Positions 1 to 39,870 of a DNA stretch of 39,870 nt are shown piece after piece. The position numbers and the translations under genes were made by a program. The notes under the pieces were generated by a model, which saw only the letters and a program-made list of their open reading frames with translations, was not told the origin of the DNA and made no database searches. Every line of letters starts with the position of its first letter. Position 1 is the first letter of the stretch. Source of the stretch: Thermoproteaceae archaeon. GTDB taxonomy: Archaea > Thermoproteota > Thermoprotei > Thermoproteales > Thermoproteaceae. The stretch is taken from assembly GCA_020833025.1 (NCBI GenBank), contig JAJHRB010000004.1, forward strand, positions 1 to 39,870, written 5' to 3'.

Positions 1-370
1 GCCGCTCTGTCCCGGCGAGTTGACGTAAACCGATATGCACGCCGTCCTCTCGCCGGTCCAGTCACCCGAATCTCGCAGATTCTCGGCGGCATTAACGCCA
101 GAATGCAGTACTGGCCGAAGCCGTAGATGTCAATGGACTGCACCCACCGCGCCGTGCCCTGCCACAGGGGCACGCCGACCGCCGTGAAATTCCCGGCCGG
201 CGTCCTGTTGACGTGCATGTGCGCCATCCGGCCCCGCCCGACGGAGCCCCAGCCCCACGCGCACTACCAGGACCCCTTCAATAGACACAGGCCCACTGCC
301 GCGTCGAAGTTCTGGAAGCCCCGCGCGCCGACATCTGCCGCAAGGACGGGCGTGCATCCTATGCAGAGGC
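1..370 (-). pseudogene. Decayed gene, possibly for a secreted protein; runs off the window start
   Basis: No single frame is open, but three consecutive minus-strand stretches in different frames read like one protein. They are a hydrophobic piece around VSIEGVLVVRVGLG, a middle piece beginning MAHMHVNRTPAGNFTAVG and passing through WVQSIDIYGFGQYCILALMP, and a terminal piece around RDSGDWTGERTACISVYVNS that continues past position 1. At least two frameshifts are needed, near 245 and near 75. The Asn/Thr/Gly-rich, Cys-poor composition resembles extracellular archaeal proteins, which is inference only. I do not recognise the family. Plus-strand frames here look non-coding. Confidence 0.4.
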
Positions 371-683
371 GGAGTACTTCGGACAGCTGCAGTTTCACGA
401 TCTCGCCGGGAGGGGGGCGGCAGGAGGGCCGCGAGGCCGTAGTTGTATTGTCTGCTCCGTCGGGTGGCAGGCCAGCAGGAGCACTCCCGCGCGGCCCCGG
501 CGCAGGGTGGTAGGACGGCGCGCTGGCGCAATGAGCGTTGATGCGCAGATAGTGCCTAGTCTGGCGTTCACTTCTGCTTGCTCGCATGTAAAGCAAGCTA
601 AGAGGCAGTGCAAGCTTGTTAGCATTGCGGTGAGCCGTCCGGCGCGCCGGGAGTTAAACAGCGCGGCAGGAAGGACAAGGGGC
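371..683. other. No recognisable gene
   Basis: This stretch lies between the decayed gene and the tRNA-like gene. Short open frames exist on both strands, but none has a TATA-like tract at -25, a protein-like composition or a recognisable motif. The minus strand near 400-460 may be the upstream part of the decayed gene. Confidence 0.4.
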
Positions 684-804
684 TGGTAGCCCGGCCGGGA
701 TTCGAACCCGGGCCACGGGGTTTCTCCGCCGGCTCCCGGCCGACTCCAAAGCTGCGGGTCTCGGCAGACTCCCCGCATCCGTGGCCGGGTCGGTCTGGGC
801 GGCT
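684..804 (-). tRNA. tRNA-like gene, 5' half unresolved (possibly tRNA-Gln, or a pseudo-tRNA)
   Basis: The minus-strand 3' part is a clean tRNA end: a T arm with stem CCGGG/CCCGG around TTCGAAT, an acceptor strand CCGGGCT, discriminator A (687) and an encoded CCA (684-686). A TATA-like TTTTTAA tract at 824-830 places the transcript start near 804, where AGCC would start the matching acceptor strand. U72 implies A1-U72, which I recall as typical of archaeal tRNA-Gln, and a CTG triplet sits in the anticodon region. However, the D-arm-like stretch has GA where A14-G15 is expected, acceptor positions 5-7 do not pair, and no 7-nt anticodon loop with U33 can be assembled. Several introns or a decayed copy would both explain this. 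Its last 33 nt differ from tRNA-Glu at 16005-16138 at only four positions. Confidence 0.5.
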
Positions 805-1040
805 GTGTCGCAGGTATTCTACGTTTTTAAGTTTTCAAGTGTAGTTACTGCATCTGGCTAGGGTGAGTTTAGGCGTCACCGAGTTCTTGGTTGATTCTCC
901 TCCCTGAACTGGCCCGCCCTGCGTACTCTGCACCTGTCTGCTTGGCATATCTGTCCGGCGTCGGCACACTAGCGCTAGAAACAGGCCGGCGGGCAATCCA
1001 GCTCCCAGATGGCCGAATTGGCTTTCTCGACGTCTAATAG
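805..1040. other. Promoter of the tRNA-like gene, otherwise empty
   Basis: The T/A-rich tract at 821-838 is the likely promoter of the tRNA-like gene on the minus strand. The rest separates that gene from the MBL-fold hydrolase and shows no convincing gene. A minus-strand frame contains a short hydrophobic run, but it has no start context and I regard it as chance. Confidence 0.4.
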
Positions 1041-1847
1041 CTATATCTCGAAGACGGCGCCGGCTCCCCTCACCTCGGCCGCTCCGGGCAAAGCCGCATG
1101 TAACGCGGCTATCCCGGACACGCCGGTGCAGTGAGTGCCTACGATCAGGCCGGGGCCCTTGGCCTTGAGGTACTCCGCGACTTCCCTCACTCTGGCCTCG
1201 GACAACCCTATGAAGTGAAGCCCGCCGATAATTGCGTGGAGTCTGTCGGCGCCTGCTACCTTCAAGCCGTATTCTACTATGTTCTCCACTCCGGCGTGGC
1301 CGCAGCCGGTGAGGGCGACGAGCCCCTCGGGGTGCCTTATGTAGAGAGCCATGTCGTCGGGCACAAGATCCAAGGCGGCTCCGGTGTGCGAAGGCCCCCA
1401 GCTCCTCGGTATCTCGCCCGAGGCCCATACGCCTTCGGCGATCTCGTAGGGCTTCCTCACCAGGACCAGCTTCACGCCTTTGGACTCAAGAAAGTCGCGG
1501 GTGAAGTCCACCCCTATCTCCACCTCCCCCACCTCGAACCTGGCGTAGGCCTTTGCGAAGAGATTCTCGTGGGCCACGACTGTCAGCGGCCTGGACCTTG
1601 CGTCGAGAAGTTTCTTGACCCCCCCGGTGTGGTCTATATGTCTGTGGCTGAGCACCAAGACGTCGGGATCGTCGGGAGATATGCCGAGAGCCCTCATGTT
1701 GTTGAGCAGGGCAGTTCCCGAGAGCCCGGTGTCGTAGAGTATTTTCCAGTCGTAGACGTAGGCCGAGAAGCCCCATTCGCCTAGGAGCTTCAGCCTGAGG
1801 GAGGAGGGCTGGGTTAGGTAGTTGTCCACCAGTATCGCTACTCTCAC
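1041..1847 (-). CDS. MBL-fold metal-dependent hydrolase (COG1237 type)
   Basis: A 268-aa metallo-beta-lactamase-fold protein. The metal-binding signature is SHRHIDHTGG near residue 80, with further ligands suggested by GCGHAGVENI and the C-terminal GGLHF and GTHCTG. This arrangement fits the archaeal and bacterial group often annotated as dihydropterin-ribofuranosylaminobenzene phosphate synthase-like; the substrate is not established. The GTG at 1847 is chosen because a TATA-like tract (TTTACATAAA) lies about 25 nt upstream, giving a leaderless mRNA; a frame open further upstream encodes low-complexity Gly/Arg sequence. It stands alone on its strand, next to a frameshifted fragment. No signal peptide, so cytosolic. 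Confidence 0.85.
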   Translation of the reverse strand: MRVAILVDNYLTQPSSLRLKLLGEWGFSAYVYDWKILYDTGLSGTALLNNMRALGISPDDPDVLVLSHRHIDHTGGVKKLLDARSRPLTVVAHENLFAKAYARFEVGEVEIGVDFTRDFLESKGVKLVLVRKPYEIAEGVWASGEIPRSWGPSHTGAALDLVPDDMALYIRHPEGLVALTGCGHAGVENIVEYGLKVAGADRLHAIIGGLHFIGLSEARVREVAEYLKAKGPGLIVGTHCTGVSGIAALHAALPGAAEVRGAGAVFEI

Positions 1848-1867
1848 ATCTCCACTGTCGCCGGAGT

Positions 1868-2303
1868 TTATGTAAATTTGCAGCCGATCTCCACATGGGC
1901 CTTCGCCGCGGCGAGCTCCACTGCCCTGCGGTCGGCCTCCAGCCACCGCGCCAGCCTGTCGGCCGGCGCAGGGTCGACGCAATAGCCGGCCCTCTGGAGC
2001 TCTCTCATCAGCCGGTGCACCTTGTCCCTCTTAGCCTGCGCTGCCACCGCGGCCTCCTCAAGGGACAAGCCGGCGAACTTCACGGCGAGCACGCTCTACT
2101 ATCTTGCTGAGCCTGTACGGAGCCCCCGCCGTGGGGCCCCTCAGCTCTATCCGGTAACGCCTGCCGTCAGGCACGCCTATCTCGGCGGCTATACGCGCCG
2201 TGGCGCCCCTGTAGATCCGCTCCTTGTTCACAACGCCGCGCGGCGGGGAGGGCGCCGGCCGTGCGCCCAGACGGAGTTCCTCGTTGCATCCGGCGGGGCC
2301 CAT
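1868..2303 (-). pseudogene. Frameshifted protein fragment, possibly a paREP-like lineage family
   Basis: Two overlapping minus-strand frames join into one plausible protein. The upstream part (2058-2303) contains NKERIYRGATARIAAEIG and ends YRLSKIVE followed by arginine-rich out-of-phase sequence. The downstream part (1868-2092) starts VLAVKFAGLSLEEAA and continues through KVHRLMRELQRAGYC and DRLARWLEADRRAVELA. Skipping one base near 2090 gives a smooth junction, so this looks like a single gene with a frameshift. The helical, Arg/Ala-rich text reminds me of the paREP families that are multiplied in Pyrobaculum, but I cannot confirm it. Two tiny overlapping genes are the alternative. Confidence 0.45.
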
Positions 2304-2540
2304 GGCGGCCGGCAGGCGCGGGTGAGGCAGGCCTGGAGGCCCAGCCCGCCGGCAGGAGCGCCTACAGCTGCTGACAGGTACCGCCGGCGGGAGAACGCAA
2401 TGAGTACATTGACTCTATGGCGATGCCCTCAGCTCCTAAATGCACCGCCAGCTCGCCGCTTTGACACTCACGCCGGGCCGCCCGGCGCGTTCGTAGGTCG
2501 CGCCGCAGGCGGCTTAAAAAGCGGGCCGGCGGCAGGTCTG
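2304..2540. promoter_or_regulatory. Intergenic region with the dtdA promoter
   Basis: A GC-rich spacer that ends in a TATA-like CTTAAAAA tract at 2513-2519, 25 nt before the dtdA GTG. I see no other gene, hairpin array or repeat in it. Confidence 0.5.
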
Positions 2541-3299
2541 GTGTACGTGATAGTGCTGTCGCTGGGAGACCCTGTCTCGCGCGCGTTCCTCAAGCTGGCA
2601 CAGCCCATGCCCCTCCTCAAGACTGTCGGCGAGATCGAGATTCGGAGGCTCGGCGAGCACCGCGTAGTGATTCACAGGGGGGAGCCAACGGAGTTCGGCG
2701 CGGAGGACCTGCTCGTCTCTCTCGGCGCGCACGCGGTCTTTATCTCGAGGCACGAGATGACAAACCCAAGGCCCATGCTGACGGTTCACGCGCCGGGCCC
2801 CTGGCCTGACGTCTCAGTCTCGAACCCGCGCCTCGCGACGGCAATCTTCAGGGCGCTCTGCAAGCTCGCGCCCGAGCCGTTCGCGTGCGCTTTCGAGGCG
2901 ACGCACCACCCGCCGAGCACGTCCAGCGTCTCTGCCACATTCGTGGAGGTGGGGAGCACGGAGAGGGAGTGGGGCGATAGGAGGGCCGTGGAGGCGCTGA
3001 TGTGCGCAGTGAGCGAGGCGCTGGGGAGAGAGCGGGGAGGCGGCGTGCCGACAATGGTAATAGGCGACCTCCACTACTCCACCGCAGCCAGCGATGCACT
3101 GAGGGGGGAGATCGACATCGGGCACGTCGTGCCGAGATATGCGAGCGTGACGGCGGAGGACGTCCTACGCGCGCGCGAGAAGCACACAGAGAGCGTGAAA
3201 CGCGCTGTGGTGTTCCGCAAGGGCGTTAGAAACCCGCTTAGGGCCGAGGTGGTCCGGCTGCTTAAGGAGCGCGGCGTTGAGGTCACCCTACGGGGATGA
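2541..3299 (+). CDS. dtdA: D-aminoacyl-tRNA deacylase, archaeal type (DTD2)
   Basis: A 252-aa protein matching the archaeal/plant D-aminoacyl-tRNA deacylase family, which hydrolyses D-amino acids wrongly attached to tRNA. Family-like segments are the N-terminal IVLSLGDPVSRAF, the central CAFEATHHPPST with its His pair, and MVIGDLHYSTA in the C-terminal half. The start GTG at 2541 is fixed by a TATA-like tract centred 25 nt upstream. A GTG two codons later is the only close alternative. Its stop overlaps the ATG of mptE (ATGA), so the two genes are co-transcribed and probably translationally coupled. Confidence 0.88.
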   Translation: MYVIVLSLGDPVSRAFLKLAQPMPLLKTVGEIEIRRLGEHRVVIHRGEPTEFGAEDLLVSLGAHAVFISRHEMTNPRPMLTVHAPGPWPDVSVSNPRLATAIFRALCKLAPEPFACAFEATHHPPSTSSVSATFVEVGSTEREWGDRRAVEALMCAVSEALGRERGGGVPTMVIGDLHYSTAASDALRGEIDIGHVVPRYASVTAEDVLRAREKHTESVKRAVVFRKGVRNPLRAEVVRLLKERGVEVTLRG

Positions 3300-3928
3300 A
3301 CGGCCCCGGCGACTGCAAGCCGGTGATGTTCGACCCGCTGGAGTGGCTTTACGTAATTACCATGGCCCGCTCGCTCCTCCCCGAGCTCTCATTCCACGCG
3401 GACGGGGCGGCGACGAGAGTCGCGGCGTCGCTCGGAGGCCTCTCCATAGACGCGCTGAGGGATCTCGACTGGAGCTCTCCCGCGATCTTCATGCCGCCGT
3501 TCGAGAAGGCAGTCGGCGGTTCGGTGACAGTTGCCGTCGAGGGCCACACGGCAAGGAGGCTCCAGAGGCGCGGGATCAGGCCTGACGTCGTGGTGACAGA
3601 CCTAGACTTCGAGCCTGAGGGCGTCGAGATGGGGAGGTTCGTTGTGGTGCACGCTCACGGCGATAATTACTGGAGGCTGCCGGCCAGGCCCTGGATTTAC
3701 ACCGTGCAGACGTGGCCCGTCGGCTGCACGCACAATATTTCCGGCTTTACTGACGGCGACAGAGCTGTGTACCTGGCTTACTACATGGGGGCGCGGGAGG
3801 TGACAATATCAGGCTTCAATCCCGGCGCGCCGCTCAAGAGAGACGACAGCGTTAAGAGAAGAAAGCTGGCTCTGGCTTCCCACCTGATAATGAGGCTCTC
3901 GCTCAGGATTCCCGTAACGCTCGTCTGA
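3296..3928 (+). CDS. mptE: 6-hydroxymethyl-7,8-dihydropterin pyrophosphokinase (MptE-like)
   Basis: A 210-aa member of the DUF115/COG1634 family. The archaeal enzyme MptE transfers pyrophosphate to 6-hydroxymethyl-dihydropterin in pterin (folate/methanopterin-type) synthesis. Diagnostic stretches are DVVVTDLDFEPEG, VVHAHGDNYWRL and a C-terminal GFTDGDRAVYLAYYMGAREVT. The ATG overlaps the dtdA stop codon. The stop codon TGA coincides with the outer edge (TGACC) of an IS605-type remnant, so the last residues may have been set by that insertion. The length is a little short for the family, which fits slight C-terminal truncation. Confidence 0.87.
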   Translation: MNGPGDCKPVMFDPLEWLYVITMARSLLPELSFHADGAATRVAASLGGLSIDALRDLDWSSPAIFMPPFEKAVGGSVTVAVEGHTARRLQRRGIRPDVVVTDLDFEPEGVEMGRFVVVHAHGDNYWRLPARPWIYTVQTWPVGCTHNISGFTDGDRAVYLAYYMGAREVTISGFNPGAPLKRDDSVKRRKLALASHLIMRLSLRIPVTLV

Positions 3929-4275
3929 CCTCCTCCCCGCCCTAAAGGGCGGGGGCTCCCCCCGGGCGGATCACGGGTTCGCGGTTTACCGCCTTCACCC
4001 TCATAGCTTCACGGCTGGTGGGTCGAGACACCCACCCCGCTCCGCTCGTCCAGCGGTAGACCGCGGGCCGGGCCTCCGGCCCGTTACCCCTATCCCTCGC
4101 CGCGGAGAGCCCCCCGTCCGCGGCTCCCGGGGACTCGGGGATATGTAGGGACCGCGCGGGGACACACGCCTGCAGCTGGCCCCGGACGGGGCATCCCCGC
4201 GCGGGGGCGCGCATCGTCGAGACAGCGCTGTATTTTAAACTTTGCCCCGCCATGAGGGGCGAGGCTTTCAGTTGT
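3926..4275 (-). mobile_element. IS605-type remnant: both ends and a TnpB C-terminal tail, no transposase
   Basis: Read on the minus strand, the element starts with a hairpin of the GCCTCGCCC...GGGGC type (4244-4265). It ends with a perfect hairpin CCCCGCCC-TTTA-GGGCGGGG (3935-3954) followed by GAGGAGGTCA, the end typical of archaeal tnpB-carrying IS200/IS605 elements. The sequence just before that end translates as MRVKAVNREPVIRPGG plus APAL and a stop (near 3942-4000), resembling a TnpB C-terminal tail overlapping the omegaRNA region. No RuvC or zinc-ribbon sequence remains, so it is an internally deleted derivative of about 350 bp between mptE and the rpl6 promoter. Confidence 0.65.
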
Positions 4276-4316
4276 AACCCGGTAAAAGCTTTTTTGCGCT
4301 GTGCTGCATCCGCGCA

Positions 4317-4907
4317 ATGCGCGTGCCCTACGCGCGCGAGGAAGTGGAAATACCGAGCGGCGTCATCGCGTCCGTGGAAAGAGTAGGGCCGTTCGACTAC
4401 AGAGTGAGGGTGAGGGGGCCTCTCGGCGAGCTGGTGAAGGAGTTCAGGAACACGCCGGTGCTCATTAGCGTAGCAGACGGCAAAGTCGTGCTCGAGGTCT
4501 ACAACGCCAGGAAGAGGGAGTACGCCCTCCTCGGCACCTACAAGGGGCTCATCAAGAATATGGTCCTCGGCGTGACCAGAGGCTGGAGGTACAAGCTTAA
4601 GGTAATATACACGCACTTTCCAATGCTGGTTAAGCTCCAGGGGAGGCAGCTAGTGATAGAGAACTTCCTCGGCAGAAAGTCCAAGATTGCGCTGGACGTA
4701 CCGGACGGCGTAAGGGTTGAGGTGAGGGGGAAAGAGGATGTGGTGGTCGAGGGAATTGACAGAGAGCTAGTAAGTCAATTCGCTGCAAGCATTCAGCAGG
4801 CGGTAGAGCTAAGGGGAGATGAGAGGCCGTGCCCCCACGGGCGCGAGGGCGGTCTCGGAGTGATTGACGGAATTTATATTGTGGGCTGCGAGCACATAAA
4901 GAGCTAG
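4317..4907 (+). CDS. rpl6: Large-subunit ribosomal protein uL6
   Basis: A 196-aa ribosomal protein L6 of archaeal type. It has the two-domain fold signature, with GPLGELVKEF in the first half and YTHFPMLVKLQGRQLVIENF followed by LGRKSKIALDVPDGV in the second. It binds 23S rRNA near the GTPase-associated centre. The ATG is preceded by a TATA-like AAAAGCTTTTTT tract about 26 nt upstream, so it has its own promoter next to the IS605-type remnant. It is separated from the usual large ribosomal-protein operon, as is common in Thermoproteales. A small unknown gene follows after 4 nt. Confidence 0.96.
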   Translation: MRVPYAREEVEIPSGVIASVERVGPFDYRVRVRGPLGELVKEFRNTPVLISVADGKVVLEVYNARKREYALLGTYKGLIKNMVLGVTRGWRYKLKVIYTHFPMLVKLQGRQLVIENFLGRKSKIALDVPDGVRVEVRGKEDVVVEGIDRELVSQFAASIQQAVELRGDERPCPHGREGGLGVIDGIYIVGCEHIKS

Positions 4908-4911
4908 CCGC

Positions 4912-5259
4912 GTGCAGCGCACGCTGCTCGAAATCGCGGGCCGGAGGGGGAGGCTCGTCGTTATCGAGGATCCCGACACGGGGGGCATTTACGCGGTAGT
5001 ACCGTGGCGGGAGAGAGTCGCGCCGGCAAAAATAAGAGAGGTGAGAGAGCTAACGCTTGACTACTGGCGGTACGTCAGCGGCATCGGCCTCGTGCTCGAC
5101 CTCACGGCATGGGCGCGCGAGTCCGGAGTGACGCAGGAAGACATAAGAGAGAGGGTTGAGAAGTACGGAGAGCTCGTGGACAGGATAATTGACGTGCTGG
5201 AGAGAGGGGCCGGGAGGTCGGGGGCTGGCGCGTCCCGGAGGAGGTGGGGGCGGCGGTAA
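4912..5259 (+). CDS. Hypothetical protein downstream of rpl6
   Basis: A 115-aa protein starting at a GTG 4 nt after the rpl6 stop, so almost certainly in the same transcript. The N-terminal third looks like a small beta-sheet (LLEIAGRRGRLVVIEDPDTG, then YAVVPW). The middle is helical (ELTLDYWRYVSGIG, DIRERVEKYGELVDRIIDVL). The C-terminus is a basic Gly/Arg tail that could bind RNA. I do not recognise the family. Position behind a ribosomal protein and the basic tail hint at a ribosome-associated role, which is inference. Confidence 0.7.
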   Translation: MQRTLLEIAGRRGRLVVIEDPDTGGIYAVVPWRERVAPAKIREVRELTLDYWRYVSGIGLVLDLTAWARESGVTQEDIRERVEKYGELVDRIIDVLERGAGRSGAGASRRRWGRR

Positions 5260-5307
5260 TTCCATTACGGCGCCCAAGCTTTTTTAAGGCGCCCCGTGGG
5301 GCATCCC

Positions 5308-6030
5308 GTGAGCTACTACGGAGGCCACGAGGAGGTCATCCACTTGGACGTTGACGATGAGAGCAAGAGCATAGTAAGAGAGTCGCTGGCGCAGATGACC
5401 TATCCCGTGGAGCTCCACTTCTTCACGAGCCGGACGTGCGCCAACCGCGACATTAACTGGTGCATACCTACTGAGGAGCTCCTCGACCTATTCACGCAGC
5501 TCGCGCCGCAGGGAATGCTCAGAGTGAACAAGTACATCTACGAGAAGAGTGCGGATGCGTTCGAGAAGTTCGGCGTTGAGCCCTACCGGGTGCCCGCGAT
5601 ATACTTCGAAGACGGCTTTATCAGATATCTCGGAGCGCCCATGGGAGAGGAGGCGCGCGGCTTCCTGGAGACCATAGTGAGGCTGGGCACTGGCAGGACG
5701 GGGCTTAGGCAGAGGACGAGGGCTGAGCTCGCGGCCCTGGCCCGCACCGCATCGAGGCGCGTTTACATCCTCACGTTCACGACGCCTAGCTGCCCGTACT
5801 GCCCGTACGCGGCACTAATAGCGAACATGTTTGCTTACGAGAGCCGCGGGAGGGTCCTCTCGGTGGTCATAGACGCGTACGAGAATCCCGACCTCGCCAA
5901 CATGTACGGCGTGATGGGAGTGCCCGCCGTCGTTATCCAGCCGGAGGGGGCCTCTCTCGGCGAGATAGAGTTCGTCGGCGTGCCGCCCGAGCACGCGTTG
6001 CTTGCGCGCGTGAAGAGCCTGGCGACTTGA
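5308..6030 (+). CDS. Protein disulfide oxidoreductase (PDO), tandem thioredoxin fold
   Basis: A 240-aa protein with two thioredoxin/glutaredoxin-like domains, the archaeal PDO that forms and shuffles disulfides in the cytosol of hyperthermophiles. The C-terminal domain has the classical active site CPYC within TTPSCPYCPYA and the cis-Pro loop GVPAVV. The N-terminal domain keeps its cis-Pro loop (RVPAIY), but its active site reads TCANRDINWC, i.e. C-x7-C instead of CxxC. The GTG at 5308 is preferred over the GTG at 5296 because the TATA-like TTTTTTAA at 5280-5287 lies about 25 nt before it. Confidence 0.9.
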   Translation: MSYYGGHEEVIHLDVDDESKSIVRESLAQMTYPVELHFFTSRTCANRDINWCIPTEELLDLFTQLAPQGMLRVNKYIYEKSADAFEKFGVEPYRVPAIYFEDGFIRYLGAPMGEEARGFLETIVRLGTGRTGLRQRTRAELAALARTASRRVYILTFTTPSCPYCPYAALIANMFAYESRGRVLSVVIDAYENPDLANMYGVMGVPAVVIQPEGASLGEIEFVGVPPEHALLARVKSLAT

Positions 6031-6099
6031 GGGTCTGCCCTTTCGCGCCTCCCCGCGCCCGCGGGAGTCACGGCTATAACCCGCCGCCGCGCGCCTGCT

Positions 6100-6690
6100 G
6101 TGGCGTGCCGCGGGGTTAGGATACGTGTCGCAACGCGCAACGCACATAAACTTGCCGAGATAGCAGAAATACTCAGGCCTTACGGCATTCAGGTAGAGGC
6201 TCTGGGCGCGGAGAAGGTTGAGGTTCAGGACGACGATGTTGCAAACATCGCCAGAAGAGCCGCCGAGATTCTCTGCAGCCAGCACGGCGACTGCGTTGTT
6301 GTGGAGGACACCGGGCTCTACATCAAGAGCCTGGGCGGGTTCCCAGGCCCCTACGCCGAGTACGCGTACAGGACAGTAGGGCTGCGCGGCATCCTGAGAC
6401 TCCTCGAGGGCTCTCGCGATCGCGAGGCGGCGTTCAGGTGCGCCGTCGCCGTCTGCGTCGGCGGGAGCGTTCACGTCTTCATCGGCGAGGCGCGCGGCTG
6501 GATAGCGCGGGAGCCCCGGGGCAGCGCCGGGTTCGGCTACGACCCTGTATTCGTACCGGAGGGGGAGTCGCGGACGTACGCCGAGCTGGGAGGGCTCGTT
6601 AAAAACAGGGTGTCCCACCGCGCCAGGGCCTTCACCGCGCTTGCGAAGTTCCTGCTCGAGAGCTGCAAGTGCGGCGAGAGGACTACGTAG
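6100..6690 (+). CDS. XTP/dITP pyrophosphatase, Ham1/RdgB family
   Basis: A 196-aa Ham1-family nucleoside triphosphate pyrophosphatase that removes ITP, dITP and XTP from the nucleotide pool. Family motifs are VATRNAHKLAEI near the N-terminus, the acidic VVEDTGLYIKSLGGFPGPYA, and GSAGFGYDPVFVPEG with KNRVSHRARA near the end. The GTG at 6100 is supported by a TATA-like GCTATAA tract at 6072-6078; an internal start near 6118 is less likely. It runs convergently into the membrane protein at 6683, overlapping it by 8 bp. Confidence 0.93.
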   Translation: MACRGVRIRVATRNAHKLAEIAEILRPYGIQVEALGAEKVEVQDDDVANIARRAAEILCSQHGDCVVVEDTGLYIKSLGGFPGPYAEYAYRTVGLRGILRLLEGSRDREAAFRCAVAVCVGGSVHVFIGEARGWIAREPRGSAGFGYDPVFVPEGESRTYAELGGLVKNRVSHRARAFTALAKFLLESCKCGERTT

Positions 6691-7240
6691 CGCGCGCGGC
6701 GGCGCTCCTGCGCAGCAGGAGCGCGCTTGTCGCGACGAAAAGCGCCGTCGCGGCGACAGTGATCCCCACGAGCGCGGCCAGCGGCGCCCTCTCCACCGGC
6801 AGGGAGAGGGCTGGCGAGGCCTCGCACTCAATCGATATGCCGCTCGTGTTGTACACCTCCACGTAGCCCTGCCTGCGGGCGGGCTCCACGACGCCGCGTC
6901 TGCCCCTGCACACAACGCGGGCTCTCGGGTCCTTCACGACCACGACGACGAACTCCGACTGGGCCGTGCAGTCTACGCTGAACCTGCAGTCTTGCGGCGG
7001 CGCGTACGTGCAGTATCTGGCGCCAGAGTAGTATATCCCGTACACAGCATGTGCGCAGATGCGCCACTCGTATGCGCTCAGATCCGCAGGAATGGGAGCC
7101 TTAGAGCCGTTCACAACGACGGCGTCCCGCTCAACCGTAACGACAAGCATGCCGGAGGGGCCGCGCAGCGTGTAGTTGGCGAGGGCCGCTAGTGCTGCCG
7201 CCGCGAGCAGCGCAAGGGCTAGGGGGGCGAGCCGCGACAT
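6683..7240 (-). CDS. Membrane-anchored extracellular protein of unknown function
   Basis: A 185-aa protein with an N-terminal hydrophobic segment (SRLAPLALALLAAAALAALA), an extracellular-type middle with six cysteines in the pattern CAHAVYG, YCTYAPP, DCRFSVDCT, VVCRGR and IECEA, and a C-terminal transmembrane helix (LAALVGITVAATALFVATSA) followed by arginines. It therefore resembles a surface protein with disulfides anchored at both ends. I do not recognise the family. The ATG at 7240 is chosen over a GTG at 7249 by its distance from the TTTAATTAA tract at 7258-7266, shared with the divergent helicase gene. Confidence 0.75.
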   Translation of the reverse strand: MSRLAPLALALLAAAALAALANYTLRGPSGMLVVTVERDAVVVNGSKAPIPADLSAYEWRICAHAVYGIYYSGARYCTYAPPQDCRFSVDCTAQSEFVVVVVKDPRARVVCRGRRGVVEPARRQGYVEVYNTSGISIECEASPALSLPVERAPLAALVGITVAATALFVATSALLLRRSAAARAT

Positions 7241-7257
7241 GCCCTGCACCCCGCTCC

Positions 7258-7266
7258 TTTAATTAA
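7258..7266. promoter_or_regulatory. Shared bidirectional TATA-like element
   Basis: The palindromic TTTAATTAA lies 22 nt from the membrane-protein ATG (7240, minus) and about 22 nt from the helicase GTG (7284, plus). One symmetric box may therefore drive both leaderless transcripts. Confidence 0.5.
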
Positions 7267-7283
7267 CATTGCGCGCACGGCGC

Positions 7284-10070
7284 GTGGTCTTCGAGCTGCT
7301 CCACCCGGCGGTGAGGCGCGCGCTGGAGGAGAGGGGGTTCCGAGAGCCCACGGAGCCCCAGAGGCTGGCAATACCAGAGATACTTGCCGGCAGTAACGTA
7401 CTGGTGGTGGCGCCCACTGGCACCGGGAAGACGGAGGCCGCGGTGCTTCCAGTGCTCTCGAGAATGCTCGAGCTCGGGGCCCAGGCGCCCGGCATATACG
7501 CGCTCTACATAACGCCGCTCAGGGCCCTCAACAGGGACCTCCTCGACAGGATTAAGTGGTGGGGCGAGAGAGCGGGCCTCAGAGTAGACGTCAGGCACGG
7601 AGACACAGACAGGGCGGAGAGGCAGCGTCAGAGCAGGCAGCCCCCGCACGTGCTGATCACGACGCCCGAGATGCTGCAGGCAGTAATGACAGGCAGGAGA
7701 CTGCTGGGCCACCTGAGAGAGCTCAGGTGGGTTGTCGTGGACGAGGTCCACGAGCTCGCCGAGGACAAGAGGGGGGTTCAGCTGTCGCTGGCGCTCGAGA
7801 GGCTCAGGTACCACGTCGGGCGCGACCTCCAGATAATCGGGCTCTCGGCAACAGTCGGAAGCCCCGAGGAGGTTGCCAGATTTCTCGTCGGGGCCGGGAG
7901 GCCCTTCAAGGTAGTTATGGTCGGGGTTGCCAGGAGGATGCAGCTGGACGTCGTGAGGCCGGCGCCGGCTGAAGAGGACAAGAGACTCGCCGAGGCTCAC
8001 GGCCTCCACCCGGAGGTAGTCGCCAGGCTCAGGCTGGTGAGGAGGCTTGTCGAGGGGGCCCGCTCTGCCCTGATATTCGTCAATACGAGGAGCATGGCAG
8101 AGCTCCTCAGCTTCCGCATGTCGTATCTCTTCGGCGACCTGCCCGTCGCAGTTCACCACTCGTCGCTATCGAAGGCCGTCAGGGTGTCCGTCGAGCAGCG
8201 CATGAGGCGCGGAGAGCTGAAGGCCATTGTAGCCACGTCGAGCCTTGAGCTGGGAATCGACGTGGGGCACATAGACTTGGTCGTCCAGTATATGTCGCCA
8301 CATCAGGTGACGCGCCTGGTGCAGAGGGTGGGGCGGAGCGGGCACTCGCTGAGCTCCACGCCGAGAGGCGTTGTGGTGTGCGAGGACGTGAACGACACAA
8401 TGGAGGCAATGGTCATCGCGAGGCGCGCTCGTGCTGGCCTGCTGGAGCCCGTCAAGGTACCCAGCAAGCCGTACGACGTTCTCGTGAACCAAATAGCCGC
8501 GTTCCTAATATTAAAGCCCAGGTGGAGTCTCGCCGAGCTTTACGAGGTTATCAGGAGGGCTTACCCCTACCGCGACCTGACGCTTGACGAGCTCAGGAGA
8601 ATCGTCAAGTTCATGGGCGAGCTCCACCCGAGACTGGCGCTGTACTTCGAGGATAGCGACACGGTCGTGAGGCCTAGATCCCGAGGCTTCTACCGCTACT
8701 TCTACGAGAACCTCTCCATGATTCCCGACGAGAGGCAGTATGCCGTGATTGACGCGAGAACGGGAGAGCTCGTGGGCACACTCGACGAGTCGTTTGTTGC
8801 AGAGTACGGGAGCGCCGGCGTCAAGTTCATCTTTAGAGGGAGGCCGTGGGTCATAGTCGGAGTTGACGGGAGGGGCGTGAGAGTTGTGGAGGTCCAGGAC
8901 CCCTCGGGCGCCGTGCCGAGCTGGATCGGCGAGGAGATACCGGTGCCGCTCGAGGTGGCGCAGGAAGTGGGGGCGCTGAGGAGGAGGGCACGCGGCGGGG
9001 ACCACAAGGCGATAGCGGAGGAGTACGGCGTGAGCGAGGAGACCGCGAGGTACGCAGTGGGGGAGGTGCTCAAGCACGAGGGCCCGCTCCCGGACGACAG
9101 GACTGTCGTGGCGGAGCAGTACGGCGAGAATGTCGTGATAGTCCACGCGGCCTTCGGCACGCTCGTCAACAGGACGCTGGCAAGGCTGCTGGGAGAGCTG
9201 CTGGCAAGAATTTTTGAGAGGCCGGTGGGAGTCCAGCCGGACCCCTACGGCATTGTCATTCAATCGTCAGAGCGCGTGTCTGCAGAGCTCGTCGGCGAGC
9301 AGCTTAAGAGACTTGCCGCAATTAGCGCGGAGGAGCTGCTAGAGCTCTTAAAGGCGGCGCTGGTAAAGTCGGGCGCGTTCAAGTGGCGGCTCTTGCACGT
9401 TGCGAAGAGAATGGGCGCCGTCGACAAGGACGCTGACGTGCACAGCGTCAGCATGTCCAAGCTCGTGGAGGCATTTGGCGGCACGCCGGTATTTGACGAG
9501 GCTCTTAAGGAGTCGCTGGAGAGGGACCTGGACGTGGAGGGGGCGCTTGAGGTGCTCGCGAGGATTAGGAGGGGTGAGATATGCGTTGTGCGCGCCCGCG
9601 GCCCGACGCATCTGGGGCGCGTTCTCTACGAGAGGGTCTCTCACAGGCTCGAGGTAATACCGCCCGAGAGGCTCAAGAGGCTCGTCATAGACAGCACAAA
9701 GGCGCGACTCCTGAACCACGTGATGGTCGTGGCGTGTCTTGACTGCGGCTGGCACGACGCAGTGAGGGTTGGGGAGCTGTCAGAGCTGAAGTGCGCGAGA
9801 TGCGGCGGGCGCAATCTCGGAGCACTGCGCTCCGCCCGCGGCGACAGCACAGAGCGCGAGCTCAAGAGGCGCGCTGAAGAGCTCGCGAGGACAGCAGAGC
9901 TCATTAGGAGACACGGCTGGCTTGCGCTCTACGCGCTGGCGGCGAGAGTGCCCGTGGGCGACGTCGAGAGAATATTACTGGAGGTAGACGGCGCCAGTCT
10001 TGACGCTGTGACAGAGAGACTGCTAGAGGCAGAGCGGGAGCACCTGAAAAAGAGACTTCTCGAGTCCTAG
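7284..10070 (+). CDS. lhr: Lhr-type superfamily 2 ATP-dependent helicase
   Basis: A 928-aa helicase of the archaeal Lhr group, implicated in DNA repair and RNA/DNA unwinding. The motor has TEPQRLAIPEI (Q-like), APTGTGKTEAA (motif I), TPLRALNRD (Ia), DEVHEL (II), LSATVG (III), TSSLELGIDVG (V) and QRVGRSGHS (VI). A long winged-helix/Lhr-core region follows. The C-terminus has a zinc-ribbon-like CLDCGWH...CARCGGRN about 85 residues before the end. The GTG at 7284 fits the shared TATA-like box; a TTG at 7269 is the upstream alternative. It has no downstream partner and ends facing the minus-strand GlmU-like gene. Confidence 0.93.
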   Translation: MVFELLHPAVRRALEERGFREPTEPQRLAIPEILAGSNVLVVAPTGTGKTEAAVLPVLSRMLELGAQAPGIYALYITPLRALNRDLLDRIKWWGERAGLRVDVRHGDTDRAERQRQSRQPPHVLITTPEMLQAVMTGRRLLGHLRELRWVVVDEVHELAEDKRGVQLSLALERLRYHVGRDLQIIGLSATVGSPEEVARFLVGAGRPFKVVMVGVARRMQLDVVRPAPAEEDKRLAEAHGLHPEVVARLRLVRRLVEGARSALIFVNTRSMAELLSFRMSYLFGDLPVAVHHSSLSKAVRVSVEQRMRRGELKAIVATSSLELGIDVGHIDLVVQYMSPHQVTRLVQRVGRSGHSLSSTPRGVVVCEDVNDTMEAMVIARRARAGLLEPVKVPSKPYDVLVNQIAAFLILKPRWSLAELYEVIRRAYPYRDLTLDELRRIVKFMGELHPRLALYFEDSDTVVRPRSRGFYRYFYENLSMIPDERQYAVIDARTGELVGTLDESFVAEYGSAGVKFIFRGRPWVIVGVDGRGVRVVEVQDPSGAVPSWIGEEIPVPLEVAQEVGALRRRARGGDHKAIAEEYGVSEETARYAVGEVLKHEGPLPDDRTVVAEQYGENVVIVHAAFGTLVNRTLARLLGELLARIFERPVGVQPDPYGIVIQSSERVSAELVGEQLKRLAAISAEELLELLKAALVKSGAFKWRLLHVAKRMGAVDKDADVHSVSMSKLVEAFGGTPVFDEALKESLERDLDVEGALEVLARIRRGEICVVRARGPTHLGRVLYERVSHRLEVIPPERLKRLVIDSTKARLLNHVMVVACLDCGWHDAVRVGELSELKCARCGGRNLGALRSARGDSTERELKRRAEELARTAELIRRHGWLALYALAARVPVGDVERILLEVDGASLDAVTERLLEAEREHLKKRLLES

Positions 10071-10122
10071 CGCCTGCCGGCCGTCGCTGGATGCCGCCGG
10101 CTCGCGCCGGCCCGCAGCGTCC

Positions 10123-11136
10123 TCAGCCCGCGGGGCTGAGGCGGCCGCCCAGGAGTCTCGAGGTGTAGTACTCAAAGAGGTCGCCTCTGCCGAAGCGCTC
10201 GAGGTCGCGGCGGACGTACTCCCTCGCCCTATCCCTGTCCATCGGCACGATCACGCCGTTCTTGTAAATGCTGAGGGGCGGTACGTCTCTGTCGACGAGC
10301 CCGTAGACGTGAGAGAGCGGGCCGATGTACTTGCCACAGTATATCAGCGTGCCTATCGCGGTCTTGGCAAAGTCCCCGAAAATCGCGCCGAGCTTCCTGT
10401 ACGCCCTCTGCGAGTAGGAAGGCCTCACTGGCCCCAGAGTGTTCTTCAAGTTCGAGACCGTCGTCCCGGCGCCGAGATTGACAAAGGGCGAGACGTAGCT
10501 GTCGCCGAGGTATCCCGAGTGCTGCTTACGAGTGTAAGCGTCCAGGAGCGCGTTCTTCACCTCGCCCCTCACCCTGGAGTTGTAGTAAAGCGCCGTGCTG
10601 GGCCTCACGTGAGTGAGGGGGAGGGCCGCGGACTCCGGCCCGATGACGGCCGGGCCCTCGACCACCGCGTACTCGTAAACGCGGCCGCGGACGTAAACAC
10701 TGCCCCGGGCGATCCCGCGGACGTCCCCCCTCACGAGCTCTACCCCGAGCTCTCGCAGTCTCGCAAGAGCGAGGCTCATGAACTCAACGTTGCGCTCTAT
10801 AGCGTCTGCGAGCGAGGCCAGCGGCTCCACCACCAGCCTGCTCCCGCCAAAGTCCGCGCTGTGCTCCCCGCACACGAGACTCTTTGACTTGAGGAGATAC
10901 GGCGCGCAGCCGACGTGAATTCTGGGGACGTCCGGCGGCACTCCATTCCTGATCTCGAACCTGCAGCCCTCGAGTATGAGCGGCAAGTCCACGGCCTCCT
11001 CAACGTAAACGACGACCTTGCCCGCGTCGCACAGCGCGAGCGCGACGAGCTCGACAATGCGAAACCCGCCGACCACCAGATAGGGCGGCGGGGCGGCAAG
11101 CGCCGGGGGCAGGCTGCCGACAATTGCGACTTCCAC
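10123..11136 (-). CDS. GlmU-like nucleotidyl/acyltransferase with left-handed beta-helix
   Basis: A 337-aa protein. The C-terminal half carries hexapeptide-repeat text, HSGYLGDSYVSPFVNLGAG followed by TTVSNLKNTLGPV, very like the acyltransferase half of GlmU-family sugar-phosphate proteins. The N-terminal half (AIVGSLPPALAAPPPYLVVG and onward) lacks an obvious GxGTRMxP pyrophosphorylase signature, so only the acyltransferase-like activity can be suggested. A role in sugar-nucleotide or surface-glycan metabolism is inference. It starts at a GTG divergent from the hypothetical gene at 11178; the A/T-rich spacer probably contains both promoters. Confidence 0.72.
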   Translation of the reverse strand: MEVAIVGSLPPALAAPPPYLVVGGFRIVELVALALCDAGKVVVYVEEAVDLPLILEGCRFEIRNGVPPDVPRIHVGCAPYLLKSKSLVCGEHSADFGGSRLVVEPLASLADAIERNVEFMSLALARLRELGVELVRGDVRGIARGSVYVRGRVYEYAVVEGPAVIGPESAALPLTHVRPSTALYYNSRVRGEVKNALLDAYTRKQHSGYLGDSYVSPFVNLGAGTTVSNLKNTLGPVRPSYSQRAYRKLGAIFGDFAKTAIGTLIYCGKYIGPLSHVYGLVDRDVPPLSIYKNGVIVPMDRDRAREYVRRDLERFGRGDLFEYYTSRLLGGRLSPAG

Positions 11137-11177
11137 GTTAAAGTTATTATCGCACGAGAATTTGAGGCTGCAGGCCG

Positions 11178-11915
11178 ATGCTGAGGGAGGTCAGAGAAGC
11201 CGTGAGGAAGCTCCTGGGCGTTGAGGATGCGCCGGAGTGGCTCCTGCGCAGGATTGTGCAGGAGATGAGGGAGAGGGGGCTTGACGTCGAGGGGGCCGTG
11301 AGCTACCTAGCCCCCCTGATAGAGAGAGTATACGGAGCAAACGTGAGGAGGTACAGGCCGGGGCGCGCCAGCATAAGGAAGGCCTCGGCATTTCTAACCG
11401 CCGAGATGCTAGAGATATTGGGGTATCGCGTTGAGTTCATCAGACTCTTCGGCACTGCCGTGCCGGCAGCTGTCAAAGGAGAGGGAGTGTACACGCCCGC
11501 CATTCCAGTATTTGACAGCAAGAGGAGGACGCGGTACATAACAGCGCTCAGCAGGAAGCTCATGAGGAGCGTGATACAGATAACCACAGTGAGAGGCGCC
11601 GAGGGAGTTCTCGCTGAGGTAGTGAGAGTTGACAGGCCGCCGTTCTACTACCTCTACACGCCGGCCGACCTGAGGCCCCTTCTGGAGGGCGCCCTGCCGA
11701 TACAGGCGCAGAGAGACAGCGCGCTCAACAAGCTCTACCAGTACTGGAAGTTGTTCAGAGAGCGGGGGTACCTTGTTCTCGTCGGGAGGGAAATTGGCGG
11801 GGTTGTGGTCGACCTTCTCGCCGTCGGTCTCGGAAGGTACGCGGTAGTGAGAGGGGCGGGCGGGAGAAAGCTCGCGCGGCTTAGGAGAGTCCTTGACGGC
11901 ATTTACGTCGTTTGA
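11178..11915 (+). CDS. Conserved-looking hypothetical protein
   Basis: A 245-aa protein I do not recognise. The N-terminal about 60 residues are strongly helical and charged (REVREAVRKLLGVEDAPEWL, then VQEMRERGLDVEGAVSYL). The rest mixes strands and helices with many basic residues (RYRPGRASIRKASAF, SKRRTRYITALSRKLMRSVI) and ends in hydrophobic beta-type sequence (GYLVLVGREIGGVVVDLLAVG). That composition fits a nucleic-acid-binding protein, possibly nuclease-like at the C-terminus, but no catalytic motif is clear. ATG at 11178 with an A/T-rich tract (TTATTATC) about 27 nt upstream. It abuts the next minus-strand gene with no gap. Confidence 0.75.
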   Translation: MLREVREAVRKLLGVEDAPEWLLRRIVQEMRERGLDVEGAVSYLAPLIERVYGANVRRYRPGRASIRKASAFLTAEMLEILGYRVEFIRLFGTAVPAAVKGEGVYTPAIPVFDSKRRTRYITALSRKLMRSVIQITTVRGAEGVLAEVVRVDRPPFYYLYTPADLRPLLEGALPIQAQRDSALNKLYQYWKLFRERGYLVLVGREIGGVVVDLLAVGLGRYAVVRGAGGRKLARLRRVLDGIYVV

Positions 11916-12200
11916 TTACTTACCGGCGCTGGCTCGCGCGCGCCTCAGCTCGCGCACTCTGGCTATTTCCCTCTCGATAAGCGACACGTGAAACTCGAGC
12001 TCCTCAATTACAAGCCTCTTAGCAGCCTCCCTGCCGTACTTCAGTATCTCCTCGGCCTCGTCGAGCTTCCCCCTCCTGACTCTCTCCTGCGCCGTGTAGA
12101 CCACGCACTCGACGAGCTTCTCCTTGAATTCGAGAGCCTTGCGACTGTTGCCCTCGCGCTCGGCCCACGCCGCGAGTCTCTCCCACCTTGCGCACGCCAC
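11916..12200 (-). CDS. Small helical hypothetical protein
   Basis: A 94-aa, almost entirely helical and charged protein (WERLAAWAEREGNSRKALEF, EEILKYGREAAKRLVIEELE), possibly two or three antiparallel helices of TPR-like type. The start is taken at the GTG at 12200 because a TTTTTAAT tract at 12221-12228 is centred 25 nt upstream; the ATG at 12221 lies inside that box and is unlikely. The gene follows nop5 on the same strand but has its own promoter. No family recognised. Confidence 0.65.
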   Translation of the reverse strand: MACARWERLAAWAEREGNSRKALEFKEKLVECVVYTAQERVRRGKLDEAEEILKYGREAAKRLVIEELEFHVSLIEREIARVRELRRARASAGK

Positions 12201-12242
12201 CGCAGGGCGGCGCTCGCGCATTAAAAAGCGTTGGCGCGGGGG

Positions 12243-13517
12243 CTAGCGGCCCGGCCTCCGTCTTGAGGGCGGGGGCGGCGGCGTCTTTCCGGGCTCTTGC
12301 GGCTTTGCGGCCGGCGGGGGCGGCGCCCTGGCCCTCGCCGCCGGCTGCGGGGCTCTGGGCGGCGGCTTGGCGTAGAGAGTCTTCACCTCCTGAATGCGCT
12401 TCAGGAGCTCCTCCTTCAGTCTCGGCGCTATGAAGTTCCCCGTGAACGCGTCTGCCTTTGCCGCTATAGCCAGCTTCGCTGCGAGGGCTCTCGCTATCTT
12501 GCCCCTCTGCCATCTGGGCGACCTGAAGATCTCCGGGTACTGGAATATCACGCCGTGCTTAGGCGGCTTGCTGCCAGTGCGCAGTGCTCTGAATAGCGCC
12601 TTCTCGGCGCCGAGCACCTGTATCGTGGACGCCGGCAGGAACGCCAGTCTCATGAGGCCGCCAGCCAGCTTTACCAGTCTCGCGCCCAGCAGCGGGCCGA
12701 CGAGCTCTCTTACGTTCGGCGCGACCTCCCTCATGGCCTCGTCAATGTAGCCGGCGAGGGCCTCTCTGAACTCCTCCAGCTTGACGAACACGTCGGCGTA
12801 GGTCTTAATCTGCTCGAGGTCCCACTCTGTCATCTCCGCGCCCACGCTCTTCGCTGCAGCCTCCGCTATCTTCCTCGCTCTCTCTTCCTGAATGTCGGGG
12901 ATGGCCCTCTTCAAGCTCTCCTGCGTTATCTTGGATCTGTGGCCAATGAAGTACACCACTCTCACGTATTCCCTGTTGTCCTTGGCGAGCTCCTCGAGCT
13001 CAGGAAAGTGAAGCCCGTACCACTCTCTAATTCTCGACGCGATTAAATTCATTATCTTGTCCACGTCGTCAAGCGCGCTGATTGCCTGCGCTACGTAAAG
13101 GTCTCTCTTCTCAACAGCCTGCCTGAGCTTGCGCCTCGTGACCAGCTCGCTCACGTCGAGCAGGAACTTCCTGTACTCGCCCCACTCCATGCCGAGCTGC
13201 TGCAGGTACTCGGCGAACCTCTGCCTGAACGCCACGACGGCCCTGCACGGGCTTTCCGCGTGCACCTCCACGCCCTTGACAGCTAGGACGAGCTTGCGGG
13301 CAAGCTCGGGATCCTCGACTACTACTCTCTCGGCCCTCTGTTTCAGTCTCTCGATGAGATTCAGAAGCTCTGGCACGGGATTTGACTTCTCCAGCTCTAT
13401 CACCCTGCTCGCTACCAGCTCGAGATCCCGCTCGTACAGCTCCTTGTCAACTAGATTTCCTGACTCGTCTAGGGCGAAGAAGCCTAGCACATCAGTCGCA
13501 ATATAGATTCTAGTCAT
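12243..13517 (-). CDS. nop5: Nop5 (Nop56/58), C/D box sRNP core protein
   Basis: A 424-aa archaeal Nop5, which bridges L7Ae on the sRNA and fibrillarin in the 2'-O-methylation complex. The Nop domain is clear: FPELEELAKDNREYVRVVYF, IPDIQEERARKIAEAAAKSV, VGPLLGARLVKLAGGLMRLA and FLPASTIQVLGAEKALFRAL. The N-terminal fibrillarin-binding domain precedes it. The C-terminus is a Pro/Ala/Arg-rich tail of about 45 residues. Fibrillarin, usually its neighbour in archaea, is not beside it here. A TTTATTAAGG tract about 25 nt upstream of the ATG gives it its own promoter. It is relevant to the candidate C/D box sRNA at 35770. Confidence 0.96.
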   Translation of the reverse strand: MTRIYIATDVLGFFALDESGNLVDKELYERDLELVASRVIELEKSNPVPELLNLIERLKQRAERVVVEDPELARKLVLAVKGVEVHAESPCRAVVAFRQRFAEYLQQLGMEWGEYRKFLLDVSELVTRRKLRQAVEKRDLYVAQAISALDDVDKIMNLIASRIREWYGLHFPELEELAKDNREYVRVVYFIGHRSKITQESLKRAIPDIQEERARKIAEAAAKSVGAEMTEWDLEQIKTYADVFVKLEEFREALAGYIDEAMREVAPNVRELVGPLLGARLVKLAGGLMRLAFLPASTIQVLGAEKALFRALRTGSKPPKHGVIFQYPEIFRSPRWQRGKIARALAAKLAIAAKADAFTGNFIAPRLKEELLKRIQEVKTLYAKPPPRAPQPAARARAPPPPAAKPQEPGKTPPPPPSRRRPGR

Positions 13518-13581
13518 TGAGTGCGCAAGTCAGCGGCTCCTTAATAAACGTGTCGTCGCGAGACCGAGCTATCGTAACATG

Positions 13582-15462
13582 TCAAGGCCGTACATGCAGC
13601 TCGGAGAGGGCACGCTTGACATCCTCAACGTCAACTCTCCCCCTGTAGGCCCGCATGACCTCTCTCAGCGCGTTCACGGACCCGACCCTCTGCACGGCCT
13701 CCCTCACTATCTCCCTGACCTTCTCGTAGGGGAGCCTCGTCAAGCCCAGGCGCTTTGCCGCCTCCTCTGCCGTCTCGCCCGGCTTCATGTTCCTAAGCAC
13801 GTCCTCCACGGCCTCCTTCGTGATGACTCCCTTGTCGAGAGCCTCCAGCACTGACGCTACCTTCTCCTCGGTTATCTCAACGCCCTCCCGCGCCAGGGCC
13901 CTCGCAATGTTGATGAGCACTCGCGCTACTAGCGGCGGCGGGACCGACCTGTACCTCAACACGTACTCCTCAAACTTCTCTAAATGCGGGGACCTGACCA
14001 GCTGCAGCGCCACGTCCTTGCTGAGGCCCATCGCCGCCAGCTTGTCCAGCTTGTCCTCCAGGCTCACTCTGGCGATCTCCTCGGCCCTCCTGATTATCTC
14101 AATCGTGATCTTGACCGGCGGCAGGTCGGTCTCCGGGTACATTCTGGCGGCGCCGGGCCTCGGCCTGAGGAATCTCGTCGTGCCGTCGGGATTGGCGCCG
14201 CGGGTCTCTTCAGGCACCCCGTTCACGGCCGCGTTGAGTCTCTGCACGATAACCGCTGCCGCCTCCTCGAGCTCTCTCCTGTCAATGCCTGCCAGCAGGA
14301 CGAAGCAGCCCGTACCCGCCATTGCCTCGACACGCCTGACCTCGTCCGCCGCGATTCCGTAGCCCGGCAGCTCGTCGCTGTGCACGAGGCCTCCCAGCTC
14401 CGTCCACGCCCTCACGTAGTCGGCGAGCTCGGCGCCGAAGCGCCTGCCCGGCTGTACCTCAAGGCCGAGGAGCCCCTGAAAGCCGGGGGTCTTGACGGCA
14501 ATTACCTGCCCGCCGGCCTTGAGCGCGCTGGATATGAGCCTCGACTTGGTGTTCGCGAAGGCGGCAGTCACGTCAACGGTGGACGGCTCGAGCCCCCTCA
14601 CGCCCCTTCTCCTGAGCTCCTCTGCCATCCTGAGCAGGTTTAGCTGCCTCATCACCTCGTACTCTATGACCCTCGGTATGAGGGACAGGTCCGGCACGCC
14701 CTTTATTTCAGTCTTCGCGCCCCCGGCTATCGAGACGTTGACGTCCTGCCTGACGGTTCCCGCGCCTCTCCTGGCCCTCCCAGTTATCTTGACGCTGTAC
14801 CCTACTATCCACGCGACCTCCTCGATCTGCTGCGGGCTGTAAGTCATGGGCTCCGTCGCTATCTCCACCAGCGGTATGCCGAGCCTGTCCAGCCTGTACA
14901 CCACCGTCCTCCCCTCCTCGGCGATCTTCCTGGCGGCGTCCTCCTCGAGCGCAATTGTCTGCACCCCTACATCGTATCCGAGGATCTTCTTCCTGCCGCC
15001 GTAGGCCACGAGCACGGTCCGCTGGAATCCCGAGACGTTCGACCCGTCCACCACAATCTTGCGCATGACGTGCATCTCGTCGAAGAGCTTCGCGTTGAAC
15101 ATCTTGGCCACCGCAACGGCCGTCACGAGCGCCTCCTCGTCGGGCATGTGCGGGGGCTCCTCGTCCAGCTCGACGAGACACGTCGTGTCGCGGTATCCCT
15201 CGTAGACGGCCCGCCTCCTCTTCCTCACCTCCCACACGACGGCCGGGTCCACGGCGCCCAGCTCGCTCAGCGAGATGTTGAGGCTCCTCTCCACCCTGAA
15301 GTGGGGCTCGTCGTCCCTCAAGAGAGGCGGGCAGTGGCAGAAGAGCTTGCGAGGCGTGCTCAGCTGGACGTGAATCTCGAGGCCCACCTTGAGCCCCAGG
15401 GCCCTGTAGTCCAGTTGAGTGCCGGCAGGCACGGGGCGTGCGGGGCGTTGCTTATTAGCCAT
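13582..15462 (-). CDS. gatE: Glu-tRNA(Gln) amidotransferase subunit E
   Basis: A 626-aa GatE, the tRNA-binding kinase/transamidase subunit of the archaeal GatDE enzyme that converts Glu-tRNA(Gln) into Gln-tRNA(Gln). GatB/E signatures are GLKVGLEIHVQLSTPRKLFC and TGRARRGAGTVRQDVNVSI. The AspRS-like insertion special to GatE is seen as FLRPRPGAARMYPETDLPP. The C-terminal helical and YqeY-like tail is present (EEAAKRLGLTRLPYEKVREI). The ATG at 15462 gives the family length; an open frame further upstream is spurious. A 23-bp palindrome lies 41 bp upstream, beyond which are a small winged-helix gene and tRNA-Glu. GatD is not in the window. Confidence 0.95.
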   Translation of the reverse strand: MANKQRPARPVPAGTQLDYRALGLKVGLEIHVQLSTPRKLFCHCPPLLRDDEPHFRVERSLNISLSELGAVDPAVVWEVRKRRRAVYEGYRDTTCLVELDEEPPHMPDEEALVTAVAVAKMFNAKLFDEMHVMRKIVVDGSNVSGFQRTVLVAYGGRKKILGYDVGVQTIALEEDAARKIAEEGRTVVYRLDRLGIPLVEIATEPMTYSPQQIEEVAWIVGYSVKITGRARRGAGTVRQDVNVSIAGGAKTEIKGVPDLSLIPRVIEYEVMRQLNLLRMAEELRRRGVRGLEPSTVDVTAAFANTKSRLISSALKAGGQVIAVKTPGFQGLLGLEVQPGRRFGAELADYVRAWTELGGLVHSDELPGYGIAADEVRRVEAMAGTGCFVLLAGIDRRELEEAAAVIVQRLNAAVNGVPEETRGANPDGTTRFLRPRPGAARMYPETDLPPVKITIEIIRRAEEIARVSLEDKLDKLAAMGLSKDVALQLVRSPHLEKFEEYVLRYRSVPPPLVARVLINIARALAREGVEITEEKVASVLEALDKGVITKEAVEDVLRNMKPGETAEEAAKRLGLTRLPYEKVREIVREAVQRVGSVNALREVMRAYRGRVDVEDVKRALSELHVRP

Positions 15463-15502
15463 TTCGGCGGCGCGGGAGTCCTGCCTCTCCCGCGCCGGCC
15501 AA

Positions 15503-15525
15503 ACGTGTCCAATTTTTGGACACGA
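15503..15525. promoter_or_regulatory. Palindrome 1, putative operator upstream of gatE
   Basis: Arms ACGTGTCCAA and TTGGACACGA flank a TTT spacer, with a single mismatch at the last base. It is the reverse complement of palindrome 2 except at one end base. Its A/T core lies about 52 nt before the gatE ATG and could itself serve as a TATA-like box, so a bound protein would block gatE transcription (inference). It also sits 11 nt after the stop of the winged-helix gene. Confidence 0.7.
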
Positions 15526-15536
15526 TAGAGAGGCCG

Positions 15537-15806
15537 CTACGCCAGCTCCAGCGCCTGCACGACTGCAAGTCCCCTGTCCGTTAGCCTGTTGTACACGCAC
15601 GGGCGCCTCGCGTGGCACCTGCCCTCGTACCGCTCCACAAGGCCGCGCCTGACGGCCTCTTCCAGCGCGTCTTGCCCGTAGCCCCACTCGCCGAGCTGGC
15701 GCAAGAGCTCTCTCATGTAGGGCCATCTGCCGTGCGCGGCGTGGAACTTGTATATTGCCAGAAGCAGGCGCGCGAGCGCCCTCTCGCAGACCCCTATCTT
15801 CCTCAT
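15537..15806 (-). CDS. Small winged-helix DNA-binding protein, probable autoregulator
   Basis: An 89-aa protein with a winged-helix pattern: a first helix (ERALARLLLAIYKFHAAHG), a turn and recognition-type helix (WPYMRELLRQLGEWGYGQDA, EEAVRRGLVER), then a wing (CVYNRLTDRGLAVVQALELA) of the kind seen in archaeal transcription factors. Two cysteines (RCHARRPC) sit in the wing. The ATG at 15806 lies 26 nt from a TATA-like ATTTAAAC tract at 15829-15836. Palindrome 2 fills the space between that box and the start codon, the classical layout for negative autoregulation. Target genes are not known; gatE and itself are the obvious candidates. Confidence 0.75.
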   Translation of the reverse strand: MRKIGVCERALARLLLAIYKFHAAHGRWPYMRELLRQLGEWGYGQDALEEAVRRGLVERYEGRCHARRPCVYNRLTDRGLAVVQALELA

Positions 15807-15829
15807 ACGTGTCCAAAAATTGGACACGT
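15807..15829. promoter_or_regulatory. Palindrome 2, putative operator of the winged-helix gene
   Basis: Perfect arms ACGTGTCCAA and TTGGACACGT flank an AAA spacer. It occupies the gap between the TATA-like box (15829-15836) and the ATG (15806) of the minus-strand winged-helix gene, i.e. it would cover the transcription start. Together with palindrome 1 it brackets that gene. Confidence 0.75.
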
Positions 15830-15943
15830 TTAAATCACGGCACTAGCAGCGCGGCTGCCTGCGCCGGGCCTCGCGCCCCGCACTCTCTGAACGAGCTCGT
15901 CAGGCCAGTCCTCACTCTCACCGGCCGCCGAGCTTGCAGGGCG

Positions 15944-15992
15944 CCGGCATTTTGGGGCGCGTTTAAAACGCGAGGCCCTTTCAAAATGCCGG
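15944..15992. repeat. Nested 49-bp inverted repeat beside tRNA-Glu
   Basis: Outer arms CCGGCATTTTG (15944-15954) and CAAAATGCCGG (15982-15992) are perfectly complementary. Between them is a perfect palindrome CGCGTTTAAAACGCG (15958-15972), itself flanked by GGG and CCC. It starts 12 bp beyond the 3' end of tRNA-Glu in the direction of tRNA transcription. It could be a termination or processing structure, a protein-binding site or a recombination remnant; nothing in the sequence decides. Confidence 0.75.
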
Positions 15993-16004
15993 TCGTGATG
16001 GAGT

Positions 16005-16138
16005 TGGTGCCCCGGCCGGGATTTGAACCCGGGTCACGGGCTCGAAAGGCCCGCCTGAGGGCGGGAGCCCGCTATCCTTGGCCGGGCTAGACTACCGGCT
16101 GGAGTGGCGGCCGGCCACGGCTCCCGGCGCGCCGGGGC
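16005..16138 (-). tRNA. tRNA-Glu (TTC) with two non-canonical introns, one in the acceptor stem
   Basis: The 3' exon (16005-16054) has an anticodon arm CGGGC-CTTTCGA-GCCCG with anticodon TTC at 16044-16046, a T arm around TTCAAAT, acceptor strand CCGGGGC, discriminator A and an encoded CCA. Upstream, a 19-nt insert (16055-16073) separates it from the D-arm exon (16074-16094), matching intron position 25/26 known from Thermoproteales. The D-arm exon is preceded by CCGG only. The full acceptor strand GCCCCGG appears 37 nt further upstream (16132-16138), so a second intron interrupts the acceptor stem somewhere between positions 3/4 and 7/8 (a repeated CCGG makes the exact site ambiguous). A TATA-like tract near 16161-16168 puts the transcript start at about 16140, supporting this reading. 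Confidence 0.88.
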
Positions 16139-16177
16139 TGGGCTATCTCGGGCCGGAGCAATAAACTTTTCCGCGCC

Positions 16178-17098
16178 TCAAGCCCCGGCCCTCTGCCTTA
16201 TGGCACCGCGAGCGCACAGTATTGCGCAAGCGCCGCACCCCGTGCACGCCGGCAGTATCTGCGGCGCGCCGCTCGGCGACGGGACCAGCGCGGGGCATCC
16301 CGACTTCAAGCACTCGCCGCACCTATCGCAGAGCAGCGGGTCCACCTCGTAAGTCCCCCTCCTGGGGGCGTAGCCGACAACACGACTCTCGAGGAGTCGG
16401 CACGCATCCCCTGGCTCGTCTAGCACGACGGCATAACCCCCCAGCTCCGCAACGCGCTCCACCAGCCTGTCCCGCGCTCTCGCCACTGTAATCACGGGCC
16501 CTGCCCTGTAGCCGCCGGCGAGCATGCCGAGCGCTATCGCGCTCGCCTTAAGCGGCGGCAGGTAGACGTCCACTATCTCGGCGATCTCTCCGGGCGCGTG
16601 CCACGTCGGAATGACCATGTAGTCTGGGGGCGGCTTCGCGCGCGGCTCCAGCCTCACGTCCGAGACCACCACGGGAGCGGCGTCGAGAAGCCTCACGGCC
16701 GCGTAGATACACGCCATCAGCGGGAGGAGATAGTGGCCCACTGTGACGTTCTCGCCCCCCGAGGCCCACCTCCACGGGCGCAGGTAGTGCTTGTTAAACG
16801 TCGAGACTCTGCGCCTCGACGTGACAGGCCTCGGCCCTCTGTACCCGGCGGGCGTTAAGTGCGCCTCGGAGTAGTCGGCAGCAGCCTCAACGTCGCCAAA
16901 GCACGGGAGCTCCGGGGGGCATGGCGAGATTAACAGGGCTCCCCACACGGCATTTCTAGCGGCCTGGAGGGCCCCGGCCGAGGGCTCGGCGTAGACAAGC
17001 ACCCGCCTAAAGGTAATTGAAAGGCCTGCCGCTATGCCCAGCCTCTCGTCATCGCTGTACTCATCGCCGTCCACGATGAACTCTATCGCGCCGCGCAT
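16178..17098 (-). CDS. Protein with C-terminal 2[4Fe-4S] ferredoxin domain
   Basis: A 306-aa protein. The last about 55 residues form a dicluster ferredoxin domain: CDRCGECLKSGCPAL, then CTGCGACAILCARGAI. This spacing resembles the ferredoxin tail of indolepyruvate oxidoreductase alpha subunits. The first about 245 residues are not recognised. They contain a segment HYLRPWRWASGGENVTVGHY and two Rossmann-like stretches (VVVSDVRLEP, GYRAGPVITVARARDRL), but no clear TPP or nucleotide motif. A redox role is likely; the substrate is unknown. It lies 22 nt downstream of the cysteine-cluster protein gene and may share its transcript. Confidence 0.75.
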   Translation of the reverse strand: MRGAIEFIVDGDEYSDDERLGIAAGLSITFRRVLVYAEPSAGALQAARNAVWGALLISPCPPELPCFGDVEAAADYSEAHLTPAGYRGPRPVTSRRRVSTFNKHYLRPWRWASGGENVTVGHYLLPLMACIYAAVRLLDAAPVVVSDVRLEPRAKPPPDYMVIPTWHAPGEIAEIVDVYLPPLKASAIALGMLAGGYRAGPVITVARARDRLVERVAELGGYAVVLDEPGDACRLLESRVVGYAPRRGTYEVDPLLCDRCGECLKSGCPALVPSPSGAPQILPACTGCGACAILCARGAIRQRAGA

Positions 17099-17120
17099 GC
17101 CCGCGCGCCCGTAAATCCTA

Positions 17121-17528
17121 TCAGCGGAGTGCTCCCAGCCTCACCAGCAGCCTCTTGAGGGCCTCCTTCTCGGCCGGAAACTCGTCGAGCGGGCGCGGCC
17201 CATTTAGCCTGACCCACAGGCACTTCTCAGACAGGTAGACGTCCCCCGTCTTCAAGTTTACCGCGAGCGGGAATATCTTGCACGCGAGCGGCTTAATTTC
17301 ATGAATGGTGCACCTGCCGTTGCGGTTGAACGGGCACGCGCCGCGAATAATCCACCTGTACAGCCTCACCCCATTGTACTCGCCCGCCGGAGTGAAGTGC
17401 AGCCTCGCGCCAATTCTCCTCGCCTCTCTCGTCAACACGTCTATCTCGTCCTCAAGCACTACCGGCATGTCCTCAAGCCCCTCGAACTTGCAGCACTCTG
17501 CCGGGCAGAGCACAGGGCATGTAAACAC
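17121..17528 (-). CDS. YkgJ-type cysteine-cluster protein
   Basis: A 135-aa member of the YkgJ/COG0727 family of putative zinc- or iron-chelating proteins. It carries CPVLCPAECC at the N-terminus, ACPFNRNGRCTIHEIKPLAC in the middle, then KIFPLAV and a late EKCLW. The function of the family is not established; the cysteines suggest a metal or Fe-S site. The GTG at 17528 is supported by a TTTAAG tract about 23 nt upstream; an ATG at 17520 is out of frame. It precedes the ferredoxin-domain gene on the same strand, suggesting a joint redox or metal-related task. Confidence 0.85.
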   Translation of the reverse strand: MFTCPVLCPAECCKFEGLEDMPVVLEDEIDVLTREARRIGARLHFTPAGEYNGVRLYRWIIRGACPFNRNGRCTIHEIKPLACKIFPLAVNLKTGDVYLSEKCLWVRLNGPRPLDEFPAEKEALKRLLVRLGALR

Positions 17529-17615
17529 TGGAAACTCACGTCGCGGCTTTAAGCGCTGCTGCCCGCGGCGAGCTTAAGCTATAATTTTTTTTAAGCCGCA
17601 GCGCAGCCGGCTCGC

Positions 17616-17693
17616 ATGTCCGCTAAGAAGGAGAAGAAAGAGGCAAAAGAGGCAAAGAAGGAAGCGAAAAAGGAGGAGAAGAAGAAGAAGTAG
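17616..17693 (+). CDS. 25-aa Lys/Glu-rich micropeptide with its own promoter
   Basis: ATG-started, TAG-ended frame of 25 codons using almost only Lys, Glu and Ala: it begins MSAKKEKKEAKEAKK and ends in four lysines. A strong TATA-like TTTTTTTTAA tract is centred about 25 nt before the ATG, exactly as for verified neighbours. It lies just before the gene for ribosomal protein eL14, which has its own TATA-like box. The peptide would be a single charged helix; it is not eL41, which is Arg-rich. It might be the basic N-terminal tail left from a lost ribosomal protein, or a genuine micropeptide. Confidence 0.55.
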   Translation: MSAKKEKKEAKEAKKEAKKEEKKKK

Positions 17694-17740
17694 TAACATT
17701 GTCGCGCATAGCTTTAAGTAACCCCCTCCCCTTTTTCCCG

Positions 17741-18064
17741 ATGGCCAAGGTCATTGACGTGGGCAGAGTAGTCGTCAAGCTGGTGGGGAGGGAGGCCGGG
17801 AGGAAGGGCGTGGTGGTTGACATAGTGGACGAGAATTACGTGCTCATAACCGGGCCCAAGTCTTTGACAGGAGTCAAGCGGAGGCGCGTGAACGTGAATC
17901 ACATTGAGCCAACAGATAGGAGAGTTGAAATCAGGAGGGGGGCTTCAGACGACGAGGTCCTGAAGGCGCTAGAGGACGCGGGGCTCGTCGAGTACATGAA
18001 GCAGAGAGTTAAGCCGAAGCTCGGAGAGCTGGCGGCACTCGACATTCCCAAGAGGGGAATTTAA
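17741..18064 (+). CDS. rpl14e: Large-subunit ribosomal protein eL14
   Basis: A 107-aa archaeal L14e with the KOW-like SH3 segment: IDVGRVVVKLVGREAGRKGV, VDIVDENYVLITGP, and GVKRRRVNVNHIEPTDRRVE. The ATG at 17741 lies 25 nt after a CTTTAAG box. It is followed by cbf5 after about 50 nt; the eL14-cbf5 neighbourhood is common in archaea and links ribosome structure to rRNA modification. A frame open further upstream is not used. Confidence 0.96.
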   Translation: MAKVIDVGRVVVKLVGREAGRKGVVVDIVDENYVLITGPKSLTGVKRRRVNVNHIEPTDRRVEIRRGASDDEVLKALEDAGLVEYMKQRVKPKLGELAALDIPKRGI

Positions 18065-18117
18065 GCCGGCGCGCGGGCGCCGCGAGCAGCTTTAAGTGAT
18101 GCTGGTAGAGGGCCTGC

Positions 18118-19164
18118 GTGCGGGCCCCGCCGGGCTGTGGCGGCAGGGAGGTGTTTGTGAGAGCTCAGGAGCTCACGAATCCGGAGTGGGGCAAGCCGCC
18201 GCACAAGCGCGGCACCGAGGAGTACATTACGTACTCCATGGTCGTACTCGACAAGCCCCGGGGTCCCAGCAGCCACGAAGTCGCCGCGTGGGTAAAAAAG
18301 ATCCTGGGCGTTAACAGGGCGGGGCACGCGGGGACTCTGGATCCCAAGGTCTCCGGCGTGCTGCCGGTAGCAATAGCGGAGAGCACGAAGGCCCTAATTG
18401 CTCTCTCGAGGGCGGACAAGGTCTACGTGGCGGTAGCGAAGTTTCACGGAGATATTGACGGGGAGAGGCTGAGGGCCGTGATACGGGAGTTCCAGGGCGC
18501 GATATACCAGAAGCCGCCGCTGAGGTCCTCCGTGAGGAGGAAGCTCAGAGTGCGCCGCGTGTACTCGCTAGAGCTGCTAGAGCTGGACGGCAGGTACGCC
18601 GTGTTGAGGATGCACGTAGAGTCAGGAACCTACGCGAGGAAGCTAATCCACGACATAGGCGAGGTGCTGGGCGTTGGCGCCAACATGAGAGAGCTGAGGA
18701 GGGTGGCCGTCTCGTGCTTCAGCGAGAACGAGGCCGTCACGCTCCAGGATATCGCCGATGCGTACACAACCTGGAGGAAGTACGGCGACGACAGCTATCT
18801 GCGCCGAGTGCTGCTGCCGGTTGAGGAAATAACACGCCACCTGCCCAAGATATGGGTAAGAGACGGGGCAGTTGACGCAGTCTGCAACGGGGCGCCGCTG
18901 GCAGCCCCTGGCATAGTTAGGCTCGAGCATCCGTTCTCGGCCGGCGATCTCGTCGCGCTCTTCACTCTCAAGGGCGAGCTCATCGCCTTGGGGCGCGCCG
19001 CGGTCGACAGCGAGGAGGCCAAGAAAATGGAAAGGGGTATTGTCGTCAGGACGGACCGCGTGATTATGAGGCGCGGTACCTACCCGCCGTTCTGGAAAAA
19101 GAGGGGCGAGAGGGGGGCGGGGAGCGCGGAGGGGCAGCAGGCAGCTACTGCAGGCGGCAGCTGA
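18118..19164 (+). CDS. cbf5: Cbf5, H/ACA RNP pseudouridine synthase
   Basis: A 348-aa TruB/dyskerin-type enzyme, the catalytic subunit of H/ACA guide RNPs that pseudouridylate rRNA and tRNA. The catalytic motif is [16 protein letters not shown] with the essential Asp. [16 protein letters not shown] and [15 protein letters not shown] are also typical. A PUA domain ends the protein ([20 protein letters not shown], then [20 protein letters not shown]). The last about 20 residues are a Gly/Ala/Gln tail. The GTG at 18118 is 26 nt from a CTTTAAG box at 18089-18095. Confidence 0.96.
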
Positions 19165-19215
19165 GGGGCAGCGCCGGGGTTAGAAGATTTTAAGGGGCGC
19201 GCTAATTCACTGGCC

Positions 19216-19494
19216 ATGAGCCTGCGCCGCGTAGTAATTGACGCGGCAATACCAACAAAGGGCGTGACCATAATTGACGTGGCCAGGGAGCTCCAGAGAG
19301 TAGAGGGCGTGAGGGCCGTCAGAGTGACAGTGGACGACGTCGACGTCGACGTACTCGGCCTGATTATAGTGGTCGAGGGGGAGGGCATAAACTTCGAGGG
19401 GCTAGAGCGCGCCCTGGAGAAGATCGGCGGGGTTGTCCACTCAATAGACGAGGTCGTCGTCGGCGACTACACGCCCGAACTTGAATCAACGTGA
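19216..19494 (+). CDS. DUF211 family protein
   Basis: A 92-aa archaeal DUF211 (COG1888) protein, a small ferredoxin-like alpha/beta fold of unknown function with an acidic surface (VDDVDVDVLGLIIVVEGEGI). The N-terminal RRVVIDAAIPTKGVTIIDVA matches the family. The ATG is 25 nt after a GATTTTAAG box. The next gene, a membrane protein, starts inside its stop codon region (4-bp overlap), so the two are translationally coupled. DUF211 beside a VIT-like membrane protein suggests a metal- or regulator-coupled transporter pair (inference). Confidence 0.88.
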   Translation: MSLRRVVIDAAIPTKGVTIIDVARELQRVEGVRAVRVTVDDVDVDVLGLIIVVEGEGINFEGLERALEKIGGVVHSIDEVVVGDYTPELEST

Positions 19495-19991
19495 GGTACC
19501 TGGCCCTCGGGATACTAGACGGGCTGATCGCCGCCGGCACTCTCTCGGCATCACTGATCCTACAGGGGCGCGGGATGGACATGAGATTGCTGTCCCCGCT
19601 CATCATAATTGTCGCGTCAATCAATTCCCTCACCTCCTTTGTTGCGGAGTTCGCCCACCAGATGAAGAGCATCGGCGAGCTGACCTACAAGTTATCGTTC
19701 AGGAGGGCGCGAGACTGGACCCTCCTGCATAGCCGCGCGTTTTACCGCGCGGCCAGATCCGCGCTAGAGAATTTTGCAGCCTCGGCGGCGGGGGCCGCGG
19801 CCGTGTTACTGCCGGCGTGCTTGCTGCCGAGTCTGTCCATCATGGCAATCGCGGCCCTGACGGCCGCGCTCAGTGTAATATTCGCGCGCGGCTCTGGCGT
19901 CGGGCTCTTGGCGTTCATGAGCGCAATGAGCGCGGCTGTTACCGCCGGAATTCTAATAGGCCTGGCATTCCCTATAGTAGTGCCAGCTTAA
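19491..19991 (+). CDS. VIT1/CCC1-like small integral membrane protein
   Basis: A 166-aa membrane protein beginning GILDGLIAAGTLSASLILQG, which resembles the first helix of VIT1/CCC1-type transporters and the archaeal TIGR00267 group. There are about five hydrophobic segments: residues ~5-24, ~32-52, ~95-115, ~118-132 and ~140-165. The charged loop between helices two and three (ELTYKLSFRRARDWTLLHSR) may face the cytosol. It is coupled to DUF211 by a 4-bp overlap. Metal transport is a family-level guess only. Confidence 0.75.
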   Translation: MRYLALGILDGLIAAGTLSASLILQGRGMDMRLLSPLIIIVASINSLTSFVAEFAHQMKSIGELTYKLSFRRARDWTLLHSRAFYRAARSALENFAASAAGAAAVLLPACLLPSLSIMAIAALTAALSVIFARGSGVGLLAFMSAMSAAVTAGILIGLAFPIVVPA

Positions 19992-20013
19992 AATCCCGCC
20001 AGCGCAGTCAGGC

Positions 20014-20472
20014 GTGGCCGCGCTGCCCGTAGAGTATCTGAGGGCCACGAGAATTGTAAACGAGGTAGTAGACGGAGTTGAGGTGATATCATTTGAGGTC
20101 CCGACGCACAAGTACTTCTCAAGGGGCGAGGTGCCCTACCTCTCCCTTGCTCTGGACGTCGATATCAGGAGGCTCGAGAGCATGATTTCCGACATGAAAT
20201 ACGGCAGAGTTGTTGTGGAGAAGCTCTGGGCTCACAGGCTGGATAGCGACATCGCGCGGGAGGTGAGGCAAGTGCTGCTGCCGGATCTCACTATGAACCA
20301 GGTTAACGGCGAGGCCGAGGAGCTTGAGGGAGTGAGGATCCTCAAGCTGCACGTAGGCCAGCTTAGGGAGTTCATCAGGATCCTCGTGCGGGCGCGGCAC
20401 AGCTTCAAAGAAATTGTAATACACAGGAGGCCGCCGCACCCGGCCATCGCCAGGTATATTGCATATCTCTAG
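20014..20472 (+). CDS. Hypothetical protein
   Basis: A 152-aa protein with alternating strands and helices (EVISFEVPTHKYFSRGEVPY, RLESMISDMKYGRVVVEKLW, LREFIRILVRARHSFKEIVI). No signal peptide, cysteine cluster or catalytic motif is visible and I do not recognise the family. The GTG at 20014 is supported by a CTTAAAATC box centred 24 nt upstream. The oxidoreductase gene starts 22 nt downstream on the same strand. Confidence 0.7.
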   Translation: MAALPVEYLRATRIVNEVVDGVEVISFEVPTHKYFSRGEVPYLSLALDVDIRRLESMISDMKYGRVVVEKLWAHRLDSDIAREVRQVLLPDLTMNQVNGEAEELEGVRILKLHVGQLREFIRILVRARHSFKEIVIHRRPPHPAIARYIAYL

Positions 20473-20494
20473 GCCAGGCGCGCCGGCGAGAGCC

Positions 20495-21427
20495 ATGAGA
20501 GTTGCCGTCGTGGGAGTCGGCAGGTGGGGCGCGAACCACGTGCGGGCGCTGGCAGAGCTAAGGGCGGAAGGCCTTGTTAGTGAGATACTCGCAATAGACA
20601 AGGACGGGGAGAGATTAAAATGGGCCGAGAGAGTTTACGGCGCGCGGCCCCTAAGGGGCATTGAGTGCGCGCAGGATCTGGACGTAGACGCGGCAATAAT
20701 AGCCACTCCCACGTCTCTTCACTTTGCACACGCCGCCCTGTTTCTATCGCGTGGAATTCCGACACTGGTGGAGAAGCCGTTCACCGCAACGCTGGACGAC
20801 ACATACAGGCTGCTGGACATTGCCGGCAAGACTCTCGTGACGACAGGATACCTCCTGAGATTCCACCAGGGCGTGAGGTACTCAAGAGACGCGCTGGCCG
20901 GCGTGGGGGGCGCACTCGCCGCCCTCGCGAGGAGAACCTCAAGCGGCAGGGAGCGCAGCGTTGATGCCGGCGTCATCAAGGACCTGGCAATACACGACGC
21001 GGACCTGGTGACCTACATCACAGGGGCGAGGGCAGAGTGCGTGCGCGCGCAGGCCATCGCGCCTGGAGGCCAGCGCGAGGAGCACGCGCAAATTCTGGCA
21101 GACTACGGGAGTCTGATTGCAGCGTTTGAGGCCAGCTGGCTCGTGCTCTATACTGACAGGAGGCTCGAGATTGTCGGAGGCAGCGGGACGCTGACAGTAG
21201 ATTTCGTGAGAGAGCGCGTCTGCCTCCACGCCCGCGGGGAGTCGCGCGAGCTAGCGGTGGGGGCGGCGGACCCCCTTTTGGCGCAGGACAGAGAGTTCTT
21301 AATGGCGGCGGCCGGCAGGGGGGGAGAGGTCGTCAGCCGTGAGGACATAGTCTACACGATGCGATTCTGCGAGGCCGCAACGCTCTCGGCGAGGGCCAAG
21401 AAAGCGGTCTGCCTCGACGAGCTCTGA
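20495..21427 (+). CDS. Gfo/Idh/MocA family NAD(P)-dependent oxidoreductase
   Basis: A 310-aa oxidoreductase. The N-terminal Rossmann fold starts RVAVVGVGRWGANHVRALAE, and AAIIATPTSLHFAHAA and LVEKPF (catalytic Lys) follow. The C-terminal substrate domain has IKDLAIHDADLVTYI. Members reduce or oxidise sugars and related compounds; the substrate cannot be inferred. The ATG at 20495 is preferred over an upstream start at 20459 that would prefix unrelated sequence. Its 3' end overlaps the convergent methyltransferase gene by 76 bp. Confidence 0.87.
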   Translation: MRVAVVGVGRWGANHVRALAELRAEGLVSEILAIDKDGERLKWAERVYGARPLRGIECAQDLDVDAAIIATPTSLHFAHAALFLSRGIPTLVEKPFTATLDDTYRLLDIAGKTLVTTGYLLRFHQGVRYSRDALAGVGGALAALARRTSSGRERSVDAGVIKDLAIHDADLVTYITGARAECVRAQAIAPGGQREEHAQILADYGSLIAAFEASWLVLYTDRRLEIVGGSGTLTVDFVRERVCLHARGESRELAVGAADPLLAQDREFLMAAAGRGGEVVSREDIVYTMRFCEAATLSARAKKAVCLDEL

Positions 21428-21918
21428 GGGTCGCGGCGGCAGTGCGCCGTCACAGTAAATATACTCTCGAAGAACATGTGAAGCGCGGCGGCCCTCACTA
21501 TGACGCACTGAGCCTTCAGCGCGTCGATAATCAAATCCGCGCGCCCCAGAGAGCTGAAGGTGATGATCACAGTACGCGGCCTCTCTGCGGATACCCACCT
21601 GAGAAGCCTCTGTATCATGCCCGTGTCGTGAACCGCCGGGTCCAGCGGCTCCTCGGGCGGCAGGTAGGGCGGGTTCGACACGACAGTGTCCGCGCGCCTC
21701 ACGGCGTCCAGCGCGTTGCCGCACACCACATCGACGTGGTCGGGGCAGGACTTGCACGCGTTGGCGTCCACGTCAATTGCCACAACCTGCCTGCACTTAC
21801 CGGCGAGCGCCGCCGCGAGGGCGCACGAGCCGGAGCCCACGTCGACACAGATATCGCCTGCCGCCCCCTCGAGGGCCCCGAGCGTGAGGTACGTGTCCTC
21901 GGCCGGCTGGTACACCAT
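21352..21918 (-). CDS. HemK2/Mtq2-like protein-glutamine methyltransferase
   Basis: A 188-aa class I methyltransferase. It starts MVYQPAEDTYLTLGAL, the entry typical of the Mtq2/HEMK2 group that methylates the GGQ glutamine of release factor aRF1. The SAM site is DVGSGSCALAAAL and the catalytic motif is SNPPYLPPEE. The ATG overlaps the stop of the upstream membrane winged-helix gene by one base (TGATG), so they share a transcript. The last about 25 residues overlap the convergent oxidoreductase gene and may be a lineage-specific extension. Confidence 0.85.
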   Translation of the reverse strand: MVYQPAEDTYLTLGALEGAAGDICVDVGSGSCALAAALAGKCRQVVAIDVDANACKSCPDHVDVVCGNALDAVRRADTVVSNPPYLPPEEPLDPAVHDTGMIQRLLRWVSAERPRTVIITFSSLGRADLIIDALKAQCVIVRAAALHMFFESIFTVTAHCRRDPQSSSRQTAFLALAESVAASQNRIV

Positions 21919-22730
21919 CAGCGAACGGGCAGGGAGTAGAACAGTGCCGGCGCGACGAAGAACGCAAATAGCGAGTACAGCAGCGTGCGCTCGTAACTGC
22001 TGCCGGTCTCGAGCGCGTGAAATGACGCGTGGGTAAACGCCGTGAGGAGCGGCACCACCGAGGACGCTATCTGGGACGCGGTAACCAAGTAAGGCGCGTT
22101 GAGCGCCCGCGCGAGCTCGACTGCCATTAAGTGAGCCGCGGGGTATAGCGCCAGGGGGTAGACTCCCAGTACTGCCCTCGGCGGCGCTATTCTCCTGCGC
22201 GAGAGCAGGTGAATTATGAGAAGGATTCCGAGTGCCGAGGCGAGAGACGCGGCGAGGGAGAGATAGGGGCCTGGATCTACCGGGGGCGTCAGGTAACACC
22301 CGGCGTATATGACGCCAATGAGCACGAGAGGCGGCTTGTAGAGCGCCCCGATTATGAGCGACGCAATCCAGCCTAGGAGCAGCATGAGCGATATTGCGCT
22401 CGAGTGAGGCGAGACCGAGAGCCACGCCGCAAGCGACTCAATTTTAAGCGGCAAGAGGAGTTTGCGGGAGCCGGGGCGCCCCGCGTTTAGGAGAATGTAG
22501 ACTGCTCTTCGACCGGTTTCCGTTAGGTAGACCAACGAGTCCTCCCGCCTGACGAGCCCGAGGCGCTCCAGCGCTGACACCTCTGCCACGACCGCGTGGG
22601 GGGGCATGTTGAGGGCGTTGCAGAGTCTCGCCAGCGTCAGCGCGCCGCTCTTATGCAGCGACATGAGAATGCCCCGCCGCGCGTTAGAGGCGGCCTCGCG
22701 CAGCGCTTGCTCGACGGCGGCGCCGCTCAT
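21918..22730 (-). CDS. Winged-helix protein with a polytopic membrane domain
   Basis: A 270-aa protein. Residues ~1-85 form an ArsR/MarR-like winged helix (RRGILMSLHKSGALTLARLC, VVAEVSALERLGLVRREDSL with a following wing). The rest contains about five or six hydrophobic helices (SLMLLLGWIASLIIGALY, LASALGILLIIHLLS, FAFFVAPALFYSLPV). It looks like a membrane-tethered transcription regulator. Its ATG is 25 nt from the GTTAAAAATA tract shared with alba, so its own expression is tied to that divergent promoter. Confidence 0.75.
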   Translation of the reverse strand: MSGAAVEQALREAASNARRGILMSLHKSGALTLARLCNALNMPPHAVVAEVSALERLGLVRREDSLVYLTETGRRAVYILLNAGRPGSRKLLLPLKIESLAAWLSVSPHSSAISLMLLLGWIASLIIGALYKPPLVLIGVIYAGCYLTPPVDPGPYLSLAASLASALGILLIIHLLSRRRIAPPRAVLGVYPLALYPAAHLMAVELARALNAPYLVTASQIASSVVPLLTAFTHASFHALETGSSYERTLLYSLFAFFVAPALFYSLPVR

Positions 22731-22750
22731 AGTTAATATCGGGCGGAATT

Positions 22751-22760
22751 GTTAAAAATA
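22751..22760. promoter_or_regulatory. Bidirectional TATA-like box between alba and the membrane regulator
   Basis: GTTAAAAATA is centred 25 nt from the minus-strand ATG at 22730 and 26 nt from the alba ATG at 22781. No other A/T-rich box lies in the 50-bp spacer, so one site appears to serve both leaderless genes. Confidence 0.55.
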
Positions 22761-22780
22761 CTGAGCTGCACGGGGCACCC

Positions 22781-23065
22781 ATGGCGGCAGCGCTAGAGCA
22801 GACAATACTAGTGGGCAAGAAGCCGACAACAAACTACATAATCGCGACGGTAATGGCGTTCAATGCCGGCGTCAGGCGCGTGACGCTAAAGGCACGCGGC
22901 GCGGCGATCTCCAAGGCCGTGTCGGCCGCAGTGATGGTGAGGGACAGATTCCTGCCAGGCAAGGTGCAGATAAAGGACGTCAAGCTGCTGAGCGACAAGG
23001 TGCGCGCACAGGAGGGCAGAGAGAGGACGGTAGCCGCGGTGGAGATACTCCTCGAGATGTCCTGA
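22781..23065 (+). CDS. alba: Alba chromatin protein
   Basis: A 94-aa Alba, the abundant archaeal nucleic-acid-binding protein that coats DNA and RNA. Diagnostic text is ILVGKKPTTNYIIATVMAFN, the Lys-containing loop site, followed by LKARGAAISKAVSAAVMVRD and KVQIKDVKLLSDKV. The length is typical. It is divergent from the membrane-bound winged-helix gene and shares an A/T promoter element with it. Confidence 0.96.
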   Translation: MAAALEQTILVGKKPTTNYIIATVMAFNAGVRRVTLKARGAAISKAVSAAVMVRDRFLPGKVQIKDVKLLSDKVRAQEGRERTVAAVEILLEMS

Positions 23066-23121
23066 GAGAGTCCGCGGGAAAGGGCACCTCCCCCTTTTTG
23101 CGCCAAACCAAGACCGCCAGC

Positions 23122-24399
23122 ATGGCCTTGGCCGCGCTCGTCAACTCGCTAGAAAATGCCCGGTACTACGATCCCCCCTACGGCGAGTTCTCAATCGCCA
23201 GAGCGCTGAGAGAGTCCGAGGGCAGGTGGACGCCGGTGTTCAGGAGAGTCCGCGAGAGATTCACAGGCGTCGGGAACTTGCTGGACGCCAGGAAGAAGCT
23301 GTACTTATATCTCGGTGCCTCCAGCGACGAGGATGCCTACACCAAGCTGCTCTCCGCGATGGAGAGCCCGATGAAGCTCGAGGCCGTCGCGTCGTGGAGG
23401 GACCTGTACAGAGAGCTTGAGTCGCTCGCCGAGCTGCCAATGGTGCGATACTACGAGAGAGAGGCGCGGCCCTACATAACGGCGTCAGTGGTGGTGGGCA
23501 GGGGGCCTGGCAATCTCATGAACGCGTCAATTCACAGAGTGTCGCCGGTGGGCGCGAGGAGGGCCGTCGTGAGACTAGTGCCGCGGCACCTGTACTACAT
23601 TCACGAAATGAACATGAGGGCAGGAGGCGAGACTCCCGTCGCCATTGCGTGGGGGACTCACCCGCTCGTGCTCGTGGCCGCGGCATCGTCGCCGCCTCTG
23701 GGAGTCTTCGAGCTGGAGGTTGCAGCGCGGCTCGCGGGCGGGCTCAAGGTAATCGAGCTTGACAACGGCGCTGTCGCTCCATTCATGGCCTCCATCATAA
23801 TCGAGGGGTTCATCACGAGGGATCTCGCCGAGGAGGGCCCATTTGTGGACGTGCTGGGCACGTACGACAGAGTGAGGGCGCAGCCGACAATTAGGGTCGA
23901 GAAGATATACGTGCTGCGCGAAGACGCGTACGTCCACTACTTGCTCCCCGCCGGGGCAGAGCACGCACTGCTCATGGGATTCGACAGAGAGGCCAGAATC
24001 TGGAGGGCTGTGAAGTCGGTGGCCCCCGGGGTGAGGAAGGTCAGGCTGACTAGGGGCGGCGCCGGCTGGCTCACTGCCGTGATATCCCTCGAGAAGTCGT
24101 CTGAGGGCGATGCAAAGAACGCGCTCCTGGCGGCGTTCGCGGCGCACCCCAGCCTCAAGATCGCCATCGCCGTCGACGGCGATATAGACCCGGACGACCC
24201 GGTGGCGGTCGAGTGGGCCGTGTCAACCAGGCTGAGAGCCGATCGCGGCATTTTTGTAATACCTTACGCGAGAGGGTCGAGCCTGGACCCCTCAGCGCTT
24301 AATGAGGAGGGGCTCACGCACAAGGTCGGCATAGATGCAACGAGGCCGCTAGACGCCGACTCCCTGCTTTTTGAGCGCGCAAAAATACCCGAGGCCTAG
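23122..24399 (+). CDS. UbiD-family decarboxylase, probable anhydromevalonate phosphate decarboxylase
   Basis: A 425-aa UbiD-type enzyme that would use prenylated FMN. Family-like segments include YYEREARPYITASVVVGRGP, NASIHRVSPVGARRAVVRLV and IAWGTHPLVLVAAASSPPLG. The two genes that follow encode phosphomevalonate dehydratase subunits, so the likely reaction is decarboxylation of trans-anhydromevalonate 5-phosphate to isopentenyl phosphate in the archaeal modified mevalonate pathway. The ATG at 23122 lies about 27 nt from a T-rich box (CCTTTTTGC); an upstream start at 23098 is less likely. The UbiX partner is not in the window. Confidence 0.9.
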   Translation: MALAALVNSLENARYYDPPYGEFSIARALRESEGRWTPVFRRVRERFTGVGNLLDARKKLYLYLGASSDEDAYTKLLSAMESPMKLEAVASWRDLYRELESLAELPMVRYYEREARPYITASVVVGRGPGNLMNASIHRVSPVGARRAVVRLVPRHLYYIHEMNMRAGGETPVAIAWGTHPLVLVAAASSPPLGVFELEVAARLAGGLKVIELDNGAVAPFMASIIIEGFITRDLAEEGPFVDVLGTYDRVRAQPTIRVEKIYVLREDAYVHYLLPAGAEHALLMGFDREARIWRAVKSVAPGVRKVRLTRGGAGWLTAVISLEKSSEGDAKNALLAAFAAHPSLKIAIAVDGDIDPDDPVAVEWAVSTRLRADRGIFVIPYARGSSLDPSALNEEGLTHKVGIDATRPLDADSLLFERAKIPEA

Positions 24400-24406
24400 C
24401 GGGCTC

Positions 24407-25540
24407 GTGGGCTTGCGTGAGGCGCGCGAGTACGCGAGAGAGGCCGTCCTAAAGGTCGCGGACGCGGTGTCAGGCGGCGAGGTCGTGCCGATAGACACGG
24501 CACACGTCTCTGGCGTGTCCTACCTCACGATAGGCGATCACGGCGTTGAGTTCCTCAAGCGCCTGGCGTCGCTGGGCGCGAGAGTCTCCGTCTTCACCAC
24601 GGCGAATCCAGCGGCAGTTGATACAGGCGGCGTCCTTGAGGTCGACAGGAGAACGGCAGAGGCGCAGAGGGAAATCATTGCGGCGCTCAGGGCGCTGGGC
24701 GTCAGCGTTGTCCTATCGTGCGCTCCCTACGAGTTCGTGCTCGTCAGGCCGAGAACCGCGCACGCATGGGCAGAGTCAAGCGCTGCCGCCTACATAAACA
24801 CATTCAAGGACGCCTGGACTGACAAGGTCCCGGGGCCTCTCGCGCTGCTGTCAGCGATTGCAGGCTTTGCCCCGAGGACGCAGCTCTACACGCCCGAGGG
24901 CCGGCGGCCGACCGCACTAGTGAGGGTCGCGTTCAAGCCGAGGGACCCCCTGGAGGCAGGGATCGTCGGAGCGCTGATAGGCGAGAGGCTCGGGCACGGA
25001 GTGCCCTACGTCAGCGGGATCCGGCTTCCCGACGAGGCCAGCAGGCGGGAGTTCGCAGCCGCGCTCTCGACATACTCGTCCATTGTCTTCGCCGTCATCG
25101 AGGGCGCGACGCCCAACTGGGCTGAGTACGCGAGGGCGGCCGACCCCGGCGAGCGCATTGAAATCGAGGGCAGCGACGTGCAGAGGCTTCTGAGGTGCGC
25201 AGGAGTGCCAGATGCAGTGTATGTAGGGTGCCCTCTCGCCGACGTGGAGACCGTGCTCTGGGTCATTAACGAGGTGGCGAGGCGGGGGCCCGCGAGAAGG
25301 CCCGTGTACGTCTCCACGTCGCCGGCTGCGTACAAGCTCGTCGAGAGGCAGGCCAGGGCCGCGTTGCGGCTCAACGTCGTGATTCTCGCCGGCTCGTGTC
25401 TCGTCGTGAGCCCGCACGCGCGGCGCCTCAAGTCCATCGCGACGGACTCTGCCAAGGCGGCGTTTTACATCAGCAGGCTTCACGGCATTAGGGTCTCTCT
25501 CTGCAGGCGCGAGGACTGCATTAAACTGGCCTATGCATAG
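24407..25540 (+). CDS. Phosphomevalonate dehydratase large subunit (aconitase X type)
   Basis: A 377-aa AcnX large subunit that dehydrates (R)-5-phosphomevalonate to trans-anhydromevalonate phosphate, using a [4Fe-4S] cluster. Characteristic parts are VVPIDTAHVSGVSYLTIGDH, VFTTANPAAVDTGG, an ESSAAAYINTF segment and the late PVYVSTSPAAYKLVERQA. Cys residues at VVLSCAPYE, VYVGCPLADVE and LAGSCLVV could supply cluster ligands. The GTG at 24407 is 25 nt after an A-rich box (CAAAAATACC) inside the end of the decarboxylase gene. Its end overlaps the small-subunit gene by 8 bp. Confidence 0.9.
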   Translation: MGLREAREYAREAVLKVADAVSGGEVVPIDTAHVSGVSYLTIGDHGVEFLKRLASLGARVSVFTTANPAAVDTGGVLEVDRRTAEAQREIIAALRALGVSVVLSCAPYEFVLVRPRTAHAWAESSAAAYINTFKDAWTDKVPGPLALLSAIAGFAPRTQLYTPEGRRPTALVRVAFKPRDPLEAGIVGALIGERLGHGVPYVSGIRLPDEASRREFAAALSTYSSIVFAVIEGATPNWAEYARAADPGERIEIEGSDVQRLLRCAGVPDAVYVGCPLADVETVLWVINEVARRGPARRPVYVSTSPAAYKLVERQARAALRLNVVILAGSCLVVSPHARRLKSIATDSAKAAFYISRLHGIRVSLCRREDCIKLAYA

Positions 25541-25910
25541 CAGCGCCCGGCCGCGCGCGCGCCTCAAGCCGCTCATCAGAGGCAGGGGGCGCGTTGCCGC
25601 GAGGGTTGTCAGACTGGGCTTTCCAGTCTCGCTGCTCGGTGACTTAGATCCCGAGACGGGGAGGCTTGCCGGCGTTGACGCAGCCGGGAGCGTTGTCGCG
25701 CTGCCCTACTTGAGGGGCTCGACAGTCGGGCCTTACGTACTGTGGAGCGCGGCAGTCAGAGGCAAGGCGCCTCTGGCAATCGTGGCCGAGAGGCCCGACC
25801 TGCTGCTGGCAACCGCGTGCGCGCTGGCCGGCATCCCTCTATTTCAGGGATCTGTGACTGCAGAGTGCATAAGAATAGACCTGGAGACCGGGGAGTATGA
25901 GAGGTGCTAG
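25533..25910 (+). CDS. Phosphomevalonate dehydratase small subunit (DUF126)
   Basis: A 125-aa DUF126/AcnX small subunit with the swivelling-domain fold that completes phosphomevalonate dehydratase. Typical text is RVVRLGFPVSLLGDLDPETG, VALPYLRGSTVGPYVLWSA and IPLFQGSVTAECI. The ATG lies within the end of the large-subunit gene, so 1:1 synthesis by coupled translation is expected. Together with the decarboxylase gene upstream it forms a compact isoprenoid operon. Confidence 0.92.
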   Translation: MHSSARPRARLKPLIRGRGRVAARVVRLGFPVSLLGDLDPETGRLAGVDAAGSVVALPYLRGSTVGPYVLWSAAVRGKAPLAIVAERPDLLLATACALAGIPLFQGSVTAECIRIDLETGEYERC

Positions 25911-26190
25911 CAAGGACGTCCTCACAAGGCTGGCGCTGCTAATGCTCGAGGAGCTCTCGCTCAGAGAGGGCGGTGCCGTGAGGCTCCGGTACTGGAAGAC
26001 CTACAGAATGGTCGAGTTCTGGCTGGGAGAGGGGGTGGCGCAGCTGATTGCAAGGAGGCTGGCCGAGGGCGGCTACGTGAAGCTCGAGGGCGGGCGCGCG
26101 GTCTTGCTCAAGCGCTTGAGCGCGCGCAGGAGCCTCGGTCAGATACTGAGAGATGCCTACGCGCTCCTAACCGCCGTGGCGGCCAGCTAG
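25897..26190 (+). CDS. Small hypothetical protein, possible winged helix
   Basis: A 97-aa protein overlapping the end of the dehydratase small-subunit gene by 14 bp, so it is the last gene of the isoprenoid operon. The pattern is helix (VLTRLALLMLEELSLREG), strands (AVRLRYWKTYRMVEFWLGEG), helix (VAQLIARRLAEGGYVKLEGG), which would fit a small winged helix. The basic C-terminal KRLSARRSLGQIL supports nucleic-acid binding. No family recognised. It ends 5 bp from the convergent priL gene. Confidence 0.65.
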   Translation: MRGASKDVLTRLALLMLEELSLREGGAVRLRYWKTYRMVEFWLGEGVAQLIARRLAEGGYVKLEGGRAVLLKRLSARRSLGQILRDAYALLTAVAAS

Positions 26191-26195
26191 ACAGC

Positions 26196-27305
26196 TCAGG
26201 GCGCGGCCGCGCCCACCTGAGTTCTCTGCTCGCCAGATCCCTGCCTGCTCCCCCTCCGCGCGTAGAGCAGCGGGTTCCTCACGCCGCACGCGAGGCCGTT
26301 CGGGCACAGCCCCCAGGACAGCATTGTCTGGCAGCCCGGCACCATGTACTGCTTCCTGCCTCCGGCCTGCCCCGCTATGTGCATTACCTGGTACCTGGTG
26401 ACCCTCTCGTTGAAGTCGGGGGCGGAGCGGAACAGGTCGACTACTCTCTCGACGTCCCAGCCGCGCCTGACCAGGTAAGCCGCGAGCGCGAATCTGGCCG
26501 CGTGCGGGAGGTTCTCGCCGGCCTTGAGCGCCTCCACGAGCGCGCGCATGCAGGGGGGGTCCTCGCCGGCCTTAACCGCGTCCAGCCTTAGCGCCGGCCG
26601 CCCGTGCTTCCTAGCCAGCTCCTCGAGCTCGGGCACGAGGCGCGGGACTGCGTGTCTGGCAATCCAGCCGACCGCCAGCTCGTTCTCGCGCGCGAGCTCG
26701 ATAATGCGCTCCTCGTAGGCCCCCTCGAGGAGTCTCGTGAAATCGCCGTCGGGGATGAGAACCCAGCCCCTCACGACAGGCCTGTTTATCATGGCCCATT
26801 GCGGGCTCTGCGGCGCGAACTTGAGGTACGACGTCCAGCGTACCGCAACTGGAAGCTCGTCCGCCCGCGAGAAGCCACGGCCCCGGAAGACGTCCTTGGT
26901 GCACGCGGCGGAAACACCGAGATCTCTCGCAATCTCAAACCTGCAGCACTCCTCGCCGTAAATACAGCACTGATCGCGGAGCGCGCTTCTAATAGTCTGG
27001 GAGAATGCCTTGCCGCTCACCACCGCGAACTTTTTGAGCAAGTGGGGGCCGCCCGCTGCCGCGATGTAAAGCGCCAGCCTCGCGACGACCACCGCCCTTC
27101 CGGGATCGCTGCACTCGCAGCGCGCGGCCGCGGCGCCTGGCGCGCCCCGCTCGAGCAACGCCCTGAGGAACTCCACAGCCTCGCGAACTTTAGCCTCGTC
27201 GGAGAGCTCGCTCTCCAGCGTGGCGCCCTGCCTCTTCAGAAACTCCGATACTCTCCTCAGGAATGGAAAGCAGCAGGCCAGCTCAAGCGCCGAGCAGCGA
27301 GTCAT
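26196..27305 (-). CDS. priL: DNA primase large subunit
   Basis: A 369-aa PriL that binds the catalytic PriS subunit and starts RNA/DNA primers. The C-terminal Fe-S domain shows the expected four-cysteine arrangement: PPCMRALVEALKAG, then MVPGCQTMLSWGLCPNGLAC. The N-terminal half has extra cysteines (AARCECSD, DQCCIYGEECCRFEIAR), which are not usual in my recollection and could bind a second metal. The ATG at 27305 lies about 25 nt from a GTAAAAATG box. The C-terminal tail is Gly/Arg/Gln-rich. PriS is not in the window. Confidence 0.92.
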   Translation of the reverse strand: MTRCSALELACCFPFLRRVSEFLKRQGATLESELSDEAKVREAVEFLRALLERGAPGAAAARCECSDPGRAVVVARLALYIAAAGGPHLLKKFAVVSGKAFSQTIRSALRDQCCIYGEECCRFEIARDLGVSAACTKDVFRGRGFSRADELPVAVRWTSYLKFAPQSPQWAMINRPVVRGWVLIPDGDFTRLLEGAYEERIIELARENELAVGWIARHAVPRLVPELEELARKHGRPALRLDAVKAGEDPPCMRALVEALKAGENLPHAARFALAAYLVRRGWDVERVVDLFRSAPDFNERVTRYQVMHIAGQAGGRKQYMVPGCQTMLSWGLCPNGLACGVRNPLLYARRGSRQGSGEQRTQVGAAAP

Positions 27306-27346
27306 CGAGTCCCGCCGCCTCTCAGCATTTTTACGGCCCCGTCGCG

Positions 27347-28429
27347 CTAGCCGTATAAGCTGAGTAAGTCGAGGCCAGGCGCGAGCTCGCGGTATCTGCC
27401 GCCGGTGAGCCTAGCGAGCTGCCTTAGAAAGCCGCTCCTCTCGGTCGCGACGACGTGAAGCCTCCTGAACTTCCTCGCGATCTGCAGCACTCTGTCGGCG
27501 TCGCTGGTGCGCCCGTCGCTTATGATCACCACGTCTCTCGTCGCGCCGTGCGCGTGCAACAACTCCAGCGCCGAGGCTAGCTCCGTGCCCCCCATTGCGT
27601 AGACGTAGCGCAGTATCTCGATCATCTCTCTCGAGTAAGTGTGGGCGGCGTGGGGGGTCCACATAAAGTCGGCATCGACGTTGAAGAGGGCCAGCGCCAC
27701 GAAGCCGCGCAGGTAAGCCATCTGGCGTATGTATCTAGCAATTGCATTTTTGGCAACTCTGAGCTTGGTCGCGCTGCCGACGTACTCCTTCATGCTCCCG
27801 GAGACGTCAAGCGCAATGTAGACGGGCTTGTCTATAATGTGCGTGTACTCGCGCAGGTGAATGTCGTCATCCGACAGCGGCCTTCCCATGAGCCTCTTTT
27901 TCATGAAGGACATTGCCGTCATCAGCAGATCGATATCGGAAGGAGGGGCGCTGGGGCGGTACCGCTTGACCAGCCGCACTGCAGACTTCACGTGCGCGAC
28001 CCCCTCGCTCCTAGCGGCGATGGGGCTCCTCGCCTCCTCGAGGGCCTCTCTGGGCAAGTTGAGTCTCTTTATGACCTCTAGCTTCGCACGCGGGGACGCG
28101 TCAATGCGCACGTGTCTGTTGACAATGTGCGCGAGCGTGGGGGCCCTCTCGCTGCCGACGGAGCCCCACGCCATGACGGCAGGCTCCGCGCTCGGGCTGC
28201 GCTTGGCGCACGCAATGGCGTCTTCCACAATTTTCCTGGCAGCGCCGGGGCTCGCGCGGAGGGCTCCAGCCAAGTTCTGCGCTATTATGTCGACGAGCTT
28301 TTCCCAGCTCAGGCCGCCCAGCTGCGCCCTGGCCCGCACGTCGGCCGCCGCGTATACGAGGCTGCGCACTGAGGCCTGGCCGCCCAGGCACTCGTAAATT
28401 CGCAGCAGCAGGTCTGCTACCTCGTCCAT
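27347..28429 (-). CDS. VWA-domain protein, partner of MoxR
   Basis: A 360-aa protein with a C-terminal von Willebrand A domain. The MIDAS motif reads DVSGSM within DKPVYIALDVSGSMKEYV, and GGTELASALELL and IISDGRTSDADRVL supply the other metal loops. The N-terminal half is helical. Its ATG overlaps the stop of the MoxR-type ATPase gene by one base, the usual MoxR-VWA pairing, where the ATPase and VWA protein act together as a chaperone for metal or cofactor insertion. The client is not evident here. Confidence 0.9.
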   Translation of the reverse strand: MDEVADLLLRIYECLGGQASVRSLVYAAADVRARAQLGGLSWEKLVDIIAQNLAGALRASPGAARKIVEDAIACAKRSPSAEPAVMAWGSVGSERAPTLAHIVNRHVRIDASPRAKLEVIKRLNLPREALEEARSPIAARSEGVAHVKSAVRLVKRYRPSAPPSDIDLLMTAMSFMKKRLMGRPLSDDDIHLREYTHIIDKPVYIALDVSGSMKEYVGSATKLRVAKNAIARYIRQMAYLRGFVALALFNVDADFMWTPHAAHTYSREMIEILRYVYAMGGTELASALELLHAHGATRDVVIISDGRTSDADRVLQIARKFRRLHVVATERSGFLRQLARLTGGRYRELAPGLDLLSLYG

Positions 28430-29346
28430 CACGCGCTTACCGCTGCCTTCTCGAATAAATTAACCAGCACATTCTTCACCTCGGAAGTGTGAGGCAGGTT
28501 AGCTGCCAGTGCCAGTTTCAAGTCCCTCACGCCCGCGCTCCTGTGCTGCGACCACGCCCGCGCCACGGCGTCGGCGAGCGCATAACTGAGAGACCTCACG
28601 GACTGGGGGTACCCGGCTCTCTCCGCCTCGTAGGTGAACTTCACCAGCATGTCGACGAGCCTCGGCGGTATCTCGGCCTCGAGGTCCCCGAGGTATTCCT
28701 TGGCCTTCCAGATCAGTACCGACCGCAGTATCTCCCTGTCAGGCAGCTTGACCTCGACAAACTTGAACCTGTCGGCTAGGGCCTCTGAGAGCTCGTAGAC
28801 TCCCTCGTACTCGCTCGGGTTTGCTGTGGCTATAAGTGCAAAGTCGGTCCTTATTCTGAATCCCCTGACGTAGACGTAGTGCTCCTGTATTGCCTGCAGA
28901 AGCGCGGCCTGGGCATACGGATTGAGGCGGTTGATCTCGTCAAGTATCAACGCAGACCCGTGTGCCGTCACCAGAGGTCCCGGTATGTACGCAAGCGGGT
29001 GGTCGAGGCCTGTCTGCAGCGCCACCGCTATATCGATGTCGCCCGTCAGGTCCACTGCCGTCATGTGCGAGTGGCACGCGACCATGACATACGGCGGGTC
29101 GCTCAGGGCCAGGGTCTCGGCAATCACCTTTGCCAGAGTGCTCTTGCCCAGACCCACCGTGCCGACGAGGGCAACGGGCCTCCCGATCATCAGCCCGCTC
29201 AGCGTGTCAAGAACCACGTCGTCGAGCCCCCGCAGGGCCTTGTTTACTGCCCTCACTATTTCCTCCACGCCAAGCTTCCTCACGCGCTCCCTCACCAGCC
29301 TGGGTATGTTAACAGGCTCTCGTTGCAGCAGCTCGGAGAGTTTCAC
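28429..29346 (-). CDS. MoxR-family AAA+ ATPase
   Basis: A 305-aa AAA+ ATPase of the MoxR class. Walker A is ALVGTVGLGKST, Walker B is ALILDEINRLNP, the sensor region is ALIATANPSEYEG and the arginine-containing LADRFKF follows. It is translationally coupled to the VWA gene downstream. The ATG at 29346 is 25 nt from a TTATTTTTTAA box, divergent from the Clp1/Grc3 gene. MoxR proteins remodel substrates with VWA partners in metal-centre or complex assembly. Confidence 0.93.
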   Translation of the reverse strand: MKLSELLQREPVNIPRLVRERVRKLGVEEIVRAVNKALRGLDDVVLDTLSGLMIGRPVALVGTVGLGKSTLAKVIAETLALSDPPYVMVACHSHMTAVDLTGDIDIAVALQTGLDHPLAYIPGPLVTAHGSALILDEINRLNPYAQAALLQAIQEHYVYVRGFRIRTDFALIATANPSEYEGVYELSEALADRFKFVEVKLPDREILRSVLIWKAKEYLGDLEAEIPPRLVDMLVKFTYEAERAGYPQSVRSLSYALADAVARAWSQHRSAGVRDLKLALAANLPHTSEVKNVLVNLFEKAAVSA

Positions 29347-29446
29347 GCGAGCTCCGCGCGTGGCAGTTAAAAAATAAGCCCTAGAGGAGGGCGCGAGGTC
29401 GGGCGGTCTGTTTCAGACTTAAAAGAGGCCCCGCACCCTCCTCACA

Positions 29447-30805
29447 ATGACCGCCCGCGTGCTGAAAAGCGGCGAGATTTATCGTATAGAGGGTCCCGCG
29501 AAAGTTACTGTCAGGCAGGGCCGAATTTATGCAACAGGCGTGGTTTACACGGAGGGGCAGAGCTTCACGGTGCTGAAGGCAAGGAGGCTGGCAATAAAGG
29601 CTCTCGCGGACTCCGAGGTGGAGTTCATACTGGGCCCGGGCGCCGTGCTTGAGAGAGCCGCGCCGGGCGAGGAAGTGCTTGACCGCTGGGACGAGAAGAC
29701 CTCGTCGCTCGACCTCAGGGGAGTTATAATGGTCGTGGGGATGGTCGACGTCGGCAAGTCAACAATGGCCGCGCTGCTCGGCAACAAGGCGCTCGCGCGC
29801 GGCCTCAGTGTTGCAATAGTTGACGCGGACGTGGGCCAGAATGATTTAGGCCCGCCAACTACAGTCTCTCTCGCCAGGCTGACGAGATACATCACGCACT
29901 TGCGCCAGCTCCTGGCCGAGAGGAGCGTGTTCCTCCAGACCACGAGTCTCGAGCGCATCTGGCAGAGCGCGGTGGAGAAAATCGCGAGAGCCGTCGAGTA
30001 TGCAATTAACGAGTGGGGGGCAGACACAGTGATAGTCAACACCGACGGATGGGTTCTCGACAAGAGCGCGGTTCTTTACAAGCGTGCCTTGATAGATAGA
30101 ATAAAGCCGAACCTGATAGTCGCAATACAGGTTGAGGGCGAGCTCGCGCCAATTCTGGACGGCTACAGCAATGTGGTGGTAGTGCCGCCGCCGCCGCACG
30201 CCAGGACCAAAAGCAGGGAGGACAGGAAGGCGCACAGAGAGATGGGGTACGGCAGATTCATCTTCCCGCCCGTCGAGCTGGTAATACACCTCAACAAAAC
30301 GCCTCTGTGCAATCTACTAATGTTCGGCGGTATTGAAATATCAGATGAGCTAAAGAGAATGCTCGGGAGGGCTCTGGGCGTTCCCATCTTAAAGGCGTTC
30401 CAGTACAAGGACAGAGTATACGCAATTGTCAACAGCGACTCGTTTGCCGTCAGGAAGATAGGCGGGTTTAAGGTGGCGTGCCTCCCGGCGGACTTTGAAA
30501 GGGGGCTTCTAGTCGGGCTCGAGGACGGCGAGGGCTTCTTGGTGGGACTCGGCGTCATGAAGAAAATTTACTACGACAAGAGGAAGGCCATTGTCTACAC
30601 GTCGAGCGAGGTGGAGAAGAACTTGAATAAAGTGAGGTGCGTTAGGCTCGGGCTCGTAAGGCTTGACGAGAGTTTCAATGAGGTCGAGAAGGCAGTAGGC
30701 CTACTCAAGATTCTTGAAGCGCTTGAAGAGGACAAGGGCGAGCTCGGGCCTCCCTCTAACCACGACCACTCCCGGAGCAACTCGGGGCCGCAGGACGCCT
30801 CCTGA
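29447..30805 (+). CDS. Clp1/Grc3-type polynucleotide 5'-hydroxyl kinase
   Basis: A 452-aa archaeal Clp1/Grc3 protein, an RNA 5'-OH kinase acting in RNA processing such as tRNA splicing or rRNA maturation. Walker A is GMVDVGKSTMAA, and VDADVGQNDLGPPTTVSLAR is the family's signature loop. An N-terminal beta domain (IYRIEGPAKVTVRQGRIYAT) and a C-terminal beta domain (FLVGLGVMKKIYYDKRKAIV) flank the kinase core. The C-terminus ends in a polar Asn/Ser/His tail. The ATG lies 25 nt after a CTTAAAAG box. Given the intron-rich tRNA, a role in exon processing is reasonable. Confidence 0.93.
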   Translation: MTARVLKSGEIYRIEGPAKVTVRQGRIYATGVVYTEGQSFTVLKARRLAIKALADSEVEFILGPGAVLERAAPGEEVLDRWDEKTSSLDLRGVIMVVGMVDVGKSTMAALLGNKALARGLSVAIVDADVGQNDLGPPTTVSLARLTRYITHLRQLLAERSVFLQTTSLERIWQSAVEKIARAVEYAINEWGADTVIVNTDGWVLDKSAVLYKRALIDRIKPNLIVAIQVEGELAPILDGYSNVVVVPPPPHARTKSREDRKAHREMGYGRFIFPPVELVIHLNKTPLCNLLMFGGIEISDELKRMLGRALGVPILKAFQYKDRVYAIVNSDSFAVRKIGGFKVACLPADFERGLLVGLEDGEGFLVGLGVMKKIYYDKRKAIVYTSSEVEKNLNKVRCVRLGLVRLDESFNEVEKAVGLLKILEALEEDKGELGPPSNHDHSRSNSGPQDAS

Positions 30806-30994
30806 CCTCCGGAGGTAGCCGGGCGAGGCGGTGGCGCCCCCTCAGGGCCGGGAGGCGCCGCGGCCGCAGGGAGCGGGAAAAGCCCGGCAAGAGATGCCGG
30901 GACAAGGCCTTTAAGCAGCCGGGCAGGGGCGGTCGGGTGAGCGGAGCGGGCAGCGACTGAGCGGTGAAGAGCCTATCTCACAGCGACTTGGCTC
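30806..30994. other. Structured GC-rich intergenic segment, possible ncRNA
   Basis: This 189-bp gap between convergent genes holds several strong hairpins: CTCC/GGAG at 30808-30816, GGCGCC/GGCGCC arms around 30826-30862, and CCCGGC-AAGAGAT-GCCGGG at 30882-30900 directly followed by ACA. A TTTAAG box at 30909-30915 could start a short plus transcript near 30939. The ACA after a hairpin recalls single-hairpin H/ACA RNAs of Pyrobaculum, but the pocket is not clear. It may simply be a double terminator. Confidence 0.3.
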
Positions 30995-31774
30995 TCACCA
31001 CTCCTGAAGGTCGGCCAGCGTTCCCAGGAATGTCATGTCGGGTAGGTACACCTCCGCGAGCTCGTGTCTCCACTCAACGTACTTGAGAATAGACTTTCCC
31101 TCTAGCGACGCGCGCGGCAGCTCTCTCACGTCGACTCCCGCCAGCAGCGGGTGGAACGCGGGGAGCACGATAATCTTGACCACGCCGTCCTCGCACGGAT
31201 CGCCGTAGAGACTCTCGCAAAGCGCCCTCCGCTGGGCGTGAATTTTGAGCAGCGCTGGCACCTTTACGTAATACCCTATGTCGTCTCTTATCATCACTGC
31301 AGGGTGCGTGTGCCCCATTATTACTACGCCCGCTCTCTCCAAGTCCTCCCTGCGCGGCTTTGCGTGCCCGTGGAGCAGCAGGTATTTATCGTCGAGCAGA
31401 ATCCCGCGGGCCGGCGCGGTAATGACTCCCTCTATGCCTTCGGCTATCTCGCGCAGCAGCGTGTCGTGATTTCCTGGAGTCAGCAGCACCGGAACTCTCC
31501 TGGCCACTGCCGACAGGAACGCCCTGACCTCGCCCGCGCTGTCCCTAGGCGAGCGAAGCTCGTGCTTGACATCGCCGAGAATGACGACGAGAGTCGCATT
31601 GAGGGAGTCGGCAAGCTCTACCACCCTCCTTGCAATTCTCTCCGTCTGGCTCGCCACGTTCACTCCCCGCTCTCTCTTGAGCTCTAGCTCCAGCCCGATG
31701 TGCGTGTCTGCGATGAGGAGCGCGCGCCCGCGCTTTAGGCGCAAGACCGCCTCGTACTGCAAGTCAAGACACAC
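30995..31774 (-). CDS. Metallophosphoesterase (COG1407 type)
   Basis: A 259-aa calcineurin-like phosphoesterase of the archaeal group related to Mre11/SbcD. The metal ligands are in ALLIADTHIGLE, VILGDVKHE, LTPGNHDTLL, LLHGHAKPR and VIMGHTHPAV, i.e. the complete D-x-H, GD, GNHD, GH and GHTH set. The GTG at 31774 is preferred over an upstream start at 31789 because a TTAAAAA box is centred 26 nt upstream. The substrate may be nucleic acid or a nucleotide; a nuclease role in repair is family-level inference. Confidence 0.9.
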   Translation of the reverse strand: MCLDLQYEAVLRLKRGRALLIADTHIGLELELKRERGVNVASQTERIARRVVELADSLNATLVVILGDVKHELRSPRDSAGEVRAFLSAVARRVPVLLTPGNHDTLLREIAEGIEGVITAPARGILLDDKYLLLHGHAKPRREDLERAGVVIMGHTHPAVMIRDDIGYYVKVPALLKIHAQRRALCESLYGDPCEDGVVKIIVLPAFHPLLAGVDVRELPRASLEGKSILKYVEWRHELAEVYLPDMTFLGTLADLQEW

Positions 31775-31798
31775 GCTGCCTGCGCACAACGCGCGTTT

Positions 31799-32308
31799 TT
31801 AACATGCAGCGCGCCTCCCTGTGCAGAAGCGGCGCGCGGCCTCCCTGTCGCGGAGCCTGAGCCTGTACCCATCCTCGCCGTCGCCGTAGTAACCCCTCAG
31901 CACTTCAGAGATCGTGAAGCCGGCCGACGTGTAAAGCCTGAGCGCGGGCTCGTTTGACACCCTCACCTCGAGGAACACTTCGGACACCCTCCCGCGCGCG
32001 AGCAGGTTGAGCGCGGTGCACAGAAGCGCGCGCCCAATGCCCCTCCTCCTGTACTCGGGCCTCACGGCCAGCGATATGACGTGGGCGGCGCCCCCCTCGA
32101 TGCACGTGATTATGTACCCCACCACGTCATTGCATGCGAGATACACGTAGGAGCTATCGCCGCAGTAAGCGCACAGAAACTTCAAGATCTCTGGGCTGTA
32201 GATGTCGTGCGGCTTGAATGAGCTAAGCTCGACGCTGTATATTAGCGGCGCGTCAGACGCGCGGCACTCCCTCACGGCGTGCGCGCAGCCACCGCACTCT
32301 GCGCGCAT
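31799..32308 (-). CDS. RimI/Ard1-like N-terminal acetyltransferase
   Basis: A 169-aa GNAT acetyltransferase. The acetyl-CoA motif is VRPEYRRRGIGRALL, preceded by AAHVISLAV and followed by VFLEVRVSNEPALRLYTSAG with FTISEVLRGYY, typical of RimI/archaeal NatA, which acetylates protein N-termini. The N-terminal about 15 residues carry an unusual CGGCAHAVREC cluster. The ATG at 32308 is supported by family length; a longer frame reaches 32425 but adds Ala/Arg-rich unrelated text. Confidence 0.88.
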   Translation of the reverse strand: MRAECGGCAHAVRECRASDAPLIYSVELSSFKPHDIYSPEILKFLCAYCGDSSYVYLACNDVVGYIITCIEGGAAHVISLAVRPEYRRRGIGRALLCTALNLLARGRVSEVFLEVRVSNEPALRLYTSAGFTISEVLRGYYGDGEDGYRLRLRDREAARRFCTGRRAAC

Positions 32309-32875
32309 TTGCCAAGCGGTCTCGGCGCTCGCACAAAAGGCTTTCGAGCGCGGCGCCGCCTGCGCCAGGGCTCCGGGGGCTCTCGCCGCAGGTGCGTGCC
32401 TGGGGCTTGGAGAGATGGCCTGCATACCTCAAGACTGGGGTCAGGAGGGGGCGCCGGCAGCCGTCCCTAAGCGCGGTATTGCGGCCCGGAAAAGCGCGGC
32501 GCCGTTACGCGGGGCCTGGGGCCGGCCACTGCGGGCGCCAGTCGCGCAACGGCGCCCGGCGCGTGTCTGGCGGCGCGAGAGGTGCCCTGTTGTCATTTTC
32601 AGCGCGTCTCTTCCCCGGTCATGGATCGCGCCATCGAACCCCTCATCACGCCGGCTTGCCGGAGTGCGCGTGGAATAAGCGCTCTGCAGCGCAGCCCTCG
32701 TCACTGGTCTGACCGGGTTCAGCTCATCTTCGACGGCAGTCTCAGACGCGGCTAGCGGTGCCGCCTCATTTTAAGCCTTTCTCGCACATGCAACTGCGCG
32801 AGAAAGCACAAAAAGCGAGCTGGAGCTGTCCACAATGCCGGGGTTTACGAGCTGGAGCTCCAGCTCTACGCCCTC
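32309..32875. other. 567-bp gap without a recognisable protein gene
   Basis: Several short frames occur on both strands but none has a -25 box and a protein-like sequence. The segment contains a C/D box sRNA candidate on the minus strand (32599-32650) and a TTTTAAG box at 32769-32775 that could serve either strand. The unassigned N-terminal end of prephenate dehydratase lies at its right edge (32790-32875). Confidence 0.4.
32599..32650 (-). ncRNA. Candidate C/D box sRNA, weak D' box
   Basis: On the minus strand a perfect C box GTGATGA (32643-32649) is followed by 12 nt, a degenerate D' (CGCG), a 4-nt spacer, a C'-like ATGACCG (32616-32622), 13 nt and a D box CTGA (32599-32602). The spacing matches archaeal C/D guide RNAs. 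A weak TTATTCC tract near 32673-32679 would place the start just before the C box. The D' box is missing and no terminal stem is seen, so it may be chance. Confidence 0.33.
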
Positions 32876-33736
32876 TTGAGGGAGCGCGCGAAGTACAACG
32901 TCCCGCCTCTTATAGACGGCGCGCTCGCGCCGGTCATAGCGCGAGAGGTCTCGAGAAAGAGCAAGCCAGTAGTGGCGTATTTGGGCCCGGAGCGCTCGTT
33001 TACCTGGGAGGCCGCGGCAGCCGTATTCCCCCACAGCGAGCGCGTTCCCTGCGCCTCCATAACTGACGTGTTCCGCGAGGTGGAGCGCGGCGCTGCCGAT
33101 TACGGCGTCGTGCCGTTCATAAACAGTCTCGAGGGGCCAGTCGGCGAGACCGTGGACGCGCTGGCAGTGTACAGCGCGAGGATAATTGCAATGTACGAAA
33201 TACGCATTGTGCTCTGCATGGCGAGAAAGGGCACGCCGCGCGTCGTGTACACGCACCCGCACGCCGCGGCTCAGGCCAGGAGAGTTCTCTCGACACTCGG
33301 CGCGGAGGTCGTCTACACGCCGTCGACGTCAAAGGCAGTGGAGGAATTCGAGAGGTGCGGCGAGGGCTGCGCCGTTATCGCCTCGCCGAGGGCGCTCGAG
33401 CGCTACGCGGACAAGGTATGCGGTGTTGAGGACGGCGAGAGTTACACAAGGTTCGCCGTGCTCTCAAGCCGCGCGGAGGGCGCCGGAGAGAGAGTCGCAC
33501 TCGTATTCGCCGTGCCGAACGTCGCCGGCGCGCTGTACAGAGCGCTGGGGCCGATAGCGAGGCGGGGAATTAACATGACGCTGATATACTCAAGGCCCAC
33601 GAGACTCTCTCCGTGGGATTATTTCTTCCTCGCAGAGCTGGAGAGCTCGGAGGGTTTAGACGGCGCAGTGAGGGAGATGGCAGAGTGCACGACAATGTTA
33701 AAAGTAGTGGGGAGGTACAATATCATCAGGCTCTAG
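32876..33736 (+). CDS. pheA: Prephenate dehydratase with ACT domain
   Basis: A 286-aa enzyme that turns prephenate into phenylpyruvate in phenylalanine synthesis. The catalytic domain has VAYLGPERSFTWEAAAAVFP, YGVVPFINSLEGPVGETVDA and SYTRFAVLS with the catalytic Thr-Arg-Phe. The C-terminal ACT domain (VALVFAVPNVAGALYRALGP) should bind phenylalanine for feedback control. The TTG at 32876 is the only standard start nearby, but protein-like sequence (VYELELQLYALLRERAKYN) extends upstream in frame without a start. The TTTTAAG box at 32769 implies a transcript start near 32797. The true start is therefore uncertain. Confidence 0.88.
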   Translation: MRERAKYNVPPLIDGALAPVIAREVSRKSKPVVAYLGPERSFTWEAAAAVFPHSERVPCASITDVFREVERGAADYGVVPFINSLEGPVGETVDALAVYSARIIAMYEIRIVLCMARKGTPRVVYTHPHAAAQARRVLSTLGAEVVYTPSTSKAVEEFERCGEGCAVIASPRALERYADKVCGVEDGESYTRFAVLSSRAEGAGERVALVFAVPNVAGALYRALGPIARRGINMTLIYSRPTRLSPWDYFFLAELESSEGLDGAVREMAECTTMLKVVGRYNIIRL

Positions 33737-33742
33737 CCGCCG

Positions 33743-34516
33743 CTACGCGGGGGTAACCTCGACGTAGTCCGGCTCCAGCACTCCGGCCAGCCTGAGGAGG
33801 AGCTCTCTCACTGTGATGTCCGGTCTCTCGCCCAGAATCTTGCGCGCGAGCCGCGCCTTCTCCGGACAGTACGCCGACACTATCTCCTCGACCTCGTCCT
33901 CGGGTATGACGTCGGGCAGCTGAACTGTCACGTGCACGAGCATGTTCCCCACCGGCGGGATGCTCTCGACGATTTTCTCGTAAACCTCGGGCAGCATGGA
34001 TATCAAGAATGACGCATTTGCGAGACGCGCGTTCCTCAGCCTGTGAATCACGTAGGCCACGTCGAAGAACCTCGGGTCCTCGGCCGAGGGGAGCAGCTCG
34101 TCGAGCGCAATTACGACCCTGCGGGGGGCCAGCTCGAGCGCCGCCTTCAAAGTCCAGGAGGGATCTGCGCGGGCCAGCGAGAGAATCCCCTCGTAGCCGA
34201 ACTTCCGGTAGGCCTCGACTACCCGGCTTCTGGGCGCAGAGCTGGCGTATCTCGAGACGAGCCTCCACGCAATTGATGCGAAGATCTGCGCGGCGCTCCT
34301 CTCGGTAATCTCACTCGCGTCGACATACACGCACTCAACTCTCCCGCACACTTCGTACATTACCTGCGTCTTCCCCATGCCAGCCCTGCCGATGAGCACG
34401 ACTATCGGCAGCTCTGACGCCAGCTTGACGGCAGAGTCAACCGCCTTAAGCCACGACCTGCCCCCGAGCTTGAAGCTCTCGCTGGCCACGGGCCACTTGG
34501 GAATCTCGCACCCCAC
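33743..34516 (-). CDS. AAA+/STAND-type ATPase of unknown role
   Basis: A 257-aa P-loop ATPase. Walker A is VVLIGRAGMGKTQVM and Walker B is VVIALDELLPS, with an Orc1/archaeal-ATPase-like middle (SAAQIFASIAWRLVSRYASS) and a short helical C-terminus. It lacks the C-terminal winged helix of Orc1/Cdc6, so it is a stripped ATPase. The N-terminus has CVGCEIPKWP or, with the GTG at 34516, starts VGCEIPKWP. A TTATTGGG tract about 24 nt upstream supports that start; a TTG at 34537 is the alternative. The gene at 34588 precedes it on the same strand. Confidence 0.78.
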   Translation of the reverse strand: MGCEIPKWPVASESFKLGGRSWLKAVDSAVKLASELPIVVLIGRAGMGKTQVMYEVCGRVECVYVDASEITERSAAQIFASIAWRLVSRYASSAPRSRVVEAYRKFGYEGILSLARADPSWTLKAALELAPRRVVIALDELLPSAEDPRFFDVAYVIHRLRNARLANASFLISMLPEVYEKIVESIPPVGNMLVHVTVQLPDVIPEDEVEEIVSAYCPEKARLARKILGERPDITVRELLLRLAGVLEPDYVEVTPA

Positions 34517-34587
34517 GCAGCGCCCGGCCCTGCCCAATAACTGGCCGCACGGTATACTACCGGTACTATGCCTTCTAGCGCGCGGTA

Positions 34588-35064
34588 TTAGGCCGCGCCG
34601 CCCACTCTCTTTATGTAGCCGTATTTTCTAGAGCCAACGCGGACCTTGACGTCCCCGCCCTCGAGCAGCACGTAGTGCCCCCTCCTCGCCTGCAGCAGTT
34701 CCTGGAGCTTTCGCGAGAACTCCTCCCCGCCGATGCCCAGCCTCCGCGTGACAAGATCCATGACCTCGGCTAGCTTGGCGTACCCGCTCGCGCCCGCGAG
34801 CTCGCTCAGCGCCTCATTGAGGGCCAGCTCGAACTCCTCGAGCGAGATCTCTCTAGCACTCCAGCGCCTCTCTCTGAGACAGTCATAGAGCCTGGCCACG
34901 ACGAAGTAGAGGAAATTTCGCATGCTTATGACATAGCGGAACCCCGAGCCGGTCTTAACGACCTCCGCTTTGAGGGCAGCTGCCAGCTCCTCCGGCCTCA
35001 AGCCGATTCTCTCGGCAAACCTATCCAGCTCCGACTTCCTCACGCCGAACTTCACGTCGTCCAC
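34588..35064 (-). CDS. Hypothetical helical protein upstream of the ATPase
   Basis: A 158-aa mainly helical protein (SELDRFAERIGLRPEELAAA, SLEEFELALNEALSELAGAS, KLAEVMDLVTRRLGI) ending in a small beta-type tail (YVLLEGGDVKVRVGSRKYGY). I do not recognise it. The GTG at 35064 is 23 nt from the TATATAA box shared with nth. The ATPase gene follows 71 nt downstream on the same strand with a weak box of its own, so the two may or may not be one unit. Confidence 0.7.
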   Translation of the reverse strand: MDDVKFGVRKSELDRFAERIGLRPEELAAALKAEVVKTGSGFRYVISMRNFLYFVVARLYDCLRERRWSAREISLEEFELALNEALSELAGASGYAKLAEVMDLVTRRLGIGGEEFSRKLQELLQARRGHYVLLEGGDVKVRVGSRKYGYIKRVGGAA

Positions 35065-35083
35065 GACTCCCGGGCGCCGCGCG

Positions 35084-35090
35084 TATATAA
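35084..35090. promoter_or_regulatory. Bidirectional TATA box between nth and the hypothetical gene
   Basis: TATATAA is centred 23 nt from the minus-strand GTG at 35064 and 26 nt from the nth GTG at 35113. It is the only A/T-rich element in the 48-bp spacer. Confidence 0.6.
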
Positions 35091-35112
35091 TGCAAAGGCT
35101 TAGCCCGCGCCA

Positions 35113-35799
35113 GTGCCGGACCTCCGGCGCGTGCTCGAGATAATTGACAGGACGGTGGCCGTCGGGCGCGAGGACTTTGCAATCGCCTCGCTGTGCGGCG
35201 GCAGTCTCTTCGAGCTGCTCGTGGCCGTTGTGCTGAGCCAGAACACGTCCGACAAGAATGCGCGCAGGGCGTACGAGAGACTCAGGGAGAGGCTCGGGCC
35301 AATAACGCCAGAGGCGGTCCTCGGGCTCCAGGAGGGCGAGCTCGCCGAGCTAATAAGGCCCGCCGGCATGCACAGGAAGAGGGCGCGCTGCCTCAAGGCG
35401 CTCGCATCGGAGTTCCTCCGCGCGCAGCTGACGCCAGAAAAGCTCGCCGCGATGGGGGCAGAGAGGGCGAGAAGGCTGCTGCTCGGGCTGCCTGGAGTTG
35501 GCAAGAAGACTGCAGACGTGATCTTAGCGTGTCTCGGACTCCCGGCATTTCCCGTAGACACGCACATCGCGAGAGTCGCGCGCCGCCTGGGCGTGGGGCG
35601 TGTCTACGACGAGGTGAGCAGAAGGCTCATGGAGAGCCTGCCGCCGGGCAGGTACTTCGAGCTCCACCTGAAGCTGATTAAATTCGGGCGCGAGATCTGC
35701 ACGGCGAGGGCCCCGAACTGCCGCTCGTGCCCCCTCAGCTCGCTGTGCCCCTCCAGCGCGCTGACCGCACGCGGCTCAGGCGAGGGTTCCTCGTCATAG
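35113..35799 (+). CDS. nth: Endonuclease III-type DNA glycosylase/AP lyase
   Basis: A 228-aa HhH-GPD enzyme that excises oxidised pyrimidines. The helix-hairpin-helix is LLGLPGVGKKTADVILAC with the catalytic Lys, followed by the catalytic Asp in FPVDTHIARVARRLGVG. The C-terminal [4Fe-4S] loop has the exact C-x6-C-x2-C-x5-C spacing (CTARAPNCRSCPLSSLC). The start is a GTG. The last 20 residues are a polar Ser/Gly tail, and that DNA also encodes the antisense C/D box sRNA candidate. Confidence 0.95.
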   Translation: MPDLRRVLEIIDRTVAVGREDFAIASLCGGSLFELLVAVVLSQNTSDKNARRAYERLRERLGPITPEAVLGLQEGELAELIRPAGMHRKRARCLKALASEFLRAQLTPEKLAAMGAERARRLLLGLPGVGKKTADVILACLGLPAFPVDTHIARVARRLGVGRVYDEVSRRLMESLPPGRYFELHLKLIKFGREICTARAPNCRSCPLSSLCPSSALTARGSGEGSSS

Positions 35800-35830
35800 C
35801 GTCAGCAGCGGCACACTACATCACTAGCGC
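35770..35830 (-). ncRNA. C/D box sRNA antisense to the 3' end of nth
   Basis: On the minus strand: C box GTGATGT (35818-35824), a 12-nt guide, D' box CTGA (35802-35805), a 5-nt spacer, C' box ATGACGA (35791-35797), an 11-nt guide, and D box CTGA (35776-35779). All spacings fit archaeal double-guide C/D sRNAs, with one mismatch each in C and C'. Outer bases GGC and GCC can close a short terminal stem. A TTTATAA tract at 35846-35853 sits about 25 nt upstream, so it has its own promoter. The second guide (GGAACCCTCGC) would pair with a GCGAGGGTTCC target. C/D sRNAs overlapping gene 3' ends are known in Pyrobaculum. Nop5 is encoded in this window. Confidence 0.62.
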
Positions 35831-35947
35831 CGTGAGCTCCGCGCGTTATAAAGCCCGCCCCCGAGGTCAGACGTGCGGGACAGGACGTGACTCGCCGGCC
35901 GGAGTTGCACGGGGAGCTCTTAAATAATCGCGCTCACGGGCACCGCA

Positions 35948-37132
35948 ATGAGAGGGTTCTCGCCGAGAGTCGAGCTGCTGCGAGAATCCCCGACGAGGAA
36001 AATAGACGCGCTGCGTGAGAGGCTAAAGCAGGAGCGCAAGGACATAATTCTGCTCTCGACGGGGCAGCCTAGCATACCGCCGCCGCGGGAGATTCGCGAG
36101 ATTCTGATGGGGCTGCTGGCCGAGGACTCCATGGAGCTATACGGCTACACGCCGTCACAGGGCCTTTACGAGGTGAGAGATGCGATATCTGAGGATCTCA
36201 AGAGACTCGGCGGCATTGACGTGCCGCCGGAGCAGATAGTCCTGACGGCAGGCGGGCAGGGAGCGATGTTCTCTACGCTTGCCGCGATTCTGGAGCCGGG
36301 CAACGAGGTCGTCCTAATCGACCCGACTTACTTCGGCTACAAGCCCCTGCTCGACTACTTCGGCGCGGCCGTCAGGAAGGTGAGGGCGAGCCTGGAGGGC
36401 GGCTTCCAGCCCGATCCCGAGGCGCTGAAGTCCGCCGTCAGCAGGAAGACAAAGGCAGTGATCTTGGTCACGCCAGACAATCCAACTGGCAGAGCGCTGC
36501 GCGAGGATGTCGCCAAGGCCGTGGCCGATCTGGCGAGGGATTACGACTTCTGGGTTATCACCGACGAGGCCTACAAGACGCTGATATACGATGGGGGTCA
36601 CGTCTTCATGTACAAGCTCGCGCCGGAGCTAACGATCTCTATCAACACGTTCTCCAAGGACCCGGCAATACCCGGCTGGAGGCTTGGCTACGTCTACGGC
36701 CCCCCCGAGGCCGTGCGCAAGATAAAGCTCGTGAGCGAGGAGGTGGTGTACTGCCCGCCGTCCTTCGCCCAGAGGCTCGTTGCAATTTACCTGCGCTCTG
36801 ACGTCAGAATGAGGTACATTAGAGAGGTCGTCGACGCGTACCGCAGGCGGCGCGATGTCGCCGTGCAGGCGCTCAGGCAGTACCTGCCGGAGGCCAGATT
36901 TGCGGTCCCCTCCGGCTCCATGTTCATATTTGTCGATCTGTCGGCTTACGTGGAGAGCGGCGAGAGGTTCGCCGAGACGCTCCTGGAGAAGTACGGAGTT
37001 GCGGTCGTGCCCGGCGCGTACTTCAGCGATTACTACAAGGCGGCAGTTAGGATATCGTTCGTCGCTGAGACGCCAGAAAGAATCGTCGAGGGCGTGCGGA
37101 GAATTGCAGAGGCGGTGGAAGAGGGCGCCTAG
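35948..37132 (+). CDS. PLP-dependent class I/II aminotransferase
   Basis: A 394-aa aspartate-aminotransferase-fold enzyme. Key parts are LLSTGQPSIPPPREI at the start, LTAGGQGAMFSTLAAILEPG, TPDNPTGRALREDV (cofactor Asn), ITDEAYKTLIYDGG (Asp/Tyr) and the PLP-lysine in NTFSKDPAIPGWRLGY. The closing AVRISFVAETPERI carries the substrate-carboxylate Arg. The substrate cannot be fixed; aromatic or aspartate/glutamate transamination is plausible, and prephenate dehydratase lies nearby. The ATG is 25 nt after a CTTAAATAAT box. Confidence 0.9.
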   Translation: MRGFSPRVELLRESPTRKIDALRERLKQERKDIILLSTGQPSIPPPREIREILMGLLAEDSMELYGYTPSQGLYEVRDAISEDLKRLGGIDVPPEQIVLTAGGQGAMFSTLAAILEPGNEVVLIDPTYFGYKPLLDYFGAAVRKVRASLEGGFQPDPEALKSAVSRKTKAVILVTPDNPTGRALREDVAKAVADLARDYDFWVITDEAYKTLIYDGGHVFMYKLAPELTISINTFSKDPAIPGWRLGYVYGPPEAVRKIKLVSEEVVYCPPSFAQRLVAIYLRSDVRMRYIREVVDAYRRRRDVAVQALRQYLPEARFAVPSGSMFIFVDLSAYVESGERFAETLLEKYGVAVVPGAYFSDYYKAAVRISFVAETPERIVEGVRRIAEAVEEGA

Positions 37133-37725
37133 GGCCTAATCAGGCCGGCCAGCCTCTCCTTGATGTCCGCGAGCTCCTTGCGGAGCCTCTCGACCTCCCC
37201 CCTCAGTCTCTCGTTCTCCTCTCTTAACTTCCTATTCTCCTCCTCCAGCTGCCTCATTCTCTCACCGACATCGGCGCCGGCAAGCTGCTGGCACCTATCG
37301 CTCCGCACCCAGTAGTAGAATTCTGTTCTCTCCCTGTTCCACCTCAGCGCGCCGCTTGTCAGGTCGACCTCTATTTCTGTTATGACCATGAATATATCAC
37401 CCTTGTCCAGCCCGTACTTTGGCGCTATCTCGCTGAAAAACCAGCTTTTCATGTCCTCGAATATTTCCTTGCTGGTCTTCCTGAACTCTGCCGAGTCCCT
37501 TATCCTGTTGAATACCTCCTCGCCGCGAGGGCCAAGCCTCTCCCTCAGCGATCCCGCCAGAGCCCCGAAGAGCAGCCTGAAGAAGTCGGGCCTGCCCCCC
37601 TCGCCGTACCTCCCAAATAGCCTGCCCGCCGAGGTCTTTCCGGTGTTCCACCTCAATACCAGCACCTGCCTCCCCTCCCGCTCCTCCACGTATGCCCTCT
37701 CAACGGCTCTCTCCTCTTCGGCCAT
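37129..37725 (-). CDS. Hypothetical protein with C-terminal coiled coil
   Basis: A 198-aa protein. Residues ~1-130 are a mixed globular part (RQVLVLRWNTGKTSAGRLFG, EEVFNRIRDSAEFRKTSKEI, GDIFMVITEIEVDLTSGALR). Residues ~145-195 form a clear coiled coil (RQLEEENRKLREENERLRGE and on). This globular-plus-coil build recalls Thermoproteales-specific repeated protein families, but I cannot name one. The ATG at 37725 is 25 nt from a CTTAAAATC box. It overlaps the aminotransferase gene tail to tail by 4 bp. Confidence 0.75.
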   Translation of the reverse strand: MAEEERAVERAYVEEREGRQVLVLRWNTGKTSAGRLFGRYGEGGRPDFFRLLFGALAGSLRERLGPRGEEVFNRIRDSAEFRKTSKEIFEDMKSWFFSEIAPKYGLDKGDIFMVITEIEVDLTSGALRWNRERTEFYYWVRSDRCQQLAGADVGERMRQLEEENRKLREENERLRGEVERLRKELADIKERLAGLIRP

Positions 37726-37807
37726 GCTACTCAAGACTTAGTACGCTTAAAATCTTGCACCCGGGCAGCGCGCGTATTATGGCAGCATACGCCTGGCGCA
37801 CGGCGGC

Positions 37808-38320
37808 ATGCCGCGGGGGTGCGAGCTCTGCCTGCTCGGCGCCAAGAGCTTCGTGTTCATAACGGGGCCGTGCCTGCTGGGCTGTTTCTACTGCCCGATG
37901 GGCGCGGACAGACTCGGCAGGGACGTCATTTACGTGAACGGCGCCCTGCCGGCGGCGACGATATCGTGAGGGCGGGCCGCGATTACGCCTCGGAGGGCGC
38001 CGCGATCACAGGCGGCGAGCCGGCCGCGGTCGCGGGCAGGGTGTGGGGGAGTCGCCCGGCTTCTGAAGCGCGAGTTCGGCGGCGACTTCCACACTCACGT
38101 CTACGCGCACGCGCCGAACTCCAACGACAGGAGAGCGGGCTCATCGCGTCCAGCGGCGTCGACGAGGTGAGGGCGCACGCAGTATCGGCGGAGCAAGCGC
38201 GCGGCAGAGAGGGCGCTGTGAGGGGGCTTCCATGGCGCTGCGCGCAGGCGGGTCGACGCGAGGCTCGTCACGAGCAATGCCTTTAGAGAGGCTGTGAAGT
38301 ACTGGCGAATAAAGCCAAGC
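37808..38320 (+). pseudogene. Frameshifted radical-SAM protein gene
   Basis: Frame 1 (37808-37969) reads MPRGCELCLLGAKSFVFITG then GPCLLGCFYCPMGADRLGRD, i.e. the radical-SAM CxxxCxxC Fe-S motif. The story continues in a second frame as DDIVRAGRDYASEGAAITGG with EPAAVAGRV, the GGEP SAM-binding motif. It continues in a third as VARLLKREFGGDFHTHVYAH, and again in the second as LIASSGVDEVRAHAV. At least three frameshifts (near 37960, 38045 and 38130) destroy the gene. Residual coding-like text goes on to about 38320 (LVTSNAFREAVKYWRI). The intact parent would be a COG2108-like radical-SAM enzyme. A TATA-like tract remains at 37774. Confidence 0.75.
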
Positions 38321-38745
38321 GCTTCTGCATCTCTCGGGATGGCGGCGGGATGGTGCACCTCCCCGCTATCTGCCATGCAGCGGAGAGGGCGCTGACCGCG
38401 CGCCCAGATGGGGCGGTTGATACCTCTGGGCTGAAAAACGCCCCTCGCGGGCTCAGAGACCAAAACCCGCTTTCTTACCGGGCTACAAAACGTGCTATGT
38501 AACTCCACTCCCGTCTATACAAACATCGAGAAGAAATCTTGGGCGGGACGTAACGCCGGACATTGTTTGCGTGTAATCCGGCAAGACTGCCGGAGAAGCC
38601 AATGCGGCGGACGATCAAATCCGAGAGAAGGGGATGAAAAACGTGCGAGCTCCTAGATCTGTTTCAGGTATCTCCGCGGGATATCTGCCCTGGCGGGAGA
38701 AGTTCTGCAAGCACCTGGGCTTGAACACCAATAGGCTTCTTCCCA
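38321..38745. other. Decayed spacer without a recognisable gene
   Basis: Short protein-like patches occur (for example GKTAGEANAADDQIREKGMK near 38575-38640), but they are interrupted by stops and match no family I know. The segment contains GC-rich stems such as GGGC...GCCC around 38428-38448. It is probably old coding DNA linking the radical-SAM remnant to the integrase remnant. Confidence 0.35.
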
Positions 38746-38997
38746 TGCCGCGAGGACACCCTCTATCAGCAGCTCAGAGAGGCCAGGGAGGGGGCCGGCC
38801 TGCCGTGGCTGGAGCCGAGGCTCCTGCAGAAGTTCAACGCCCAGTGGCTCCTCGACCGCGGGGTGGACCCCGCGGACATAGACCTACTGCAGGGCCGCTC
38901 CGTGAGGGAGCGGGTGCTGTTCGAGCACTACATAGCGGACTACGAGAGGAAGCTCCGCGCCGTCTTTGAGAAACACGCGCCCGGGGTGTTCCCGTGA
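38746..38997 (+). pseudogene. C-terminal remnant of an archaeal tyrosine recombinase (integrase)
   Basis: An uninterrupted frame from about 38746 to a TGA at 38995 encodes the end of an integrase: LPWLEPRLLQKFNAQWLLDR, GVDPADIDLLQGRSV and then VLFEHYIADYERKLRAVF. Crenarchaeal virus and plasmid integrases have the same order: a helix ending in (R/K)KFNATW-like text, then DLLQGR, then HY with the catalytic tyrosine. The catalytic Arg domain upstream is missing and the frame is blocked by a stop at 38722. It is therefore a fragment of an integrated element. Confidence 0.7.
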
Positions 38998-39223
38998 GGG
39001 CGGCCCCGCCCCGGCAGCCGGCCCTCGTGCCTAGCGCCAGGCAGCTCAAGCGCAGAGCCGCGCCCGGTCTCGTGCCGCCTCAACGCCTCTCGGGCTTTGC
39101 GCGCTCTAAGCAGATTCAACTCCCTCTCGAGATTCTGTCTCAGGCCCTCAGCCCCAGTCCCCGCACGGGCCGCCCTCTCGCAATTGTGCTGGCACTTCTC
39201 GGTCCCTCCGCGGTGCTAGTCTA
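38998..39223. other. Spacer between integrase and IS605-type remnants
   Basis: GC-rich sequence with no open frame that resembles a protein on either strand and no promoter-like box. Nothing supported was found. Confidence 0.4.
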
Positions 39224-39466
39224 TGACCCCCTCCCCGCCCTAAAGGGCGGGGTTTCCATCGCGGGGGTCTCGACTGTTACCCCCTCCACGGGGGTTAATG
39301 GTTTTACGCCGTTGCCCGGGTTGGTGAAAACAGTGGGGTATCGCCCCACCGGCTCATCCAAAACCGAACCCCCTTTCGGGGGCACCAACCCGGGCACTAG
39401 CCAACCAGCAAGGCTGGGTTTTATAAACCTATCCTCACCCTGAAGGGCGAGGCTTGTCATGAATTG
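39224..39466 (-). mobile_element. Second tnpB-less IS605-type element
   Basis: On the minus strand the left end is ATTCATGACAAGCCTCGCCC with hairpin CCTCGCCCTTCAGGGTGAGG (39433-39452). The right end is hairpin CCCCGCCC-TTTA-GGGCGGGG (39233-39252) followed by GAGGGGGTCA. A short frame across it ends PLTPVEGVTVETPAMETPPF then RAGRGS, the C-terminal tail style of archaeal TnpB, so the omegaRNA region next to the right end is probably kept. The catalytic part of tnpB is absent. The 243-bp length and both ends intact make it a miniature derivative that could be mobilised in trans. Confidence 0.65.
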
Positions 39467-39870
39467 TCATGCCTGGCCGCTCTTCCTGACCAGCTCCACT
39501 ACCGACTTTTGTATCTCCAGCAGAGTGGTCTGAACAACATCTATTCTGGCAGAGAGGCTCTTCTGCGTCTCCAGCAGGGTTGCCTGCACGGCGTCTATTC
39601 TGGCGGAGAGAGCGTCCCGGACGGCGTCTATCCTCCTCGCCAGGTCATCTATCCTCGCCGACAGCGACTTCGTTAAGTCGTCTATTCTCCTGTTCGTCTC
39701 GTCTATGCGCCGGTCAAGCCTGGTTATCTCTGCCCTCAGCTCCCTCAGCTCGCCCGCGATTGTGCCGAGGTAGAGCAGAAAGACGTCCTCGGTGGAAAGC
39801 CTCTTGCCCTCCCTTATCTTGCCGAGCGCGTGCTCGACTGCCGTCTTGAGCGCGTCGTAGGCGACGGCGG
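39467..39870 (-). CDS. Coiled-coil repeat protein, 5' end outside the window
   Basis: The minus-strand frame is open from the window edge to a TGA at 39467-39469 (133 residues seen). After a helical domain (VAYDALKTAVEHALGKIREG, STEDVFLLYLGTIAGELREL), it becomes a long coiled coil with repeats of the type LSARIDxVQxTLLExQKS and RIDDLARRID. The last two 18-codon repeats are near-identical in protein but diverged at third positions. Such proteins are frequent in Pyrobaculum-type genomes; the function is unknown. The stop codon lies at the junction with the IS605-type element, so the C-terminus may be truncated. Confidence 0.75.
   Translation of the reverse strand, partial: AVAYDALKTAVEHALGKIREGKRLSTEDVFLLYLGTIAGELRELRAEITRLDRRIDETNRRIDDLTKSLSARIDDLARRIDAVRDALSARIDAVQATLLETQKSLSARIDVVQTTLLEIQKSVVELVRKSGQA
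39503..39610 (-). repeat. Two 54-nt tandem coding repeats
   Basis: Two adjacent 54-nt units encode LSARIDAVQATLLETQKS and LSARIDVVQTTLLEIQKS. A diverged third copy of the RIDDL/RIDAV part precedes them. They lie within the coiled-coil gene at the right edge of the window. Confidence 0.7.

Follow-up and report, generated by a model that had tools for sequence, protein, structure and literature searches.

How does a small winged-helix gene come to lie between two mirror-image palindromes, and what would those palindromes do? The question is raised by a single locus in the window analysed here, a stretch of 39,870 nucleotides from the draft genome of a Thermoproteaceae archaeon, in which a protein of 89 aa from an undescribed family (P0001; 15537-15806, minus strand) is encoded next to gatE. 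An earlier note had offered two answers—a regulator that represses both itself and gatE, or a small cassette with terminal inverted repeats. Here we find that the locus is real and that it probably holds a self-controlled small winged-helix repressor together with its cognate operator.

Two palindromes of 21-23 bp flank the gene, as had been described from the sequence. O2 (15503-15525; core CGTGTCCAATTTTTGGACACG) lies 11 bp beyond the winged-helix stop codon and 40 bp ahead of the gatE ATG, and O1 (15807-15829; core ACGTGTCCAAAAATTGGACACGT), the putative operator, occupies the space between the TATA-like box and the ATG. The box, GATTTAAA (15836-15829, minus strand), can be read directly in the sequence; it abuts O1, and the ATG (15806) follows O1 without a gap, just as the earlier note had it. 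On the minus strand the order runs GATTTAAA, O1, ATG, the 89-aa gene, its stop codon (15537), O2 (15525-15503), a hairpin (15497-15468), and the gatE ATG (15462). The proposed mirror-image relation is exact for the 21-bp cores, which are reverse complements of each other; the arms are likewise real, except that the last base of O2 is A, not T, so that the tenth pair is missing and the perfect arms there measure 9 bp instead of 10. No match to either site is expected by chance (100 dinucleotide shuffles), and O1 and O2 are the only sites in the 1.56-Mb draft genome (G000:C19), where a search allowing up to three mismatches returned no other.

The winged-helix protein and its relatives

The AlphaFold2 model of the protein, built on a 14-member alignment, has a mean pLDDT of 87.6 and a predicted order of helix-helix-helix-strand-strand-helix (H-H-H-E-E-H), which is the winged helix-turn-helix fold expected of MarR/PadR-like regulators. 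The nearest solved structures in Foldseek are also MarR/PadR-like—AF1382 with a TMq of 0.70, APE_0880a with 0.68, and MepR with up to 0.72—and none of them matches at E <= 0.001. Pfam gave no family above its cut-off (the best, PF19100, scored 17.1 bits against a cut-off of 25) and NCBIfam gave no match; judged by its sequence, the protein is a member of a family unnamed in either database. In the literature library searched, no paper was found on this winged-helix family or on the Vulcanisaeta palindromes discussed below. To our knowledge, the regulators of this archaeal group are largely unstudied.

Homologues occur in 15 further genomes, all from other genera, and these genomes fall in a different family within the order; among them are members of Vulcanisaeta, Caldivirga, and Thermocladium, next to unnamed Thermoproteota or Thermoproteales archaea. 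A profile search of a 398-genome sample of the phylum placed strong matches in this order alone, with weak matches in six more distant genomes (G181, G244, G253, G304, G341, and G364); these were not accepted as family members, the conserved motif being present in G253 only. A viral origin of the gene was considered and set aside, as IMG/VR contains no homologue of the protein; the palindrome itself is found there on 3 contigs in its GTTACC form and on 0 contigs in its GTGTCC form. A comparison by eye of the recognition helices with the two half-site types, GTTACC and GTGTCC, showed no clear correspondence.

The 18 other genomes of the window's own family have no homologue, so the gene is present in 1 of 19. 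Such a distribution, with inverted palindromes on both sides of the gene, would fit a reading in which gene and palindromes form a small mobile cassette, the palindromes being its terminal inverted repeats; however, the genome holds no other copy and no solo end, the promoter lies outside the segment that the palindromes bound, and in other genera the palindrome holds a promoter position. Read directly, the outer flanks (...GGCCAA on the left, TTAAATC... on the right) form no target-site duplication. A mobile cassette, the alternative raised by the earlier note, is very unlikely.

Co-occurrence with the palindrome and probable self-control

The association between gene and palindrome was examined by scanning 61 genomes with the generalised pattern CGTKWCYAANNNTTRGWMACG, allowing at most one mismatch. 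Sites were found in 17 of the 61: all 16 genomes that gave a strong protein match, plus G044; the palindrome is thus present in 16/16 gene-positive and 1/45 gene-negative genomes (Fisher's exact p = 8e-14, a figure inflated by shared ancestry). Two genomes with marginal protein matches, G046 and G049 (E about 0.002-0.006), were counted as gene-negative. The sole exception, G044, is 47% complete and shares its genus with two positives; the gene was not found in it. The split is seen within genera as well: in the Caldivirga genus, G027, G028, and G037 have both gene and palindrome and G019 and G022 have neither. Outside the Thermocladium genus there are 1-5 sites per genome, the window's genome having 2.

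The position of the palindrome is also kept. In homologues from Vulcanisaeta, Thermocladium, and some Caldivirga, which are 41-54% identical to the 89-aa protein, the TATA box, palindrome, and start codon follow in that order within a few bases, as in the window, with TTTATA or TTTAAA 0-3 nt upstream of the palindrome. Leaderless transcripts are common in archaea of this order; with a palindrome between TATA box and start codon, a bound protein would then cover the transcription start. Because of this, together with the co-occurrence and the arrangement of TATA box, palindrome, and start codon in other genera, self-repression is the best-supported mechanism, and this part of the earlier proposal is well supported by sequence comparison. 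We put the probability at roughly three in four that the O1/O2 palindrome is the cognate operator of a small dimeric winged-helix repressor acting on its own gene. The repressor would bind O1 as a dimer, between its own TATA box and start codon, and block RNA polymerase while O1 is occupied, so that the level of the regulator stays low; O2, just beyond the stop codon, would be a second site, most likely assisting the same local control, and gatE would be a bystander.

Further support for this reading comes from the Thermocladium genus, where the arms are nearly invariant at orthologous sites (a hand count gave about 4 changes over 288 arm positions). Two observations count against it: most of the Thermocladium-genus sites are not placed as promoters, and in the genus of G029, G030, G032, and G042 the palindrome is found only downstream. 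Every paralogue in this genus whose 3' side is covered has one palindrome 121-139 bp beyond the stop codon (L008, L012, L016, L018, L021, L022, L023, and L026), in some copies directly after a T-rich stretch, and no palindrome was found upstream of the gene. A single promoter-occlusion model therefore fails to cover all members of the family.

A self-repressing winged-helix protein would resemble the known MarR/PadR-like repressors (MepR, MexR, and PadR, and the archaeal AF1382 and APE_0880a) in its small winged helix and in a palindromic site that overlaps its own promoter—a likeness of position here, as the operator is predicted. It differs from them in having no adjacent efflux or catabolic gene, and in lacking both Pfam or NCBIfam membership and a Foldseek match at E <= 0.001. 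The locus thus provides a predicted regulator-operator pair for a family that has no name in Pfam or NCBIfam, and the predicted binding site is defined sharply enough for gel-shift work of a simple kind.

gatE and the neighbouring RNA genes

The gene that follows O2 is gatE (13582-15462, minus strand; Pfam GatB_N, GAD, and GatB_Yqey), and the earlier note had the regulator repress it as well. In that case the protein would act on gatE through O2 as well and, in this one organism, would tie its regulation to the tRNA-dependent formation of glutamine. The two genes are co-oriented, O2 precedes the gatE ATG by 40 bp, and no obvious TATA box stands close to that ATG, which makes co-transcription from the regulated promoter conceivable. 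Comparison with relatives points the other way: in 10 same-genus genomes neither the winged-helix gene nor the palindrome lies beside gatE, whose usual neighbour there is a ksgA-like gene, and in the other genera the regulator gene is not beside gatE. In G023 the two genes are at 2.12 Mb and 0.72 Mb, and in G025 they are on contigs 4 and 62. The proposed check, whether gene and palindrome keep their place beside gatE in relatives, thus came out negative.

The start codon of gatE bears on the same point. Homologues in the 10 same-genus genomes begin further in, with (M/V)DY..., and the additional N-terminal stretch in the window's reading frame is not conserved; GTG at 15432 is therefore the likelier start, rather than ATG at 15462. 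A GTG start would put O2 about 71 bp upstream of gatE, beyond a TATA-like GCTAATAAG. We regard control of gatE as improbable; the link is a one-genome feature that finds no comparative support, and the closeness looks accidental from the sequences compared.

Several other features of the neighbourhood can be read directly in the sequence. Between O2 and gatE lies the hairpin, a G+C-rich inverted repeat with perfect 11-bp arms and an 8-nt loop (15468-15497, minus strand). On the far side of the regulator, and a neighbour only, is a tRNA gene (16008-16100, minus strand) that by direct reading appears to be an intron-containing tRNA-Glu(UUC); ARAGORN gave it no anticodon name, and Rfam gave a generic tRNA match only. 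A probable second intron-containing tRNA is found at 684-799 of the window (minus strand), its 3' part matching the tRNA-Glu query; ARAGORN and Rfam did not report it. Integration into a tRNA gene was considered and rejected, as the match to tRNA at 684-719 looks like a piece of this other intron-containing tRNA rather than an attachment repeat. Elsewhere in the window, two identical copies of a 20-bp inverted repeat, CCCCGCCCTAAAGGGCGGGG, are present at 3935-3954 and 39233-39252.

Palindromes in Vulcanisaeta and in the Thermocladium genus

The most interesting lead lies outside the window, in Vulcanisaeta, where the promoter of the winged-helix gene is flanked by two palindromes. The 54-bp segment between them is inverted in G021 relative to G023 (98% identical when reversed, 52% forward; L132:6088-6183 and L133:6084-6179, upstream of the gene), and the flanks of the segment are collinear between the two genomes (90% and 98%). 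In G021, G038, and G040 the strong TATA box points toward the gene; in G023 and G031 it points away, and in the G023 orientation a weaker TATA-like TTATTTA then stands ahead of the palindrome. The segment carried with it a base from the inner end of a palindrome, which places the crossover within the palindrome. At least two flips would be required on the assumption, suggested by their identity, that G021 and G023 are sisters.

Both orientations of a short promoter segment between inverted repeats are thus present among relatives, in a comparison between species, and in this Vulcanisaeta resembles the invertons, such as E. coli fimS and the capsule promoters of Bacteroides; unlike in invertons, the repeats are presumed operators and the orientations come from between-species comparison alone. 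These observations raise the alternative that the palindromes are primarily recombination sites that bound an invertible segment, with the winged-helix protein assisting or directing the recombination and the promoter being switched by inversion. The inverted segment, the differing direction of the TATA box, and the crossover inside the palindrome would all fit. However, no recombinase was identified beside the locus among the listed predicted genes, of which a few were compared with Pfam; template switching can produce single inversions at inverted repeats without any specialised enzyme; in most genera the promoter does not stand between paired palindromes; and the window's own promoter lies outside the O1/O2 pair. 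We consider a primary role in recombination unlikely. That the operators bound an invertible promoter in Vulcanisaeta itself, so that an archaeal transcription factor would be phase-switched by inversion at its own binding sites, is a somewhat less doubtful but still rather unlikely idea. A survey of short inversions in 209 datasets found them in bacteria and in none of 6 archaeal samples (PMC5903667), which would make an archaeal promoter inversion notable if confirmed in cultures. The flipped promoter would be a clear archaeal case, provided that switching does occur in living cultures.

Some further arrangements were seen in relatives. Vulcanisaeta has another palindrome before thiI, which is followed by an endonuclease V gene, in four genomes (L132:10039, L134:10103, and L135 near 10200; degenerate in G023). 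In G027 (L141:5204) a nucleotidyltransferase-HEPN gene pair is preceded, at a distance of about 130 bp, by a TATA box and palindrome; several Vulcanisaeta genomes also have a HEPN-nucleotidyltransferase pair, there upstream of the regulator itself.

The Thermocladium genus has far more sites, with 25-37 dispersed palindromes in each of G025, G035, and G044 (L073-L131), hybrid in form (GTTACC...GGACAC). Most are intergenic, 62 of 74 not falling within any ORF of at least 100 aa, and in about 40% a TATA box stands 2 nt upstream. Orthologous positions are occupied by many of the sites in G035 and G044 and by a few in G025; between orthologues the flanks are mostly 65-90% identical beside the nearly invariant arms, a comparison that required a site match in both genomes and so somewhat favours this result. 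Hand-computed densities for the three genomes, based on crude ORF-based gene calls, are about 2.3 sites per kb of intergenic DNA in convergent, 1.8 in divergent, and 1.2 in tandem spaces. A regulon reading of the dispersed sites was rejected, as there is no promoter bias. Rejected, too, was the idea that a distinct non-coding RNA lies beyond the TATA-bearing sites, since orthologues are not consistently more alike downstream than upstream.

These numbers, the intergenic placement, convergent spaces at least as site-dense as others, and the many sites at orthologous positions would also suit a protein that organises the chromosome or acts as a roadblock at dispersed sites, the promoter site being one among them. 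However, other genera have only their few sites each, the window's genome its two, and the TATA box at fixed spacing in about 40% of the dispersed sites points to transcription. We find such a role improbable. The Thermocladium genus resembles REP/RAYT systems and other dispersed palindromic repeats in combining many intergenic palindromes with an associated gene, and differs in that the product of that gene is a winged-helix protein rather than a transposase, and in that many sites keep their orthologous positions. These position-conserved sites raise a sharp question about the genome-wide role of the small protein in this genus. In G044 a gene whose sequence, by direct reading, resembles that of ribosomal protein uL10/P0 has a pair of palindromes upstream (L145:9802-9911).
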